This document shows, piece by piece, positions 1 through 64,000 of a stretch of 64,000 bases of DNA. Numbering within the stretch: position 1 is the stretch's first letter; every line of letters starts with the position of its first letter. The position numbers were made by a program, and so were the translations under genes. Under the pieces are notes generated by a model, which was not told the DNA's origin, made no database searches, and saw only the letters and a program-made list of their open reading frames with translations. Origin of the DNA: Longimicrobiales bacterium (GTDB lineage: Bacteria > Gemmatimonadota > Gemmatimonadetes > Longimicrobiales > Gaopeijiaceae); the NCBI GenBank assembly GCA_951813395.1, contig OX638356.1, positions 62,001 to 126,000 on the forward strand, in the 5' to 3' direction.

Positions 1-975
1 CTTCTCGTAGAGTACGAACGCCGCGCCGATCTCGATTAGCACGTTGGGATTTATCTCATAGGAGCCGTCCTCGCGCTCGCTCTCAGAGTCCGCAGTGACA
101 CACATTACGGCAGCGTCACACCGTCGCATTGCGTCAAAGACCTTTTGCGGGACAGGTATCGCTGTGGATTCCTGCTCGACCACCACGTCATAGAGCAAGC
201 CACCGAGATCCAACATCGTCTTCACCTGATCCACGATCTCCACGTTCGGCCCGTGGGAGATGAAAACACGAATCGCCTTAGCTGACAACGAGGACGATGC
301 CTCGTCGGACCTTTTTCGGTCGGGGTCCGGACTTGGAGGCTGGTCTGCGGTTTCCAGAGCACCTCGCTGGTCTTCGTTCTCCGAGTCTTCGGTAGACTCC
401 TCCGGGTCTTCCGTAGACCCACTTGACGTGGACGGACCTGCGGAGAGTTCGGCTCCGGCCACCAGTTGAGCGAGCGGGTCACGATCTACCTCAAGGCGCG
501 TAGGTTGACCACGACGCCCGATGAAGTACCTACCCAGGCCAGCTGCTTCGGCCACCCCCAAGAAGCAGGCCGCTTGGTTGCGGATCGTCTTCTCGGCGGT
601 TGTACCGAGATCACCCGGAATGTGGTCGAACCAGTGCGTGGCCAACTCGGTGAGAGCGACCACCTCCATTGCCCCATGATGAATCCATTCGGCCGCTATC
701 CGGTAGGCTCGGATCGCCAGAACGACTTCGGTGAACACAGCGTGCTGATCGTCAGCCGAGGCCCGGGCGAGTTGCCGACCTCGCGGAGTGAGACGAAGCA
801 CGTCCGCCTCCCTAGTAATCAGCCCCCACGCTTCATAGGCTGCGATCTTCCTACCATCAAGCAGGCGCCCCTCAAGAGTGGCTTTCGCATCCTGAAGGCT
901 GGCACCCGTGACCTTCGTGTTGAGGTAGGTTGCCACGGCCAAGGCATCGTCCGGCTTTGTCATTACCGGCAGCAT
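1..975 (-). CDS. TIR-like nucleotide-binding protein (partial, runs off left edge)
   Basis: Open on the minus strand from ATG at 975 to base 1 (325 codons, no stop reached). GGAG lies 7-8 bases before the ATG. Residues 1-150 look like a winged-helix domain (AYEAWGLITREADVLRLTPR). Residues 190-230 are an acidic Ser/Glu/Asp-rich linker. From about residue 234 a domain begins IRVFISHGPNVEIVDQV and runs to NPNVLIEIGAAFVLYE, with a candidate catalytic Glu at residue 315. This matches the predicted nucleotide-binding TIR-like fold (the Pycsar/CAP12 effector TIR group), whose members cleave NAD or bind nucleotide signals. A role in antiphage defence is inferred from the fold and from the restriction remnants nearby. 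It is the gene most likely to be missed here because it has no stop in the window. Confidence 0.75.
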   Translation of the reverse strand, partial: MLPVMTKPDDALAVATYLNTKVTGASLQDAKATLEGRLLDGRKIAAYEAWGLITREADVLRLTPRGRQLARASADDQHAVFTEVVLAIRAYRIAAEWIHHGAMEVVALTELATHWFDHIPGDLGTTAEKTIRNQAACFLGVAEAAGLGRYFIGRRGQPTRLEVDRDPLAQLVAGAELSAGPSTSSGSTEDPEESTEDSENEDQRGALETADQPPSPDPDRKRSDEASSSLSAKAIRVFISHGPNVEIVDQVKTMLDLGGLLYDVVVEQESTAIPVPQKVFDAMRRCDAAVMCVTADSESEREDGSYEINPNVLIEIGAAFVLYEK

Positions 976-1604
976 ATGGTGATCTCCTGAGTCTAAGAGT
1001 GTCCATTCAGAACGTTGAGAGAAGGTAGCATCGTACTGTATCGTCAAGACTCAAGGCACCCCGAAGGCGATCCTCCGACCCAACGGTCAAGTCCCAGCGT
1101 TGACATACCTTCACCCAACATCTCCGACTGGCGAAGCGTAACGGATCTCCGCTCGTCGGTCAACCGAGCGCGGTTGGCGTACGCCGTTTAACAGTCCCTA
1201 AACCGTCAAGGGCCGACGCGGTACGCCCTATAAGCGTAATCGTCAGGCCCACGCCGGATCATGGTGTCTGAAGAATAGGTCGAGAGGGTGAACGTGCGGA
1301 TCGTGCGGTTGCGCGAGACTTTCGCGGAGATGGCCGAGACCGACCTGGGGGCGTGGAGTTGCTGGAGATCAGCGGGGAGCGGGTACGTGGGCGCTGCCCC
1401 GCACTCCGGGCCGGACGGGCCGGACCGGGATTGTCGTCCCAACCGGTAGAGGAGCCCCGGCAGCGGGAATCGGCCGGACCACTTATGCCCGTGATGTCCT
1501 CACTCCGCGTTGCTGCGGCTCGCTGCGATCCGCTCGCGCATCCATTCGTCCACCTCGGCCTCGACCCATCCTACGGCGCGCGATCCCAGCGAGACCGGCG
1601 ACCG
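976..1604. other. Intergenic region without a convincing gene
   Basis: Short open frames exist on both strands (for example 1206-1442 minus and the upstream part of 1353-1805 plus), but none shows a recognisable domain or ribosome binding site. The right part may be degraded sequence belonging to the restriction-gene remnant that follows. The promoter of the TIR-like gene must lie near 980-1100, but I could not pick convincing boxes. Confidence 0.4.
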
Positions 1605-1858
1605 GAGGACGAAGTCACCTTCGAGACCGTGCTGAACTCCATGGACGGAGATGCGGGACTCCGGGCCGCCGCCAGGGCCAATCCGCCCGAGAACGTGCGG
1701 CTCAGCTTCGACACAAGGTCAGCAACGCGATCGAGGACATCATCGACCGAAACTTCAAGCTCTACAAGCGGATCACGGAGGACGAGAACTTCGGCCCGGC
1801 GCTAAAGGATGCGCTCTTTCGCGAGTACCTGAGCCGGCAGTTGCTGGACCAAGACTGA
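1605..1858 (+). pseudogene. hsdR: Type I restriction endonuclease HsdR, C-terminal remnant, frameshifted
   Basis: Two adjacent frames together read like the end of a type I restriction R subunit. The first frame (about 1605-1711) gives TFETVLNSMDGDAGLRAAARANPPENVRLSF. A frameshift near 1711 moves to the frame giving KVSNAIEDIIDRNFKLYKRI and ending ALFREYLSRQLLDQD before TGA at 1856-1858. HsdR proteins end in this type of helical segment, which contacts the methylase complex. The helicase and nuclease parts and the M and S subunits are absent, so this is a decayed copy with no function. It marks the left region as an old defence island. Other HsdR-like families remain possible. Confidence 0.6.
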
Positions 1859-1934
1859 CTTGGCCGGCATGAAGGCGCTACCGACCCAGTTGGGAGTTCC
1901 TTCGGGTTGGGGGCGTATTCGTCCCGCCCGCAGT

Positions 1935-2426
1935 TCAAGTCTGCGGATTGGCGTGAACAACCCCCACAACGAGTCCCAGGACGATCCCGCTCCAGTAGCG
2001 GAGCCAGCCTCCGACAACCGGGAGGACTCCTTGAAGGATCGCCACGGCGGTGCCGGCTGCCGCTCCCACCGCGATGGCACGCAGCATTGCGGCACGGACT
2101 TCGGCCTTCGCGATCTTGCGTCGCAGGGTGGGCTCCGATTCCCAGAGGACTGGATCACGCGCCGATCCCCAGTCGACATGAATGGTGCGGCGGAGAGGTG
2201 CTTCCTCGGTGGACTCAATCCCAGCGATCGTCACGCCGGGGGGTATCTTGTGCTCATCGCCCGCCGGCCTAAAGCCCTTCGGACAGAATAGCGTGCCCGG
2301 CGGATAGCGGCGCTCGCCTTCGGAGGTCTGCAACCGGACGGACGCTTCATTGATGATGTAGCGCTTCGGGGCTTCGCTGCCCTTCTCGTATTGGTCCTTG
2401 GACTGCGGTACTACGATATCTTTCAT
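1935..2426 (-). CDS. Hypothetical membrane protein with C-terminal hydrophobic segments
   Basis: A 163-residue protein of no family I recognise. I chose ATG at 2426 (MKDIVVPQSKDQ) over the one 12 codons upstream because GGGAGG sits 4-5 bases before it. The first 110 residues are soluble and contain ASVRLQTSEGERRYPPGTLF and a segment rich in Pro and charged residues. Residues 115-160 form two hydrophobic stretches (AIAVGAAAGTAVAILQGVLP and SGIVLGLVVGVVHA) that should anchor it in the inner membrane. It is transcribed away from the neighbouring TIR/deoxyribosyltransferase-like gene. A role in the defence island is possible but unsupported. Confidence 0.6.
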   Translation of the reverse strand: MKDIVVPQSKDQYEKGSEAPKRYIINEASVRLQTSEGERRYPPGTLFCPKGFRPAGDEHKIPPGVTIAGIESTEEAPLRRTIHVDWGSARDPVLWESEPTLRRKIAKAEVRAAMLRAIAVGAAAGTAVAILQGVLPVVGGWLRYWSGIVLGLVVGVVHANPQT

Positions 2427-2881
2427 GGGGCCTCCCGGACTCTTACACAACGGAACGGTCAAGCGTTTTCATAGGGGTGAGCGCGTGGTCGGACGCGAAC
2501 CTCCACGCCACGGGAAGATACCCTGATTGAAATGCGAGGCTCAACGACATGGCGTGAATCCCTGCCGCAGCTGACGATGTGGGCGCTCCCACGAGCCACA
2601 GGCGGAATCGGACGGAATTGCGACTCTGCCGAAGGAATACCGGAGCGGGCGCGACGCGTCCCGGCTTGGCTCGGTCCGGTGGCCCATGCGACGAGGCGGC
2701 GTCAGGCTCAAGGATTTCGTGACACTGCGAAGGCCACCTGTCAGCACCCGCTTGCGGGCGGCAAGGACTCCTTCGAGAGTCCCCAAGGTGCCCTGACCCG
2801 GCACTTGGATAGAAGAAAACGAATGACGAGGATGAGCCTCGTGAGCCCAGAGAGGCCGAATTGAGAGGATAAGGCGGATTG
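2427..2881. other. Intergenic region with two small hairpins
   Basis: This is a divergent promoter region between the membrane protein (minus) and the next gene (plus). Overlapping open frames on both strands have no domain. Two perfect 6-bp hairpins are visible: GGACTC/GAGTCC at 2765-2782 with a 6-base loop, and ACGAGG/CCTCGT at 2826-2842 with a 5-base loop. Neither is followed by a T run, so they are not clear terminators. They could be leader structures or operator sites. Confidence 0.3.
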
Positions 2882-3826
2882 ATGGGACAGACGTGTCTGA
2901 TATGGGGTACTCCAGCCGAAGTCCGGCGTGTGAATCGCGGCCATGCGTTTTGGGTACAGTCGCGCCGCGCGGGCGGCCAGTACCGGATCTCCGGGCAGGC
3001 CGCCGCGACGATCAGGAGTGGGTACCTTGACGAAGTGGCGAAGGCTAGGCTGACCACGGTACTGATTGATCGAAGATCTGAGCACGAGGGCGTGCCGATC
3101 GTCGATTGCACGTTGGTCGAAGAGGCGAAGACGGCCTTAGAGCTTCAGCGCCCTGAGCGCGCCGAGCGATTGTTGAAGCACATTGCGGAGAGCGAGTTGT
3201 CGTCGCCCGACCATCCGGTGGCTTTGGGCCACCCCATTGTTCCAGAAGCATTGGCCTATTCGGAATCGTGGAACGATGGACAGGTCAGAATGCTGCTTCA
3301 GCACTTGGAGGGCGAAGGATGGCTGACGGTGGAGGGCCTCCCTGACGAGATTCAGTGTACGGTGACGGTTTCGGGACACGACCATGTAGCCGGAGCGGAA
3401 GAACCGATCGGGCGAGAAGCCTTCGTAGCGATGTGGTTCGACACCAGCATGAACGATGCCTACAAGAATGGCATCGAGCCGGGCATTCGGGACGCTGGCT
3501 TCGTTCCGATGCGAATCGACGAGAAGAAGGACGCGAACAGGATCGACGATGACATCCTGGAAGCAATCAGGCAGGCTCGATTCATCGTGGCGGACATGAC
3601 CCACGGCAGTGAAGGAGTGCGCGGAAGCGTGTATTTCGAGGCCGGCTTTGCTCGTGGTTGCGGCTTGGAGATAATCTACTGTTGCCATAGGGGCTGCATT
3701 GACCAGTTGCCGTTCGACACTCGTCAATATCATCACATCGTCTGGGATACCCCCGAGGAACTGCGCGCCGAGCTAGTCGAGAGGATTCGCGCACGAATCG
3801 GGGCTGCGGCTTCGGATGCGAGGTAA
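2882..3826 (+). CDS. TIR/nucleoside 2-deoxyribosyltransferase-like protein
   Basis: A 314-residue protein. ATG at 2882 follows AAGGCGG; a TTG one codon upstream is an alternative. Residues 1-170 are an N-terminal region with winged-helix-like segments (MLLQHLEGEGWLTVEG). Residues 178-310 form a Rossmann-like domain: EAFVAMWFDTSMNDAY, GFVPMRIDEKKD, RIDDDILEAIRQARFIVADM, then YFEAGFARG with a likely catalytic Glu at residue 253, and a C-terminal IVWDTPEELRAELVERI. This is the pattern of deoxyribosyltransferase/TIR-related nucleotide-cleaving domains, often annotated only as hypothetical. Its layout (regulatory N-terminus plus nucleotide-processing C-terminus) parallels the TIR-like gene at the left edge. 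Substrate unknown; a defence role is inferred from the neighbourhood. Confidence 0.7.
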   Translation: MGQTCLIWGTPAEVRRVNRGHAFWVQSRRAGGQYRISGQAAATIRSGYLDEVAKARLTTVLIDRRSEHEGVPIVDCTLVEEAKTALELQRPERAERLLKHIAESELSSPDHPVALGHPIVPEALAYSESWNDGQVRMLLQHLEGEGWLTVEGLPDEIQCTVTVSGHDHVAGAEEPIGREAFVAMWFDTSMNDAYKNGIEPGIRDAGFVPMRIDEKKDANRIDDDILEAIRQARFIVADMTHGSEGVRGSVYFEAGFARGCGLEIIYCCHRGCIDQLPFDTRQYHHIVWDTPEELRAELVERIRARIGAAASDAR

Positions 3827-4277
3827 GGGGCTCCAACTATCTTCTCAACGACACGAGCCGCACGAAGAACACCCGTCTCAGAGCCCCGCGCTGGAACTCG
3901 CCCACTCTTTGGCGTATAGGGTCGTATGCTACGAGCCGTGCCCGGTTTTGGGGCGTATTCGTCCGAGAACCGTGATGTGACACGCCTCCGCAGGCTGGGG
4001 GACAAGCGTCGTCTACGGCTCTGGGGAGACGGTGGTGAGTACGGTCCTGAGGGAAAAGCGATTCCCGCGGATTTGAGGTGATTCCCCCGCCGTTTCTGGA
4101 CGACGGAAGCCGATGCGGTTCAAGGGCAGAAAGCGCAGATCGTGCAGTCCTGATTGAACTTACGTGGTTTCTTGCCTTGATTCGGTTCCCGGTGAATCTG
4201 CCGCTGGGACTGGGCGCATAATGAGGGACTCTGGGCCGGGCTATGAGACCGACGAGGGAGATAGCCGGAGTTTCATC
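3827..4277. other. Intergenic region without a convincing gene
   Basis: No frame here carries a recognisable domain. A 14-base string GGGCGTATTCGTCC near 3953 also occurs near 1911, both in non-coding positions flanking the two defence-type genes. This may be leftover sequence of a duplicated or moved segment. Confidence 0.3.
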
Positions 4278-4400
4278 ATGGGGTCCGCGGAGAGAGCACT
4301 CCGCGTGGACGACCGGCAGTTTGACCGCTTGGTCTTCGTGGAGAAGGATGCTGCCAGGCACCGGCAACTATGCGAACTGTGCGACCGACACCTGGGACAG
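4278..4400 (+). pseudogene. Possible three-Cys-motif partner (TcmP) remnant
   Basis: A short frame starting at 4278 reads GSAERALRVDDRQFDRLVFV followed by EKDAARHRQLCELCDRHLG. This resembles the stretch after the first motif of TcmP-family methyltransferase-like proteins, which show GS.L.AL....FD...F.E.D. The flanks in all frames lose the similarity, so only about 40 residues survive. TcmP genes are typical of mobile and defence regions. The match is by eye and short; a chance resemblance is possible. Confidence 0.3.
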
Positions 4401-4556
4401 TCGCAGCACGCGCACTGGCGCGGGGGCGGTGACAGCTGGAGAACCCTATATTCACCTTCCTCTCAACAAAGTCTGTTCGGCGACGAAACGATCGAAAGGG
4501 AGCGTGGCGTGGAGGGATAACCAGGGCCGCAGCAGGAAAGCCAATAGGAACACATC

Positions 4557-6830
4557 ATGAACCCAACGCGCATTCTCGCCATTTGCGCCGCATTTCTGGC
4601 GGTCACCGCCGCGCGGCCCACGGCGCAGCCCCGTGATCCCGTCGCTGACCGGACCCACGTCACGGCCCAGTCCACCCAGGTCACCATCCACCGCGACCCC
4701 TGGGGCGTCCCGCACATCATCGCGGACACCGAGGAGGCCGGGTTCTACGGTCTCGGGTACGCCCAGGCCGAAGATCAACTTAAGTTTATCTTGACCATGT
4801 TCCTCGCCGGACGCGGCGAGATGGCGGCGGCATTCGGGGACGAACCGACCAGCGGATTCGGCGGTCCGCCCACCGCGAACGCCGTCCCCGCGGACATCCA
4901 GTCGCGCATGTGGCGGCACGTCGAAGAGGCGCAGGCGGGGTGGGAGCGGCTGAGTCCCCAGCTTCAGGCCAACTACACCCACTACGTCGCGGGCATGGAA
5001 GCGTGGATGGCCGAGCACCCGGACGACACCCCGGACTGGGCGCCCGATCTCGAGCCCTGGGACCCCCTGGTACTCTCGCGCTTCGTGCTCTGGCCCGGGT
5101 ACCAGGCCGGACAGGGCCTCCAGGATTGCGCGCGCGGCGGCGTGCAGCTGGCGGCTGCCGACCGGGACGCCCTCGCCCGAGCGGACCAAAACGCGTCCAA
5201 CGAGTGGATCCTGGCTCCCTGGCGCACCCGCGCGGGCGCCATGATCGTGCTGAGCGACCCGCACGGGGGGATCGACGGGGCCTTCACCTACGAATCACGC
5301 ATGCACGCCGGCGACCTCCACGCGGCGGGCTTCTCGCTCGGCCCCATGCTCATCCTCACGCACACCCGCGACGTGTCCTGGGGCATGACCACCGGAGCCC
5401 CCGACGTCGCCGACTGCTACGAGGTCGAAGTCGACCCCGCCGATTCGCTGCGCTACCGCTACGACGGCGAATGGCGCCGGATGGAGACACGCGATGTCAC
5501 CATCGGGGTGCGGGGCGGCGACCCGGTCACGCGCACCTTCGCGTACACACGCCACAACGACGTCCTCTCGCCCGTCGTGGCGCGGCAGGACGGCAAGGCC
5601 TACGTCGTGAGCACGTCGTACATGCACACGGCCGGCGACTTCGACCAGGAGGTCTACGAGATCAACCGGGCGACCGGCATCGGCGAGGTGAAGCAGGCCA
5701 TGCGACGGCTGGGCATGTTCCCGCAGAACCTCATGTTCGGCGACCGCCACGGCGACTCGTGGTACGTCCGCGCGGGCCGCACCCCGATGCGCCCCGGCGG
5801 CCACGACTGGAACCGCCCCGTGCCCGGCAACACCTCGGCGACGGCGTGGCTCGGGATCCACCCGCTCGAAGACCTGGTCCAGCTCGAGACCCCCGCCGCG
5901 GGCTACATGCAGAACAACAACATCGCGCCCGACGTGATGCTCGAGGACAGCCCGCTCACCGCCGGCCGCTACCCCGCGTACATCTACAACGACACGCCGG
6001 GCCGCCGGAACACGCGGGGCGTGCGCACCGTCGACGTCCTCTCGGGCGCGTGGGACTTCACCTTCGACGACGCCGTCGAACTTTCGCTCGACGAGATGTG
6101 GGTGGGCACCGCGGCCTGGCAGGATGCGCTCCGGCGGGCCCTCAACGCCGATCTCGGCCGCGTCCAGGCCGCCGCGCCCCAGGTCCGCACCCTCGCGGCG
6201 CGCATCCTCGGCTTCGACGGCCACGCCCGCCAGGAGTCCCGGGCCGCGCACGCGTACCTCGTCTGGCGCGAACAGATTTTCACCCTCACCGACCTCGACG
6301 ACGCGGCCCGCGCGGCCCTCGCCGACCCTCTCTGGGAGAAGGACCCGGTTCCCGCGGCGCTGCTCCCGCGCCTCCTCGACGCCCTCGACGCCACCGCCGC
6401 CTTCATGCTCGACACCTACGGCTCGATCGACCGCACCCTGGGCGACGTCTTCCGCATCGGCCGCGGCGGCCGCACCTGGCCCCTCGGCGGCCTTTCGATC
6501 GTGCCGCCCGGCGCAGGCGGGGTGGGCTGCGCGCTCGAACTCTCCTGCGTCTTCACGCTGCGCGCCATGAGCACGTTCAGCCCGCCCGACTCGCTCGGCC
6601 TGCGCCATGTCCAGATCGGCTCGCGGCTGCTGCGGCTGGTGCAGTTCACCGATCCCATCCGGTCGTACACGCTTCACAACTACGGCCAGAGTGAGAACCC
6701 CGACTCGCCCCACTACGTCGACCAGGCCCGGCTCACCAGCGAGCGGCGCCTCAAGCCGACCTACTTCGACCCCGCGGAGCTCGCGAACCATGTGGTCTCG
6801 ACCAAAGTTCTGGACGTTATCGTGCCCTGA
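4557..6830 (+). CDS. Penicillin acylase family protein (secreted Ntn hydrolase)
   Basis: A 757-residue precursor with an N-terminal signal peptide (MNPTRILAICAAFLAVTAARPTAQ). The family cleaves amide bonds of beta-lactams, acyl-homoserine lactones or related acylated compounds after autocatalytic processing into alpha and beta chains. The alpha part begins VTIHRDPWGVPHIIADTEEAGFYGLGYAQAEDQL, the typical family start. The processing site and nucleophile are visible as NASNEW, with Ser214 the predicted N-terminal nucleophile of the beta chain. NNNIAPD and the C-terminal region to residue 740 are also family-like. The substrate cannot be read from the sequence. The next gene starts inside its last 41 bases, suggesting coupled expression with an amidohydrolase. 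Confidence 0.88.
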   Translation: MNPTRILAICAAFLAVTAARPTAQPRDPVADRTHVTAQSTQVTIHRDPWGVPHIIADTEEAGFYGLGYAQAEDQLKFILTMFLAGRGEMAAAFGDEPTSGFGGPPTANAVPADIQSRMWRHVEEAQAGWERLSPQLQANYTHYVAGMEAWMAEHPDDTPDWAPDLEPWDPLVLSRFVLWPGYQAGQGLQDCARGGVQLAAADRDALARADQNASNEWILAPWRTRAGAMIVLSDPHGGIDGAFTYESRMHAGDLHAAGFSLGPMLILTHTRDVSWGMTTGAPDVADCYEVEVDPADSLRYRYDGEWRRMETRDVTIGVRGGDPVTRTFAYTRHNDVLSPVVARQDGKAYVVSTSYMHTAGDFDQEVYEINRATGIGEVKQAMRRLGMFPQNLMFGDRHGDSWYVRAGRTPMRPGGHDWNRPVPGNTSATAWLGIHPLEDLVQLETPAAGYMQNNNIAPDVMLEDSPLTAGRYPAYIYNDTPGRRNTRGVRTVDVLSGAWDFTFDDAVELSLDEMWVGTAAWQDALRRALNADLGRVQAAAPQVRTLAARILGFDGHARQESRAAHAYLVWREQIFTLTDLDDAARAALADPLWEKDPVPAALLPRLLDALDATAAFMLDTYGSIDRTLGDVFRIGRGGRTWPLGGLSIVPPGAGGVGCALELSCVFTLRAMSTFSPPDSLGLRHVQIGSRLLRLVQFTDPIRSYTLHNYGQSENPDSPHYVDQARLTSERRLKPTYFDPAELANHVVSTKVLDVIVP

Positions 6831-9800
6831 GGCGGCAGCCGCGCTCCTCACCGCCGCCCTCTTCCTCCCACCCACCTCCGCCCAGGCCCAGAGCGTCACC
6901 GAGTGGGACGCCACGCTGGCCCGCGGCACACCCCGCGAGATCGACTTCACCACCGATCAGGGCACGTGGATGTCAGTCGACACCAGCCCCGACGGGCGCT
7001 GGATCGTCTTCGACCTCCTGGGCCACATCTACCGCGTCCCGGCGGGCGGCGGCGACGCCGAGTCCCTCACGCAGGACAGCGGCATCGCGGTCAACTACCA
7101 CCCGGCGTACTCGCCGGACGGCACGCGCATCGCGTTCGTCTCGGACCGCGGCGGGCAGGACAACCTGTGGGTCATGGACGCCGACGGCTCCAACCCACGG
7201 GCGATCCACCTCAGCGTCGACTACCGCCTGCAGGAGCCCGAATGGACTCCCGACGGCCGCCGGATCGCGGTCACCCGCAAGCTCAAGGGGCCGGTCGGCT
7301 TCTACCGCACCACCGACGTGATCTCGGTCTTTCCCGCAGCGGGCGGACCGCCGACCGACCTGGTCGTCCTCGGCGCGTCGGGCGCCACCGCTCCGGCCCG
7401 CGCCGGCTTCTGGGAGGGGGCCGACCGCGCGCAGAACCCGTCGTTCGGCCCGGACGGCCGCACCCTCTTCTTCGGCTCGGCGATCTTCACCGGCGAGGAG
7501 CGGCGCATCCGCCGCCTCGACCTCGCCACCGGCACCATCGACGACGTCACCGAGAGCACCGGCCGCTATCTCGCCTGCTGCGGACGCCCCGCGTACCCGC
7601 TGCGCCTGGGCGAGGTGGGCGCCGAGGTCTCGCCCGACGGCCGCTGGCTCACGTTCGCGCGCAAGCTCCCGGGCGGCGTCACGTCGTACCGCGGCCACGA
7701 GTACATGGGCCGCACCGCGCTCTGGATCCGCGACCTCGAAACGGGCGACGAGCGCATCCTCATGGACCCGATCACCAACGCCGCCACCGATCACCACCCG
7801 AGCTGGAACATCGGCGTCCTGCCCGGCTACTCCTGGGCCCCCGACAGCCGCTCGCTCGTGATCACCCAGGGCGGCCGCATCCGCCGCGTGCACGTCGAGA
7901 CGGGCGACGTCGAAACCATCCCCTTCCGCGCCCGCGTCCAGCGCACAATCTCCGAAATGGCCCGCGCCTCGCGCCGGATCGCCGACGACGACTTCGCGGT
8001 CCGCTTCGCCCGCACGCCCGTGACCTCGCCCGATGGCAGCCGCGTGGTATTCGAGGCCGCCGGTTGGCTGTGGATTGAAGAGGTCGGCGAGGGCAGTCCC
8101 CGCCGCCTCACCGACGACGGCGGCGACCCGCATCCCGCCGATCAGCCACTTGAAACCGGCCCGGCCTGGTCCCATGACGGACGGTGGGTCGCCTACACGT
8201 CCTGGGGTGACGCGCACGGCGGCCACGTCTGGAAGGTCCCCGCGCACGGCGGCACCCCCACGCGCCTCACGACCGCCCCCGGCCGCTACGCCAGGCCTGC
8301 CTGGCGTCCCGACGACGGCGCCCTGGTCGTCAACCGGTGGGACCCCGCGCTGACCTGGGTCACGTTTGGCGGGACCGGCTGGCAGCTCGTCGAGATCCCG
8401 GCCGACGGCGGCGACCCGCGCGCACTCACCGCGACCGGCCCCCAACGCGACATCGCGATCGGCGACGACGGGCGCCTCTACTTCGCCGGCGCGGACGGCG
8501 GCGCTCCCGCGATCCTGTCCCTCGCGCCCGACGGCGGCGACCCGCGGACCCGCCTGCGGCTCCCGCCCGGAACCGAGCAGGCCGCCCTGTCCCCGGACGG
8601 CCGCCACGTCGCCTTCCGGCACCAACAGTCCATGCACGTCGCTCCGGCGCCGCCCGGCCTGACCGCCTCCGGTCCGCTCACCATCGATCCCGCCGGCCCG
8701 GGTGTCAGGCGACTGCACGAGGGCGGCATCTACCCGCACTGGCGGGACAACCGCACGCTGGAGTACGCCTCTGCCGCCCGCCACGCCACCGTGACCGTGG
8801 ACGACGGCGAGGTCTCGTCGAGCGTCCGCGACCTCGCCCTGCGCATCCCCCGGCCCCGCCCCACCGGCACGCTGGCGCTGGAGGGCGCGCGCATCGTGAC
8901 CATGGCCACATCCCCCGACCCCGAAGTCATCGAGCGCGGCACGATCGTCATCGAGGGCAGCCGCATCGCGTGCGTGGGCGACTGCGACACCTCGGGCGCG
9001 GACCGCGTCGTCGACGTCTCCGGCAAGACCATCATCCCCGGCCTCCTCGACGTGCACGCCCACCACCTTCTCTTCTCGGGCACCTCGTTCATCCCGCCCC
9101 AGCGCCGCCACGAGTCCGCGCGCTACCTCGTCTACGGCGTCACGACCACGCACGACCCCTCGGCGCAGCCCGACCCCTCGTTCGTGATCGCCGAGATGAC
9201 CGAGGCCGGGCGCGTGATCGGCCCACGCACCTATTCGACCGGACAGACCCTGGTCTGCCCCCCGCACGGCCCCGTGCGCGAGATCAGGTCCTTCGACGAC
9301 GCGCGCAACCATGTCAACCGCCTCGCCGACCAGGGCGCGCTGTCGCTCAAGGACTACAAGCAGTGCACGCGGGTCCAGCGCCAGATGCTCGCCCAGGCGT
9401 CGCGTGAGCGCGGCGTCACCCTGACCGCCGAGAACGGCGACTTCCTCTACCTGCTGGGTCTCGTCATGGGCGGCCACACGGGCTGGGAGCACCCCATCCA
9501 GAACGTGCCCACCTATGGGGACGTGACCACGTTCATGGGGCAGGCCGGCGCGACCTACTCGCCCCAGATCACGCTGACCGACTACCCCAAGGGCGTCGCG
9601 CTGGAGTTCTGGCTGGGCGACCGCGACCTGTGGCTCCATCGAGGTCGGCAAGCTCGCCGACCTGGCCGTGCTCGACAACAACCCGCTCGACGACATCCGC
9701 CTGTCGTCCGAGGTCAGCCTGGTTCTGGTCGGCGGCAACCTCTTCGACGCGCGCACGCTGCGGCAGACATGGCCGGTCGAGCGCGACTACGGACCCCGGC

Positions 9801-9874
9801 CGTGGACGAACGCCGAAATCACAAGGACGGATGTGCGGGCGGACGACTACTGGGACCGGCGGCCGGGAGGCTGA
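6790..9874 (+). pseudogene. TolB-propeller amidohydrolase with internal deletion and frameshift
   Basis: ATG at 6790 starts a signal peptide (ending PTSAQAQ), then a PD40/TolB-like propeller with repeated SPDGRWIVFD, YSPDGTRIAF and WTPDGRRIAV blades (residues 50-690). The amidohydrolase domain follows from GTLALEGARIVTM, with the metal motif HAH at residues 756 and 758 in DVHAHH. At about 9630 the frame breaks: upstream ends LEFWLGDRDLW, and the plus-one frame resumes at GSIEVGKLADLAVLDNNPLD and runs to TGA at 9872-9874. Roughly 100 or more residues normally lie between these two points, including the last metal-binding Asp. So there is a deletion that also shifts frame. It could be a true pseudogene or an assembly error. 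The intact family acts on periplasmic amides or imides. Confidence 0.8.
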
Positions 9875-9885
9875 TGACGCGCCTG

Positions 9886-10935
9886 CTAGGAGCTGGCCTC
9901 CACCCCCACCTCCGCCCCCTCTCCGCTACCCAGCGTTAGCGTCGCCGGCGGCTCGACCTCGCGGCGCACGTACCCCAGGCCGATCACCTGGCCGAAGCGC
10001 GGCGAATCCGCGACCGAGGTCACGCGGCCCCGTACTTTCGTGCCGGCGGCGTCGAAGAGCTCGGCACCCGGCCGGGCGGGCGACGACCCGAAGCGGAGCG
10101 CGCGCAGGTGCCAGTTCACCCTCCCGCGATGCCGGATCCGCACGATCACCTCCTGCCCGGTGTAGCAGCCCTTGTCGTGGTCGAAGGCAACATCGACGAG
10201 CCCCGCCTCGACGGGGATCGTGCCGTCGTCCATGTCGGTGCCGAACCGCGGAAAGCCGGCCTCTACGCGCAGCGTGTGCCAGACGCCCGACCCGACCGGA
10301 ACCGCGCCGTGCTCTCGAAGCCGCTCCCACGCGCCGGACAGGGCGTCGGCCCCGACCCACACGTCCCAGGACGGCACCTGGCGCACGCCGCGCGCGACCA
10401 GCGCCCCGCCGGCGAGCGGCCCACCGCCCAGCAGGGCAAACCCGCTCTCCGGCGCAGCCCCAAACGCCGCCGCGACGGTCTCGCCCGCGTCAGGGCCGAC
10501 CAATGTGACCAGGCGCGTCGAGTCGCCGAGGTCTTCGAATCGTGCAAGCCTCGGGGGGAGAAAACGCCTGAAGTGCGCCTGGACGGCCTCGTGCGCGGTC
10601 TCCGCGATGCTCAGCCCCAACCCTTCCTCCTGACCAGCGCCCAGCCAGAGGGTCACGACGTCGGTGACCAGGCGTCCCCTGGCCGTGAGGATGGTGCCGT
10701 AGACGCCGTCGCCGCGACCCTCCACCGGCGGGTCCGGCATCCGGCTCGTCACGATTCCGTCGAGCATCTGCACCGGAGCGCGGCCGTGCACCCTGAGGAG
10801 CCGGCGGTCGTCGCGGGCCACGACGCCGCACTCCTCCACCGCGGCCCGGTACTCGCCCGCCGGATCGCCGTAGTGGCGCCGCGCGCCCGGTGTCCCGCGA
10901 GGCCGCTGCCTAGCGCGCGCTGCCGGGCTTTCCAC
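9886..10935 (-). CDS. ygfZ: YgfZ/GcvT-family folate-binding protein
   Basis: A 349-residue protein of the tetrahydrofolate-binding YgfZ group, which supports repair or assembly of iron-sulfur enzymes. The diagnostic motif KGCYTGQEVIVRIRHRG is present around residues 255-270, with the conserved Cys. The N-terminal GcvT-like fold includes VHGRAPVQMLDGIVTSR and GVYGTILTARGRLVTDV. A C-terminal beta-barrel region ends near VTSVADSPRFGQVIGLGYVR. Its start overlaps the end of the SirB1-like gene upstream by 26 bases, so the two are likely one operon. The first 25 residues are low-complexity Arg/Pro and the true start may be internal. Confidence 0.85.
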   Translation of the reverse strand: MESPAARARQRPRGTPGARRHYGDPAGEYRAAVEECGVVARDDRRLLRVHGRAPVQMLDGIVTSRMPDPPVEGRGDGVYGTILTARGRLVTDVVTLWLGAGQEEGLGLSIAETAHEAVQAHFRRFLPPRLARFEDLGDSTRLVTLVGPDAGETVAAAFGAAPESGFALLGGGPLAGGALVARGVRQVPSWDVWVGADALSGAWERLREHGAVPVGSGVWHTLRVEAGFPRFGTDMDDGTIPVEAGLVDVAFDHDKGCYTGQEVIVRIRHRGRVNWHLRALRFGSSPARPGAELFDAAGTKVRGRVTSVADSPRFGQVIGLGYVRREVEPPATLTLGSGEGAEVGVEASS

Positions 10936-11758
10936 CCGCCTTCAGCTCCCGGACCAGGGCCTCCACGCGTTCCACGTCGCCCGCCGCGGGCGCGAAGGCC
11001 AGATACGTCTCCAGCTGGGTCACCGCCTCGTCCGCGCGGCCCAGACGCGCGAGCAGAAAGCCGCGGTCCCGGATCTGCTCGCGGGCGGTCGGCCGGACGA
11101 CCAGAATGCGCTCGACGGCGGCCAGGGCCCGTTCATGGTCGCCGGTGCGATGGTGGATCCCCTTCAGGTTGAGCAGCAGACGGACGATCATGTCTTGCTT
11201 GGACGCGGTCTTCAGGAAGCGATCCTTGAGCTGGGCCGGGCGGCCCAGCTGTTGGTGGAGCATCCGCCGCAACTCCCTGCGCGAGCGGTCCACGCCGCCG
11301 TGGAAGGGGTCGATCACGAACGAGACCGCCTCGCCGCGAAACCGGACCAGAAAGTGGCCGGGGAAGTTCACGCCCTCGAGCGCCAGGTCCAGCCGCCATC
11401 CCACCTCCAGCAACACGATCCCGAGCGTCAGCGGAATGCCCAGGCCGCGGTCCAGCACGTCGTTGAGGTAGGAGTTGCGCGCGTCGTGGTAATGGTCGCG
11501 GTTGCCGCGCAGCTTCCGCACGGCGAAGAGGTGCCTCACCACCTCCGCGAGCACCAGCGCCGGGGCGCTCTCGCTGCCCAGGCGGTCGCGGGCCTCTTCG
11601 GCAAGGATGTCAAGCCGCACCAGGTATCGGTCGATGGGCAGCTGGCGGTACTCCTCCCGGGCCACCAGCAGCGCCGCGCGCGCGAGGTTCATGTCCTCCT
11701 CGGAACGGTCCACCTCGCGGGCGAACTCGTGACGCGACGACCAGGCGGGTGCGCTCAT
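10910..11758 (-). CDS. SirB1-like transglutaminase-fold protein with TPR repeats
   Basis: A 282-residue cytosolic protein. ATG at 11758 (MSAPAWSSRHEF) is preferred; the longer frame from 11866 adds only low-complexity sequence. The N-terminal part (LARAALLVAREEYRQLPIDR, YLNDVLDRGLGIPLTLGIV, GVNFPGHFLVRF, DPFHGG) is the SirB1/transglutaminase-like core family. Residues 195-275 are two TPR-like repeats (LLNLKGIHHRTGDHERALAA). The biochemical role of the family is not established. It shares an operon with the YgfZ gene and is divergent from selD. Confidence 0.82.
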   Translation of the reverse strand: MSAPAWSSRHEFAREVDRSEEDMNLARAALLVAREEYRQLPIDRYLVRLDILAEEARDRLGSESAPALVLAEVVRHLFAVRKLRGNRDHYHDARNSYLNDVLDRGLGIPLTLGIVLLEVGWRLDLALEGVNFPGHFLVRFRGEAVSFVIDPFHGGVDRSRRELRRMLHQQLGRPAQLKDRFLKTASKQDMIVRLLLNLKGIHHRTGDHERALAAVERILVVRPTAREQIRDRGFLLARLGRADEAVTQLETYLAFAPAAGDVERVEALVRELKAGGKPGSAR

Positions 11759-11917
11759 CGCGGCCCCCCGACGCTCCGGCTCCCAGGTCTCACGGTTCGT
11801 TCCTCGCCTCTGTCGTCGTTCCCTCGCGGCCATCGCGGCCGGAGGGGCACACGGCACCATCTCCATATGCTACACAATCTACACTCGGCAGCGCCGGGGC
11901 GGTGTTACTTTTTCGGC

Positions 11918-12979
11918 ATGTCCACCGACACACAGGACCAGAGACCCCGGATCAGGCTGAGCACGCTGTCGCACGGCGCCGGCTGAGCGTGCAAGCTCGG
12001 CCAGGCCGAGCTGGCGCAGGTGCTGCGTCATCTTTTGCCGGCCGCCGATCCCCGGGTGCTCGTCGACGCGTCAACCGGGGACGACGCCGCCGTGTACCGG
12101 ATCGCCGACGACCGGGCGCTCGTCGTCACGCTGGATTTCTTCACGCCCATCGTCGACGACCCCTATGATTTCGGCCGCATCGCCGCGGCCAACGCGCTCT
12201 CGGACGTCTACGCGATGGGCGGTCGGCCGCTCTTCGCGCTCAACCTGCTCTCGTTCCCGCGCGACCTGCTGGGCGAGGGCCTCGCGGGAGAGATCATCCG
12301 TGGCGGGGTGGACAAGGCCCGGGAAGCGGGGATTCCGGTGCTGGGCGGGCACTCGATCGACGATGCCGAGCCCAAGTACGGGATGGTCGCCGTCGGAGAG
12401 ATCGACCCCGGCGCGATGCTGGCCAACGACGGCGCGCGCGCCGGAGACGACCTCGTGCTCACGAAGCCGCTGGGAACGGGCATCGTGGCGACCGCGGTCA
12501 AGGCGGGGAAGTGTCCCCCGGCACTCCTCGGGACCGCGGTCGAGTCGATGGCGCGATTGAACCGGGACGCCGCTGCCGCCGCGGTCGCCGCCCGGGCCCA
12601 CGCCGCAACCGACGTGACCGGCTACGGCCTCACCGGCCACGTGGGCGTCATGGCGCGTGCGTCGGGGGTCTCGGCGCGCATTGAAGCCGCGCGCGTGCCG
12701 ATGCTCGACGGGGCCGCCGACCTGGTCGAGGCCGGGCACGTGCCCGGCGGCACCCGCCGCAACCTCGCCGACGCCGAGCCCTTCGTCTCGTACCAAGGCG
12801 AGGTCGGCGAGACGACCCGGCTGCTCCTGGCCGACGCCCAGACCTCGGGCGGTCTGCTGATCGCCAGCGCGCCGGAGCGAACGGAAGGGTTGCTGGAGGA
12901 ACTGCGGGCCGGTGGCGAAATCGCGGCCGTGATCGGCAAGATGACCGGGGGGCCCGGCGGCGACATCCGGATCCGCTGA
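11918..12979 (+). CDS. selD: Selenide, water dikinase SelD, selenocysteine-containing
   Basis: Makes selenophosphate from selenide and ATP for Sec-tRNA and selenouridine synthesis. ATG at 11918 opens a frame meeting TGA at 11984-11986 (residue 23), then continues without interruption to 12979 for 353 residues. The context is LSTLSHGAG-TGA-ACKLGQ, which matches the family active-site loop HGAGCGCK; the TGA falls exactly at the catalytic Cys (Cys17 of E. coli SelD). The downstream part shows DDAAVYR, VTLDFFTPIVDDPYDFGRIA, VLGGHSIDDAEPKYG, TDVTGYGLTGH and QTSGGLLI. A perfect hairpin follows the TGA (see next entry). So SelD is itself a selenoprotein and the organism should decode UGA as Sec. Reading only the part after TGA would lose the active site. 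Its stop abuts the lon stop directly. Confidence 0.93.
11984..12014 (+). promoter_or_regulatory. UGA Sec codon with SECIS-like hairpin
   Basis: TGA at 11984-11986 is followed after 7 bases by AGCTCGGCC-A-GGCCGAGCT (11994-12012), a perfect 9-bp inverted repeat. Allowing a realistic loop, 7-8 pairs form with a CCAGG or CAG loop whose G lies 17-19 bases after the TGA. Bacterial SECIS elements are hairpins inside the coding region just after UGA with an exposed G in the loop, so position and shape fit. SelB binding is inferred. Confidence 0.75.
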
Positions 12980-15493
12980 CTACGCCTGGTGGATCGGCGC
13001 TCCCGTCTCCTCCTGTCCGACCGGCGCGATCGCCGCTGCCACGTTGGGCTTCCTGGGCACGCGCATCGCGAGCTCGACCACCCGGTCGAGATCCTCGACC
13101 AGGTGCACGGTCAGCTCGTTGCGGACCGCGTCGGGCAGATCCTCCAGGTGCCCCTCGTTTTCGTTCGGAATGATGATCTCCTGAATCCCCGCGCGCACCG
13201 CCCCCAGCACCTTCTCCTTCACCCCGCCGATCGGCAGGACTCGTCCGGTCAGCGTCAGTTCGCCGGTCATCGCCAGGTCGGCGCGCACCTGCCGTCCGGA
13301 AACGGCCGATATGAGGGCGGTGGCCATCGTGATCCCCGCAGACGGCCCGTCCTTGGGAACGGCTCCCGCGGGAACGTGGATGTGGATTTCGCGCTTGTCG
13401 AGCGCGTGCTCGTCGATATTGAGCTCCGCGTAGTTGCTCTTGGCGTACGATAGCGCGGCCCGCGCGGACTCCTTCATGACGTCCCCCAGCTGGCCGGTGA
13501 GCACCAGGCTGCCTTCGCCCGGCATCACGCTGGCCTCGACGAACATGATGTCGCCGCCCATCGGGGTGTAGAACATGCCCGTCGCGACACCCACCGTGTC
13601 GTGCGCCGCCCGCCGTTCCGGATGGACCCGGGGACGGCCCAGGAGCTCCTCTGCGATCGCGGGGGTGATCTCCATGCCCTCGCTTTCGGCGGCGGCGATC
13701 TTCCGCGCCACCTTGCGGGCGAGCTTGCCCAACTCGCGCTCCAGCTGCCGCACGCCCGCCTCGCGGGTGTACTTCTGAATGACGGTCAGAATCGATTTCC
13801 GCTCGACCGCGAGTTCGTCCTCGCGCAGCCCCGACTCGCGCAGCTGGCGGGGCAGCAGGTAGCGGAGCGCGATCTCCGACTTCTCCGACTCGGTGTACCC
13901 CCGGAACTCGACGGTCTCCATCCGGTCGAGCAAGGGCGCCGGGATCCGGTCCTCGTAGTTGGCCGTCGCGATGAAGAGCACCTCGGAAAGGTCGAACGGG
14001 ACGCCCAGGTAGTGGTCGATGAACGTCGAGTTCTGCGCGGGGTCCAGGACCTCGAGCAGCGCCGCGCTCGGGTCGCCCTGGAACGACACGCCCAGCTTGT
14101 CGACCTCGTCGAGCAGGAAGACCGGGTTCTTGCTGCCGGCCTCCTTCATCCCCTGCACGATCCGCCCCGGCATTGCGCCCACGTAGGTGCGGCGATGCCC
14201 CCTGATGTCGGCCTCGTCGCGCGCTCCGCCGAGCGAAATGCGGACGTACTTGCGTCCCACGGAACGGGCGATCGAGCGGGCGATGCTCGTCTTGCCCACG
14301 CCCGGCGGTCCCACGAACAGCAGGATCGGCCCCTTGCCTCCGTTGATCAGGGGGTCGGGGAGGGTGAGGTCGGCTTCACCCGCATCGGCCGAGTCGTCCT
14401 CGGCCGGCTCGTCGGCGGCCGCAGCGTCCAGCGCTTCCTCTTCGTCCTCTTCGTCTTCCAGGCGGTCCTGCTGCAGCTTGCGCACCGCGAGGAACTCGAG
14501 GACCCGGTCCTTTACGTCCTCGAGCCCGTAGTGGTCCTCGTCGAGGATTTCCTCGGCGCGGTGCAGGTCGATCTTGTCGTCGGTCCGGTCGCTCCACGGC
14601 AACTCGGTAATCCATTCGAGGTACGTCCGAATCACCTGGTACTCGGCCGCCTGTGGGGACGTGCGATCGAGCCGCCGCAGCTCGCGCTCGACCTCGTTCC
14701 GAGCGACCTCGCTCAGCTCTAGCTTCGCGATCCGGTCGCGCAGTTCCTCGACGTCGTCGCGGTCCCCCTCTTCGCCCAGTTCCTTGCGGATCTGCTTCAT
14801 CTGTTCCCGCAGAAGCATCTCGCGCTGCCGCTCGCCGAGCTCCTCCTGGACCTTGGCCTGGATATCCTCCTGCGCGTCGATCCGGACCAGTTCCCGCTCG
14901 ACGGCCACCAGTGCCGCCCTCATCCGGTCCTCGTCGCCCAGCGTCTCCAGCAGTTCCTGCTTCTCGTCGGTGGGAAGGTCCAGGTAGAACGCCACCAGGT
15001 CCGCGAACGACCCGGGGTCGTCGACGCCCTGGATCAGCTGGTTCAGCGCCTCGGCCGAGACGCCCCGGCGCGTGCCCAGTTCGGCGGCACGCTCGCGCAA
15101 CTCGTTGTCCAGCGCCTTGACGCCGGGATCGGCCGGATCGGGTATCTCGTGCCGCTCCATGGGAACCAGCGTGGCGCGGAGCATCGCTTCGCCGTCGTCC
15201 ACGTAGGCGACCGCGCGGGCGCGCGACTCTCCCTGGACGAGGAGCTGAATGCCGCCCCTGACACGGTGGGTCTGGATGATCCTGACAACGGTCCCGACCG
15301 CGTAGAGAATCTGCGGATCCGGATCGTCCTGGTTTTCGTTCTGCGCCACCGCGAAGAGGCGGCGGTCACCTTCCAGCGCCTCCTGCACGGCCTCGACCGT
15401 GCCGGGGCGACCGGCGGATATCGGTACCGCGACACCCGGATACACGACTGTGTCGCGCAGGGGCATGACGGGCAGTGTGAACCTTCGGCTCAT
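12980..15493 (-). CDS. lon: ATP-dependent Lon protease
   Basis: An 837-residue LonA protease that degrades damaged and regulatory proteins in the cytoplasm. The order is the standard one: N-terminal substrate domain (LPVMPLRDTVVYPGVAVPI), a coiled-coil middle, AAA+ module with Walker A GPPGVGKTS and Walker B VFLLDEVDKL, then the serine-lysine protease domain with Ser718 in KDGPSAG and Lys761 in GGVKEKV, spaced 43 residues apart as in E. coli. An acidic insert (LEDEEDEEEALDAAAADEPA and on) of about 40 residues precedes the Walker A motif. That insert is longer than in E. coli Lon. It is transcribed from the region carrying three phased palindromes (15592-15667). Confidence 0.97.
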   Translation of the reverse strand: MSRRFTLPVMPLRDTVVYPGVAVPISAGRPGTVEAVQEALEGDRRLFAVAQNENQDDPDPQILYAVGTVVRIIQTHRVRGGIQLLVQGESRARAVAYVDDGEAMLRATLVPMERHEIPDPADPGVKALDNELRERAAELGTRRGVSAEALNQLIQGVDDPGSFADLVAFYLDLPTDEKQELLETLGDEDRMRAALVAVERELVRIDAQEDIQAKVQEELGERQREMLLREQMKQIRKELGEEGDRDDVEELRDRIAKLELSEVARNEVERELRRLDRTSPQAAEYQVIRTYLEWITELPWSDRTDDKIDLHRAEEILDEDHYGLEDVKDRVLEFLAVRKLQQDRLEDEEDEEEALDAAAADEPAEDDSADAGEADLTLPDPLINGGKGPILLFVGPPGVGKTSIARSIARSVGRKYVRISLGGARDEADIRGHRRTYVGAMPGRIVQGMKEAGSKNPVFLLDEVDKLGVSFQGDPSAALLEVLDPAQNSTFIDHYLGVPFDLSEVLFIATANYEDRIPAPLLDRMETVEFRGYTESEKSEIALRYLLPRQLRESGLREDELAVERKSILTVIQKYTREAGVRQLERELGKLARKVARKIAAAESEGMEITPAIAEELLGRPRVHPERRAAHDTVGVATGMFYTPMGGDIMFVEASVMPGEGSLVLTGQLGDVMKESARAALSYAKSNYAELNIDEHALDKREIHIHVPAGAVPKDGPSAGITMATALISAVSGRQVRADLAMTGELTLTGRVLPIGGVKEKVLGAVRAGIQEIIIPNENEGHLEDLPDAVRNELTVHLVEDLDRVVELAMRVPRKPNVAAAIAPVGQEETGAPIHQA

Positions 15494-15591
15494 GTCTGTT
15501 CTTTCCTTGGCACAGGGAGATAATGGGCCTCATGCCAGAACCCTGCCAGAGTCTTACGACAGTCCCCGGCCTCCGGTTACCGTAACCTTAC

Positions 15592-15667
15592 TGCCGAAAT
15601 GGCAGGAATCGATCATCAATTCGGCCATTTTGGCAGGGAATCGCGGGTCGGTTCTGCCATTTTGGCG
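15592..15667. promoter_or_regulatory. Three phased TGCCATTTTGGCA-type operator sites
   Basis: In the divergent lon/ggt promoter region three 13-base sites occur: TGCCGAAATGGCA at 15592-15604 (inverted copy), GGCCATTTTGGCA at 15623-15635 and TGCCATTTTGGCG at 15655-15667. Their starts are 31 and 32 bases apart, about three helical turns, so a protein would see all three on the same face of the DNA. The sites sit about 100-170 bases upstream of lon and 87-160 upstream of ggt. They do not match CIRCE, HAIR or sigma-54 boxes. The regulator is unknown. Confidence 0.6.
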
Positions 15668-15753
15668 GCCAAGGCCGTAGCTTCATCCGGTCGCCGGCCC
15701 GGGCGACCCAGGACAGCCCTGATCCCCAGTCACCAGGACCAAGGACGAATGCA

Positions 15754-17403
15754 ATGCAGACCCGGCACATTCTTCTCGCGCTCGCCATCGTCGCGGGCGG
15801 ACCGATGAGCGCTCTCGCCCAGGAGGACATGGGGCGCCGATCCACGGTCTACGCGCCCCGCAACGCCGCGGCGACCAGCCAGCCGCTCGCCACCGCCGCC
15901 GCGCTCGAGATCATGCAGCAGGGCGGCAACGCGATCGATGGGGCGGTGGCCGCGGCCGCCGTGCTCAACGTCACCGAGCCGCACATGACCGGGATGGGCG
16001 GCGACGCGTTTTCGATCGTGTGGCTGGCCGAGACGGGCGAGCTGGTCGGGATCGACGCGAGCGGCAGGAGCGGCAGCGGCATGTCGGTCGAGGCGCTGCG
16101 CGCGCGGGGGCACGACCGCGTGCCGGGAAGCGGGGCGGAGGCCGTCACGGTGCCGGGCGCGGTGTCGGGCTGGAACGCCCTGGTCACCCGCTACGGGAAC
16201 CTCACGCTGGCCGAGGTCCTGCAGCCGGCGATCCGGATCGCGAGCGAGGGCTTTCCGGTGACCCCGGTGATCGCGCGGCAGTGGGCGGGCGCGACCGAGA
16301 AGCTGGCCCGCGACGAGGGGGCCCGCTCGACGTACCTGGTCGACGGCGAGAGGGCGCCGCGGGCGGGCGAGTGGCACACGAATCCGGATATTGCCCGTTC
16401 GTTTCAGAGGATCGCCGACGAGGGGCCCGGTGTCCTCTACGGCGGCTCTCTGGGACGTGAACTTGTAGACGGACTTGCGGAATTGGGCGGGTTCCTGACG
16501 CTGGAGGACCTCGCCGCGCATCAACCTCGCTGGGTCGAGCCGCTCAGCACCGACTTCCGCGGCTACACCGTCTGGGAGCTGCCCCCCGCGGGACAGGGGA
16601 TCGCCGCGCTGGAGATGCTGGAGCTCCTCGAACCCATGGACCTGGAGGGCATGGGGCACAACTCGGCCGACTACCTGCACCACCTCATCGAGGTGAAGAA
16701 GCTCGCCTTCGCCGACCTCCACCGGTACGTGTCGGATGCGGACCACATGGAGATCGACCCCGTGTCGCTCCTGAACCCGGGCTACATCGACGCACGCCGC
16801 GCCCTGATCGACCCCCGCGTCGCGGCCGACCGGGTGGGCCCGGGCCGCGCGGTCACCGACTCCGAGACGATCTACCTCACCGTCGCCGACGCCGATGGCA
16901 ACATGGTGTCGTTCATCAACTCGGTGTACTCGGGGTTCGGGTCGGGGGTCGTGATTCCCGGGACCGGATTCGCGCTGCAGAACCGCGGCGCGGGCTTCGT
17001 GATCGACGACGGCCACCCCAACCAGGTCGCGCCGCGCAAGCGCCCCTTTCACACGATCATCCCGGGTTTCGTCACAAGGGACGGCGAGCCGGTGATGGCG
17101 TTCGGGCTGATGGGCGGCTCGATGCAGCCGCAGGGGCACACGCAGCTGCTGCTCAACATGCTCGTCTTCGGGATGGACCCGCAGGAGGCCGTGGACGCGG
17201 CGCGGTTCCGTCACCTGTCGGGCACGCGGGTCGCCATCGAGCGGATCGGCGAAGAGGTCGCGGCGGACCTCGAGGCACGCGGGCATGAGCTCGCGGACTG
17301 GAGGCGGACCGACTTCGGCGGCGCGCAGGTGATCCTGAGGCTGGAAAAGGGATGGGCCGCGGCGTCGGAGCCCCGGAAGGACGGTCATGCCGCGGGCAAC
17401 TGA
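15754..17403 (+). CDS. ggt: Gamma-glutamyltransferase
   Basis: A 549-residue secreted Ntn hydrolase (signal peptide ending MSALAQ) that transfers or hydrolyses the gamma-glutamyl group of glutathione and related compounds. Family signatures include ALEIMQQGGNAIDGAVAAAA, VTEPHMTGMGGDAF, AVTVPGAVSGW and PPAGQGIAALEML. The autoprocessing site is in DSETIYLTVADADGNMVSF with the catalytic Thr at residue 372. The C-terminal small chain has GTGFALQNRGAGF, PFHTIIPGF and MGGSMQPQGHTQLLLNML. It overlaps the following Nudix gene by 17 bases. Confidence 0.94.
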   Translation: MQTRHILLALAIVAGGPMSALAQEDMGRRSTVYAPRNAAATSQPLATAAALEIMQQGGNAIDGAVAAAAVLNVTEPHMTGMGGDAFSIVWLAETGELVGIDASGRSGSGMSVEALRARGHDRVPGSGAEAVTVPGAVSGWNALVTRYGNLTLAEVLQPAIRIASEGFPVTPVIARQWAGATEKLARDEGARSTYLVDGERAPRAGEWHTNPDIARSFQRIADEGPGVLYGGSLGRELVDGLAELGGFLTLEDLAAHQPRWVEPLSTDFRGYTVWELPPAGQGIAALEMLELLEPMDLEGMGHNSADYLHHLIEVKKLAFADLHRYVSDADHMEIDPVSLLNPGYIDARRALIDPRVAADRVGPGRAVTDSETIYLTVADADGNMVSFINSVYSGFGSGVVIPGTGFALQNRGAGFVIDDGHPNQVAPRKRPFHTIIPGFVTRDGEPVMAFGLMGGSMQPQGHTQLLLNMLVFGMDPQEAVDAARFRHLSGTRVAIERIGEEVAADLEARGHELADWRRTDFGGAQVILRLEKGWAAASEPRKDGHAAGN

Positions 17404-18259
17404 CGGGGACGCGCGCGACGGGGACGGCCCCGCGCCCTACGACATCCCCGAGGAGCGGCTGCCGCCGGGCTTCATCGAGACGCTCGACAACGTGCAAGCG
17501 ACGCCCGCCGTGCCGCATCCGTCGGCGACGGTGGTGCTCATGCGTGAGGCCGACGACGGGGCCGAGGTGCTGCTGTTGCGGCGCAACCGCGCGACGGGGT
17601 TCGTGCCGGGCGCGTACGTGTTCCCGGGTGGGCGGGTGGACGCGGCCGACGGCGAGGACGCGCTCGCCGAGCGCTGGGACGGGCTGACGCGCGGGGCGGC
17701 GGCCGCGCGGCTGGGGATCGCGCCGGACGCGAATCCGCCCGCGATCGCCTACTACGGGGCCGCGCTGCGGGAAGCCGTCGAGGAGACGGGGCTGCTGGCC
17801 GGGGCGGTCGCCGGGAGGGGGCCGCCGCGTGACGACGTGTTGCGCGAGGCGAGGGAAGCCCTCATGGGGGGCGGAGCTTCCTTCGCCGCCGTGTTGGGCA
17901 GCCTCGGTGCGCGCCTGGATGGCGCCGCGGTCGAGTACATCGCCCACTGGGTCACCCCCTCCGTGGAACCCCGCCGCTACGACACCCGCTTCTTCGCGGC
18001 CAGGGTCCCGGCCGGGTCGAGGGCCGTCTACGACGAGCGCGAGATGACCGATGCGGTGTGGCTCACGCCCCACGCGGCGCTGGACCGGCACCGGCGCGGC
18101 CACCTCCCCATGATCTTCCCGACGATTCGCACGCTGGAGGACCTGTGCGACTTTGCGACCGTCGAGGAGTTGCTGGCGCACTACCGGGCCCGCGCGATCG
18201 AGCGCGTGCAGCCGACGATCGTGCGGACGGCTACCGGGGTGAGGCTGCGGGTGGAGTGA
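17387..18259 (+). CDS. Nudix hydrolase (NUDT19-like layout)
   Basis: A 290-residue protein of the Nudix superfamily, which hydrolyses nucleoside diphosphate-linked compounds. The Nudix box is split: YVFPGGRVD (residues 80-90) is separated by about 40 residues from ALREAVEETGLL. This insertion is typical of the NUDT19/CoA-diphosphatase-like branch. The conserved REAVEETG metal-binding helix is intact. The N-terminal strand is PAVPHPSATVVLMREADDGA, followed by LLLRRNRATGFVPGAYVFPG. It overlaps ggt by 17 bases and is probably co-transcribed. A CoA or acyl-CoA substrate is possible but not shown. Confidence 0.85.
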   Translation: MPRATDGDARDGDGPAPYDIPEERLPPGFIETLDNVQATPAVPHPSATVVLMREADDGAEVLLLRRNRATGFVPGAYVFPGGRVDAADGEDALAERWDGLTRGAAAARLGIAPDANPPAIAYYGAALREAVEETGLLAGAVAGRGPPRDDVLREAREALMGGGASFAAVLGSLGARLDGAAVEYIAHWVTPSVEPRRYDTRFFAARVPAGSRAVYDEREMTDAVWLTPHAALDRHRRGHLPMIFPTIRTLEDLCDFATVEELLAHYRARAIERVQPTIVRTATGVRLRVE

Positions 18260-18289
18260 CGGGTCGGCTATGGAACCGGAGGTCAGCCA

Positions 18290-19381
18290 ATGAAACACTT
18301 CGGCCCCAATCCTCGCACCCGGCTCAGTGCGATTCTGGTATCGGGCACGGCTTTGGTCTCGCTTGGTGCGCTCGTATGGGTCTTCGTCGTCGCCGCCAAC
18401 GTCACCCGCAGCCCCACTCACCCTCGGGAATCATCCATGGATCGGCCTCCGTCGCCGGCCCATATCCCGGTTGCCGCCACGTTGCTTCCGCGCGTCGCGT
18501 CGGTTCAGGACGCGGACCTTCATAATCGCGTCTGGTTCATTCTGGATCGTGCCAGCTCAGAGGTGCACCGATTGACCGAGCAGGGTGCCTACCTCGATAG
18601 CTTCGCGGGCGATGGCGACGGGCCCGGTGAATTCCGGTCGGGCAAGCTACTTGTCGCGCATGCGGACACGATCATCGTTGCAACGAGGAGACGACTTCAT
18701 CTGTATCGGCCCGACGGAACCGGTCTGGGCAGTCGCAGAACGGAGCCTCCGAGGGATTGCGCAGTTCCCAAACTGGCCGATGTCGTATCTACCGCCGCGG
18801 GGCTTCTCTTTGCGTATGGCTGCGATCGGGGAGACAGGTTCGCGGGCCTTGTGGTCCTCGAGGTTGCCGAGGGATCCTACCATCGACTCGCGGAGCGGCC
18901 TGCCCCTTCGCGCAACGACGGAGCGTGGGGGCCATTTGACGAGGCGGTGGTCGTCGCCGAGCATCCTCATGGTTTTCTGTTCGGCCATCCTGACGACGAA
19001 TGCCTGAACGTCTTTGACCTCACGGGACGAGCGGTTGATCGGGTCTGCCATGCGTGGATCGAGCATCAGCCGATTCCCGACCCGGTGGGCGAGGAGAGGA
19101 ACGAACTGATCGCCGTCGCACGCGCAACTGGGTTGTCGCTGGAAATCCCCGAACGCTATCCACCGTTCGACAAGGTGTTCGTCCGACCAGATTCCGGTCT
19201 GGTCTACCGCGCGCTGGCGACCGAGTCTGTTGGCGTCTTCCGGCTTCTCGCCCAGGATGCCACCTTGTCGGCCAGAGTACCACCGGCATCCACTTTGTTC
19301 ATGGCGGATGGAATCGTCTTCGCGGCATGGTATGACCTGGCCGGCACGCACATAATGGTCTATGACATGGTCGATAGCTAA
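18290..19381 (+). CDS. 6-bladed beta-propeller protein with N-terminal membrane anchor
   Basis: A 363-residue protein starting at ATG 18290 after GGAGG. Residues 10-36 are a single hydrophobic anchor (LSAILVSGTALVSLGALVWV and on). The rest is a propeller: NRVWFILDRASSEVHRLTEQ and GDGDGPGEF are the hallmark of the 6-bladed propeller family, followed by blades such as GLLFAYGCDRGDRFAGLVVLE and ESVGVFRLL. It is exported and faces the periplasm. It overlaps the ABC ATPase gene that follows by 20 bases, and the ATPase overlaps the permease by 4, so propeller, ATPase and permease are one transcript. The propeller could sense or bind what the transporter moves; ligand unknown. Confidence 0.75.
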   Translation: MKHFGPNPRTRLSAILVSGTALVSLGALVWVFVVAANVTRSPTHPRESSMDRPPSPAHIPVAATLLPRVASVQDADLHNRVWFILDRASSEVHRLTEQGAYLDSFAGDGDGPGEFRSGKLLVAHADTIIVATRRRLHLYRPDGTGLGSRRTEPPRDCAVPKLADVVSTAAGLLFAYGCDRGDRFAGLVVLEVAEGSYHRLAERPAPSRNDGAWGPFDEAVVVAEHPHGFLFGHPDDECLNVFDLTGRAVDRVCHAWIEHQPIPDPVGEERNELIAVARATGLSLEIPERYPPFDKVFVRPDSGLVYRALATESVGVFRLLAQDATLSARVPPASTLFMADGIVFAAWYDLAGTHIMVYDMVDS

Positions 19382-20141
19382 GGCGAACGTGGACGAACAC
19401 CTGGTCTCGGCCCAGAACCTGGTTGCCTCGTACCCCAGGCTCTTCAGGAGGCAGCGGGCTCTTCGCGGAGCAACGCTCATGGCCCGGATCGGAGAGATTA
19501 CGGTAGTCGTGGGCCCCAACGGCGCCGGCAAGACGACCCTGTTCAGGATCCTGCTGGGCTTCATGCGGGCGGATAGTGGGCACTGTCTGGTGGGCGGACT
19601 CGCTCCCCCGGATTACCGGCGGCGACACGGAGTCGCCTACGTCCCCGAGTTCCCCCGGCTTCCACGCGGATGGACCGGTCGGGATGTGCTCGGACGTGGG
19701 GCGGATCTGGCTGTCGCACGAGAGAGGCGTCGAGAAGCGTTTGTTCAATCCCTCAGACGAGTCGCGCTGGATGATCAGACCCTGTCGAAGGATGTTCGCA
19801 AATGCTCCCACGGCACGCAGCGGAGGTTGTGGCTCGCATGCGCATTGATCGGCGATCCCGCATTCCTGGTGCTCGACGAGCCGTTCAGTGGACTTGACCC
19901 ACCGGCCCGCGCGGCGTTGCGCCAGGAGATGTTTGCCGCCCGAGCCCGCGGAGCCGCCGTGCTCGTCGCGACCCATGACCTCGGAGAAACGGCTCGTCTG
20001 GCTGACAGGATCGTCTTGCTGGAGCATGGTCGCACAGAATCTGCGAAGACCCTGGCCGGGAACGACGGTGTGTCCGGAGAGCGGTTGGAGAAAGAACTGT
20101 TCGGGGCGAACGATGACGCGATATCCGGGAGTCCGTCATGA
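19362..20141 (+). CDS. ABC transporter ATP-binding protein
   Basis: A 259-residue ATPase. Walker A is GPNGAGKTT (around residue 52), the signature is KCSHGTQRRLWLACAL (a weak version of LSGGQ), Walker B is AFLVLDEPFSGLDP, and the switch His is in VATHDLGETARLADR. The weak signature motif is typical of ABC-2 exporters with simple bacteriocin/antibiotic or cell-surface cargo. It overlaps both neighbours and pairs with the permease at 20138. Start choice is guided by the overlap; an internal start at MARIGEI would remove a family-like N-terminus (LVASYPRLFRRQRALRGATL). Confidence 0.85.
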   Translation: MTWSIAKANVDEHLVSAQNLVASYPRLFRRQRALRGATLMARIGEITVVVGPNGAGKTTLFRILLGFMRADSGHCLVGGLAPPDYRRRHGVAYVPEFPRLPRGWTGRDVLGRGADLAVARERRREAFVQSLRRVALDDQTLSKDVRKCSHGTQRRLWLACALIGDPAFLVLDEPFSGLDPPARAALRQEMFAARARGAAVLVATHDLGETARLADRIVLLEHGRTESAKTLAGNDGVSGERLEKELFGANDDAISGSPS

Positions 20142-20893
20142 GCTCTCGGGCGATCCTTCGATTGGGCGGACGGGTCATCCCCCTTCACAAGCGCATATCG
20201 CTGCTGGTGCGGTCCCGAACGAAGGGCCTCGGAGGGGTTGTGGCCTTCATGATGCTCATGGCCCTTACGGTAGGGGGTAATGACTTCGTCTTCTGGACCG
20301 CCGGCATGGCGGTCGCCTACATCGCCATACCTCTGATCCTGGCGGCTGACCATACTGAACTGACCGGCTCCGACGCCGCGCTGTGGCTCCACAAGCCGGT
20401 GCATGAAGTGCCCTACGTGCTGGCGAGGTTCGCAGAAACTCTGGCAGCAACGGTGGGACTTGCGTTGTTGTTCGGCACTGCATGGGTAGTCTCCGGCCTG
20501 GCCCTGGGATGGGAGACGGTCAGATCCCCTGTTCTGACCCTGCCCGTCGGCGCACTGGCTTCCGTCGCCATAGTCTCAATGGCCTTCGGGACAGCGGCGT
20601 GGCTGCCGCGCGGAAGCCGGGCGGCGGTTGTCGGTCTCATTGTTCTGGGGCACGTCGTCTTCGGTCCGGAGATATCCCAGCCGGAATTGGTCAGGGGCGG
20701 GCCCGTGCTCCTGGCGCGGCTCGTCCTGTTTCCCGTACCGGATATTCTGCGATTCGGTCTTGGACTGACGGGCGACCTGCCGTTTCGCATTCAGCCTTTG
20801 CTTGCAATGCTCGCTTACTCCCTGGGATGGATCGCGGTTGGCACACTGGGCATTTGGCGCTCCGTGGCAACTGGCCGGATCGGCTACTCCTGA
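20138..20893 (+). CDS. ABC-2 type permease-like membrane protein
   Basis: A 251-residue polytopic protein with about six hydrophobic segments (VVAFMMLMALTVGGNDFVFW, AAVVGLIVLGHVVFGP, LLAMLAYSLGWIAVGTLGIW). No sequence-level family is certain. The ATGA overlap with the ATPase gene and the size and topology point to the membrane part of the same ABC exporter. Its end overlaps the end of the oppositely transcribed serine hydrolase by 10 bases. Confidence 0.65.
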   Translation: MSSRAILRLGGRVIPLHKRISLLVRSRTKGLGGVVAFMMLMALTVGGNDFVFWTAGMAVAYIAIPLILAADHTELTGSDAALWLHKPVHEVPYVLARFAETLAATVGLALLFGTAWVVSGLALGWETVRSPVLTLPVGALASVAIVSMAFGTAAWLPRGSRAAVVGLIVLGHVVFGPEISQPELVRGGPVLLARLVLFPVPDILRFGLGLTGDLPFRIQPLLAMLAYSLGWIAVGTLGIWRSVATGRIGYS

Positions 20894-22164
20894 GGTCCCG
20901 GTTCAACCCCTGCCGGACTAGCGCTCCTGAGAGCAGCCAGCACCGCGTGCACCACGTCCGTGAACGCGCCACCCCGGATCCAGCGGCAGACGATCACGAG
21001 GTCGTTTTCGGGGTCCACGTAGATCAGGTTCGAGCCCGCGCCCGTGTGCGTCCACGTGTACTCGGGGGCGTTGGGGTAGCGGCGCTGATCGGTGTTCAGC
21101 GAGAAGTTCATGAAGCCGTAGCTCCGGTTGACCTCGCCGGGGGTGGTCGCCATGTCGAACCAGGCCTCGGAAAGCAGCTGTCGGCCGTCCCAGTTGCCCT
21201 TGTGCATGGTGAAGAGGCCGAAGCGGGCCTGATCGTAGGCGCTGAGGATCATGCCGCCGCCCCAGTGCGCGCCGCCGCTGACCGCCTGGACCTCGCGGCC
21301 GTCCAGGATGACCCATGAATTGTCGTAGCCGTGCCAGCCCCAGGTGGTGGACGCGCCGATCGGGTCCATGACGTGCTCGCGCAGGACCTCGGGCAACGGG
21401 CGCCGCCAGACCGCGGTGGCCGCGAGGGCGAGCAGGTTCACGCGGGTGTCGTTGTATACGTAGCGGGTGCCAGGCTCGTTGCGCGGGCGCGTGCCCCAGG
21501 TGGAGCGGTCCTGGTCGGGACGGTCGGCCCACTCGGGCTTGCCCCAGAGCGTCCCCTCCCAGTCGCTCGTCTGCCGCAGCAAATGGTCCCAGGTGATCTT
21601 GCGGTTGTGCTCGGACTCGAAGAGCAGCTTGGGGCGGCGGCCGTTCTCGTCGCCGGGCTCGCCGTCGCCGGTGTCGAGGATGATCGGGGGAATGTAGTCG
21701 CGGACCGTGTCGTCGACGCCCCGGATGAGGCCGCGGTCCCAGGCCAGGCCGATGGTGGTGGACAGGAAGCTCTTTGACACGCTGAACGTGTTGTCGGCTT
21801 TGGCGGGGTCGCCCCACTCCGCGATGATGTAGCCCTTGTGCACGATCACGCCGGACTGCGGGCCGCGGGTGGTGAAGGGGCCGACGGCGTCGCCCAGTGG
21901 CTCGCGGCCGAAGGTGCCGAGGTGGTTGAAGGCGAGGTCGCGGGGGCTCTGGGACTCGCCGGCGATGGCGAGCGCGATCGCGCGCTCGATCCCGGCGGGG
22001 TCGAAGCCGGCCTCCTCGGGGCTGCGGCGCTCCCAGTCCGGATGGCGGCCGGGGAAGTACGTCTGGGCGGTGACCGACTGGGCGGCGAGGAGGAGCAGGA
22101 GGGCGGCAGGGACGAGGGCGAAGACGGCGCGGATCGCGCGGGGGGCGAGTGCGGTGCGGCGCAT
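20884..22164 (-). CDS. Serine hydrolase of the beta-lactamase/DD-peptidase family
   Basis: A 426-residue secreted enzyme with a signal peptide (ALLLLLAAQSVTAQ). Class C beta-lactamase-family motifs are complete: S-V-S-K at residues 128-131 (nucleophile Ser128, base Lys131), YND in TRYVYNDTRVN for YxN, and HTG in YTWTHTGAGSN in place of KTG. Family members act as esterases, peptidases or peptidoglycan-modifying enzymes; true beta-lactamase activity is not implied. Upstream lies a long GC-rich region with a MerR-type operator copy. Confidence 0.88.
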   Translation of the reverse strand: MRRTALAPRAIRAVFALVPAALLLLLAAQSVTAQTYFPGRHPDWERRSPEEAGFDPAGIERAIALAIAGESQSPRDLAFNHLGTFGREPLGDAVGPFTTRGPQSGVIVHKGYIIAEWGDPAKADNTFSVSKSFLSTTIGLAWDRGLIRGVDDTVRDYIPPIILDTGDGEPGDENGRRPKLLFESEHNRKITWDHLLRQTSDWEGTLWGKPEWADRPDQDRSTWGTRPRNEPGTRYVYNDTRVNLLALAATAVWRRPLPEVLREHVMDPIGASTTWGWHGYDNSWVILDGREVQAVSGGAHWGGGMILSAYDQARFGLFTMHKGNWDGRQLLSEAWFDMATTPGEVNRSYGFMNFSLNTDQRRYPNAPEYTWTHTGAGSNLIYVDPENDLVIVCRWIRGGAFTDVVHAVLAALRSASPAGVEPGPQE

Positions 22165-22642
22165 GACGGGCTCTCCAGGCGGCTTGAGGCGGCGCGCGGC
22201 CGGTGCGGGCCTGCGGGGCCGGCGGATCGGCCGGTGCGGGCGGGCGGGCGCGGTGGACGCGGTGGACGCCGCCGGGGCTCAGCGAACCTCGGCCGGCAGC
22301 CTCCCGCACCGCCACAACGGCAACGTCAAAGTCGTCGAACTCGACGAACGCCGCCAGCCCGTTGAGGCCGAAGGCGTGGGGCGGGCGGGTTGGGGCGTTG
22401 GGGGTGGATGCCGACCGGGAACGTGGGCGGGCGGCTGGGCGGAAGGGGGGCTGAGGGGGGCCTGGCGGCTGAGGCCAGGTGGCTGAGGGGCCTGACGGCC
22501 GTGAGAACGACAGCGGCGTTTTGTAGCTGGCCGTGGACGACCCTGACGTAACGTTAGGGTTAGCGGCAAACGAGTGCTGCGATTTGTCTGAGGGGCCCGC
22601 CTGGAGCGGTGGACTCCCGTTGCCAGTGCCGCCGAATGCCCG
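22165..22642. other. GC-rich intergenic region upstream of the serine hydrolase
   Basis: Long frames in this stretch are Gly/Ala/Arg/Pro-rich artefacts of very high GC. The only clear signal is the 21-base operator at 22540-22560. G-rich tracts on the plus strand around 22380-22500 could form unusual structures, but nothing specific can be named. Confidence 0.4.
22540..22560. promoter_or_regulatory. Orphan MerR/TipA-type operator copy
   Basis: The sequence ACCCTGACGTAACGTTAGGG plus a final T is an imperfect palindrome, identical over 21 bases (opposite strand) to the site in front of the TipA-like regulator gene at 53641-53661. Good -35 and -10 boxes at the MerR spacing are not visible on either strand here, so it may be a binding site without its own promoter, or a relic. 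The nearest gene downstream on the minus strand is the serine hydrolase, about 375 bases away. Confidence 0.45.
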
Positions 22643-22696
22643 GTGTCCCATTCGAGCATGCCGGTGTCCCGGGATTTGCTGCGGAAGCGTGGGGGG
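22643..22696 (-). repeat. Dispersed 50-base repeat, copy A
   Basis: On the minus strand it reads TTCCGCAGCAAATCCCGGGA then CACCGGCATGCTCGAATGGG. It shares its core with three other copies in the window (22849-22903, 24519-24573, 50171-50220). Copies A and B are inverted relative to the other two. The segment TCCCGGGA within it is itself palindromic. Confidence 0.85.
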
Positions 22697-22699
22697 CGG

Positions 22700-22845
22700 G
22701 CGAGCGGGCGGGCCAGCCGGCGAACGGGGCGGGTGGAGCGAGCGAGCGGGCAGGCGGGCGAGCGGGCGTCGAGCGGACGGAGCGTTGGGAGGGCTGGCGC
22801 CAGGCGGGTTGGCCGGTTGAGCCGACCGGTCGGGCTGGCCAATCG
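22700..22845. repeat. Low-complexity GAGCGGGC-type tract
   Basis: Between repeat copies A and B the plus strand is a simple-sequence tract built of GAGCGGGC, GGCGGGCGAGCGGGC and similar units, ending in GCCGGTTGAGCCGACCGG, a short inverted repeat. It codes for nothing recognisable in any frame. Confidence 0.6.
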
Positions 22846-22848
22846 GGG

Positions 22849-22903
22849 GCGCCCATTCGAGCATGCGGGTGTCCCGGGATTTGCCGCGGAAGCGTGGGAG
22901 GAG
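22849..22903 (-). repeat. Dispersed 50-base repeat, copy B
   Basis: Minus-strand reading TTCCGCGGCAAATCCCGGGA then CACCCGCATGCTCGAATGGG. It differs from copy A at only a few positions and lies about 150 bases from it in the same orientation. Confidence 0.85.
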
Positions 22904-23240
22904 GGCGGCCCGCCGGACCACCAGCCCGCCGGCCGGTTCTCAAGCCAACCCCTGTCCCAAAACGCGGGAACGCAGTCCCATCCAGCTATGGACAGGTTCT
23001 GAAAACGCGGTCTCGGCGAGGTCCCGGACCTCTGCCACAATGGCCGCCAGGGGCCACAGGATGCCCCGGGCGGGGCGATCGGCGGTGCGGGACCCATTCG
23101 AGCCGTCCCGAGGCGAGTTTTCGCGTCCTGGGCCGATACAGAGGGCCGAAAAACGGTAGTTAACTTACTGGTGCGCGGATCGAAGCACGACTCCCGCTGC
23201 ACCTAACCCTTTGCCGGACTGCTACTTGAGGAGGATTGAA
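22904..23240. other. Leader region of the DUF222-HNH gene
   Basis: No gene seen. A relatively AT-rich spot GTAGTTAACTTACTGG at about 23156-23171 could hold the promoter of the HNH gene. A strong ribosome binding site GAGGAGG follows at 23228-23234. Confidence 0.35.
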
Positions 23241-24506
23241 ATGACCATCGCCCAACTTGGCGAGCGCATCGTCGAACTCGCCGCACGGATCAACATCGCC
23301 ACCTACGAGATGCTCACCCTCATCGCCGAGTTCGATCGCCGCGAGGGGTGGGCCGACGCCTTCAACTCGTGCGCCGAGTGGCTCGCCTGGAGCACCGGAC
23401 GCACGATCGGCACCTGCCGCGAGAACGTGCGCGTCGCCCACGCGCTACAGCACCTGCCCAAGACCTCGGCCGAGATGAAGGCCGGGCGGCTGTCCTACAC
23501 CAAGGTGCGGGCGATCACCCGGGTGGCCACGAAGGCAACGGAAGGTGAACTGCTCGAATTGGCCGACAAGGGCTCCGCCGCCGAGCTCGAACGGATGGTG
23601 CGCGGATGGAAGCACCTGTCGCGCGACGGCGAGTTGACGGCCGAGGAGGTGCGGCACCAGCGCAGGGCGTTCTCGGTCGTGATCGACGCCGACGGGACGT
23701 ACGTGGTGCGCGGAAGGCTCGAGCCCGAGGCGGGGGCCGTGCTGATGCGGGCGATCGAGGCCGCAACGGACGCGCTGTACAGCAGCGAGGACCCCGGGGC
23801 GCGGCCGACGAGCCGCCAGCGCAGGGCCGATGCGGCGGGACTGGTGGCCGAGCGGGCGCTGGCGGCGGGGCTGAAAGCGGCGCACAGCGGGACGCGGGCC
23901 GAGCGGTACCAGGTGACGGTGCATGCCGAGATGGCCACGCTGGAGGAGCACGGCGAGGGGGGCCGGTCGGAGGTCGACGGGGTGCGGGTGAGCGCGGAGA
24001 CGTCGCGGCGCATGGCGTGCGATGCGTCGCTGGTACAAATGCTGCACCGGGACGGTCAGGTAGTCAGCGTGGGGCGGAAGACGCGGACGATCCCGCCGCA
24101 CATCCGCCGCGCGCTCGAGGAGCGGGACCGGGGCTGCCGGTATCCGGGCTGCGGGGGCCGGTTCACGGAGGCGCATCATGTCAGGCACTGGGCCGACGGC
24201 GGGGAGACGAGTCTGGCCAACACGGTGCTGCTCTGCCGGCGGCACCACCGGCTGGTGCACGAAGGGCGGGTGCGGATGGCGCTCGACGCGAAGGGTCAGG
24301 CGGTGTTCTTCACGCGCGCGGGCAAGATGCTGGGGAGCGTGCCGCCGCCGGTGAACGAACCGAAGCTGACGCCGGCCCTGCCCCCCGCCCCGCCGCTTCG
24401 GCCCGGGCAGATGTACAACGGCGCGGCGCGGCTTGCGGACGGGGCGGTCCCGTGGGAGATCGAGGCCGCGGCGAGGGAGGCCATCGAGGCAGGCGCAGGC
24501 GGGTGA
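23241..24506 (+). CDS. DUF222 domain HNH endonuclease
   Basis: A 421-residue protein starting at ATG 23241, chosen because GAGGAGG lies 6-7 bases upstream; an upstream start at 23211 adds ten residues. Residues 1-250 are the helical DUF222 region (AFNSCAEWLAWSTGRTIGTC, HLPKTSAEMKAGRLSYTKVR). Residues 285-350 are an HNH nuclease: RDRGCRYPGCGGRFTEAHHV, RHWADGGETSLANTVLLC and CRRHHRLVHEG, with Cys pairs for zinc and the catalytic His pair. This family is related to the mycobacterial 13E12 repeat proteins, which are multicopy and associated with repeats. Here it is bracketed by inverted copies of a dispersed 50-base repeat. Confidence 0.9.
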   Translation: MTIAQLGERIVELAARINIATYEMLTLIAEFDRREGWADAFNSCAEWLAWSTGRTIGTCRENVRVAHALQHLPKTSAEMKAGRLSYTKVRAITRVATKATEGELLELADKGSAAELERMVRGWKHLSRDGELTAEEVRHQRRAFSVVIDADGTYVVRGRLEPEAGAVLMRAIEAATDALYSSEDPGARPTSRQRRADAAGLVAERALAAGLKAAHSGTRAERYQVTVHAEMATLEEHGEGGRSEVDGVRVSAETSRRMACDASLVQMLHRDGQVVSVGRKTRTIPPHIRRALEERDRGCRYPGCGGRFTEAHHVRHWADGGETSLANTVLLCRRHHRLVHEGRVRMALDAKGQAVFFTRAGKMLGSVPPPVNEPKLTPALPPAPPLRPGQMYNGAARLADGAVPWEIEAAAREAIEAGAGG

Positions 24507-24518
24507 GCGGCCCGACCC

Positions 24519-24573
24519 ACCGCCCGCGTTTCCGCGGCAAAAGCAGGGACACGGGCATGCTGCTATGGGACAG
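24519..24573 (+). repeat. Dispersed 50-base repeat, copy C
   Basis: Reads TTTCCGCGGCAAAAGCAGGG then ACACGGGCATGCTGCTATGG on the plus strand, 12 bases after the HNH stop codon and inverted relative to copies A and B upstream of that gene. It shares the preceding CCCACCGCCCG with copy D at 50171. Confidence 0.85.
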
Positions 24574-24629
24574 GCCACAAGTCAGGGGGCACCCCCCCGC
24601 CCCCCGCCCTACCCGCCGATCGCAGGCTC

Positions 24630-25364
24630 CTAATCCGGCAGGGCGTCCAGCCCGTCCAGAACATCCAGGTGGACGTACTCCCCGTAGGCATCCAGAACCG
24701 GCAGCGCCAGCGCCTTCTCCAGCATCGCCCTGGCCCGTTCCAGGCCGTTTTCCTCGTCGAGCCGGGGCAGCCGGATGCCGTATGCATGCAGTACCACCTT
24801 CGACTCCGGGTCCAGTTCGAGCGCGCGCTCGAAGAGCATGACGGCTTCGTCTTGATTGCCCCCGTACAACATCCGGGCGATGCGCCCCTCCGCGTGGATG
24901 TCGGCGTGCCACCCGGCCAGGGCAAGGATGGCGTGGACATGGTCGGGTTCGATGGCAATCGCCGCGTCGAGCAGGTCGCGGATCCTGCCTGCCAGCCCCT
25001 GGCGCAGCGCCGTGAACGCACCGACGCGCTGAGCATGACGGCCGACGGCGTGTGCCGACTGGTAGTGGGCATCGGCGTTCGCCGGGTCGGCGGCCACGGC
25101 CATCTCACCCATCCGCATCGCACGCTCGACGACCGCGCTGAACTCCTCTTCGGACGCCTCGTAGTGGGCATACACCGCGAGTGATTTCGTAGCCACAACG
25201 TAGCCATCCGAGGTTCCGAGCGCTTCGCCCATATCCGCGGCCTGGACAAAGCGGCCGTCCGCATACGCGGCATTGGCGTCGTCGAGCGATTGTGCGTTCG
25301 CGTTGGCAGCGAGCAGCGCCACGCCGGCAGCCGTGGCAAGTCGCGCAGTACGGGCAGGGGTCAT
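24630..25364 (-). CDS. Exported TPR-repeat protein
   Basis: A 244-residue protein with a signal peptide (GVALLAANANAQ). The mature part is built of TPR-like helices: MRMGEMAVAADPANADAHYQ, LLDAAIAIEPDHVHAILALA, EAVMLFERALELDPESKVVL, and ARAMLEKALALPVLDAYGEY. It probably acts in the periplasm as an adaptor. It is transcribed divergently from the S41-like lipoprotein, with 100 bases between starts. Confidence 0.75.
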   Translation of the reverse strand: MTPARTARLATAAGVALLAANANAQSLDDANAAYADGRFVQAADMGEALGTSDGYVVATKSLAVYAHYEASEEEFSAVVERAMRMGEMAVAADPANADAHYQSAHAVGRHAQRVGAFTALRQGLAGRIRDLLDAAIAIEPDHVHAILALAGWHADIHAEGRIARMLYGGNQDEAVMLFERALELDPESKVVLHAYGIRLPRLDEENGLERARAMLEKALALPVLDAYGEYVHLDVLDGLDALPD

Positions 25365-25464
25365 CGTAGCCTCCTCGATTCAGGGTGCCCGGCCAGGCGG
25401 CGCCCCGGTTCACGGCTTCTGCACGAAGTTGGCCAGCGGGCCGTTCGCGACGCAAGTTGTCGGG

Positions 25465-27111
25465 ATGAAACAACACCCTGCGCTGTCCCGCACCGCCCTC
25501 GCCGCGCTGCTGGCCATACCGGTCGCAGCGTGTGCCGACGGCCACGATTCGCCCGGCAGCACCGGCACACCCGAGCTGCGCGGCGCCCTGTTCGACACCA
25601 TCATCGCGCGCACCGAGCGGCGCGAGGCCTTCTCGCCGGTCAAGAACGAGCGTCTCGGGTTCGACCCCCTCGCCGCGATGACCGCGCTCCGCGGCGAGGT
25701 CGTCGACGCGGGAACGGACGACGAGCTCTACTACGCGCTGGCCCGGCTCAGCCACGCCCGGCGCGACCGCCACCTCGACCTCATCCTCGTGCCGGGCGGG
25801 CTGGCGCCCTCCGATAGCACGGGTCTTGAAGTCGCCGACGGCCCGGGCCCCGATCCACCTGCGCGGGCACCGGCAAAGATCTTCCCCGACTACTCTGACG
25901 GCGCCGCCGATGCCGACTACTTTGTGGGCGACGTCGCGGCGTTCGCCGGCGAAGCCGGGACGGCGGAGGACCGGCCCGCACTCCCGTCGGTCGGGGACAG
26001 GATCGTCAGCGTCAACGGGATGCCCGTCGCCGCGTGGCACGATTCGGCCGCCGCCTTCATCCAGCATTCGACCCGGGCCGGGCTCCGCTGGAAGCTGGCC
26101 GAAGCCATGACCCTCGCGACCGCCGCCTTCCCTCCCCACCTGCGCGGCGACCAACTCACGCTTGGCGTCCGCTCGGCCGCGGGCAACCAGGCCACCTATC
26201 GGCTTCCCTTCCTCGCATCGGGCGACCTCTTCTGGCACGGCACGGGCGAGCCGAGCTACCCCGGGCTGGCGCTCGCGCTGACCACCGACACCTACGACCT
26301 CCTCGTCCCGGAGGACGGCCGCCCGTTCCTCGTCCTCATCTGGCGAGGCTTCCGCGAGTCGATGGTTGCAGACGTCAACGGCCTGATCGCGTACGCCCAG
26401 GCCCGCGGCCTCCTCGATCATGCGCTCGTCATGGACGTCACCCGCAGCCGGGGCGGTTCTCTTGGCGCGTATGCCATGCAGCGCCTGCAGTCCCGGCCCT
26501 TCAGGACCACCTTCGGCAACCTGCGCATCAGCGATGTCACGCTCCCCTTCGTCGAGGACAAGCGGCGCGACTTTGCCGCCCGCGACATCAACGACGGCGG
26601 CGTGCCCGAGACGATCGACGACGGCACGTGGCTTATGGAGTGGCTGGAGGACGACGTTCTGGGCGCGCTCGAGCGGGGCGACGCATACAGCAACAACGTC
26701 CCCTTCAAGCTTGCGCACGCTCCGCGTGACTCGGACGGGATCCTTGAGCCTGCGGCCGTGCATTTCCGTGGCGCGTTCGGCGTCATTTCCGGGCCCCACG
26801 GCGGCTCCCACCTCGACCAGTTCGTCTCGATCGTGGTCGACAACGGCCTCGGCCCGGTGGTCGGGATGCCGCCCGGCGGCTATTCCAACACGTGGGAATG
26901 GGATGAAGCGCTGACCTTCCCGGGGACCGGGCAACCGGTGGTGGAGTTCATGTGGAATATCGGCCACACGATCCGGCCGAACGGCGAGATCGCCGAGGGC
27001 AACCCGGCAAACGTGGACGCGTGGATGCCGCTCACGCCGGACAATGTCACGACGTACTACGAGGAGATGCTGACGCGGGTGCTGGAGCTGATGGGGGCTG
27101 GCCGCGGGTGA
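25465..27111 (+). CDS. S41-family peptidase-like lipoprotein
   Basis: A 548-residue protein. ATG at 25465 begins a lipoprotein signal (LAALLAIPVAAC, lipobox VAAC). Residues 160-190 look like a PDZ-type motif (PSVGDRIVSVNGMPVAAWHD). The C-terminal domain has FLVLIWRGF, ALVMDVTRSRGGSLGAYAM, then VISGPHGGSHLDQFVSIVVD with NGLGPVVGMPPGG, which matches the tail-specific protease pattern around the catalytic Ser (here in GGS). The catalytic Lys usually found about 25 residues further on (GEKTFG-like) is not obvious, so it may be a divergent or inactive member. Anchored in a membrane facing the periplasm. Confidence 0.65.
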   Translation: MKQHPALSRTALAALLAIPVAACADGHDSPGSTGTPELRGALFDTIIARTERREAFSPVKNERLGFDPLAAMTALRGEVVDAGTDDELYYALARLSHARRDRHLDLILVPGGLAPSDSTGLEVADGPGPDPPARAPAKIFPDYSDGAADADYFVGDVAAFAGEAGTAEDRPALPSVGDRIVSVNGMPVAAWHDSAAAFIQHSTRAGLRWKLAEAMTLATAAFPPHLRGDQLTLGVRSAAGNQATYRLPFLASGDLFWHGTGEPSYPGLALALTTDTYDLLVPEDGRPFLVLIWRGFRESMVADVNGLIAYAQARGLLDHALVMDVTRSRGGSLGAYAMQRLQSRPFRTTFGNLRISDVTLPFVEDKRRDFAARDINDGGVPETIDDGTWLMEWLEDDVLGALERGDAYSNNVPFKLAHAPRDSDGILEPAAVHFRGAFGVISGPHGGSHLDQFVSIVVDNGLGPVVGMPPGGYSNTWEWDEALTFPGTGQPVVEFMWNIGHTIRPNGEIAEGNPANVDAWMPLTPDNVTTYYEEMLTRVLELMGAGRG

Positions 27112-27133
27112 GGGAGCGCTCTCTGCTGTATAC

Positions 27134-28369
27134 ATGAACCCGCCCGCTCAAACGCCAACGGAACCAGAGCCCGGTCCCGGCCGCCGCCGCGCCGGTCCCG
27201 GCGCCCGCATCCTTGTCGGGATGCTGGCCGGAGTTGTTTTGGGCGCCGTCATGGGTGAACGCGTCGCGGCCGTTCAGCCCGTCGGCGACCTCTTCATCAA
27301 TCTGCTCATCCTGGCTGCGGTCCCCCTCGTCTTCTTCAACCTGCTCGCGGGCCTGACCGCACTCGCCGACACGCGTGCCCTCGGGCGCCTCGCCGGGAAG
27401 ACGCTCGGCTACTACCTGACCACGGACGTGATCGCGCTGGCCCTGGGGGTGGGGGCAGCCGCGCTCCTGCGCCCGGGCGACGGGATGCAGCTCACCGAGA
27501 CGGTCGCCGGCCCGGTGGGCGAAGTGCCCTCGGTCGCGGCCATCCTGCTCGGGATGATCCCGACGAACGTCTTTCGCGCGTTCAGCGACGGCAACGTGGT
27601 GCAGCTCGTCGTCCTGGCGCTGCTCCTGGGGGTCGCGACCATGGCCTTGCGGGACGGTCCCCGCGCCCGTCTCGCGACCGCGTACGAGGACCTCGCCGCC
27701 CTCTTCCGGCGCCTGGTGCACCTGATCCTGTGGACCGCCCCGGTCGGAATCGGCGCGCTGATCGCGGTCACCGTCGGGCGGTACGGCGCCGGGCTTCTCG
27801 GCCCGATGGCGCGGTTTCTCGCGGGCGTGTGGCTCGCGCAGCTCGTTATCGTGGCCGGGTACATGACGCTGCTGCGACTGTTCAGCGATTATCGCCCGGG
27901 CCCCTTCCTGAAGCGCACGGGCTCCCTGTGGGCGACCACCGCGGCCACGACGTCGAGCCTGGCATCGCTCTCCGTGGGGATGGAGACGGCACGGAGGCTT
28001 GGCCTTCCCCGCCGCGTGTTCGCCTTCACCCTCCCCCTCGGGGCCCAACTCAACAAGGACGGGACGTCGGCCATGCTGGGGGCGGTCCTCATCTTCACCG
28101 CGCAGGCGGCGGGTGTCACCTTCACGCCCGCCGACTTCGTGACGATCCTCCTGCTGGGACTGCTGCTCTCGGAGGGGTCGGGCGGGATCCCGGGGGGTGG
28201 GTTCGTGGTCGCGCTCATCTATGTGCAGGCTTTCAATCTGCCCATCGAGGTGGCGGCGATCGTGGGCGGGATCTACCGATTCGTCGACATCGGCAACACG
28301 ACCGTGAACATCATGGGCGACATGGTCGGCACGTCGCTGGTCGCCCGTTCGGAGGCGAGACGCGAATGA
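27134..28369 (+). CDS. Dicarboxylate/amino acid:cation symporter
   Basis: A 411-residue inner-membrane carrier of the glutamate/dicarboxylate (SDF) family. Key motifs are present in order: hairpin 1 TTSSLASLSVGMETA, TM7 LNKDGTSAMLGA (NMDGT-like), hairpin 2 GSGGIPGGG, and TM8 FVDIGNTTVNIMGD with the Asp and Asn that bind substrate and cation. Its stop overlaps the start of the aminotransferase by 4 bases (ATGA), suggesting uptake and metabolism of the same amino-acid-like compound. Confidence 0.9.
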   Translation: MNPPAQTPTEPEPGPGRRRAGPGARILVGMLAGVVLGAVMGERVAAVQPVGDLFINLLILAAVPLVFFNLLAGLTALADTRALGRLAGKTLGYYLTTDVIALALGVGAAALLRPGDGMQLTETVAGPVGEVPSVAAILLGMIPTNVFRAFSDGNVVQLVVLALLLGVATMALRDGPRARLATAYEDLAALFRRLVHLILWTAPVGIGALIAVTVGRYGAGLLGPMARFLAGVWLAQLVIVAGYMTLLRLFSDYRPGPFLKRTGSLWATTAATTSSLASLSVGMETARRLGLPRRVFAFTLPLGAQLNKDGTSAMLGAVLIFTAQAAGVTFTPADFVTILLLGLLLSEGSGGIPGGGFVVALIYVQAFNLPIEVAAIVGGIYRFVDIGNTTVNIMGDMVGTSLVARSEARRE

Positions 28370-29565
28370 ACCCGGCCATCCGGGCGCTCTTCCCGGGCGC
28401 GAGCGAGCAGGCATACTTCGACATCTCGGCGCGGGCGCTGGTGCCCGAACCCGTGCGGGCGGCGGTCGCGGACCACCTGCGGACGCGGATGCTGCGGGGG
28501 GGCGACAAGGACGGCATGCGGGCGGTCGTCGAGCGGACGAGGGCGCTGTTCGCGTCGCTGATCGGGGCGCGCGCGGACGAGGTTGCGATCACCAAGAACG
28601 TCTCGGAGGGCCTGAACCTCTTCGGCGCCAGCCTGCCGTGGGAGGCGGGCGACAACGTGGTGCTGTGTCCGGCGCTGGAGCATCCCAACAACATCTACCT
28701 GTGGCACAATCTGGCGCGGCTGCACGGGATCGAGGTGCGTTCGGTTGCGCCCGTGGACGGTCACATCTCCGTCGAGTCGATGGGCGCCGCAATGGACGAA
28801 CGCACCCGCCTCGTGACCGTCCCCAGCATCTCGTTCGCGCCGGGTTTCATCACCGACCTGAACGGAGTCGCGGCGGCGGCGCGGCGGGTCGGCGCCCTGA
28901 CGCTGGTCGACGCGGCGCAGTCGGTGGGGGCTCTCGAGACCGACGTTCGCGACCTGGGGATCGACGCGCTGGCCGTGGCCACGCAGAAGTGCCTGCTCGC
29001 CGAGTACGGCTTCGGCTTTCTGTACGTGCGCCGCGAGGTCGCGGACACGCTCGTGCCGATCCACCTGGCCCGCTTCGGGGTCGAACTCGACGGCCACGAG
29101 ACCGCCTACACCAACGCCGAACTGCGGTACCGCCCCGGCGCGCTCAGGTTCGATGTGGGCAACTACAACTACCTCGGCGCGGCGGCGGCCGGGGCGGCTC
29201 TGGAGCTGCTCGACGGCCTGGGAATCGACCGTGTGGAGGCGTTTGTGCGCCGCCTGGCGGCCGACCTGGCCGGCCGACTCCATGACCTGGGTCTTCCGGT
29301 GATCGGCGGAGCCCCCGGACCGCACCTGGCGCACATCGTCTGCCTGGGGCCCGGCGTCGGCGGCCGGCACTACGGCGCCGGGAACCGCGAGATGCAGTCG
29401 CTCCACGATCACCTGACCGCGTCGGGAATCCGCCTGGCGATCCGTAGCGGCGCGCTGCGGCTGTCCGTGGGCGTCTACAACAACGAGGAAGACCTCGAGC
29501 GCGTGGCCGAGGCGGCGCGGGAGTGGCGCATCAATCCCCGTTCGTCTGCGAATCGTCCTCGCTGA
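28366..29565 (+). CDS. Class V aminotransferase-fold PLP enzyme
   Basis: A 399-residue PLP enzyme of the cysteine desulfurase/isopenicillin epimerase-like group. Start at ATG 28366 in an ATGA overlap. Motifs: AYFDISARALVPEPVRAAV, ITKNVSEGLNLFGASLPWE, ALEHPNNIYLWHNLA, LVDAAQSVGALETDVRDLG and the PLP Lys at residue 208 in AVATQKCLL. The catalytic Cys loop typical of SufS/IscS is not clear, so desulfurase activity is not claimed. It is translationally coupled to a carboxylate symporter. Its end overlaps the oppositely oriented APC permease by 35 bases. Confidence 0.85.
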   Translation: MNPAIRALFPGASEQAYFDISARALVPEPVRAAVADHLRTRMLRGGDKDGMRAVVERTRALFASLIGARADEVAITKNVSEGLNLFGASLPWEAGDNVVLCPALEHPNNIYLWHNLARLHGIEVRSVAPVDGHISVESMGAAMDERTRLVTVPSISFAPGFITDLNGVAAAARRVGALTLVDAAQSVGALETDVRDLGIDALAVATQKCLLAEYGFGFLYVRREVADTLVPIHLARFGVELDGHETAYTNAELRYRPGALRFDVGNYNYLGAAAAGAALELLDGLGIDRVEAFVRRLAADLAGRLHDLGLPVIGGAPGPHLAHIVCLGPGVGGRHYGAGNREMQSLHDHLTASGIRLAIRSGALRLSVGVYNNEEDLERVAEAAREWRINPRSSANRPR

Positions 29566-31006
29566 GAACGAGCCAGCGCAGTTCGCGGGTGCTTACCGCC
29601 CGGCGCAGAGGCGCGGCCGCGCGGTAGAAGACGAGCCCGATCACGCACCAGGCGCCGAGCACGATCCATTCCGCGGGCACCCGCCCCGCCGCCGCGTGGA
29701 AGGGACCCCAGGCGGCCGCACCCACGAGGCCAACGGCGAGGACCGCGGTCAGGTAAAGGAACGCGCGGCCTCCGGGCACCGTGTAGGGACGCGCATGGCC
29801 GGGGTTTGTCCTGCGCAGCCGGATGACTCCGAGCACGACGACCAGAAACACCAGGCCGGCGGAGATCGACCCGGCCCCGACGATGACGAGGATCGCGTTT
29901 CGTCCGAAAAGCGTGCCCACGGCGCCCATCACCGCCACGAAGATCACGGCCGCGGACGGCGATCCGTAGCGTTCGTGCACCCTGGCCAGGCGGCGGGGGA
30001 TCATGTGCGCGCGCGCCATTGCGAAAACGATGCGCGTGGCGGCGAAGAAGATCGCGTTCCACGTCGTGATCAGTCCGAAGAGGCCGGCGACCAGCACCAC
30101 GCGCCCCAGAAGCGGCGACGTGAAGGCGGCTTCGATCGCGCTGGCCGCGGGCAGCTCGGCGGCGAGCAGCTCGGGACGCGGAAGGCTCATCGCGGTCGCG
30201 AGGATCACGAGAAGGTAGAAGACCATCGCAAAGACGATCGAGGCGCCGATGACGCGCGGAATGAGCCGCAGCCTCGATCCCTCCTCCACCTCCTCCATGG
30301 CCTGGGGAACCGTATCGAAGCCCGCGAACCACCACGCGGCGGTCGCGAAGACGACGGCCACGCCGGCGAAGGCCGCGCCCGGAGTGGCACCGGTGAACAT
30401 CGGTTCGAGATTGGCGAGGCTGCCGCCCGTCACCCCCGCGAAGACGAAGATCGCCGTCAGGATGATGAGCCCCGCGGTCATCAGGTCCTGGAACCAGGCG
30501 GCCGTCCTCCCTCCCCGGTAGTTGATGATCGTGATGACCAGCATGACCGCCAGTCCGAGCGCCAGACTCCACAGCCGCACTTCCTGGCCAAGCAGCGTAT
30601 AGATGACCGGCCCCCCGAAGCCGGGAACGAGCGCCGAGACCACCCACTCCACCGAGATCGCCTCGTAGGAGGTGGTGAAGATGTAGGTGAACGCCAGAAA
30701 CCAGGCGGCGAAGAAGCTCCAGCGCGCGCCCCACGCCTCGAACACGTACGCGACCTCGCCTCCCGCGACGGGGTAGGCCGCCGCCATCTCGGCGTAGCAC
30801 AGTCCGATCGCCAGCATGGCAAGGCCGCCGGCCGCGAAGGCGACGATGGCGCCGACGGCCCCCGCGTCGCTCAGCCACGCTCCCATCACGATGATCCATC
30901 CCACCCCGATGATCGTCCCGAATGCGAGCGAAAAGAGCGACCTGAGACGAATGCCCCGGCCCAGCTGCTCGCGCTGGCGTTGCGGCGCCTTCGTTTCTTC
31001 GGTCAT
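29531..31006 (-). CDS. APC-family amino acid permease
   Basis: A 491-residue protein with about 12 membrane segments. The family start is GIRLRSLFSLAFGTIIGVGW, followed by MLAIGLCYAEMAAAYPVAGG and EVAYVFEAWGARWSFFAAW, the classical APC TM1-TM3 pattern. TM6 contains WWFAGFDTVPQAMEEVEEGS. It imports or exchanges amino acids or amines across the inner membrane; substrate not readable. Confidence 0.9.
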   Translation of the reverse strand: MTEETKAPQRQREQLGRGIRLRSLFSLAFGTIIGVGWIIVMGAWLSDAGAVGAIVAFAAGGLAMLAIGLCYAEMAAAYPVAGGEVAYVFEAWGARWSFFAAWFLAFTYIFTTSYEAISVEWVVSALVPGFGGPVIYTLLGQEVRLWSLALGLAVMLVITIINYRGGRTAAWFQDLMTAGLIILTAIFVFAGVTGGSLANLEPMFTGATPGAAFAGVAVVFATAAWWFAGFDTVPQAMEEVEEGSRLRLIPRVIGASIVFAMVFYLLVILATAMSLPRPELLAAELPAASAIEAAFTSPLLGRVVLVAGLFGLITTWNAIFFAATRIVFAMARAHMIPRRLARVHERYGSPSAAVIFVAVMGAVGTLFGRNAILVIVGAGSISAGLVFLVVVLGVIRLRRTNPGHARPYTVPGGRAFLYLTAVLAVGLVGAAAWGPFHAAAGRVPAEWIVLGAWCVIGLVFYRAAAPLRRAVSTRELRWLVLSEDDSQTNGD

Positions 31007-31102
31007 TCGACTTCCCGGTCACTGGCTGCCGTCGTGCACATGGGTTTATGTAATCAGGTGGACGGGCTCGGGGAAAGACGCACGGAGTTGCGAGAGGATG
31101 TC

Positions 31103-32011
31103 ATGACCGATACGGAGAGCGTGGTAAGGCTCGTGGCCATTGTCGGCGCGGGCACGATGGGACGGCGAATCGCCTATGGATGCGTGTCGCTGGGAGTGGG
31201 CGTCAAGCTGCACGACATTTCCAACGAGGCGCTCGATGAGGCCCAATCGGCGGTGTGGAAGTACCTCGAGGGAGGCGTCCGGGGATACGGCCTATCGCCC
31301 GAGGAGGCCCTGTCCCTCGTGGAGATCTGCCCGGATCTCGAACAGTGCGTACGCGACGTGGACTGGGTGATCGAAGCCGTCCCCGAGAACCTCGAACTCA
31401 AGCGGGTGGTCCTGGCGGACATCGGCGCGACGGCTCCGTCCCGCGCGTTCGTGGCATCCAACACCTCCTCCCTGCCGGGCTCCTGGCTGGCTGAGTCCAC
31501 CGGGCGGCCCGGGCGCTTCATCAACATGAACTTCGGCACGCACGAAGACCTCAAGGTGGAGGTGATGGGACACCCCGGCACCACTGCGGCCACGACCCGG
31601 GCCGCAAAGCGGTTCCTGCGGCAACTCGGCCTGGTGCCGATCGTCGCGCGCCGGGAAATCCAGGGCTATCCCACCAACCGGATCTGGCGGGCGGTCAAGA
31701 AGGAGGCCCTGCACCTGATCGCCGAGGGTTACCTGATCGCCGAGGAAATCGACCGCGCCTGGATGCTGGACTGGGGGACGCCGTTCGGTCCCTGCGGGCT
31801 GATGGACATGGTCGGGCTCGATGTCGTGCGCGACATCGAGAACGTCTACTACCGGGCGTCCGGCGACCCGTCCGACAAGCCGCCGGAGTTCCTGGAACAG
31901 ATGGTGGAGCGCGGCGAACTCGGCGTGAAGTCGGGAAGGGGCTTCTACGAGTATCCGTCACCCGCCTATGCGCGCGAGGGATGGCTCACGGACTCGGAGG
32001 ATGAGCCCTAG
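31103..32011 (+). CDS. 3-hydroxyacyl-CoA dehydrogenase family protein
   Basis: A 302-residue NAD-binding enzyme. ATG 31103 follows GAGAGG; a longer upstream reading has no support. The Rossmann nucleotide motif is AIVGAGTMGRRIAYGCVSLG, the catalytic region is SNTSSLPGSWLAESTGRPGR (family SNTSS...) and a C-terminal helical domain contains GYPTNRIWRAVKKEALHLIA and SGRGFYEYP. It oxidises a 3-hydroxy acid or acyl-CoA. It stands alone, divergent from the APC permease, and overlaps the end of the next gene by 4 bases. Confidence 0.88.
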   Translation: MTDTESVVRLVAIVGAGTMGRRIAYGCVSLGVGVKLHDISNEALDEAQSAVWKYLEGGVRGYGLSPEEALSLVEICPDLEQCVRDVDWVIEAVPENLELKRVVLADIGATAPSRAFVASNTSSLPGSWLAESTGRPGRFINMNFGTHEDLKVEVMGHPGTTAATTRAAKRFLRQLGLVPIVARREIQGYPTNRIWRAVKKEALHLIAEGYLIAEEIDRAWMLDWGTPFGPCGLMDMVGLDVVRDIENVYYRASGDPSDKPPEFLEQMVERGELGVKSGRGFYEYPSPAYAREGWLTDSEDEP

Positions 32012-33048
32012 AACGTCGTGGCGATCCCGGCATGGATGTTGAAGACACGGTGCCTGGCGGTCTGGCCGACGAGCTTGTCGACGTCCTGGAAGCCGTAGTT
32101 GTAGAGAATCCCGATGTTGACGCGCGTTGCACCCGTGCCCATTTCGAAGCCCGCGCCTGCAGAGAGCCCGAAATCGGGAGAGCGGGTGACCAAATCGGCG
32201 TTGGCACAATCGTCGCTGGCGCTTACGCGTTCTGTTCCCTCAGTGACGCCGAAGGTGACGCGGCAATCCAGCTCAAGGGACGCGTAGGGACCGACCAGCG
32301 CGTAGAACGGCAGATCTGTCGCCCCGGGTGGCGAAATGCGGGCCAGCGCCGTGAAATCGATGCTTTGGAAGGAGACGTCGAAATGGGCCGCGGCCTCCTC
32401 TCCCACGGCTTCGCGTCGCGCGCCCTTTTGTGCCCACTGCGCACCGAGCCGGATTCCCAGCGGGGAGTCGCCCACGGGGAACGCAACACCGAATCCGATG
32501 GTAACCCCGGCGAGTTGCGACGCATCGAAGGCCATTGGCGCGCTGCTCGCGAACGCCATGGTTGCCGAGTTCACGCCGACAATGGTGAGCAGGGTCAGGC
32601 CGCCCCCGGTCTCGGCAGGCTGAGCTACGGGCGTCGGGGCGGGCGCCGCCTGGACCCGCGGCTCGTTGGCGTTGACCCGGCTCTGGGCCTGGTCGAGCAC
32701 CACCAGCGCAGTTGTGTAGTTTTCCCCCCGCCGGCCCGCCAACTGCAAGTAGCGGGTCACGGACTCGACAGCGGTCTGAGGGTGTCCTGCGTCCAGCGCG
32801 ACCTGTGCGTGCCTGAACCAGAGCTCGGTTGCCGTCGGAAGTCCGTGCCTGGCCTGCAGCGCCAGCACAACGTCCAATGACTCCAGCGCAGCACCGTAGT
32901 TCTGGTTCTGGATGTGCCGGTCGGCACGCACAAGATAGAGATCGACCTGGATTTCCGGCGGGAGTTCCTGGCCTGCCGCGACCGCCGGTCCCCCCAGAAA
33001 GGCAATGCCCAACGCCGCCGCCCGCAGTCGCGGACTCAGTCTGCACAT
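32008..33048 (-). CDS. Outer-membrane beta-barrel-like protein with TPR-like N-terminus
   Basis: A 346-residue exported protein. ATG 33048 is preceded by GAGGG; a start at 33081 adds 11 residues. Signal peptide: ALGIAFLGGPAVAAGQ. Residues 25-110 are helical repeats (ADRHIQNQNYGAALESLDVV, ARHGLPTATELWFRHAQVAL). Residues 150-346 alternate beta strands ending GILYNYGFQDVDKLVGQT and VFNIHAGIATTF, the terminal Phe being typical of outer membrane barrels. Two Cys (LELDCRV and SDDCANAD) could form a loop disulfide. Function unknown. Confidence 0.7.
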   Translation of the reverse strand: MCRLSPRLRAAALGIAFLGGPAVAAGQELPPEIQVDLYLVRADRHIQNQNYGAALESLDVVLALQARHGLPTATELWFRHAQVALDAGHPQTAVESVTRYLQLAGRRGENYTTALVVLDQAQSRVNANEPRVQAAPAPTPVAQPAETGGGLTLLTIVGVNSATMAFASSAPMAFDASQLAGVTIGFGVAFPVGDSPLGIRLGAQWAQKGARREAVGEEAAAHFDVSFQSIDFTALARISPPGATDLPFYALVGPYASLELDCRVTFGVTEGTERVSASDDCANADLVTRSPDFGLSAGAGFEMGTGATRVNIGILYNYGFQDVDKLVGQTARHRVFNIHAGIATTF

Positions 33049-33182
33049 TGTTGCGCCCTCGAAGTTGTGAGTCTGGCGCAATGTATCAGGGCAGGTGCGG
33101 CTGTGAAACCGGCTGGCAAGTCGACCCTTCCGGCGCTACCATGCCCCGAGCTCGCAACCGAACCATCGTCAGGAGTCCACGA

Positions 33183-35207
33183 ATGCGGCCCGTCCCGATA
33201 CTCCCCGCGCTTCTGCTTGTCGCGTCCCCGCTGGTCTCTTCTCCCTCATCGCTCGCCCAGGATCGGCAAAACCCGCACGGCGAGTGGCGCTACCAGAGCG
33301 CGGACGCGTGGGGCACCCGATACTCGCCCGTCGACCAGATCAACGCCGGCAACTTCGAGGACCTCGAGGTCGCCTGGGTGTGGCGCGCGGATAACTTCGG
33401 GCCGGAAGTCGACCAGCAGATGAAATCGACGCCGACGTACATCGACGGGATGCTGTACACGGTGGCGGGGCAGCGGCGCACGGTGGCCGCGATCGATCCG
33501 GCGACCGGCGAGACGGTGTGGACCTACCGCGAGCCCAACACGATTCGCTGGGAACGCTCGATGCGGCAGAACTACGGCAAGGGCGTCGCGTACGGCGAAC
33601 TCGACGGCCGCGGGGTGATCTACTACACGTCGCCCGCATTCTTCCTGCACGCTCTGGACGCGAAAACCGGGCGCCACATCGAGGGATTCGGCCAGCCGGT
33701 CCCGATCGAGGGGTTCCCCGAAACGGGCGTCGTCGACATGCTGCCCGCGCTCCTCGACGGCTGGGGACCCTGGGAGGGCACCGAGGAGGACTACGACCCG
33801 GACTACGGGATCCCGCGCGAACTCGGCTACATCACGACGTCGTCGCCGCCGATCGTAGTGGACGGCGTGGTCGTGGTCGGCAACTCGGCCGAGCAGGGGT
33901 ACTACCAGACCCGTATCGAGAACGTGCCGGGCGACATTCTGGGCTTCGACGCGCGCACCGGCGAGCACCGGTGGAAGTTCCACGTCATCCCGCGGCCGGG
34001 CGAGTTCGGTCACGAGACCTGGGAGAACGACGCCTGGCAGTACACGGGCGACGTTTCGTCGTGGGCGCCGATGTCCGCCGACTACGAGCGCGGGATCGTC
34101 TACATTCCCACGAATCCACCGACGATCGACTACTTCGGCGGGTTCCGTCCCGGCCACAACCTTTTCGGCACCAGCGTGATCGCCCTCGACGCGACCACCG
34201 GCGAACGCGTCTGGCACTACCAGATCGTCCACAACGACCAGTGGAACTACGATCTGCCCAACGTGCCGATCGTGGTGGACCTGACGGTGGACGGCGACGC
34301 GGTGCCGTCGGTGATCCAGACCACCAAGACCGGACTCATCTTCGCCTTCAACCGCGAAACGGGCGAGCCGGTCTGGCCGATCGAGGAGGTTGAGGTCCCC
34401 CAGACCGAGGTGCCCGGCAACTGGACTGCCGCGACGCAGCCGGTGCCCACGCGCCCCGAGCCCATGGAGCCCATGGGGCTGTCCGCCGACGACGTGATCG
34501 ACTTCACTCCCGAGCTGCGGGCCGAGGCAATGGAGATCCTCGCCGGCTACCGCGTCGGGGGACCGTTCGTGCCGCGGCTGTACGAGGGCTACCAGGGACC
34601 CGTGGCGGAGAACATCCGGTGCTACGGCGGACTCAACATCACGCACCCCGCCACACTCGATCCCACCACCGGCATCCTCTACGCGTCCCACCGGCGGAAT
34701 TGCAGCGGCGGGCGCGTCGGGCCGGGTGCGGACGCCGACGACCAGGGCGATCCCAGGACGACGGGCATCACCGTGTCCCAGTGGGTCGCGGGCGCCGGCG
34801 GCGGACTGCCGCGCGTACAGGGCCTGCCGATCCCGAAGCCCCCGTACAACCGCCTTTCGGCGTACGACATGAACACCGGCGAGCGGCTCTGGTGGATCCC
34901 CGTCGGCGAGGTGGCCGAAGCCGTGCGCGACCACCCGGCCACGCAGGGCGCCGACCTGTCGCGCGCGGGTGGAGGCGGCCTCTCGATCCAGATGGTGGCG
35001 GGTGATCTGCTCTACACGACCGAGGGCGCGAACGGCCCGCCGGTGCTCAACGCCTTCGACAAGATGACGGGCGAGCCCGTCGGCACGGTGGAGATGCCCG
35101 GCGCCGGCCAGTACGGCATGATGACGTACAGCCACGAGGGCATGCAGCACGTGGTGGTGCAGGTCGGAAGGCCCGGCCGGCTGGTGACGCTCAGGTTGCC
35201 GGAGTAG
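33183..35207 (+). CDS. PQQ-dependent dehydrogenase (quinoprotein)
   Basis: A 674-residue periplasmic enzyme with a signal peptide ending SSLAQ. The eight-bladed propeller starts GEWRYQSADAWGTRYSPVDQ, the canonical quinoprotein opening. Typical blade motifs are AIDPATGETVWTYRE, DATTGERVWHYQIVHNDQWN and YDLPNVPIVVD, and AYDMNTGERLWWIPVGE near the end. Such enzymes oxidise alcohols or aldoses and pass electrons to cytochromes. No cytochrome c motif is fused. No PQQ synthesis genes lie in the window. It ends 17 bases inside the oppositely transcribed efflux pump gene. Confidence 0.88.
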   Translation: MRPVPILPALLLVASPLVSSPSSLAQDRQNPHGEWRYQSADAWGTRYSPVDQINAGNFEDLEVAWVWRADNFGPEVDQQMKSTPTYIDGMLYTVAGQRRTVAAIDPATGETVWTYREPNTIRWERSMRQNYGKGVAYGELDGRGVIYYTSPAFFLHALDAKTGRHIEGFGQPVPIEGFPETGVVDMLPALLDGWGPWEGTEEDYDPDYGIPRELGYITTSSPPIVVDGVVVVGNSAEQGYYQTRIENVPGDILGFDARTGEHRWKFHVIPRPGEFGHETWENDAWQYTGDVSSWAPMSADYERGIVYIPTNPPTIDYFGGFRPGHNLFGTSVIALDATTGERVWHYQIVHNDQWNYDLPNVPIVVDLTVDGDAVPSVIQTTKTGLIFAFNRETGEPVWPIEEVEVPQTEVPGNWTAATQPVPTRPEPMEPMGLSADDVIDFTPELRAEAMEILAGYRVGGPFVPRLYEGYQGPVAENIRCYGGLNITHPATLDPTTGILYASHRRNCSGGRVGPGADADDQGDPRTTGITVSQWVAGAGGGLPRVQGLPIPKPPYNRLSAYDMNTGERLWWIPVGEVAEAVRDHPATQGADLSRAGGGGLSIQMVAGDLLYTTEGANGPPVLNAFDKMTGEPVGTVEMPGAGQYGMMTYSHEGMQHVVVQVGRPGRLVTLRLPE

Positions 35208-38200
35208 GCAGTTCAGGCAATCCCCGCGCCTTCCACAGGTAGAACGCCACCGGGAACAGCAGCAGCACGACAGCCCCCGAGGTCACCACCCCGCCCACCA
35301 GCGGCGCGGCGATCCGCTTCATCACGTCGGCCCCCGCGCCCGCACTCCACATGATCGGCAGCAGCCCGATCACGTCGGTGGCAATGGTCATCATGACGGG
35401 GCGGACTCTCTGCACCGCGCCCCGCCGGATCGCCTGCGCGAGCGCGCCACGGTTCGTGAGCAGCCCCCGGTCCCGGTAGTCCTTCCACGAGACGTTCAGG
35501 TAGAGGAGGAACACGATCGCGGTCTCGGCATACAGCCCGGCCAGTGCGATGATGCCGACCCAGACGGCGATGCTGAGGTCGTAGCCCAGGATGTGCAGCA
35601 GCCAGAACGACCCCGTGACCGCGAAGGGGATCCCCAGCAGGACCAGCATGGTCTCCGTCACGGATCGGGTGGTAACGTAAATGAGCACGAAGATCAGGAA
35701 GAGCGTGAGCGGCACCACATAGGCCAGCCGCCGCTCCGCGCGCTCCAGGTACTCGTACTGGCCGCTCCAGGCCATCGTGTACCCGGGGGGCAGCGCGACC
35801 GCCCCAGCCACCGACTCCCGCGCGGTCTCCACGTAGCTCCCCACGTCGATGTCGCGGATGTCGATGTACACCCACGCGTTCGGCTTTGCCCCCTCGCTCT
35901 TGATGCTCGGCGGCCCCACCACGTACTCCATGCCCGCAAGTCGCCCGAGCGGCACCTGGTGGCCCTCGGGCGTCGCGACCAGCACGGCCCGCAGCGCGGG
36001 CAGATCGTCCCGCAGCTCCCGGCTGTAGCGCAGGTTCACCGGATAGCGCTCGAGCCCCTCGACGGTGGTGGTCACGTTCATGCCGCCAATCGCCGTCTGG
36101 ATCACCTCCTGCACGTCGCGCACGGTGAGACCATGCCGCGCGATCGCGACCCGGTCGATCTCGAAGTCCAGGTAGTTGCCGCCCATCACGCGGTCGGCGT
36201 AGACGGAGGCGGTTCCCGGCACATCCCGCACCGCGGCCTCGACCTCGCGCCCCAACCGTTCCAGCTCGGCCAGATCGGGTCCCGCGATCTTGATCCCCAC
36301 GGGTGTGCGGATGCCCGTCGACAGCATGTCGATACGGCTCCGGATCGGCATGGTCCAGGCGTTGGTGAGCCCCGGGAGCTGCAACGCGGCGTCCAGCTCC
36401 TCTACGAGCCTCTCCGGGGTCATCCCGGGCCGCCACTCGCTCCGCGGCTTCAGGGCGATCGTCGTCTCGATCATCGACAGCGGCGCGGGATCGGTCGCCG
36501 AGTCCGCCCGCCCCACCTTTCCGAACACGTGCCGCACCTCGGGGAAGGTGTAGATGATCCGGTCCGTCCGTTGCAGGATCTCCCGCGCCTCCGTGATCGA
36601 CACACCGGGGAGCGTCGTGGGCATGTACAGGAGGTCGCCCTCCCACAACGGCGGCATGAACTCCGACCCCAGGCGCGAGAACGGCACCGCCGTCGCGACC
36701 AGCAGCAGCAGCGCCCCGGCCACGACCCACCGGCGGAACCGCAGCGCGAACCCCAGCACCGGCCAATAGGCACCACCCAGCACCCGCCCGGCGAACGTGT
36801 CGCCGGCGGGCCGAATCCTGCCGCGCACCCAGTAGCCCACCAGCACGGGCACCAGGGTCACCGAAAGCAGCGCCGCGGCCGCCATCGCATAGGTCTTGGT
36901 GAACGCGAGGGGCTTGAACAGCCGCCCCTCCTGCGCCTCCAGTGTGAAGACCGGCATGAAGGATACCGTGATCACCAGCAGCGCGAAGAAGAGCGACGGG
37001 CCCACCTCCCGCGCCGCGCCGGCGACGATCTCCCAGTGCGGCCGCCGGCCGCCGTGCCGCGCAAGGTGCTTGTGGGCGTTCTCGACCATCACGATCCCGG
37101 CGTCGACCATCGTCCCGATCGCGACCGCGATGCCCCCCAGCGACATGATGTTGAGCGTCAGCCCCTGGAGCCGCACCACGATCATCGCCAGCAGGATGCC
37201 CACCGGCAGCGCGACCACGGCCACGAGGCCGCTGCGCACGTGGGCCAGGAACAGCAGGCACACCAGTCCCACGATCATCAACTGCTGCAGGAGACTCGTG
37301 CGAATGCTCCCCACCGCGCCGTCGATCAGCGAAGTGCGGTCATAGGCGATCTCCAACTCCACACCCTCGGGCAGACCCGAACCGATCTCGTCCAGCCGCG
37401 CCTTCACGTCCCGGATCACCCGGCGCGTGTCCGCTCCCGGGCGCACCACCACGATGCCCGCCACGGTCTCGCCTTCTCCGTTCCACTCGGCCAGCCCTCG
37501 CCGGCTTTCGGGCCCCACACTCACCCGCGCCAGGTCCTGCAGCAGGATCGGGGTGCCGTCCGGTCCCACGCCCAGGCCGATCCGCCGGATGTCCTCCACC
37601 GAACGGATGTACCCGAGGCCGCGGATCATGAACTCCTTCTCGGCGACTTCGATCAGGCCGCCGCCCACGTCGCTGTTGCTCTCCTGGATCGCCGTGCGGA
37701 TCGCCGAGATCGGCAGGTCGTACGCTCGCAGCCGGTTCGGATCGACCGTGATCTGGTACTGCCGCACGAACCCTCCCACGCTCGCTACTTCCGACACGCC
37801 CGGAACCGCCGTCAGCTCGTACTTCAGGAACCAGTCCTGGATCGAACGCAGCTCGCCGAGGTCATGACGGTCGGACTTCAGCGCGTAAACGAACGCCCAG
37901 CCCACGCCCGTCGCATCGGGCCCCAGCTTCGGGTTCACCCCGGGCGGCAACTGTTCGGACACCGAACTCAGGTACTCGAGCACCCGGCTCCTGGCCCAGT
38001 AGAGGTCGGTCCCGTCCTCGAAGATCACGTACACGAACGAGACACCGAAAAACGAGTACCCGCGCACCACCTGCGCGAACGGCGCCGCCAGCATCTGCGT
38101 GGCCAGCGGATACGTGACCTGGTCCTCCACGATCCGCGGAGCCTGCCCCGGATAGTCGGTCTGGATGATCACCTGCACATCCGAAAGGTCCGGGATCGCG

Positions 38201-38310
38201 TCGATGGGCGTGCGAGCCAGCGAATACACCCCCGCCACAACGACCAGCAGCGTACCCAGCACGACCAGCAGCCGGTTGTTGATCGAAAGGTCGATGATTC
38301 GTGCGAACAT
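35191..38310 (-). CDS. Heavy-metal RND efflux pump subunit (CusA/CzcA family)
   Basis: A 1039-residue inner-membrane proton antiporter. Features: LAQMFARIIDLS-type start (MFARIIDLSINNRLLVVLG), GVGWAFVYALKSDRHDLGEL RSIQDWFLKYEL (family stretch around residues 130-165), GTMVDAGIVMVENAHKHLAR in TM4 and the second half ending LLFPVAFYLWKARGL. Many paired acidic and Met residues fit monovalent or divalent metal export. The family exports Cu/Ag or Zn/Co/Cd; which one is not certain. Eleven bases separate it from the adaptor gene. Confidence 0.93.
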   Translation of the reverse strand: MFARIIDLSINNRLLVVLGTLLVVVAGVYSLARTPIDAIPDLSDVQVIIQTDYPGQAPRIVEDQVTYPLATQMLAAPFAQVVRGYSFFGVSFVYVIFEDGTDLYWARSRVLEYLSSVSEQLPPGVNPKLGPDATGVGWAFVYALKSDRHDLGELRSIQDWFLKYELTAVPGVSEVASVGGFVRQYQITVDPNRLRAYDLPISAIRTAIQESNSDVGGGLIEVAEKEFMIRGLGYIRSVEDIRRIGLGVGPDGTPILLQDLARVSVGPESRRGLAEWNGEGETVAGIVVVRPGADTRRVIRDVKARLDEIGSGLPEGVELEIAYDRTSLIDGAVGSIRTSLLQQLMIVGLVCLLFLAHVRSGLVAVVALPVGILLAMIVVRLQGLTLNIMSLGGIAVAIGTMVDAGIVMVENAHKHLARHGGRRPHWEIVAGAAREVGPSLFFALLVITVSFMPVFTLEAQEGRLFKPLAFTKTYAMAAAALLSVTLVPVLVGYWVRGRIRPAGDTFAGRVLGGAYWPVLGFALRFRRWVVAGALLLLVATAVPFSRLGSEFMPPLWEGDLLYMPTTLPGVSITEAREILQRTDRIIYTFPEVRHVFGKVGRADSATDPAPLSMIETTIALKPRSEWRPGMTPERLVEELDAALQLPGLTNAWTMPIRSRIDMLSTGIRTPVGIKIAGPDLAELERLGREVEAAVRDVPGTASVYADRVMGGNYLDFEIDRVAIARHGLTVRDVQEVIQTAIGGMNVTTTVEGLERYPVNLRYSRELRDDLPALRAVLVATPEGHQVPLGRLAGMEYVVGPPSIKSEGAKPNAWVYIDIRDIDVGSYVETARESVAGAVALPPGYTMAWSGQYEYLERAERRLAYVVPLTLFLIFVLIYVTTRSVTETMLVLLGIPFAVTGSFWLLHILGYDLSIAVWVGIIALAGLYAETAIVFLLYLNVSWKDYRDRGLLTNRGALAQAIRRGAVQRVRPVMMTIATDVIGLLPIMWSAGAGADVMKRIAAPLVGGVVTSGAVVLLLFPVAFYLWKARGLPELPTPAT

Positions 38311-38321
38311 GACCCGCTCCT

Positions 38322-39701
38322 TCAGCGCCGGTGAGGCATTGCCGCGGCCGCCCCTGCCGAATCCCGGGCATTCGCGGGCTCATGCCCGGACATTCCAGCG
38401 ACCGTATCCGCGCTGCCCAGCAGCTGCGAGATGGCGGCCCTCAGATTCGCGTCGGAGTCGATGAGGAACTGCGACGAGACCACGATCGTCTCCCCCTCCG
38501 CCAGTCCCGCCACCACCTCCTGCAACCCGGCGCTCTCGATGCCGAGCACCACCTCGCGCGGCTCGAAGACCCCGCCGCCGCTCGACACGATCGCCACCGC
38601 GCGCCTGCCGCTGTGCAGGATCGCCTCGACGGGCGCGATTACCACATCGGCGGCCATGCCCGCGACCACCGTCACGTCGACGTACATCCGCGGCCTGAGC
38701 AGCAGGTCCGGATTCGCGACCTCGACAAACGCGGTCAGGGTCCGCGTGTGGGCGTTCACCGCGGGTCGGAAGAACAGGATCCTGCCGCTCCACTCCCGCC
38801 CGGGAAACGCGTCGGCCTCGACCACCGCGCCCTGGCCCTCGCGGACATGACGCAGATCGTCTTCGTAGAACTCGGTCTCGGCCCACAGGGTCGAGTGGTC
38901 GGCGATCTTCATGACCGTCATCCCGGGGCTGAGCTTCATCCCCTCCATCGAGTCGCCCATCTTTTCCACCACGAACCCGGAGGCGGGAGCGAAGACCCGG
39001 ACCGTGCGGTCGACGGTCTGCGACTCCGCAAGCGCATCGATCTGCTCCTCGGTCATGTCCCAGTAGAGCAGCCGCTCCCGCGCGGCCTCGAGCAGGGACT
39101 GCGCCCGGTCGACCGCTTCCGCGTACGCGCCGCTGTCCCGCAAGCGGCTCACGTAGTCCATCGCGCCCAGAAAGTCACGCTGGGTGGTCAGCAACTCGGG
39201 GCTGTAGATCTCGAAGAGGACGTCGCCGCTCGCGACCGTCTCGCCGACGTTGTTCACCCGGGCCCGCTCGATCCAGCCCTCGTACTTGGTCTGCACCGAG
39301 ACGACCCGCTCCTCGTTGTGCGCCAGGATGCCGACCGTACGGATGGACACCGGAAGCGTCCCCCGCCGGACCTCGGCGGTGCGCACCCCGAAGTTCTGCA
39401 GAAAGGCCCGGCTCACCCTGATGCCGCTGCCCGGCGCCTCGTCCTCGCCGGCGTGCATTCCACCCTCGCCCGGCATGCCGGTTTCACCGACCGCCTCGTC
39501 CTCGTACACCGGGACGAGGTCCATGCCCATCGGCGACTTGCCCGGCTGGTCGGAGATGTAGTTCGGGTCCATGGGAGCCCGCCAGTAGAGAATCCTGCGC
39601 TCGTCCTGACCGGCCTCATCCGGCTGGCTCATCAACAGCAAAGTCGCGCCGGCGCCGACAACCAGGCCCGCCGCGAGCAACGCGATCCCGTGCATTCTCA
39701 T
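38322..39701 (-). CDS. RND efflux periplasmic adaptor (CusB-type)
   Basis: A 459-residue membrane-fusion protein that links the inner-membrane pump to the outer-membrane channel. Residues 38-72 form a heavy-metal-binding motif RILYWRAPMDPNYISDQPGK SPMGMDLVPVYEDE with Met residues in place of Cys, as in CusB. Barrel-sandwich and helical hairpin regions follow (VSVQTKYEGWIERARVNNVG, VFAPASGFVVEKMGDSMEGM). The acid and Met-rich segment MPGEGGMHAGEDE is likely flexible. It overlaps the channel gene by 4 bases. Confidence 0.93.
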   Translation of the reverse strand: MRMHGIALLAAGLVVGAGATLLLMSQPDEAGQDERRILYWRAPMDPNYISDQPGKSPMGMDLVPVYEDEAVGETGMPGEGGMHAGEDEAPGSGIRVSRAFLQNFGVRTAEVRRGTLPVSIRTVGILAHNEERVVSVQTKYEGWIERARVNNVGETVASGDVLFEIYSPELLTTQRDFLGAMDYVSRLRDSGAYAEAVDRAQSLLEAARERLLYWDMTEEQIDALAESQTVDRTVRVFAPASGFVVEKMGDSMEGMKLSPGMTVMKIADHSTLWAETEFYEDDLRHVREGQGAVVEADAFPGREWSGRILFFRPAVNAHTRTLTAFVEVANPDLLLRPRMYVDVTVVAGMAADVVIAPVEAILHSGRRAVAIVSSGGGVFEPREVVLGIESAGLQEVVAGLAEGETIVVSSQFLIDSDANLRAAISQLLGSADTVAGMSGHEPANARDSAGAAAAMPHRR

Positions 39702-41008
39702 GATCCTTCCTCCGGGAAAGGCGCGCCGATCGCGCGCTCCATGTCCGCAAGCGCCTTCATGTAGTCCGCCCGCAGGCGAGCGAGCCCGAGGCGGACGTCC
39801 AGCAGCACCTCCTCGCTATCCAGCAGCTCGAGCACTCCCGTGACGCCAGCCGAGTACGCCTCCTCGGTCGCGCGGAGCGCCTGTTCCGCCTGCGGGAGCA
39901 GGGCCCGCTCGAAGAGGGCCAGCTGACGCTCGATCGCGGCCAGCTGGAAGGCCGTCGACCGGACCGCAAGCGCGACTCCGTTGACCTCGTCGCGGTAGGC
40001 TTCCTCGGCCGCGGACAGCCTGGCGGCGGCCTCGCGCACGGCAGCGTCGTAGTTCGACCTGAAGACCGGAAGGCTCGCCCCGAGAGTCAGGCTGAACTGG
40101 TCACTTCCGTCGTCCGGCGGCGGACTGGCCATGCCCGGATCATCGCGGCGGCCGAGAACGTTCCCCCAGGCGACGCCGACGGTGAAGCCGGGCCGATACT
40201 GCCGCTGTGCCAGGCGCACGGCGTGCTCCCCGCTCTCGATCCGCAGCCGGGCCGACGCCACCTCGGCTCGCTCGCGGACTCCGGTCGCCTGCAGAAGCTC
40301 ATCGTCAACACGGGCCGCCGGGCGTTCGCCGATTGCCACCGTCGGGACCGGGGCGCGCACCGGCCGGTCGGCGAGAACGTTCAGGGCGGCGGCGAAGTCG
40401 GCTCGCTCGCGCAGGAGGTTCTGGCGCCGGTTGAGGACCCGCGTGACCTCGGCCTGCAGCTTGACCACCTCCTGCTGCTGGCCGAAGCCCTGCGAGTAGC
40501 GTGCCTGGGCCAGCGCCTCGTAGTGGACGAGGAGCCGTTCCTCCTCCTCGGTAATGCTCAGCGCCCTGTCGAGGTAGGCGATGTCGTAGTAGGTCAGCTT
40601 GACCTGATGGACGACCTCCGCTCTCCGCTCGTGGTGCGACTGGCCGCGGATGCCCGCTTCGGCTGCCGCGATGCCCCTGAGGTCGGACCGCGTGCCGAAC
40701 CAGGGGAACGTCTGGCTGAGCGAAACGCCGGACGCCTGGGGACCGACCCGGGTCTGGGGTCCGCGCACATGCTGGGTAAGCGACAGCGCGGGATCCGGCA
40801 GAGCCGCGGCCCGAGAGACCCGCGACCGCGCGGCCTGGTGTTCCTGGAAGGCGCCGCGCACGCGGGGGTTGCCCTCCAGCGCTTCGGTGAGAAGTGCAGC
40901 AAGTGTCGCATCGCCATTGGTCGCGTAGGAAGGGGTCTGCGCGACGCCGCTCACGGTGGTCATGAGGGCGGTCGCCGACGCGAACGCCACGGTTCGCAGA
41001 ATGAACAT
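39698..41008 (-). CDS. TolC-family outer membrane channel (CusC/CzcC-type)
   Basis: A 436-residue outer-membrane efflux protein with a signal peptide (ALMTTVSGVAQ). It shows two internally similar halves of coiled-coil type: TLAALLTEALEGNPRVRGAF, VVKLQAEVTRVLNRRQNLLR and, in the second half, AYSAGVTGVLELLDSEEVLL. It completes the tripartite pump with the two downstream genes. It is preceded by a hairpin at 41121-41142 and a small His/Met-rich protein. Confidence 0.88.
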   Translation of the reverse strand: MFILRTVAFASATALMTTVSGVAQTPSYATNGDATLAALLTEALEGNPRVRGAFQEHQAARSRVSRAAALPDPALSLTQHVRGPQTRVGPQASGVSLSQTFPWFGTRSDLRGIAAAEAGIRGQSHHERRAEVVHQVKLTYYDIAYLDRALSITEEEERLLVHYEALAQARYSQGFGQQQEVVKLQAEVTRVLNRRQNLLRERADFAAALNVLADRPVRAPVPTVAIGERPAARVDDELLQATGVRERAEVASARLRIESGEHAVRLAQRQYRPGFTVGVAWGNVLGRRDDPGMASPPPDDGSDQFSLTLGASLPVFRSNYDAAVREAAARLSAAEEAYRDEVNGVALAVRSTAFQLAAIERQLALFERALLPQAEQALRATEEAYSAGVTGVLELLDSEEVLLDVRLGLARLRADYMKALADMERAIGAPFPEEGS

Positions 41009-41120
41009 TGTTGCCTCGCCATGGATGAATTGCGGTGGCTCCTCGCGGGTGCCATCGCCTGAAGTTCCCGAACCTCAGGGGCGAGGGAATGGCGGCGTGG
41101 GACGCGCTTGCGAGCCTGGT

Positions 41121-41142
41121 GCGCCCCGGGGACACGGGGCGC
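41121..41142 (-). terminator. Intercistronic GC hairpin before the channel gene
   Basis: GCGCCCC-GGGGACAC-GGGGCGC forms a 7-bp stem only 7 bases after the stop codon of the small metal-protein gene. No T run follows, so it is a poor intrinsic terminator. It could slow transcription or stabilise mRNA between the leader gene and the pump genes. Confidence 0.35.
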
Positions 41143-41148
41143 GGGCGG

Positions 41149-41505
41149 TCAGGCCGTGACGCGAGGCGGGGGAGTTTCGACCGCGAGGTCGGCTACAACC
41201 GGAATCGCCAGCGGGGAGTATCCCGTCCGCAGGAAGATGGCGGGAAAGCGAACCATGGTGGCCGACGACACCGGCCGGATCGAAACGAAGCCGCAAGCCA
41301 TGATCATCAGGCAGTCGTCAGCGCCGGAGTGGCCCTGATCATGGGAAGCCGGCGACGCCTGCCCGGCCATGGGGTGGTGAGCTTGCGTCTCCGACGGCGC
41401 GTCGGCGTGGGACATGGACGAACCGCTCCCCATGTCGCAATCGAGAGCGACCAACTGGGACCATGAAAGGGCCAGTAATCCGAATAAGGCAACGGTGCGG
41501 CGCAT
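41149..41505 (-). CDS. Small exported His/Met-rich protein heading the efflux operon
   Basis: A 118-residue protein starting at ATG 41505 (MRRTVALFGLLALSWSQLVA); an upstream start at 41580 would add a non-signal Arg-rich tail. The signal peptide is followed by a metal-ligand-rich stretch: DCDMGSGSSMSHADAPSE, then HHPMAGQ, HDQGHSG and DDCLMIMACG, with many Met, His and Cys. Periplasmic metal scavengers or sensors with such composition often lie with Cus-type pumps. A C-terminal hydrophobic stretch is present (TGYSPLAIPVVADLAVE). Likely a periplasmic metal chaperone; copper or silver is a guess. Confidence 0.6.
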   Translation of the reverse strand: MRRTVALFGLLALSWSQLVALDCDMGSGSSMSHADAPSETQAHHPMAGQASPASHDQGHSGADDCLMIMACGFVSIRPVSSATMVRFPAIFLRTGYSPLAIPVVADLAVETPPPRVTA

Positions 41506-41641
41506 GGCGAAAGGTTGATCGCGGACTGACCCGGCGTCAAGCGGGCGGCGGGCGGGGCGGCGGGCAAGGCGGCCGCGCAAATGGGCGCGGGGGGGCGCGG
41601 GGCGGGCGCACGGGGGGCGCGCAGAGATTTCGTTTCCGTTA

Positions 41642-41662
41642 ACCCTGACGTTACGTCAGGGT
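41642..41662. promoter_or_regulatory. MerR/TipA-type palindromic operator upstream of the efflux operon
   Basis: The core CCCTGACGTTACGTCAGGG is a perfect 9-base inverted repeat around one T. It differs by one base from the operator of the TipA-like regulator gene (53641-53661). It lies 137 bases upstream of the small metal-protein start. TTAACC overlaps its left end on the plus strand as a -35-like box, but no -10 box is seen at the MerR spacing on either strand. So it is a likely binding site, with promoter partners unclear. Confidence 0.5.
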
Positions 41663-41952
41663 GGCGCAGGCGGTGCCCAAGAGGCCGCCGCGATTCCCTC
41701 CCCTCGCTACTCCGCCGATCTCGGTGCAGCGAGGATTCCCGCCTCTTCCAGACGGTTTTCCCGCCACTTAATCAACAGTCCATAGAGCCTTCTGATTCGA
41801 GCCAACTCAAAAGGGGCATCTGCGCCGCTCGTCGTCACGCAATACATAGCTGGAGGGTACCTTGGTCGTGGGTCGGGGGACCGCCAGGACGCCAGCGGGT
41901 GTCATGCGCCGAAGCGTGAACCGCTGTTCCTGATTCACCGTCGGTGGCTGGT

Positions 41953-42254
41953 TCAAGACACGACTTGGCCCGTACAGCTCAAAGGATCCACCGTGAAGCG
42001 ACGCACGACGGTCGTCACGTTCCGCTGGGGATCAGTGCCGGAAGACGCGCGGATTCTCTGGTCCAATACAAAGAGGCGTGAACCAGACAGCCTGACCCTC
42101 GGAGTACCGATGCCTGAGGTCGGGATGAGGGTGTCCAGACACTGCCGACTTCCATCGGCACTTGCGGTGGCCACATAGAGTCTGACATTCGACAGTTGCC
42201 GACCATCCATTTCCGCTTCTTGGTGGACGGTAATCACATTCCCGTTGTCGTCTC
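41953..42254 (-). pseudogene. Beta-propeller gene, C-terminal fragment cut off by IS630
   Basis: The last about 100 residues of a 6-bladed propeller protein: from RDDNGNVITVHQEAEMDGRQ through DTLIPTSGIGTPRVRLSGSR, LFVLDQRI and VTTVVRRFTVDPLSC to TGA at 41953-41955. The fragment begins at the TA target site of the IS630 element. Removing the element with one TA joins it in frame to the fragment at 43429-43603 (reading ALLS then RDDNGN). It therefore belongs to one gene together with 43429-43603 and 45181-45870. Confidence 0.85.
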
Positions 42255-43345
42255 TAGTGTTGTGTCCCAGAGATAGCTGTACATAGTCTCTGGATCTTCT
42301 GGAGGATGGAGTCTGCGGTGGCGGTCCACATGAACGGCTGGGCACCGGGGTTGTACTGGTCGGTGAAGCGGAGGATCTTCTCCTTGAGCTGGGTGACCGA
42401 GGAGAAGGAGCCGCGGCGGATGGCCTTCTGGGTGATGATGTTGAACCAGATCTCGACCTGGTTGATCCAGGAGGAGTAGGTGGGGGTGAAGTGGATGTGG
42501 TAGCGTGGCCGGGTGGCGAGCCAGCGCTTGACCTTGGCGTGCTTGTGGGTGCCGTAGTTGTCGACGACGAGGTGGACATCCAGGTCTGGGGGCACGTTGG
42601 CGTCGATGTGCCGGAGGAAGCTCAGGAACTCCTGGTGGCGATGCCGCGCCTTGCACTGGGCGAGAACCTGGCCGGTGGCGACGTCCAGGGCGGCGAAGAG
42701 GGTGGTCGTGCCGTGACGGATGTAGCCGTGTGTGACGCCCTCGACGTATCCGAGCCCGAGGGGCAGCAGAGGCTGGGTTCGCTCCAGCGCCTGGGTCTGG
42801 CTCTTCTCGTCCACGCAGAGCACCATCGCGCCCTCCGGCGGGTTGAGGTAGAGGCCGACGATGTCGCGGACCTTTTCGGCGAAGAACGGGTCGGTGGAGA
42901 GCTTGAAGTGCTTCTGCCGGTGGGGCTGGAGGTTGAACGCCGTCCACACGCGGTGGACCGTGGACTTCGACAGCCCCGCCGCCTCGGCCATGGAGCGGCA
43001 GCTCCAGTGCGTGCTGCCATCGGGAGGCCGGGTGTCGAGCGTCTTCCTCAGCAGCACCATGACCTCGTCGTCTTCGATGGAACGAGGCTTTCCCGGCCTG
43101 CGTTCGTCGTACAGGCCCATGAGGCCCTGGGTTCGGAAGCGCTCGCGCCACTTGCCGACCGTCTGGCGGCCGGTGCGGACCCTCTCGGCGACCGCCTGGT
43201 TGTCCAACCCATCGGCGCACAGAAGCACGATCTCGGCACGGCGGACGAGCCCGGCGGGCAGGCTGCGCGAACGCACCAGCGACTCGAGTTCCTCACGGGC
43301 GCCCCGGCTGACTTCGAGCGCTTTCAACGGACGTCCCCTGGGCAT
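42254..43345 (-). CDS. IS630-family transposase
   Basis: An intact 363-residue transposase. The N-terminal helix-turn-helix region (ARRAEIVLLCADGLDNQAVA-type) is followed by a Tc1/mariner-like DDE catalytic core: VLCVDEKSQTQALERTQPLL, VHLVVDNYGTHKHAKV and YSSWINQVEIWFN with the final Glu. It ends GTQH. Its stop TAG is made of the duplicated target TA plus the next flanking base, so the coding frame runs to the very end of the element. The intact frame and clean termini suggest recent activity. Confidence 0.95.
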   Translation of the reverse strand: MPRGRPLKALEVSRGAREELESLVRSRSLPAGLVRRAEIVLLCADGLDNQAVAERVRTGRQTVGKWRERFRTQGLMGLYDERRPGKPRSIEDDEVMVLLRKTLDTRPPDGSTHWSCRSMAEAAGLSKSTVHRVWTAFNLQPHRQKHFKLSTDPFFAEKVRDIVGLYLNPPEGAMVLCVDEKSQTQALERTQPLLPLGLGYVEGVTHGYIRHGTTTLFAALDVATGQVLAQCKARHRHQEFLSFLRHIDANVPPDLDVHLVVDNYGTHKHAKVKRWLATRPRYHIHFTPTYSSWINQVEIWFNIITQKAIRRGSFSSVTQLKEKILRFTDQYNPGAQPFMWTATADSILQKIQRLCTAISGTQH

Positions 43346-43428
43346 GATATCTTCCTCGTTCGGGTGGATGAGAGGAATGATACCCGATCTTCTCTATTAT
43401 GGCAAGATACTTACGGGACACTACACTA
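42255..43428 (-). mobile_element. IS630-family insertion sequence
   Basis: Terminal inverted repeats TAGTGTTGTGTCCC at 42255 and TAGTGTAGTGTCCC (reverse strand, from 43428), matching at 13 of 14 positions. A TA lies at each end as the expected duplicated target. About 1.17 kb long with one transposase gene. It is inserted in the propeller gene; excision leaving one TA restores the reading frame. Confidence 0.93.
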
Positions 43429-43603
43429 GATAGTAGCGCCATAACGGAAATCTCGCTTACAAAGTCAAGGCCCATCGGGGTTTGGGAGCTACTGAAATCC
43501 GTCGTGGGTGGACCCCGCCGCGCGCGGTGGGCCAGCCACAGCGTATCGACCGCAACACCAGATGCGAATCGCATCAAGAACGATGATCCCGCGAACCCCT
43601 CTC
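43429..43603 (-). pseudogene. Beta-propeller gene, middle fragment between two insertion sequences
   Basis: A 58-residue piece, EGFAGSSFLMRFASGVAVDT then LWLAHRARRG and GLDFVSEISVMALLS, trapped between the IS3 and IS630 elements. Its right end carries GGGTTCG, which also occurs at the end of the N-terminal fragment (45181-45870) in the same reading phase. Aligning the two at that string gives a continuous propeller protein. It has no start of its own and cannot be functional alone. Confidence 0.75.
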
Positions 43604-43686
43604 TGCCAACACGCGCGAGACAGGAGAGGAGAGAGAGATTAGAGTAGGGCGAGGCAGAGAGATGCAGAATGGAACGAGGAGAAGGA

Positions 43687-44118
43687 ATGAAGGTGAACGG
43701 AACGCCCCTCTCTTCGGGGGAGGGCAAGCGAAGCGCGGCAGCCCGGCCGGATCCGGAGGTGTCGGCAAAGGCGACGCGGCGGCGGTTCACGGCGGCGTAC
43801 AAGCTTTCGATCGTGGAGAAGGCGGACGCCTGCGATACGCCGGGAGAGATCGGAGAGCTGCTTCGGCGCGAGGGATTGTACAGCTCGCACCTGTCGTCGT
43901 GGCGGAAGGCGGCGCGGGAGGGGTCGCTGCGGAGGCTGGCGAAGAAGCGCGGCCCGAGGCCGTCGGGCGGGAAGCGTGAGGCGAAGAAGGTGCGGAAGCT
44001 GGAGCGGGAGAACGCGCGGTTGCGCGAGGAACTCCGCAAGGCGCGCATCATCATCGATGTCCAGGGAAAAGTTGCGGGGCTGCTGGGTGTGAGCCCCGGG
44101 GACGGGAAGCGCTCTTGA
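43687..44118 (+). CDS. IS3-family transposase OrfA
   Basis: A 143-residue DNA-binding protein. ATG 43687 is preceded by GAGGAGAAGG; a start at 43669 would add six residues. The helix-turn-helix part is RRRFTAAYKLSIVEKADACD and GEIGELLRREGLYSSHLSSW, followed by a leucine-zipper-like helix (RKLERENARLREELRKARII). A GGA-AAA-G string at 44065-44071 could allow a -1 frameshift into OrfB, giving the fused OrfAB transposase typical of the family. Confidence 0.9.
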   Translation: MKVNGTPLSSGEGKRSAAARPDPEVSAKATRRRFTAAYKLSIVEKADACDTPGEIGELLRREGLYSSHLSSWRKAAREGSLRRLAKKRGPRPSGGKREAKKVRKLERENARLREELRKARIIIDVQGKVAGLLGVSPGDGKRS

Positions 44119-45152
44119 GCGCGGCCGGAGGCTTGGCCGGGCACGTGGGCGTACGCGCGGCATGCAAGGCCCTCGGGGTTGCGCGCGCCACGTTCTACCG
44201 TCGCCGGAGGCCGAAGACCGGGCAGCGGCAGCCCCGGCCGGCTCCTGCCCGGGCCCTGGACGCGACGGAGCGGGCGGAGGTCTTTCGTGCGCTGTGCTCG
44301 CCGCGCTTCGCGGATCGTGCTCCGGCGGAAGTGTACGCGACGCTGCTGGACGAGGGCGTCTATCTGTGTTCGGAGCGGACGATGTACCGGATCCTGGCCG
44401 AGAAGGAGGCGGTCCGCGAGCGCCGGGCTCAGCGCAGCCATCCCAACCACCCGAAGCCCGAGGTGGTGGCCAGGGCACCCAACGAGGTGTGGTCCTGGGA
44501 CATCACCCGGCTGCTGGGGCCGCAGAAGTGGCAGTACTTCCATCTGTACGTGATCCTGGACATCTACAGCCGCTACGCCACCGGATGGATGGTGGCGGAG
44601 CGCGAGACCGCCGGCCTGGCCGGACACCTGGTTGGCGAGACGTGCCTCAAGCACGGTGTGCAGCCCCGGGTGCTCACGCTGCACTCGGACCGGGGAGCTC
44701 CCATGACGGCCAAGTGCACGGCGCAGCTCCTGGCCGACCTCGGTGTCACGCAATCGCTGGCCCGCCCCAGGGTCTCCAACGACAACCCCTACTCGGAGGC
44801 GCACTTCAAGACTCTCAAGTACCACCCGGGCTTCCCGGGTCGCTTCGGCAGCATCGCCGACGCGAAGGACTTCTGCCGGGAGTTCTTCCAGTGGTACAAC
44901 ACCCAACACCGGCACGGCGGCATCGGCCTGCTCACCCCCGAGCAGGTCCACCTCGGCCGCGCCCTCGAGGTGATCGAGCACCGGCAGAACGTACTGGCCG
45001 CGGCCTACGCCGCCCGGCCCGACCGCTTCGTGGGAGGCCCGCCGAGGGCTGTGAAACTCCCGGAGGAGGTCTGGATCAACCCCGCACTCCCCGTCACGGC
45101 GGTCGATGGCGCAGAGTCGGCCAACGGGGGAAAGGAGGGCTCGCTAAACTGA
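44115..45152 (+). CDS. IS3-family transposase OrfB (DDE integrase core)
   Basis: A 345-residue transposase in the -1 frame relative to OrfA, with a TTG start in a TTGA overlap. The HTH_21 region is HVGVRAACKALGVARATFYR RRR, and the rve core has WSWDITRLLGPQKW, LHSDRGAPMTAK and NPYSEAHFKTLKYHPGFP, giving the DDE triad. The C-terminal FFQWYNTQHRHGGIGLLTPE is also typical. It is intact. Confidence 0.93.
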   Translation: MSAAGGLAGHVGVRAACKALGVARATFYRRRRPKTGQRQPRPAPARALDATERAEVFRALCSPRFADRAPAEVYATLLDEGVYLCSERTMYRILAEKEAVRERRAQRSHPNHPKPEVVARAPNEVWSWDITRLLGPQKWQYFHLYVILDIYSRYATGWMVAERETAGLAGHLVGETCLKHGVQPRVLTLHSDRGAPMTAKCTAQLLADLGVTQSLARPRVSNDNPYSEAHFKTLKYHPGFPGRFGSIADAKDFCREFFQWYNTQHRHGGIGLLTPEQVHLGRALEVIEHRQNVLAAAYAARPDRFVGGPPRAVKLPEEVWINPALPVTAVDGAESANGGKEGSLN

Positions 45153-45180
45153 ATCGGAAAGTGTCTCACAGTCGTTGGCA

Positions 45181-45870
45181 GGTTCCGAACCCGACGAGGA
45201 AATCAGACGGCCCCACATCTAACACCGCACGGCCGAGGCTACCGAACATCCGCGGGTTCATTACATAGATGCCGGGAACGTCAACGCGATCCAGAAAGGG
45301 CATAGCCGCAGACTCGGCACCTCGGCTGGCTCTCGCAAGCAGCTCACCGAGGCCCATTACCCCCACTGCCTTCCATCCCTCGCCGTTCATTCCTCCGAAC
45401 CAAACAGAATCCCCAACCAACGACAGCACTGTCAGTCGCTCGCGCGGCTCGACCGCAATCGCGCCGATGTGCTGGCCGGTGCGCCAATCGAAGACCTCAA
45501 GGTCCAAGCCGAACACGTCAAGGACAGCAAAGACACTGTCGTTTGCGAACCCCACATCGACCACTCTCGCGAACTCCCCCGGCCCCTGGCCCTGTCTGCC
45601 GATTACCCGGATGAGCCTGCCCACAGCGTCGAAGTGGAGCACCTGATTCGCAAACATATCAGGCACAAAAAACGACTCATTCGGGCCGAGTAGCATACCA
45701 ACAGGGGCACCGATGAAATGTTCAGCTGTCTCCTGAAGTATCACGCTGTCTTGATACAGCAGCGTGGGTCCCTGCTGAGGAGTGAAAGCTGCAAGACGCC
45801 CGGATGGTACAATCAAGCTGAGCAGGATCGCTAGCGCTATGCTGTTGAACCGTGACGACGATCCGGTCAC
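45181..45870 (-). pseudogene. Beta-propeller gene, N-terminal fragment cut by IS3
   Basis: The first 230 residues of an exported 6-bladed propeller protein. Signal peptide: SIALAILLSLIVPSGRLAAF. Propeller hallmarks: FVPDMFANQVLHFDAVGRLI then RVIGRQGQGPGEFARVVDVG. It ends at PSDFLVGFGT at the IS3 end. With the pieces at 43429-43603 and 41953-42254, the total is about 390 residues, similar to the other propeller genes here (363 and 372). Confidence 0.85.
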
Positions 45871-46005
45871 AGGACCAACCTAGGGAAAGTAGATGACGAT
45901 GAGTACTTGGGAAGCGGGTCAAAGGTACACCACCTCGGCCTTTTCCCGCAAACGTTGTCCAACGGGAAGTGAGCATGAGCGAGGGTGCGAGCACATCATG
46001 GGAGG

Positions 46006-46155
46006 ATGATCGTGACACTCCACACCGAACGGATTCGGACGCTCGACGCCATCCGCGCCTTCCTGGACGGGACCGAGGCGGCGGACATCACCCCCCACAA
46101 CCGAGAGGCTGCGTACAGGTTCATTGAGCGCACGCTGGTCAGGTTTCGCTACCAC
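46006..46155 (+). pseudogene. Transposase N-terminal remnant
   Basis: ATG 46006 after GGGAGG opens MIVTLHTERIRTLDAIRAFL then DGTEAADITPHNREAAYRFI and ERTLVRFRYHFG, which is the N-terminus of integrase-core transposases of a widespread type. The rest of the gene is missing after about 50 residues, where the sequence changes to an IS110 piece on the other strand. Confidence 0.6.
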
Positions 46156-46249
46156 TTCGGCCACGAACTCTCTGATCCACCGCCGAGAACCAGCCTCGGT
46201 CACCCACCCGAGATGTACGACTTTCGACGGCCACAACTGTCGAATCTTG

Positions 46250-46390
46250 GCTGGCCGCCAACAGCGCGATCGCGCAAAGCCAGCAGCTTCCCGCGGCTCA
46301 GCTTCCTGCGGGAGGCCACCGACCCGTCCGCCTTCGCTCCATGCACCTGAAAGCTGCGCTTTGCCAGATCGATCCCGATGGTGCTAACCT
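46250..46390 (-). pseudogene. IS110-family transposase N-terminal remnant
   Basis: On the minus strand VSTIGIDLAKRSFQVHGAKA then DGSVASRRKLSRGKLLAL, the start of the IS110 DEDD domain including the first catalytic Asp in GIDLAK. The match stops after about 45 residues. It sits head to head with the propeller gene at 46482. Confidence 0.75.
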
Positions 46391-46481
46391 CCCCCGTTGA
46401 ATGCCTCCTCCCTCTTCGGATTTTCGCCCGTTCGGCTCTTTTGATCCCCCATTTTGGCCACACCAGACCCTGAGGTCATCA

Positions 46482-47600
46482 GTGATTTTCGCACTTCGGC
46501 TTGTACGGCAGCACCTCGCCATCTTGCTGGCCCTGCTGGCGGGCTCCCTCGAAGCCCAGGAACGTCTGTTCGCCACCGATTCTGTGGGCAGCACCGCAGG
46601 CGATGATTCGTTCGGGCGTATCGTTGACGTAGCGCTCAGTCCGGAGGGCGCCCTCGCAGTAGCCCAGTTTGGCCTAAGTGAGGTGTGGGTGTTTGACGCG
46701 GGGGGCAGGAAGCAGATCGTCGGGCGCCCTGGCGAGGGGCCTGGGGAATTCGGGTTGGTGTCAGCGGTGGCCTGGCGAAGTGATACTCTTGTGGTCCTGG
46801 AGGGCAGACGACAGCGTGTTTCTCTCATCGCGGGGAACGGTCGCTACCTTGGAGGCCACAACATCCTGAGTCTAGCCACCGGGAGGTACGGTCCCGTCGG
46901 ATACCTCCGCTCCGGCCTCACGGTAACAGCCCCTCGGGTCTTCGCGACCTCCACCGCTGCCGCCAAACCCCTGCACCTCGTCGCCACCGACAACCAAGTC
47001 GCAGTCTCTATCGGAGAAGTGCGGCACCGGCGCGTCTCGGTGGAAACAACACTGGCCGGACGACCGATCTTGTTTCAACACCCTATGCCCAACTTCACAC
47101 GAACGGCCCTCAGTCCCGACGGCCGCTACTTCGCGACCGCAGACGAAGACGAAAGTCGTGAGGGCTCGGAACTCCAGTTTACCTTGTTTGACGACACAGG
47201 GAGAGAAGTCGGTCGGACCACCGTGACCCTCGAAACCGATCCTGCGTCGGACGATGACGTGCTCCACCGCCTTGACGAACTGATCACAGTGTTAGCCCAA
47301 AGCCACCCGGTCGCCAGCATCCGCCGCGCCATCTTGAACGCAGTTCACCGGCCCGACCGGTTGCCCGCCCTGTCGAGCTTTCTGCTCGACAATGCTGGCA
47401 ACCTCTGGGTCGGTACTATCGGCAAGGACAGCAGGATCCTTTGGAGGGCTTGGAGTATCGAGGGCGATCTCGTGCGAACGTGGATCGTGGAACCGACTCT
47501 GGACGTGAGACAGATCCATGACGGGAGAGTTGTCGCCATTCGTCACGACGACATGAAGGGATGGCGCGTGATCTTCCTGAGACCTCAAGCAGTAGAGTGA
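46482..47600 (+). CDS. 6-bladed beta-propeller protein, exported
   Basis: A 372-residue protein. I chose GTG 46482 because it directly opens a signal peptide (LRLVRQHLAILLALLAGSLEAQ); the longer frame from 46401 runs back into IS110-derived sequence. The propeller shows DSFGRIVDVALSPEGALAVA, VFDAGGRKQIVGRPGEGPGE then FGLVSAVAW, and FLLDNAGNLWVGTIGKDSRI. The GxGPGEF string is the same as in the other propeller genes in the window. Ligand and partner unknown. Confidence 0.72.
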   Translation: MIFALRLVRQHLAILLALLAGSLEAQERLFATDSVGSTAGDDSFGRIVDVALSPEGALAVAQFGLSEVWVFDAGGRKQIVGRPGEGPGEFGLVSAVAWRSDTLVVLEGRRQRVSLIAGNGRYLGGHNILSLATGRYGPVGYLRSGLTVTAPRVFATSTAAAKPLHLVATDNQVAVSIGEVRHRRVSVETTLAGRPILFQHPMPNFTRTALSPDGRYFATADEDESREGSELQFTLFDDTGREVGRTTVTLETDPASDDDVLHRLDELITVLAQSHPVASIRRAILNAVHRPDRLPALSSFLLDNAGNLWVGTIGKDSRILWRAWSIEGDLVRTWIVEPTLDVRQIHDGRVVAIRHDDMKGWRVIFLRPQAVE

Positions 47601-47690
47601 AGGCCGCCATCGGTTTTCTCCTTCCCTTGCCCTCACTCTGTTGGGGCCGTTGGGCCCGCAGATCGCCCTCGACGAAGTGGGCTCAAAAGG

Positions 47691-47870
47691 TCAAGACCGC
47701 AGCGTAGATCTGACCTCGGCGAGGCCGGGTGTCAGGTGATTACCGTACTTGTACACGCCGGGTAACTCATTGATTGAAGATCGCACTGGTTGTTTTGCAA
47801 ACTTCGTCGCTGCTGCATCATCCTTTTGACGGATGTAGCCGGATGTGATGCCCAATCCGAAAAGATCCAT
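47691..47870 (-). CDS. Small hypothetical protein next to HNH remnant
   Basis: A 59-residue frame with ATG directly after the TAG of the HNH-like fragment. It reads MDLFGLGITSGYIRQKDDAA then ATKFAKQ and SSINELPGVYKYGNHLTPGL. I recognise no family. The composition (soluble, Lys/Asp-containing, lower GC than neighbours) looks coding. It may be the tail of the same ancestral HNH operon. Confidence 0.4.
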   Translation of the reverse strand: MDLFGLGITSGYIRQKDDAAATKFAKQPVRSSINELPGVYKYGNHLTPGLAEVRSTLRS

Positions 47871-48010
47871 CTACACTCTCGTGCCGCGTCCGGACGCGTG
47901 ATCAGCTTTCGCTTTTTTCTCCATCATGACTAGGTTATCGAGCCGACTGGCCTTGTTGTTGCAATCCGCACATGTGAGACATACAATCTTCCCGCTGAGA
48001 GTTGGTTCGA
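47871..48010 (-). pseudogene. HNH-type nuclease C-terminal fragment
   Basis: Minus strand: EPTLSGKIVCLTCADCNNKA then SRLDNLVMMEKKAKADHASG up to TAG at 47871-47873. The C..C and CNNKAS pattern resembles the end of HNH/zinc-ribbon nucleases. The frame is cut exactly where the 45-base repeat (48011-48055) begins, so the upstream part was replaced or deleted at that junction. Confidence 0.45.
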
Positions 48011-48055
48011 TGAGTGGCCGAAGATGCCGGAACCCGCGGGATGGAGCTATCGTTA
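48011..48055 (+). repeat. 45-base direct repeat, left copy
   Basis: Begins TGAGTGGCCGAAGATGCCGG and ends GGGATGGAGCTATCGTTA. It matches the copy at 49104-49148 at 44 of 45 positions, in the same orientation, 1093 bases away. The SDR gene lies between the two. Confidence 0.9.
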
Positions 48056-48080
48056 CCAGGTCTCGAATGGTGGAGGTGCG

Positions 48081-49007
48081 GTGAAGAACGGGAGTGCCTG
48101 GACGGCTGCGGATGTCCCCGACCTCAGGGGCCGCGTCGTCGTCGTGACGGGTGCGAACAGCGGTATCGGCTTCGAATCGGCTCGCGTGTTCGCCCGTGCC
48201 CGCGCCCACACTATCCTGGCGTGCCGGAACACCGTCACGGGCGAAAAGGCCCGCGAGCGGCTGGCGCGGATGGAGCCGGAGGGAAGCACGGAGGTCCTGC
48301 CAATCGACTTGGCGAACCTGGAGTCCGTGCAGGGCTTCGCCGGCGAATTCACGCGCCGGCACGATCGGCTCGACGTGCTGGTGAACAACGCCGGCGTCAC
48401 TTTCATCCCCCACGAAAGGACGGTCGACGGCTTCGAGCGGCAGTTCGGCACGAACCACCTTGGACACTTCGCCCTGACCGGCCGGCTGTTCGGCCGGCTC
48501 GCGTCTACGCCCAGCGCTCGCGTCGTCACGGTCACGAGTCCCGCCGAGCGCGGCGGTACGATGGACTTCGACGACCTCATGTACGACCGTGGCGGGTATG
48601 CGACGATGCGCGCCTACGAACGTTCGAAGCTGGCGAACCTGCTGTTCACCTACGAACTCCATCGCCGGGTCACGCAGGCGGACCTGGACACGCTCTCGCT
48701 CGCCGTGCATCCGGGCGTGGCGGCAACGAACATGGGTCGCCGACTTGAAGAGAAGTGGTACGGACGGCTCCTTTCGCCCATCCACGGCCTGATCGCGCAG
48801 TCGGCGACGATGGGCGCGTTGCCGACGCTGCGGGCGGCCACCGACCTGCGCGTCACGAGCGGCGAGTACTACGGGCCGGACGGCTTCCGCCAGATGCGGG
48901 GTTACCCCGTACGCGTCGAATCGAGCCCGGCCTCCCACGATCCGGACACCGCGCGCCGGTTGTGGCTCGTGTCCGGGGAGCTGACCGGTGTCCGATTCCC
49001 CATCTGA
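48081..49007 (+). CDS. Short-chain dehydrogenase/reductase (retinol-dehydrogenase-like)
   Basis: A 308-residue NAD(P)-dependent oxidoreductase. GTG 48081 after GGAGG is chosen because the upstream ATG (48024) lies inside the 45-base repeat. Motifs: VVVVTGANSGIGFESARVFA (TGxxxGIG), LDVLVNNAGV, TVTSPAERG for the catalytic Ser and YERSK with Tyr179 and Lys183. The C-terminal ending RLWLVSGELTGV is typical of the retinol dehydrogenase-like and light-dependent reductase-like branch. Substrate unknown. The whole gene sits between direct repeats, so it could be a moved cassette. Confidence 0.9.
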   Translation: MKNGSAWTAADVPDLRGRVVVVTGANSGIGFESARVFARARAHTILACRNTVTGEKARERLARMEPEGSTEVLPIDLANLESVQGFAGEFTRRHDRLDVLVNNAGVTFIPHERTVDGFERQFGTNHLGHFALTGRLFGRLASTPSARVVTVTSPAERGGTMDFDDLMYDRGGYATMRAYERSKLANLLFTYELHRRVTQADLDTLSLAVHPGVAATNMGRRLEEKWYGRLLSPIHGLIAQSATMGALPTLRAATDLRVTSGEYYGPDGFRQMRGYPVRVESSPASHDPDTARRLWLVSGELTGVRFPI

Positions 49008-49103
49008 CCGGTGCCAAGACACCTGTTCGCTCACGAATTCGTGCTGAGGGTGCTCAGGGACGAGATGGACGTGGAGAATGTGGTGGTGTACCGGTTGGTG
49101 GGC

Positions 49104-49148
49104 TGAGCGGCCGAAGATGCCGGAACCCGCGGGATGGAGCTATCGTTA
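49104..49148 (+). repeat. 45-base direct repeat, right copy
   Basis: Begins TGAGCGGCCGAAGATGCCGG. Its first TGA closes a short open frame (from GTG 49011, HLFAHEFVLRVLRDEMDVEN then VVVYRLVG) that looks like the tail of a lost gene. The left copy similarly abuts a truncated gene. Confidence 0.9.
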
Positions 49149-49180
49149 GTCTGGGCACCCGGCCACGGACGGAGGCAGTC

Positions 49181-49399
49181 ATGACGGACAAGCTGATCGA
49201 CAGGAACCCGGACATTCTGGGCGGAACTCCTGTGTTCAACGGCACGCGGGTCCCGGTGAGGATACTGATGGAGCATCTCGAGGCGGGCGATCGGCTTGAC
49301 GAGTTCCTCGACGACTACCCGACGGTAACGAAAGATCAGGCCGTCGAACTGCTTGAGCGCGCCAAGACGGCGCTAGTGGGCGATGAAAGTGTTGCTTGA
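49181..49399 (+). CDS. DUF433 antitoxin-like protein
   Basis: A 72-residue protein; ATG 49181 follows GGAGG. The sequence IDRNPDILGGTPVFNGTRVP VRILMEHLEAGD then LDEFLDDYPTVTKDQAVELL is the DUF433 family, usually the antitoxin partner of DUF5615 PIN-like toxins. It overlaps the toxin gene by 17 bases and would neutralise it and control the operon. Confidence 0.88.
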   Translation: MTDKLIDRNPDILGGTPVFNGTRVPVRILMEHLEAGDRLDEFLDDYPTVTKDQAVELLERAKTALVGDESVA

Positions 49400-49709
49400 C
49401 GAATCCACGCCGAGGCGGCTCGCGTCGTCGTTTCCGGGTTCGTTCGAGATTCGCACCGTGCAGCAGATGGGTTGGGCCGGTTGCGGAAACGGAGAGTTGT
49501 TGGGCCTCGCGGCCGATCATGGCTTCGACTGTATTATCACGGTCGATCAAGGCTTCGAGTACCAGCAGAATGTCGCCGATCTGCCGATCCCGGTCGTCAT
49601 CATGATCGCCGGGCGCACGCGATTGCAGGAATTGAAACCCCTCGTCGCGGAAGTGATCGCGGTTCTCTCTGGGGATCTCGAGCGCCGAGTCTATCGCGTG
49701 GTCGCCTGA
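49383..49709 (+). CDS. DUF5615 PIN-like toxin
   Basis: A 108-residue protein of the DUF5615 PIN-like family. Acidic residues expected for a metal-dependent ribonuclease are seen in VLLDESTPRRLA, ELLGLAADHGFDCIITVDQG and near the start. The DUF433 gene upstream overlaps its start. Predicted to cleave RNA when antitoxin is lost. Activity is inferred from family. Confidence 0.83.
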   Translation: MKVLLDESTPRRLASSFPGSFEIRTVQQMGWAGCGNGELLGLAADHGFDCIITVDQGFEYQQNVADLPIPVVIMIAGRTRLQELKPLVAEVIAVLSGDLERRVYRVVA

Positions 49710-49749
49710 GCGCAGGGGTGGACCGGCGGTCATTCAAGAGGGTACACCA

Positions 49750-50160
49750 ATGACTAGCCGTTTCGAAGACGCACTTGTGTTAGCCGCGCAACTCCACCGA
49801 GAGCAACGGAGAAAGGGCTCGAACGTTCCCTATGTGTCACATCTGCTCGCCGTGTCGTCGCTCGTCATTGAACACGGCGGAGACGAGGACCAAGCCATCG
49901 CGGCGTTGCTGCACGACGCCATCGAGGACCAGGGCGGCCCAAGGGCGCGGGCCGAGATTCTGCGCCGCTTCGGGGAGCGCGTGACCGGAATCGTCGAAGG
50001 CTGCACCGATTCCCAAACCATTCCGAAACCCCCGTGGAAAGAAAGAAAGCTGGCCTACATCGCAGGGATCAGCGAAAAGTCGCCGTCGGTGCTGCTCGTT
50101 TGCGCCGCCGACAAGCTCCACAACGCGCGCAGCATTCTCAGGCTGGCCACCCCACCACGC
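49750..50160 (+). pseudogene. HD-domain phosphohydrolase, truncated at a dispersed repeat
   Basis: The first about 135 residues belong to the RelA/SpoT-like HD family: FEDALVLAAQLHREQRRKGS, YVSHLLAVSSLVIEHGGDED, ALLHDAIEDQGG, and PPWKERKLAYIAGISEKSPS then LLVCAADKLHNARSIL. The HD pair and the DKLHN motif are intact, but the C-terminal helices expected after LHNARSIL are missing. The frame continues through copy D of the 50-base repeat and junk to 50496. The intact family hydrolyses (p)ppGpp or related nucleotides. Truncation may abolish function. Confidence 0.8.
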
Positions 50161-50170
50161 CCGCCCCACC

Positions 50171-50220
50171 GCCCGAGTTTCCGCGGCAAATCCAGGGACA
50201 CGGGCATGTCGGAATGGGAC
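50171..50220 (+). repeat. Dispersed 50-base repeat, copy D
   Basis: Reads GCCCGAGTTTCCGCGGCAAA then TCCAGGGACACGGGCATG. It is in the same orientation as copy C (24519) and inverted relative to A and B. It replaces the end of the HD gene. Confidence 0.88.
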
Positions 50221-50280
50221 ACCGGGGAGCAACAGGACACCGGGGGGCAATGGGACAGCGGGGAGCGACCGGACAGCCGC
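50218..50280 (+). repeat. Short 18-base tandem repeat
   Basis: Three full imperfect units of 18 bases and a partial fourth: GACACCGGGGAGCAACAG, GACACCGGGGGGCAATGG, GACAGCGGGGAGCGACCG and then GACAGC. The units start at the end of copy D of the dispersed repeat. No spacers of CRISPR type are present. Confidence 0.8.
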
Positions 50281-50314
50281 GTGTACCGGACCGACCGGCG
50301 CCGCATGCTGGCGG

Positions 50315-50965
50315 TTACACGTCCTCTCGCCCGAAGACGGTCACCCGCCATAGGAACCCGTCGCGGAGGTATCGCCGCGACAACCCGTGCTGTCCGAGCA
50401 CGGCCTCGATCTCCGACGGGTCGTGGACAAAGACCCGGAAGGGGTGCTTGCGCAGCCGCTGGATCAGGTTCACGAGCGCGACCCCGGAGCGTATGAACCA
50501 GGTCCTCCGCGGGAAGACCAGACCGAGCGTGCGCCGCGTCAGCGGGGCCGCCGCCCCGAGCATCGCGGGCATGTCCGGGTAGCAGCATACCACGCGGTCC
50601 AGCGTGACCAGGTCGGCCGGGTCGATCTCCACGGCCCGTTCCACGAAGTCGCCATCGAGGTAGTTCACGCGGTCCGCATAGCCCCGCGCCTCCGCTTCGG
50701 CACGGGCCGCCGCGAGGTAGGCGGGCGACGCGTCCGCGCTCGTGCCGCCAGCCGCCCCACGGTCCATGAGCTCGTGCTGTATGGCGCCGACGCCGCCCCC
50801 GACGTCAAGGAACGTGCGGCCATCGACCCCGCCCACCGCCACCGCATCGATGAGCCGGCGCGTCACCGCACCCGGGCCCTTGCGCCGGTACTGCCTGAGC
50901 TGACGCTGCGCCATCCTGTGGCCAAACATGTCCTCGATGCCGCGGCACTGCGCGCAACAGCTCAC
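50315..50965 (-). CDS. Class I SAM-dependent methyltransferase
   Basis: A 216-residue enzyme. The SAM-binding motif is RTFLDVGGGVGAIQHELMDR, followed by ASPAYLAAARAEAEARG and a second acidic residue stretch. An N-terminal MSCCAQCRGIEDMFG has a Cys cluster that could bind metal. A substrate cannot be named. It overlaps the sodium symporter gene by 4 bases and is likely in the same operon, which also contains the small membrane protein and the TipA-like regulator. Confidence 0.82.
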   Translation of the reverse strand: MSCCAQCRGIEDMFGHRMAQRQLRQYRRKGPGAVTRRLIDAVAVGGVDGRTFLDVGGGVGAIQHELMDRGAAGGTSADASPAYLAAARAEAEARGYADRVNYLDGDFVERAVEIDPADLVTLDRVVCCYPDMPAMLGAAAPLTRRTLGLVFPRRTWFIRSGVALVNLIQRLRKHPFRVFVHDPSEIEAVLGQHGLSRRYLRDGFLWRVTVFGREDV

Positions 50966-52653
50966 CGTGTGGAACTCCGGCCGGGGGGAGCCACCGACCG
51001 CCCCATCAGCACCACTCCCACCCCCAGCACCGTGGCCGCGCCGATCACGTTATGCCAGAGGAACGACACGTCGGGAGCGAATACGGTGACCGCAGCCACT
51101 GCACCCATCCCCGCGATGAGTCCGAAGAACGCTCCAATCCCACGCGCCCGCGACACCATGGCCAGCAGGAAGACACCGAGGATCGAGCCATAGAAGAACG
51201 ACCCGAAGCGGTTCACGACCTCGATAAGCGAGCCCAGGCTGACGGCATAGACCGCCACGAAGCACGCGAACACGCCCCAGAACGCGGTAGCGACCTTGGA
51301 CACCTTGAGGTAGTGGGCATCGCTGGCCTCCGGCCGGAACCAGCGTCGGTAGAAGTCGATGATGCTGGTGGTCGACAGCGAGTTCAGTTCGGAGGAGATG
51401 CTGGACATTGCCGCAGCGATGATCGCCGCGATGAAGAGTCCCGCGAGCCCGATCGGCAGTTCGCCGAGAACGAAGCGGGGGATGATGTAATTGACGTCGC
51501 GGGAGGGTTCGCCGGTGACCTCTTCAGCCATTGACAGGGCCTCGGTCCGGATAAGCTGAACGTCCGCTTCCCGGGCCAGAAAATCGTTCATGGCCTCCTG
51601 GGCGGCAGCCTCCTGGGCGGCAGCTCTGTCGGCCGCGTGGCGGGCAGCGCCCTCCCTCAACTCCCACGCTTCCCCGTAGCGATCCTGGAGAGCCTGGTAC
51701 TCCGCACCCCGGGCGTCGACCACCGCGCTCTCGTGGGCCGGGTTGTACAGCAGCGGCGCGGGGCTGAACTGGTAGTACACGAACACCATCACGCCCACCA
51801 GAAGCACCAGCGCCTGTAGCGGGATCTTCCAGTAGGCGCTCATCAGCAGCGAAGTGCGCGCGGCGTTGACCGATTTGGCGGCCAGATAGCGTTGCACTTG
51901 CGACTGGTCGGTGCCGAAGTAGGAGAGCATGAGGAAGGTCCCGCCGATCAGCCCGGACCAGAACGTGTACGTCTCGCTCAGGTTGAACGAGAAGTCGAAG
52001 ACCTTGAGCCGGCCAGTGGCCCCCGCAATGTGGAGCGCCTCGCCCGGCGAGACCGGCATCTGCACGATCAGGACCACCACCACCGCGAGCAGCGCAAAAA
52101 CGATCAGGATCATCTGCTTCACATCGGCCCAGGTGACCGCCTGAATGCCACCGAGCATCGTGTAGGCGACGGTCGGGATGCCGATCAGCGCCACGCACCA
52201 GATGAGCGGCCAGCCGAAGACGGCCGAAAAGACCACGGCGGGGGCCGCGATGATCACGCCGCAGGACATGCCGCGCGACAGCAGGAAGAGCAGCGCGGTG
52301 AGGGTGCGCGTCCCGGGACCGAAGCGGCGCTCCAGGTACTCGTAGGCGGTGTAGACGCCCGCCCCGCGCAGGAACGGCACCAGCGTCACGCCGAGGATCA
52401 CCATCGCCAGCGGCAGCCCGAAGTAGAACTGCACGAAACGGAGCCCGTCGGTGGCGCCCTGTCCGGTCGTCCCGATCATCGTGACCGCCGAAAGCTGCGT
52501 GGCCATCACCGAAAGGCCCACCGCCCACCACGGGAGCGAGCGGTTGGCGAGAAAGTAGCCCTGGATTTCGTCGGTTCCCCGCGACCGCCGCACCCCGTCG
52601 ACGACGACGTACGTCAGGTAGGCCCCGACGATCAGCCAGTTGATCGGGTGCAT
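50962..52653 (-). CDS. Sodium:solute symporter
   Basis: A 563-residue protein of the SSS family with about 13 membrane segments. Family features: GYFLANRSLPWWAVGLSVMA, TMLGGIQAVTWADVKQMILI and YFGTDQSQVQRYLAAKS in the core. A long Ala/Glu-rich helical insert (residues 345-395; REGAARHAADRAAAQEAAAQ and on) lies in a loop, longer than in most members. Substrate could be a sugar, proline-like or organic acid. It sits downstream of the TipA-like regulator and a tiny membrane protein. Confidence 0.93.
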   Translation of the reverse strand: MHPINWLIVGAYLTYVVVDGVRRSRGTDEIQGYFLANRSLPWWAVGLSVMATQLSAVTMIGTTGQGATDGLRFVQFYFGLPLAMVILGVTLVPFLRGAGVYTAYEYLERRFGPGTRTLTALLFLLSRGMSCGVIIAAPAVVFSAVFGWPLIWCVALIGIPTVAYTMLGGIQAVTWADVKQMILIVFALLAVVVVLIVQMPVSPGEALHIAGATGRLKVFDFSFNLSETYTFWSGLIGGTFLMLSYFGTDQSQVQRYLAAKSVNAARTSLLMSAYWKIPLQALVLLVGVMVFVYYQFSPAPLLYNPAHESAVVDARGAEYQALQDRYGEAWELREGAARHAADRAAAQEAAAQEAMNDFLAREADVQLIRTEALSMAEEVTGEPSRDVNYIIPRFVLGELPIGLAGLFIAAIIAAAMSSISSELNSLSTTSIIDFYRRWFRPEASDAHYLKVSKVATAFWGVFACFVAVYAVSLGSLIEVVNRFGSFFYGSILGVFLLAMVSRARGIGAFFGLIAGMGAVAAVTVFAPDVSFLWHNVIGAATVLGVGVVLMGRSVAPPGRSSTR

Positions 52654-52715
52654 CGGTCAGGCAGACGCCGGCGGAGGAGCGCCCGGCGTGCCCGCGGACA
52701 AGTGACCGGGCGCCG

Positions 52716-52820
52716 TCATCCGTGATACCTGGCCTGGAGCAGCCACAGCAAGGCGAGCGTGACCACCTGGACCAGGAGCACCCGCCCCAACGTCATGCGG
52801 AAGCCTGCACCGCTCGTCAC
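52716..52820 (-). CDS. Small membrane protein (34 aa) before sodium symporter
   Basis: GTG 52820 overlaps the TGA of the regulator gene (GTGA), giving 34 residues: a short basic stretch then MTLGRVLLVQVVTLALLWLL QARYHG, a single membrane helix. It is too short for standard gene calling. Tiny hydrophobic proteins next to SSS symporters are common. It could be a transporter subunit or a leader peptide. Confidence 0.6.
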   Translation of the reverse strand: MTSGAGFRMTLGRVLLVQVVTLALLWLLQARYHG

Positions 52821-53626
52821 TGGCGGCTCCTCCACCGCGCCTCGTTGGCGCGGATCGCGTCCTGTACGAATGCGGCCAACCCCCTGGCGCGCTTCTCGAA
52901 GTACTCCTCGAAGCGCGAGTCTTCCGTGTACATCTCGGCGAGGCACCGGTGCATGTGGTGGTTGCAGGGGTAGAACCAGCGGTCAATGTGGCAGCGGTGC
53001 TCCTCGGCCAGATCCATCGCGGCTCGCCCGGCTGCCTGGGCCCCGTCGGCCATCAGCTCGGCCAGCCTGGCCACCACGCCTTCGCCCTCCTCCCTGATCC
53101 TGGCCCAGTCGCCCTTGCCGTACCGGCGGGTGCGGCGCATCGACTCCTTGTAGGCGTCGGTGCCACCCCAGCGCTGCTCGGCCTCGTCCTGGTACTGCTC
53201 GTGGTCGAACTCCTCCAGCCCTTCGAACATCTGCGTCCTGTCCATTTCCGTCTCCTCCTCCATCGCCGCCAGGGCCCCGTCGACCCCGCGGATGATCTTG
53301 TCCGTCCTCTCCTGCCGCTCCCTCAGAAGCTCCCGCTGCGCAACCAGCGCGCTGCGCCGGTCAAACGCCGGGGCGTCGAGCATCTGGCTGATCGCCTCCA
53401 GGCTGAAACGCAGGTCGCGCAGCAACCGGATCTGGCGCAGCCGCTCCAGGTCGCCGTAGTCGTACAGCCGGTAGCCCTGCTCTGAGCGCCCCGACGGCAC
53501 GAGCAGACCGATCCGGTCGTAGTGGTGCAGCGTACGCACGGTGACACGGGCCAGCGCCGCCACCTGACCGACCGTATGGAGTGTCGAGTCGGGTGCAGCC
53601 ACCGGGATGAACGGTTTGGTTTCCAT
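52817..53626 (-). CDS. TipA-like MerR-family regulator with TipAS domain
   Basis: A 269-residue activator. ATG 53626 (METKPFIPV) is chosen because the upstream ATG at 53671 lies inside the promoter/operator. The MerR DNA-binding part is HTVGQVAALARVTVRTLHHY then DRIGLLVPSGRSEQGYRLYD (residues 30-75). A coiled coil follows and residues 145-265 are a TipAS ligand-binding domain, with the signature RCHIDRWFYPCNHHMHRCLA EMYTED. Such regulators bind hydrophobic drugs or peptides and activate promoters with a long spacer. It probably regulates itself and the symporter and methyltransferase behind it. Confidence 0.9.
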   Translation of the reverse strand: METKPFIPVAAPDSTLHTVGQVAALARVTVRTLHHYDRIGLLVPSGRSEQGYRLYDYGDLERLRQIRLLRDLRFSLEAISQMLDAPAFDRRSALVAQRELLRERQERTDKIIRGVDGALAAMEEETEMDRTQMFEGLEEFDHEQYQDEAEQRWGGTDAYKESMRRTRRYGKGDWARIREEGEGVVARLAELMADGAQAAGRAAMDLAEEHRCHIDRWFYPCNHHMHRCLAEMYTEDSRFEEYFEKRARGLAAFVQDAIRANEARWRSRQ

Positions 53627-53633
53627 GCAGGGC

Positions 53634-53664
53634 AAGGTACACCCTAACGTTACGTCAGGGTCAA
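53634..53664 (-). promoter_or_regulatory. MerR-type promoter/operator of the TipA-like gene
   Basis: Minus strand: -35 TTGACC (53664-53659), spacer of 19 bases, -10 TACCTT (53639-53634). The palindrome CCCTGACGTAACGTTAGGG fills the spacer. A 19-base spacer is the signature of MerR-activated promoters. The start codon begins 8 bases after the -10 box, so the transcript is probably leaderless. Confidence 0.8.
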
Positions 53665-53687
53665 GGCTCAAGCTTACCGAGCCGGTG

Positions 53688-54275
53688 TCATCCCACCGGC
53701 AGGTACCTCGCCGGAATCGGATGATCCGGCCCCTCGCCGAGCCAGAAGATCGACACGACCCACCAGCGCGAACCGTCGTTCATCAGCTGAATCGAGTTGA
53801 TGCCGCGCGCGGACGGCTCCGGATCGCTCGCCATCCTCCGCGACTCGTAGGTGCTGAAGGCGTGCGCGATCCGGCCGTATTCCTCGGTCACGCGGTGGAT
53901 CTCGACCTCGTGGAAGCCGTTGGCCTCGAGCGATTCACCAATGCCGCCCGCGTACTCGTCGGGCGTGATCACCCTGCGCCGGTACGCCGACTCGCCGGGA
54001 GGCCGCCCCACCGGGCTCAGGGTCGCGCCGGGCACGAACAGCGACAGGAAGCGGTCCCAGTCCCGCGCCACGCCCGCATCTCCCGAGATGACGTCGTAGA
54101 GAGCGGTGATGATCGCGTCGATGGACTCGACATCGGCCGGGTTGGGGTCTTGTTGGGCTGAAGAGGGCGACGGCATCGCCGCGGCGGCGGTGGCGGCCGC
54201 AAGGACGGCGGCGGTGGTCGCCACGGCGCGGAGGGAGGTTCGCGTGGACGGGCGCGGGGAGGTGTCCGGTTTCAT
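53688..54275 (-). CDS. Exported SnoaL/NTF2-like protein
   Basis: A 195-residue protein. ATG 54275 begins a signal peptide (VATTAAVLAAATAAAAMPSP SSAQQ); the frame extends upstream without support. Mature part: ADVESIDAIITALYDVISGD, WDRFLSLFVPGATLSPVGRP and a tail EANGFHEVEIHRVTEEYGRI with GSRWWVVSIFWLGEG, which fits the SnoaL-like cone fold. Function unknown. It is divergent from the small membrane protein/symporter pair. Confidence 0.75.
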   Translation of the reverse strand: MKPDTSPRPSTRTSLRAVATTAAVLAAATAAAAMPSPSSAQQDPNPADVESIDAIITALYDVISGDAGVARDWDRFLSLFVPGATLSPVGRPPGESAYRRRVITPDEYAGGIGESLEANGFHEVEIHRVTEEYGRIAHAFSTYESRRMASDPEPSARGINSIQLMNDGSRWWVVSIFWLGEGPDHPIPARYLPVG

Positions 54276-54390
54276 GGGTCGAGCCCTTTCGGTGCGCGGG
54301 GTCACGTACGACAACGGTGCCGACACAAGAGCCCGCGTCGGGCGGCGGGTCAAGTTGCGCGGTTCGCCCGCTGCGCGCACGATGCGTTCC

Positions 54391-54597
54391 ATGAAGTCCT
54401 TCTTTCCGATGGTGCGCCGGGAGGGCGTCACGCTCGTCTTCCTGATCGCCTTCGCCGGCTTCGCGTTCATCCCCGTCTGGCGCGACCTCGAGATCGGCGG
54501 GATGGCCGTGTTCGGCTGGTTGATCGCGGCGCTCATGCTGGTCTCGCCAGCGGTCACGCTCGTGGCGTTCCTCCGGCGCCGCGGCGACTCGCGCTGA
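54391..54597 (+). CDS. Small membrane protein paired with sodium symporter
   Basis: A 68-residue protein (MKSFFPMVRREGVTLVFLIA and on) with two hydrophobic segments: VTLVFLIAFAGFAFIPVW and GMAVFGWLIAALMLVSPAVT. ATG 54382 is an alternative, three codons earlier. Its TGA shares one base with the ATG of the symporter (TGATG), a strong coupling sign. It is a likely small subunit of the transporter, analogous to the DUF3311 partner of other SSS carriers. Confidence 0.7.
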   Translation: MKSFFPMVRREGVTLVFLIAFAGFAFIPVWRDLEIGGMAVFGWLIAALMLVSPAVTLVAFLRRRGDSR

Positions 54598-56030
54598 TGC
54601 TCCTCGAGCGCATCCTCGTCGGGGTCTACCTGGCCGCGTGCATCGGGATCGGTATCTGGGCGTCAAGGAAGGTCCTGACCTCCCGCAGCGAGTACTGGGT
54701 CGCGGGCAGGCGCATCGGCACGGTCGTCAATTCGATGGCGATCATGGCGGCGCTGGCGAGCGGCGGCTCGATCATCGGCGTCATGGGCCTGGCGTACGCG
54801 CAGGGTATCCCCGCGACGCTGGCGCTCTTCGGCGGGTCGGTGGTCGGCTTCTCTCTCGCGTCCATCCTTGTCGCCAGGCCGCTCCGGAACTTCGGCAAGT
54901 TCACGATCACCGACTTTCTGAGCTTTCGGTACCCGCACGCGGTGGTCCGCTACCTTGTGCCGATTCTGATCGTCATCGCCTTCACCATCTACATCGTCGC
55001 GCAACTCAAGGCGGCCGGCATCGCCGCCGAGGCGCTACTCGGAATCCCGTACAACACCGCCCTGGCGATCGCGACCGTGGTGTTCATCATCTACGTCTCG
55101 TTCGGGGGCATGGTCGCGATCACCTGGACCGACGTGATCCAGGGCTTCCTCATGGTGCTGGTCGTCGTGGGCACGGCCGCGGTGCTCATCTGGCGGGTGG
55201 GATCGCCCTTCGAGATCATGAGCCAGGCCACGGTCGTGGCGCCCGAACTCGGACAGGTCGCGCACCGGCCCGTGTCCAGCTACCTCGGCTATTTCGTGAT
55301 CTGGGCCACGGCCATCCCGGTCATCCCCCACATCGTCATGCGGGTCTTCACCGCGCGCGACGCCGACAGCGCGCGCATGTCGCTGAACCTCTCGATGCTC
55401 GTGTACAGCGTGATGATCCTCGCGGCGGTGCTCGCGATCGTGCCGGTCGGCCGGATCGACTTTCCGGCGCTGCAGGACGCGGACGAACTCTTCCTGCGCG
55501 TGATGGAGACGCAGTTTTCCCCGCTGATACGCGGCATTGCCGTCGCCGCCGTGCTCGCCGCCGTCATGTCCACCACCGATGCGCTTCTTCTCGCCTGCAG
55601 CTCCGCGATCGCGCACGACATCCTGGGCGGTGCCATGCAGGGCCGGGCCAGCGAGCGCACGCTCAGCCTCGTGCGCATCGTCACGACCTGGGTGATCGGG
55701 ATCGCCGCCCTCCTGTGGGCGTTCTCCCCGCCCGAGCTGATCACCCAGTTCTACACGGCCGGGGTCGGCGTGCTCAGCTCCAGCCTTTTCGTCCCCACCG
55801 TCGCCGGGCTCTGGTGGCAGCGGGCCAACCTGGCGGGCGGCGTCGGGGCGGTCGTGTCGGGCGCGGCCGTGTACATGGTGGTGCAGCTGGGCATTGTCGA
55901 CATCGGCGTGGCGCCGGTGGTCGTCGCGCTTGCCGCCAGCGCCGCGGCCATGGTCCTGGGCGGGCTGTTGGGTCCGCGGGAATCCAGCGAGATGGTTGAC
56001 CGGATCGAAGCGCTGCACGGCCAGGGCTGA
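54597..56030 (+). CDS. Sodium:solute symporter
   Basis: A 477-residue SSS carrier with about 13 membrane helices. It starts MLLERILVGVYLAACIGIGI then SRSEYWVAGRRIGTVVNSMA, the family opening. Core motifs are SFGGMVAITWTDVIQGFLMV, HIVMRVFTARDADSARMSLN and AVLAAVMSTTDALLLACSSA. It shares only family-level similarity with the symporter at 50962 (different length and no helical insert). Substrate unknown; the pantothenate/acetate branch is possible. Confidence 0.92.
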   Translation: MLLERILVGVYLAACIGIGIWASRKVLTSRSEYWVAGRRIGTVVNSMAIMAALASGGSIIGVMGLAYAQGIPATLALFGGSVVGFSLASILVARPLRNFGKFTITDFLSFRYPHAVVRYLVPILIVIAFTIYIVAQLKAAGIAAEALLGIPYNTALAIATVVFIIYVSFGGMVAITWTDVIQGFLMVLVVVGTAAVLIWRVGSPFEIMSQATVVAPELGQVAHRPVSSYLGYFVIWATAIPVIPHIVMRVFTARDADSARMSLNLSMLVYSVMILAAVLAIVPVGRIDFPALQDADELFLRVMETQFSPLIRGIAVAAVLAAVMSTTDALLLACSSAIAHDILGGAMQGRASERTLSLVRIVTTWVIGIAALLWAFSPPELITQFYTAGVGVLSSSLFVPTVAGLWWQRANLAGGVGAVVSGAAVYMVVQLGIVDIGVAPVVVALAASAAAMVLGGLLGPRESSEMVDRIEALHGQG

Positions 56031-56105
56031 CGCGCGGAATCCTGGTAGTCCGTCCGTCGGCATTGTCGTCGGTAGTGCGAAGCAGAGCGAAAATGACAAC
56101 TCTGG

Positions 56106-56134
56106 TTGACATTATGTAAAGTGCAGTGTACATG
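56106..56134 (+). promoter_or_regulatory. Promoter with TGTA-N-TACA operator, copy 1
   Basis: -35 TTGACA (56106-56111), 17-base spacer, -10 TACATG (56129-56134). The palindrome-like ATGTAAAGTGCAGTGTACAT (56114-56133) covers the spacer and -10. The ATGT...ACAT ends recall PadR-family boxes. A second, similar promoter lies at 56463-56491. Confidence 0.6.
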
Positions 56135-56163
56135 TCGGCGTTGTGGGGGAGGGGAGTGTCGGC

Positions 56164-56394
56164 GTGCAGTGGACCGTCGGGATGGACGAAGCGAGGCTGG
56201 CACGGCGCACCGGGATTCCCGAAAACCCCCTCCTCCTGCTCGGCGTAGCCTGCCTGGTGCTCGGATGCTGGTTCCTCATTACCGCGTTCCCGCGTGGCGA
56301 GAGAGCGAGAGCAGTCGTCCCGACGCTGGTTGGTGCCTTGGCCGTGGGCGGCCCCCTGTGGATCTCGTGGCTGGGGCCCCTGGTTCTGCCGTGA
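56164..56394 (+). CDS. Small hypothetical membrane protein
   Basis: A 76-residue frame with GTG 56164 ten bases after GGGGGAGGGG; a GTG at 56143 would give 83 residues. Two hydrophobic segments: NPLLLLGVACLVLGCWFLIT and VPTLVGALAVGGPLWISWLG PLVLP. Not recognised. The promoter with an operator upstream supports it being real. Confidence 0.5.
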   Translation: MQWTVGMDEARLARRTGIPENPLLLLGVACLVLGCWFLITAFPRGERARAVVPTLVGALAVGGPLWISWLGPLVLP

Positions 56395-56462
56395 CTTACG
56401 CCCATCTTGCGTTACGGCTCCAACGGTGCTGGATTGCCGGGCACGGCTCATGACAACTCCTG

Positions 56463-56491
56463 TTGTCACAATGTAAGGTCGGGATTACACT
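56463..56491 (+). promoter_or_regulatory. Promoter with TGTAA-N-TTACA operator, copy 2
   Basis: -35 TTGTCA (56463-56468), 17-base spacer, -10 TACACT (56486-56491), with ATGTAAGGTCGGGATTACAC (56471-56490) in the spacer. The lead-in ATGACAACTC and the string TTG.CA..ATGTAA are shared with the promoter at 56106. The two genes may therefore be co-regulated. Confidence 0.6.
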
Positions 56492-56588
56492 CGGAACGGA
56501 GACCAGGGCTTCGGGTATAACCGCTCTATTCTTAACTGACCCCAGAGCCGCCGAATTCCGTGACCTGAACCCGAGAAGGGGGACGCCC

Positions 56589-56954
56589 ATGCGCTGGTGT
56601 GCAATCCTCGTGGCTGCCCTCATCGTGCAGGGGTGTGGGTTGTTGGACCAGGGCCTGGTCTGCACCGAACAATTCGTGTACGCCATCACCGTCGAGGTGC
56701 GGGACTCGTCTACGGGCGAAGCCCTCGCTTCACCGCTGACCGGCGTTCTAACGGATGGCGAATACCGGGAGACCATGGAAGTGCATCGTCATATCCTGAA
56801 CGGGGGCGGGGAGCGACCCGGAGTCTACGACGTCGAGATACGCGCTGAAGGTTACCGGCCCTGGCAAATCAAGGGTGTCGAGGCTGGGCACGACGAATGC
56901 CATGTCGAGAACATCATGCTCCTCGCCGAAATGGTTCCGTCCGACGCGTCCTGA
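56589..56954 (+). CDS. Small lipoprotein with carboxypeptidase-regulatory-like fold
   Basis: A 121-residue protein; ATG 56589 follows AGAAGGGGG. Lipoprotein signal: CAILVAALIVQGC (lipobox VQGC). The mature part reads AITVEVRDSSTGEALASPLT then GVYDVEIRAEGYRPWQI, a Greek-key-like pattern found in carboxypeptidase regulatory domains and starch-binding-type folds. Function unknown. It lies just upstream of the amine-oxidase gene. Confidence 0.65.
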   Translation: MRWCAILVAALIVQGCGLLDQGLVCTEQFVYAITVEVRDSSTGEALASPLTGVLTDGEYRETMEVHRHILNGGGERPGVYDVEIRAEGYRPWQIKGVEAGHDECHVENIMLLAEMVPSDAS

Positions 56955-56978
56955 CTGCCAGCGGCGATACGCGGCGCC

Positions 56979-58202
56979 ATGATAGCGGACAGACCCGAAG
57001 CGATCCTGGCGACCCCGGACAGCCGAACCATCAATAGACGCGACTTCGTTCGCCGTGTCGGCGGGCTGGCGGGCCTTGGGCTCATCTCGTGCTCAAGCCC
57101 TGTCGAGCCGGAAGACTCCCCCGGAACGCTGACCCCGGCCGACCAGCCGTTGCGGGTTGTCGTTGTCGGTGCCGGCATGTCCGGTCTGGTCGCGGCCTAC
57201 GAACTCTCCCGGGCCGGGCACGACGTGACCGTACTCGAGGCCCGTGAGCGCGTGGGAGGGCGCGTTCTGACCGTGCGTTCCCCGTTCGCTTCGGGACACT
57301 CCGTCGAGGCAGGGGCCGCGCGCATTCCCCCCGAGCACGACTTGACCCTGGGATACGCGGGCCACTTCGGACTGGAGCTGGACCGCTTCTACCCGGAAGA
57401 CGGGCTCTTTCTCCGGTACGAGAACGGGGAGCGGGCGACGATTCCGCCGAGTTCGTTCCTCTCCGAATGGCCCGACTTCGTGAAGATCCGAGGCGGGAGC
57501 GACCGTTTGCCCGCCGCCTTTGCCGCCGAGCTGGGCGACCGCGTGGTCACGGCATCGGCCGTGACGGACATCGTCGCCGGGAGCACGGTCACTACCACTG
57601 CCCGCGACGGCCAGAGCTACGAATCGGACAGGGTGCTGGTGACCGTGCCGGTGCCCCTTCTCTCCAGCATTCGCTTTTCGCCAGCGCTTTCCTCCGCAAA
57701 GACCGAGGCGATGAACGGTGGCTTCCACTACCAGAGCGCCACTCGGGTATTCGTCCGCTTCCGGACCCGCTTCTGGGAGGCCGAAGGCCTGAACGGATGG
57801 GGGACGACCGACTGGCCCGAAGAACTCTGGCATTCCACCTGGGACGCGCAGGGCCCCGAAGGCGTCCTGCTCACATATGTGCGCGGCGCCCGCGCGGACG
57901 AACTCGACGCGCTCGATGGCGATGCCCGCGTGTCCCGCGTACTCGCCCACTGGGAGGACTACCTGCCAGGCGCCTCCGCCCACTTCGCGTCCGGCACGTC
58001 GCACTCATGGCAACGGGATCCCTGGAGCCGCGCCGCCTGGGCGGAGCCCACGCCCACTCAGGACGCCGAACTCGGCAGCGCGCTCGCCCGGCCCGAGGGA
58101 CCGGTACATTTCGCCGGCGAGCACATCTCGGGAGCGCGGGGGTGGATGAACGGTGCTCTGGAGTCGGGGCTGCGGGCCGCAGGGGAGATTCATGGGGGAT
58201 GA
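56979..58202 (+). CDS. Tat-exported FAD-dependent amine oxidoreductase
   Basis: A 407-residue flavoprotein of the flavin amine oxidase family. The N-terminus has a Tat motif NRRDFVRRVGGLAGLGLISC, the last Cys being a possible lipobox. FAD-binding is RVVVVGAGMSGLVAAYELSR AGHDVTVLEARERVGGRV, and a C-terminal FAD motif is VHFAGEHISGARGWMNGALE SG. It probably oxidises an amine in the periplasm. It is not overlapping with its neighbours. Confidence 0.88.
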   Translation: MIADRPEAILATPDSRTINRRDFVRRVGGLAGLGLISCSSPVEPEDSPGTLTPADQPLRVVVVGAGMSGLVAAYELSRAGHDVTVLEARERVGGRVLTVRSPFASGHSVEAGAARIPPEHDLTLGYAGHFGLELDRFYPEDGLFLRYENGERATIPPSSFLSEWPDFVKIRGGSDRLPAAFAAELGDRVVTASAVTDIVAGSTVTTTARDGQSYESDRVLVTVPVPLLSSIRFSPALSSAKTEAMNGGFHYQSATRVFVRFRTRFWEAEGLNGWGTTDWPEELWHSTWDAQGPEGVLLTYVRGARADELDALDGDARVSRVLAHWEDYLPGASAHFASGTSHSWQRDPWSRAAWAEPTPTQDAELGSALARPEGPVHFAGEHISGARGWMNGALESGLRAAGEIHGG

Positions 58203-58348
58203 CCGTGCCGCGCCGGCGTTCCCGGACGTGGCGTCGTAGCGCGGTGACCTTCGCGCCGAGTCTGGGCGTCCCTGTCCCCCTCGCCACCACACCGCCGATG
58301 ACGTACGATGCGTTCAGCTCTCGCCTATCGAAGACCGGAGGAAAGACC

Positions 58349-60139
58349 ATGAAGAGCGCCCTGCTCATCGGAGCTCTGCTCGCCACCTCGACTGTCGCCC
58401 AGGCCCAGCAGCGCCCCGAGCGCGATCCGAACAGCATGGGCGGCGGCAACTGCGCGGCCAACATCTACAACTGCCGCGATACGCCGAACCCGCTTCCCGC
58501 CCCGAACACGGTCTGGATCGAGGAGATGACGTGGATGGACGTCCGCGACGCGCTGGCGGACGGCAAGACGACGGCCATCATCCCCACGGGCGGCGTCGAG
58601 CCCAACGGCCCCTGGCTCGCGACGGGCAAGCACAACTTCGTTCTGCGCGCCAACTGCGACGCAATCGCGCGCGAGCTGGGCGACGCGCTCTGCGCTCCAA
58701 TCATCAAGCTGGTGCCCGAAGGAAACATCGACCCGCCCAGCGGTCACATGACCAGCCCCGGCACCCTCAGCCTGCAACAGGAGACCTTCGAGGCCCTGCT
58801 GACCGATGTCGCGCACAGCCTGAAAATGCACGGGTTCCGCAACATCATCTTCATCGGCGACAGCGGCGGGAATCAGGGCGGACAGCGCGCCGTGGCCGAG
58901 AGGCTCAACGAGCAGTTCGCCGGCGCGGCCGTCGTGGCGCATGTGCAGGAGTACTACGACTACAACTCGGTCACCCGCTACATGGCCTTCCGCGGACTCG
59001 AGGCCGGCGAAAACGAGGGCATGCACGACGACCCGATCATCACCCTCAACATGTTCTACGACGACCCGTATTCGGTGCGGTACGACGAGCGGGTTGCGGC
59101 GGGCAAGGCGACGATCAACGGCGTCTCGATCGAGGACCGGGTGAAGTCGCTCGAGCTGGCCCGCGAGATCGTGGCGTTCCGCGCGGAGCATACGGCCGAT
59201 GCGATCCGGACGGCCATCGCCAACCGAGGCACCCTGCCGGCGCCCGACATGTCGGCGATGCGCGCGCGGTTCGCGGCCGCGCGGGCGGCCGGCGGCGGCG
59301 GCCGACCGGAGCGCCCAGCCCCCGATCCCCGCTCGATGGGAGGCGGCGAGTGCACCGCCAACATCTACAACTGCGTGGACACGCCCAACCCTCTACCCCC
59401 GGTCAAGACCGTCTGGATCGAGGAGATGACCTGGATGGACGTCCGCGACGCGCTCGCCGACGGCAAGACCACGGCGATCGTCTCCACCGGCGGTGTCGAA
59501 CCCAACGGCCCCTGGCTGGTGACCGGCAAGCACAACTACGTGCTGCGCGCCAACTGTCCCGCCATCGCGCACAAGCTCGGCAATGCGCTGTGCGCGCCGG
59601 TGATCGAGACCGTGCCCGAAGGCAACATCGATCCGCCCAGCGGACACATGACCAGCCCGGGTACGATCAGCTTGCGCCAGGAGACCTTCGAGGCCGTGCT
59701 CACCGATGTCGCCCAAAGCCTGAAGGTGCACGGCTTCGAGAACATCGTTTTCATCGGCGACAGCGGCGGGAATCAGCGCGGCATGGACAACGTGGCCACG
59801 GCGCTGACCGAGGCCTGGGGCGGCGAGGCGGCCGTCCTCTTCATCCCGGAGTACTACCGCACACCGCCGGGCACGCCGAACGTGCTGCGCGACCTGGGCG
59901 TCGTCACCGACGACATGCCCAGCGACGGGATCCACGACAGCCCGGGCATTACGCTCAACATGATGCTCGACGACCCGGCGTCAGTGCGCTGGGCCGAGCG
60001 GGTGAAGACGGGCCAGGCGGTCATCAACGGGGTGTCGATCGCCGACCTGGGCAAGTCGCTGGAGTTGGCCAGGCAGGTTGCGGATGCGCGGACCGAGCGG
60101 ACGGCGCGGCTTATCGAGGAGAGGATCGGGGGGCGGTAG
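58349..60139 (+). CDS. Exported tandem creatininase-family protein
   Basis: A 596-residue protein with a signal peptide (LLATSTVAQAQQ); ATG 58349 follows GGAGG. Two homologous creatininase-like domains lie in tandem (about residues 40-290 and 335-590), each starting MGGGxCxANIYNCxDTPNPL then TVWIEEMTWMDVRDALADGK. Both keep GGVEPNGPWL.TGKHN and PPSGHMTSPGT and end GVSI.D..KSLELAR. The canonical creatininase motif E-x-H is here E-P-N, so a metal ligand differs in both copies, a subfamily feature rather than decay. Activity is unknown. A fused duplication would let the protein form the family's dimer interface internally. Confidence 0.85.
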   Translation: MKSALLIGALLATSTVAQAQQRPERDPNSMGGGNCAANIYNCRDTPNPLPAPNTVWIEEMTWMDVRDALADGKTTAIIPTGGVEPNGPWLATGKHNFVLRANCDAIARELGDALCAPIIKLVPEGNIDPPSGHMTSPGTLSLQQETFEALLTDVAHSLKMHGFRNIIFIGDSGGNQGGQRAVAERLNEQFAGAAVVAHVQEYYDYNSVTRYMAFRGLEAGENEGMHDDPIITLNMFYDDPYSVRYDERVAAGKATINGVSIEDRVKSLELAREIVAFRAEHTADAIRTAIANRGTLPAPDMSAMRARFAAARAAGGGGRPERPAPDPRSMGGGECTANIYNCVDTPNPLPPVKTVWIEEMTWMDVRDALADGKTTAIVSTGGVEPNGPWLVTGKHNYVLRANCPAIAHKLGNALCAPVIETVPEGNIDPPSGHMTSPGTISLRQETFEAVLTDVAQSLKVHGFENIVFIGDSGGNQRGMDNVATALTEAWGGEAAVLFIPEYYRTPPGTPNVLRDLGVVTDDMPSDGIHDSPGITLNMMLDDPASVRWAERVKTGQAVINGVSIADLGKSLELARQVADARTERTARLIEERIGGR

Positions 60140-60291
60140 CATTACTCAGGCGGAATCGCGCCCGGGCAGCGGGCCGGCTGACGATTTCGCCGGCGCCACC
60201 ACCGCGAAAGGGCCGGAGGAGATGGATGGCGTGGGCAACTTCAAGTGCCTCGGCATCGGCCGGCGGCCCCCGGAGGGCAAGACGCCGGAGT

Positions 60292-61596
60292 TCAAGCGGG
60301 ATCTGTCGATGGCGGTCGCGCGCCTCGCGGCAGGGTCCCGTCGTCCGGTCCCGGTTCCCGCGCGGCCCTCGGCAGCGTGTCGACTTCGACATCGGCCGCG
60401 GCGGCGGCGCGCGGAAGCGCGGCCCGCGCCTCGAGTTTCCCGACCGCGCGCGAGACCGTCTCGTGTCGGGGGTCCGCCGTACTGATGCGCCTCAAGGTCT
60501 TGCGCAGTTGCGGCAGCGCCTCCACCGCGTTGATCTCGGCGAGCGCGTTTGCCGCGTGGGCGCCGGCGGTGGCGCCGAGGGCGGCGGCGAACGCGGCGAC
60601 GATCTCTTCCCGGTACTCACCGTCACGCGCCTTGAGACCCTCGAAATCGCCGCCGAGCGCCCTGGCCACGGTATCGACCAGCCCGCGTTCACCCAACTGC
60701 CGCAACGCCTCGGCTGCGCGTTGGCGCGCGGGCCTGCCATCGGCCCAACCGGGGGCGCCGAGCAGCGGGACAAGGGGGGCGACCGCATCGCGGTGCCCGA
60801 TCTCGGCGAGCGCTTCGATGGCACGGACCGTCAGCGCTTCGTCTTCGTCGCGGAGCACGGACGCAAGGGCCGGAATGGCCGCGGGATCCCCCAGCCGGCC
60901 GAGCGCGGCCGCCGCGTCGCGCCGCGTCCCGTAGCTCTCCCAGAGGATGTGCTTGTCCTCGATCCGGCCCCCGGGGGCGCGCAGGCGCCGGATGTGGATG
61001 CGGACATCGTCCTCGTACGCCTTGCCGTCGTGACAGACCTCCCGCAGCACCTCGGCGAAAAGGTCGAACAGCGTCTTCAGCTGCGCCCGATCCTTGATCA
61101 CTCCGGCGGCCTGGAAACGGAGTTCGTCCACCCCGTCGGGGAACTTGCTCAACCATCCGTCGTGCGCCTTGACCGACAGGTGAATCCGGGGCTGTGCGTC
61201 GATGAGCTTGCGGATCCTCCGGTTGCCGAACAGGCGCCGCACGCGCCGCGAATCGCTGCCCTTGATCACGAAGTCCTGGTCGAAGCGGGGATGACCGACC
61301 CGGATGTCCTGCATGCCCAGCGCCTTCCCCAGCCCGCTGAAGAGGCTCGGCCGGTAGATCTCGAACCAGAAGCCCTCGGGATTGAAGTAGGGAGCGCGCA
61401 GTCTCGTGAAGGTCTGGTTCATCTTGCCGTCGCCCGAAGTGACCGTGTCCAGCGTGATGATCCAGTCGGCCGTGCGGGCCTGGACGGCGGACGAGGTGAG
61501 GAGGCCGCCCTCGTGGAACTTCCCGCGCACCTCTCTGGAAAGCTGCCGCCAGATTTCCTTCTGGCTCGGTCCGAAGAGGGACTTGAGGATGCTCAT
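60292..61596 (-). CDS. HEAT-repeat protein paired with Hsp70-like ATPase
   Basis: A 434-residue protein. Residues 1-200 are an unrecognised domain (SVKAHDGWLSKFPDGVDELR then LFDLFAEVLREVCHD). Residues 215-370 are HEAT repeats: RRDAAAALGRLGDPAAIPAL, LTVRAIEALAEIGHRDAVAP and ALAEINAVEALPQLRKTL. The tail is Ala/Pro-rich. It lies 19 bases after the Hsp70-like gene and is surely co-transcribed. It probably binds the Hsp70-like protein or its clients. Confidence 0.75.
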   Translation of the reverse strand: MSILKSLFGPSQKEIWRQLSREVRGKFHEGGLLTSSAVQARTADWIITLDTVTSGDGKMNQTFTRLRAPYFNPEGFWFEIYRPSLFSGLGKALGMQDIRVGHPRFDQDFVIKGSDSRRVRRLFGNRRIRKLIDAQPRIHLSVKAHDGWLSKFPDGVDELRFQAAGVIKDRAQLKTLFDLFAEVLREVCHDGKAYEDDVRIHIRRLRAPGGRIEDKHILWESYGTRRDAAAALGRLGDPAAIPALASVLRDEDEALTVRAIEALAEIGHRDAVAPLVPLLGAPGWADGRPARQRAAEALRQLGERGLVDTVARALGGDFEGLKARDGEYREEIVAAFAAALGATAGAHAANALAEINAVEALPQLRKTLRRISTADPRHETVSRAVGKLEARAALPRAAAAADVEVDTLPRAAREPGPDDGTLPRGARPPSTDPA

Positions 61597-61615
61597 CCGA
61601 CGGGTTCTCCAGCGT

Positions 61616-63208
61616 TCATCGCAGCCGCACCACCGGGTGCCTGACCTTCAGGTCGGTCTTGCGCTGCAGATCGTGCACGGTCACGCACAGCCAGCGGTTC
61701 TCGTCCACTGAATACGTAACGCGCAGCCGTGGTCCTTCTCCCTTGCCGGCCGGGTTGAGCGGCAGCGCCGGATCCGCCTCGTTGAGACACAGACAGAAGG
61801 CCCGCGCGCCGGCGGTGGCGGGCACGAAGTAGCGGGAGCCGTTGGGCCGCTCGGTCCAGTCGACAGGACGCCCCGCCACGCGCCCGACCTCGCAGATGAA
61901 GAGGTTGATGTGCTGCTGCCCGTCGAAGCCCGGAGCGTAGTAGCGCGTCACGAAGTTGTCGACCGTAGGGAAGCGCGTGCCGCCGGGGATGAGCAGCTCG
62001 TACTCGGCTTCGCCGCCGTCGTCGGGCAGAAGGCGAAGCGCGTAGTCGTGGTAGATGAAGTCCTCGACGTGCGCGCCCCCCGCAAAGATGCACGCGCCTC
62101 GCGCGACGGCCTCGAACGGGAGCCATTCCCGCACCTTGTCGCGGCCGAGCACGTCGCCCACGACGTTGCGCACCTCGGGCAGCAGCGTGGACCCGCCCTC
62201 GAGGATCACGTCGTCGATCTTGTCGGGGAACACGCCGTGCCGGGTTCGCAGCTCGGTGAGCAGGGCGTCCAGGAGCTCGCGGATCCGCGCGTACAGGCCG
62301 TTTGCGGCAAGAATGTCGTGCAGGACGTCGTAGTCCAGCTTGCCGAACGACTCGTTGCGGAAGGTGAAGTCGCCCTCGTTCCCCGCGCTCGCGAGCAGTT
62401 TCACGCGCTCGGCCTCCCACCTGAGCGCGACTTCCCATTCGGGCCAATCGTGGAGGGCCGTCGGCACGAAGCGCTCCAGGATCCAGCCATCGACGTCGTC
62501 GCCCCCGAGCTCCACGGCCTGCTTCGCCAGCACCTCGGCGCGGCCCGTCTCCGCCGTGCGCGCACCATGAGTCCTCATGACGGCGGCCTCCATCGAGCCA
62601 CCGCCGAAGTCGAATGCGACGAGGGTGGTGGCGCGCCCCACATCGACCCCGTAGCCGAGCGCGGCGGCGACGGGTTCGTCGAGCGTGCGAAACACGATGC
62701 CGGCCGGCTTGCCCCGCACGCGCGCCCAAATGCGCTGCCACCAGCTGCGGTGCTTCACGTTCCGGACGATCGTCTGCAACTCGGCGCGGTACGTCTCGTA
62801 GAAGCCGCTGGGCGTCGCAATGGTCAGATCGGCAACGTCTTCGCCGAATCGCGTCTCCAGCGCCCCGACGGCCTCGCGGAGGAACAGCGACGCGACATCC
62901 TGCGCGGTGAAGGTCCTGCCGCCCACACGCGCCGCGGCGCGGCCGCTCTCGGTATCGAGGTGCCGCTTGAAGCCGCGCGCGAAGCCGGTGGCCCGGCCGT
63001 CCCAGTTGTAGGTGACGGCCTGCTGTCCGATCAGGACTTCCGCACCCTCACGGTCCATGACGCACACGCATGACGGGATGACCGGGGTCTGCGTGAGGGG
63101 CTCGATCTTCGCGAGTTCCGGCAGGTTCACGACGTGCGGCCGCCCCGACCGGTCCTCGCAGATGGTCGTGTTGGAGGTGCCGAGGTCGATTGCCCAGTGG
63201 GTTGGCAT
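61616..63208 (-). CDS. Hsp70/DnaK-like ATPase
   Basis: A 530-residue protein; start at ATG 63208 (MPTHWAIDLGTSNTTICEDR); an upstream ATG at 63253 adds 15 residues without Hsp70 similarity. The nucleotide-binding domain has the phosphate 1 motif AIDLGTSNTTI, phosphate 2 LVAFDFGGGSMEAAVM, and adenosine motif VILEGGSTLLPEVRNVVGD. The C-terminal 150 residues differ from the DnaK substrate-binding domain (VDNFVTRYYAPGFDGQQHIN) but look beta-rich. This is a stand-alone Hsp70 branch without DnaJ or GrpE in the window. It is coupled with a HEAT-repeat partner, a two-gene module of unknown role. Confidence 0.85.
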   Translation of the reverse strand: MPTHWAIDLGTSNTTICEDRSGRPHVVNLPELAKIEPLTQTPVIPSCVCVMDREGAEVLIGQQAVTYNWDGRATGFARGFKRHLDTESGRAAARVGGRTFTAQDVASLFLREAVGALETRFGEDVADLTIATPSGFYETYRAELQTIVRNVKHRSWWQRIWARVRGKPAGIVFRTLDEPVAAALGYGVDVGRATTLVAFDFGGGSMEAAVMRTHGARTAETGRAEVLAKQAVELGGDDVDGWILERFVPTALHDWPEWEVALRWEAERVKLLASAGNEGDFTFRNESFGKLDYDVLHDILAANGLYARIRELLDALLTELRTRHGVFPDKIDDVILEGGSTLLPEVRNVVGDVLGRDKVREWLPFEAVARGACIFAGGAHVEDFIYHDYALRLLPDDGGEAEYELLIPGGTRFPTVDNFVTRYYAPGFDGQQHINLFICEVGRVAGRPVDWTERPNGSRYFVPATAGARAFCLCLNEADPALPLNPAGKGEGPRLRVTYSVDENRWLCVTVHDLQRKTDLKVRHPVVRLR

Positions 63209-63273
63209 GCGGGAAGCTACACCGCAGTCTGTTGAAATGGAAACCGCAGTCAATACGCCGTCAGGGGCCAGCC

Positions 63274-63609
63274 ATGGGTGATTCCAACATCGATCGCACA
63301 GCCGCGGAAGGGAGCGCGCACGAGGGGGAGGGCCCGGGCATTCATGCCGACTCGGGCATTCCCGCCGGACTGCTTGCAGGGCTCGTCGTGGTGCTCCTGA
63401 CGGCTACCGGCATCGTTGCCCGCTACTATGTGACGTCGCTCTACTGGGTCAGCTTCTTCGTGGCCCACCGGAAGGCCCGTATCACAAGGGGCGAGATGTT
63501 CGCCTACATTGGCGTCCCGAACGCAGTCTGGGTGTTCATGCCGGCGTTCGGACTGTATGTCTCCATTCGCCTGATCCTGGAGGGGAACTACGGTGTGCTG
63601 GGGTACTGA
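63274..63609 (+). CDS. Small membrane protein upstream of thymidine kinase
   Basis: A 111-residue protein with two hydrophobic segments ([20 protein letters not shown] and [19 protein letters not shown]). An acidic/polar N-terminus ([20 protein letters not shown]) faces one side. Not recognised. The thymidine kinase start lies inside its last 17 bases. Confidence 0.6.
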
Positions 63610-64000
63610 TCCCTCGCGACACGGTTGGATCGAGGTCGTCGCCGGCGTCATGTTCAGCGGAAAGTCGGAGGAACTGATCCGGCGTGTCCGGCGCACCCTC
63701 ATCGCCGGCCGGCGGGTTCAGCTCTTCAAGTCCCACCTCGACGACCGCTACGGCGGCGAGTTCCGCATCTCATCCCACGACGGCCGCCAGATCGACGCCG
63801 ATCCCGTGTCCAACTCGGTGCAGATCGCCGAAAAGGTCGACCCGGCAACGCAGGTCGTCGCCATCGACGAGGCCCAGTTCCTGGACGACGGCATCTGCGA
63901 GGTCGTGGATGCCCTGGCGGACGCCGGGATCCGCGTCATCGTGGCCGGCACCGACATGGACTTCCGCGGCGAGCCCTTCGGGCCCATGGGACTGCTCCTG
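63593..64000 (+). CDS. tdk: Thymidine kinase (partial, runs off right edge)
   Basis: GTG 63593 lies eight bases after GGAGGGG; 136 codons are in the window without a stop. It phosphorylates thymidine to dTMP in the salvage pathway. Motifs: P-loop [20 protein letters not shown], the family [11 protein letters not shown] region, Walker [14 protein letters not shown] and [15 protein letters not shown]. The zinc-binding C-terminus lies beyond the window. Confidence 0.93.

What the first reader, a model, noticed from the sequence alone, without database searches (positions are those of the whole stretch)
56093..56491. Two matching promoters with TGTA/TACA operators
Both have ATGACAACTC lead-ins, TTG-based -35 boxes, 17-base spacers and an ATGTAA...TACA-type palindrome in the spacer. 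They drive a small membrane protein and a lipoprotein. PadR-type repressors bind ATGT-N-ACAT sites; a duplicated control unit is suggested.
Basis: partly seen in the sequence, partly recalled or inferred. Interest (0 to 1): 0.5.

Follow-up and report, generated by a model that had tools for sequence, protein, structure and literature searches.

The report
Paired operators of one genus-wide regulator
The two matching promoters are each built from two copies of one DNA-binding site; such sites recur across a genus of Gemmatimonadota, where they come and go with a single DNA-binding protein encoded next to molybdate-uptake genes, and some copies ride on small jumping DNA elements.

Summary
Each site is two 18-bp palindromes in tandem, 21 bp apart: the "ATGACAACTC lead-in" is the left arm of the first, the -35 is its right arm, and the -10 overlaps the right arm of the second.

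In the host genome 25 distinct places match a tandem-site model at E<=1e-3 (14 of them built it). In other phyla the same tandem site sits beside a short CylR2/YozG-type HTH gene in 16 of 22 loci read (of 40).

The host's best match to that HTH begins a 369-aa HTH-PBP_like protein encoded just before modA-modB, with a tandem site 40 bp before its start. Of 23 genomes of the genus 22 have an ortholog, and all 22 have the site upstream; the one without it, G008, has no sites.

Some sites are cargo of a 247-bp inverted-repeat element; the G008 copy read is a 172-bp form without the operator. The window sites are in no intact element, and the "small membrane protein" is a C-terminal remnant.

Best reading: an autoregulated repressor with a large regulon. 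Binding, repression and ligand are inferred.

The parts
56094..56111 (+). Site 1, first palindrome TGACAACTCTGGTTGACA; its right arm is the -35 TTGACA (56106-56111)
   Evidence: sequence; 21 bp before the second palindrome; aligned with 13 other host pairs; conserved core in G005, G014, G006
56115..56132 (+). Site 1, second palindrome TGTAAAGTGCAGTGTACA; the -10 TACATG (56129-56134) overlaps its right arm
   Evidence: model match G000:C1:118092-118133, 34.0 bits (this pair is in the model)
56451..56468 (+). Site 2, first palindrome TGACAACTCCTGTTGTCA; its right arm is the -35 TTGTCA (56463-56468)
   Evidence: sequence; perfect 7+7 dyad; aligned
56472..56489 (+). Site 2, second palindrome TGTAAGGTCGGGATTACA; the -10 TACACT (56486-56491) overlaps its right arm
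   Evidence: model match G000:C1:118450-118491, 29.3 bits (this pair is in the model)
54597..56030 (+). Sodium:solute symporter (SSF) gene upstream of site 1
   Evidence: Pfam PF00474 8.5e-56
56143..56394 (+). 83-aa ORF after site 1 (GTG, or ATG at 56182): C-terminal remnant of a 213-aa HELGH membrane protein
   Evidence: no Pfam or NCBIfam family
56589..56954 (+). 121-aa putative lipoprotein after site 2
   Evidence: no Pfam or NCBIfam family; orthologs in G016, G003, G019 follow the symporter gene directly
56031..56588 (.). 558-bp block with both sites, absent between the same two genes in G016, G003 and G019
   Evidence: alignment; ORFs of L273

Best explanation
Each window site is a promoter made of two tandem operators of one regulator: an HTH_3 (CylR2/YozG-type) domain fused to a PBP_like ligand-binding domain, encoded just before modA-modB at G000:C1:366730-367836, outside the window. 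Two dimers bind neighbouring palindromes 21 bp (two helical turns) apart on one face of the DNA, cover -35 and -10, and repress; a small ligand, perhaps molybdate or a related compound, changes binding. The regulator controls its own operon and tens of other promoters. Shown by computation: tandem architecture, recurrence, the site upstream of the regulator gene in 22 of 22 genus orthologs, loss of gene and sites together in G008. Inferred: binding, repression, ligand, effect on the two window genes.
For: Tandem register and genome-wide excess. Other phyla: the tandem site beside a 64-91-aa HTH_3 gene in 16 of 22 loci read. Profile of 14 of these HTHs finds the host protein as best host hit, E 4.9e-21, with a site 40 bp before its ATG. 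Domains HTH_3 and PBP_like; neighbours modA and modB over NCBIfam cut-offs. Orthologs in 22 of 23 genus genomes, the site upstream in 22 of 22. G008: no ortholog, no model match at E<=1e-3. Closest solved chain CylR2, E 1.3e-9.
Against: No binding or expression data. The relaxed single-palindrome count is below its control. HTH-PBP_like relatives in G023, G024 and G027 have no model match upstream, so the pairing is not seen outside the genus. The 16 loci are not all independent (L144/L165 and L142/L188 are near-identical); 18 of 40 such loci were not read. The co-loss rests on one genome, 94% complete. In 4 of 17 host sites read the operator overlaps an apparent start codon, which does not fit use of the built-in promoter there. 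The targets read are not molybdoenzymes, which weakens molybdate as ligand.
Confidence: 0.78

Rival explanations
1. The same protein binds the same tandem sites but activates, or switches between activation and repression with its ligand.
For: Binding evidence is the same; the -10 elements (TACATG, TACACT) are poor matches to TATAAT.
Against: Operators cover -35 and -10 themselves, the usual position for repression; small HTH_3 proteins of this kind are mostly repressors (recalled).
Confidence: 0.13
2. The sites are mainly decoys or passengers: the mobile element spread the operator and most copies control no gene.
For: Element-borne sites in the host (3 of 36 places at E<=1) include one between convergent genes (L033); 3 of 17 host sites read are at gene ends; large numbers of sites in several genomes.
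Against: 10 of 17 host sites read lie upstream of a start, outside exact-ended elements; the site before the regulator gene is kept in 22 of 22.
Confidence: 0.15
3. PadR-family repressor sites.
For: TGTA/TACA half-sites; three PadR genes in the genome.
Against: None next to a site; spacing differs; another HTH protein tracks the sites.
Confidence: 0.02
4. TyrR-type regulator: the TyrR box TGTAAA-N6-TTTACA (recalled) resembles one palindrome.
For: Half-site similarity; one HTH_50 match over the cut-off in the host.
Against: G021 has no HTH_50 match at E<=1e-3 but 138 site matches.
Confidence: 0.01

Closest known systems
CylR2 / YozG-type small HTH_3 regulators with a small membrane-protein partner (names recalled; CylR2 also)
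   Same: Same HTH type; the same tandem operator lies upstream of such genes in 16 of 22 loci of other phyla read, 13 of them with a small membrane-protein gene
   Different: In this genus the HTH is fused to a PBP_like domain, has no membrane partner next to it, and its sites number tens to over a hundred matches per genome
ModE molybdate regulons (PMC2700814, passages read)
   Same: Regulator encoded beside modAB; predicted wide regulon; in that paper sites fade where ModE is lost, as gene and sites are both missing in G008
   Different: HTH_3 plus PBP_like here; operator unlike the ModE consensus given there (ATCGCTATATA-N6-TATATAACGAT)
MITEs with IHF sites or promoters, e.g. Correia elements (PMC10969869 and PMC2229807, passages read)
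   Same: Small inverted-repeat element without an evident gene, in many copies, carrying a protein-binding site
   Different: The cargo is the tandem operator of one specific regulator, and 247-bp forms with it and 172-bp forms coexist
PadR regulons
   Same: TGTA/TACA-like half-sites
   Different: Other spacing, no linked PadR gene

Membership tests
PadR regulon | PadR gene beside a site | tested here: not met
   three PF03551 genes, about 3.6, 5.1 and 77 kb from the nearest of 36 site places
PadR regulon | ATGT-N8-ACAT operator (recalled) | tested here: not met
   ATGT-N12-ACAT at site 1, second palindrome
CylR2/YozG-type HTH regulators | HTH_3 domain close to CylR2 | tested here: met
   PF01381 4.8e-11; CylR2 chain 1.3e-9
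CylR2/YozG-type HTH regulators | stand-alone HTH of about 65-90 aa with a small membrane-protein gene beside it | tested here: not met
   host protein is 369 aa with a PBP_like domain, followed by modA and modB
CylR2/YozG-type HTH regulators | tandem operator upstream of the regulator's own operon | tested here: met
   22 of 22 genus orthologs
ModE regulators | adjacent modAB genes | tested here: met
   host only: TIGR01256 129.4 over 62.5 bits, TIGR02141 204.5 over 182.6; not confirmed in G021 (out of frame)
ModE regulators | ModE-type HTH and Mop domains (recalled) | tested here: not met
   Pfam lists HTH_3-type and PBP_like families only, no ModE or Mop family
ModE regulators | binding regulated by molybdate | not testable with these tools
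   needs protein
MITE | terminal inverted repeats, small fixed size, many copies | tested here: met
   exact 12-mer ends 247 bp apart in 7 loci, 172 bp in two elements; arm matches in 11 of 13 genomes
MITE | target-site duplication | tested here: inconclusive
   TA or CTAG next to both ends in some copies, not in all
MITE | related autonomous transposon | not tested
   no search made
TyrR regulon | HTH_50 protein in genomes with sites | tested here: not met
   G021: no match at E<=1e-3, 138 site matches

The most novel reading that the evidence does not exclude
A transposable operator: a MITE acquired a roughly 75-bp module holding the tandem operator (with its built-in promoter) of one HTH-PBP_like sensor, and its transposition has been placing new genes under that sensor across a genus of Gemmatimonadota. 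The one species without the sensor keeps the element but not the module: a natural experiment in how a regulon is born and lost.
Probability: 0.3. Interest if true: 0.78.

Novelty: new variant of a known kind. Interest (0 to 1): 0.58.

Why it matters
It ties a tandem operator found in distant phyla to a family of small HTH regulators and predicts their binding geometry (two 18-bp palindromes in 39 bp). In this genus one such regulator, encoded next to molybdate-uptake genes, seems to have grown a large regulon, with part of its sites on a mobile element and a sister genome that lacks regulator and sites alike. How regulons spread and vanish could then be tested by comparing insertion sites between species.

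Tried and rejected
PadR: genes present, not linked to sites; the acidobacterial PadR model gave three matches, none over its cut-off. TyrR/HTH_50: not discriminating. One palindrome with two mismatches: below its control, so not used for counts. Strand of a model match as promoter direction: dropped, the site is near-palindromic and many places match on both strands. Inverted-repeat search: no pairs in 8 of 10 regions, among them one element (L034) and L232 whose ends one search shows; I relied on alignments and. Gapped pattern for end plus single palindrome: 2 matches, both in G014, none in four other genomes; too strict to count elements. Footprint of site 2: three close relatives have the lipoprotein gene without the block, so none was possible. 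modA next to the regulator in G021: the translation tried was out of frame, so not confirmed. Searches used the wrong strand for some loci and were redone. Host name: the Palauibacter abstract (PMC10469786, outline and abstract) was a guess at the group; I did not establish the genus. Papers: molybdate + HTH + PBP-like domain, 0 papers; CylR2 + operator + inverted repeat, 0; two searches returned noise; listings show no bacterial MITE carrying a repressor's operator; PMC3584215 held only a surname match. Nine of ten paper searches used.

Full report
WHAT IS THERE. The two sites are as described: the same ATGACAACTC lead-in, TTG-type -35, 17-nt spacer and TGTA...TACA dyad. TGTA-N10-TACA occurs nowhere else in the window. 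Each site is thus two 18-bp palindromes whose starts are 21 bp apart; the right arm of the second overlaps the -10.

GENOME-WIDE. The window is bases 62001-126000 of a 4.09-Mb single-contig genome. TGTAAN9TACA gives 22 forward matches against 1 for the reversed control, some as pairs in the same 21-bp register. A sequence-only model of 14 pairs has 63 matches at E<=1 over both strands, which I count as 36 distinct places, 25 of them at E<=1e-3 and all 14 training pairs among these. Its E-values are rough by the tool's own statement. Against: one palindrome with up to two mismatches gives 156 forward matches against 191 for the control.

DISTRIBUTION. Of 40 genomes (host, 22 others of its genus, 17 of other genera in the order), 22 have matches at E<=1e-3: the host and 21 of the 22 others of its genus, with 37 to 150 matches each (both strands counted; lower bounds in 20 of the 22, where only 150 candidates were scored). 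G008, same genus, has none; nor do the 17 of other genera. A scan of GTDB genomes with a 41-base tandem pattern gave 82 stretches; by title I count 42 from Gemmatimonadota or Longimicrobiales and 40 from others (one titled only 'bacterium'). OX639991.1, a Longimicrobiales chromosome, has the same length as the G021 contig. A sponge origin of many of these MAGs is my guess from their names.

THE REGULATOR. Of the 40 non-Gemmatimonadota stretches I read the surroundings of 22. Sixteen have a 64-91-aa HTH_3-like gene within about 0.6 kb of the site: L121, L127, L130, L135, L142, L144, L145, L154, L165, L167, L169, L178, L186, L188, L193, L195; 13 of these also have a small membrane-protein gene (not L135, L142, L188). 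L144/L165 and L142/L188 are near-identical pairs. Two (L146, L159) have runs of the membrane-protein genes but no HTH in the span read. Four show neither: L134 and L161 (site close to the end of the stretch), L173, and L174, where only ORFs of 100 aa or more were listed, so a short HTH gene could be missed. Fourteen HTHs were aligned (A2) with their operators. In eight genomes searched with A2 the best host hit is the start of a 369-aa protein (L026:4731-5837 minus; G000:C1:366730-367836); a tandem site ends 40 bp before its ATG. Pfam: PBP_like 8.6e-43, HTH_3 4.8e-11. The next two genes are modA and modB by NCBIfam cut-offs. Among 28 genomes 22 of the 23 of the genus have an ortholog, G008 not; G023, G024 and G027 have weaker ones, G025 and G026 none. 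The model matches upstream in 22 of 22 genus orthologs (weakest L262, 15.3 bits) and in none of the three outside. The closest solved chain is CylR2. The name YozG and the CylR1 membrane partner are recalled.

TARGETS. I read gene context by eye at 17 host sites: the two of the window, L023, L025, L026, L028, L030, L033, L036, L039, L091, L093, L094, L098, L099, L102, L104. Ten lie upstream of a start: the window sites (one before a remnant), a short-chain dehydrogenase / M20 peptidase pair (L023), a Rieske-cytochrome b operon (L025), the regulator-mod operon (L026), an amidohydrolase (L039), a hydrolase (L091), an S9 peptidase (L093), a beta-propeller protein (L099), a glutamine synthetase (L104). 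Four overlap an apparent start codon and signal peptide: L028 serine hydrolase, L030 amidase, L094 multihaem lipoprotein, L098 CocE-type hydrolase. L033 and L036 lie between convergent genes; L102 overlaps a stop codon. Apart from the regulator and modAB these names are mine from the translations, not from family searches. The flavour is peptide, amide and nitrogen use plus respiration, not molybdoenzymes.

THE MOBILE ELEMENT. Three host sites (880134, 899193, 1173061) lie in near-identical elements with ends like GCAGTCCGTGGA and its complement. Nine of the ten G014 sites fetched were aligned and all nine lie in the same family, three of them (L216, L217, L222) with one end lost; they were chosen by score, not at random. 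Exact ends are 247 bp apart in L088, L215, L221, L224, L232, L236 and L238, all with a model match inside, and 172 bp apart in L244 (G008) and in one G016 element seen in L075 and L249. The G008 copy that I read has the same ends and arms but no operator. With an operator-free arm as query, 11 of 13 genomes have matches, G008 27 (40 candidates scored per genome, so lower bounds). Of the 12 loci picked by that arm alone, seven have a tandem site inside the element (two of G000, and G003, G005, G010, G014, G018) and five do not (G006, G008, G017, G021, G023). So forms with and without operator coexist, also in genomes that have the regulator; only the lack of any site in G008 sets it apart. Among the best site of 19 other genus genomes (L071-L089), three have an exact end within about 150 bp (L076, L086, L088), so most strong sites are not in exact-ended elements. 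Near the window sites there is no such end with up to 3 mismatches.

THE LOCUS ITSELF. In G016, G003 and G019 the lipoprotein gene starts a few bases after the symporter gene; in the host 558 bp with both sites lie between. In G005 the symporter end and site 1 are conserved (80% over 133 bp), followed by a short ORF with HELGH. The host's 83-aa ORF matches the C-terminal part of a 213-aa HELGH protein of G019. A simple history is that site 1 once drove such a gene, now decayed, and that a second copy of the control unit precedes the lipoprotein; the order of events is open.

MECHANISM. Inferred: HTH dimers on both palindromes, two turns apart, cover -35 and -10 and repress; the PBP_like domain senses a small molecule. 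Adjacency to modAB and a sub-cut-off match of that domain to the C-terminal part of a molybdopterin-biosynthesis model (109 bits against a cut-off of 534) suggest molybdate or a related compound; the targets do not. My odds: regulator-operator pairing 0.85, repression given binding about 0.8, molybdate-type ligand 0.4; the whole statement without the ligand 0.78.

KNOWN AND NEW. Known: small HTH autoregulators; ModE regulons whose sites fade when ModE is lost (PMC2700814, passages); MITEs with promoters or IHF sites (PMC10969869, PMC2229807, passages). I found no description of this operator, of an HTH-PBP_like regulon or of a MITE carrying a specific repressor's operator in the searches; these cover open-access papers only, and several were poorly aimed. 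I rate it a new variant of a known kind.

Noticed in passing
L028:5695-5737, L030:5006-5048, L094:5051-5091, L098:5310-5351: In four of 17 host sites read the operator overlaps the apparent start codon and encodes the first residues of a signal peptide or lipoprotein signal.
   Followed up: partly
G021:C1:3738488-3739282, 4079352-4079809, 207148-207756: Element arms in regular arrays, steps of about 172 and 250 bp: elements seem to sit head to tail (spacing read).
   Followed up: no
L252:2611-2653, L250:2715-2757: Two element ends facing each other within 43 bp, just downstream of the regulator gene in G014 and G019.
   Followed up: no
L135:4754-4794, L142:2703-2743, L188:1506-1546: In Bacteriovoracaceae-like genomes the tandem site lies between a small HTH gene and a divergent ABC-transporter gene, with no membrane partner.
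   Followed up: no
L174:5205-5245, L190:2642-2682: AT-rich alphaproteobacterial single-cell genomes share a conserved intergenic tandem site without a known regulator beside it.
   Followed up: no
window:52817-53671: MerR-type regulator with a TipAS antibiotic-recognition domain on the minus strand, about 2.4 kb before site 1.
   Followed up: no
window:57467-61644: Two long ORFs on the plus strand overlap known-looking genes; the 890-aa one runs into what look like two creatininase-type repeats by eye.
   Followed up: no
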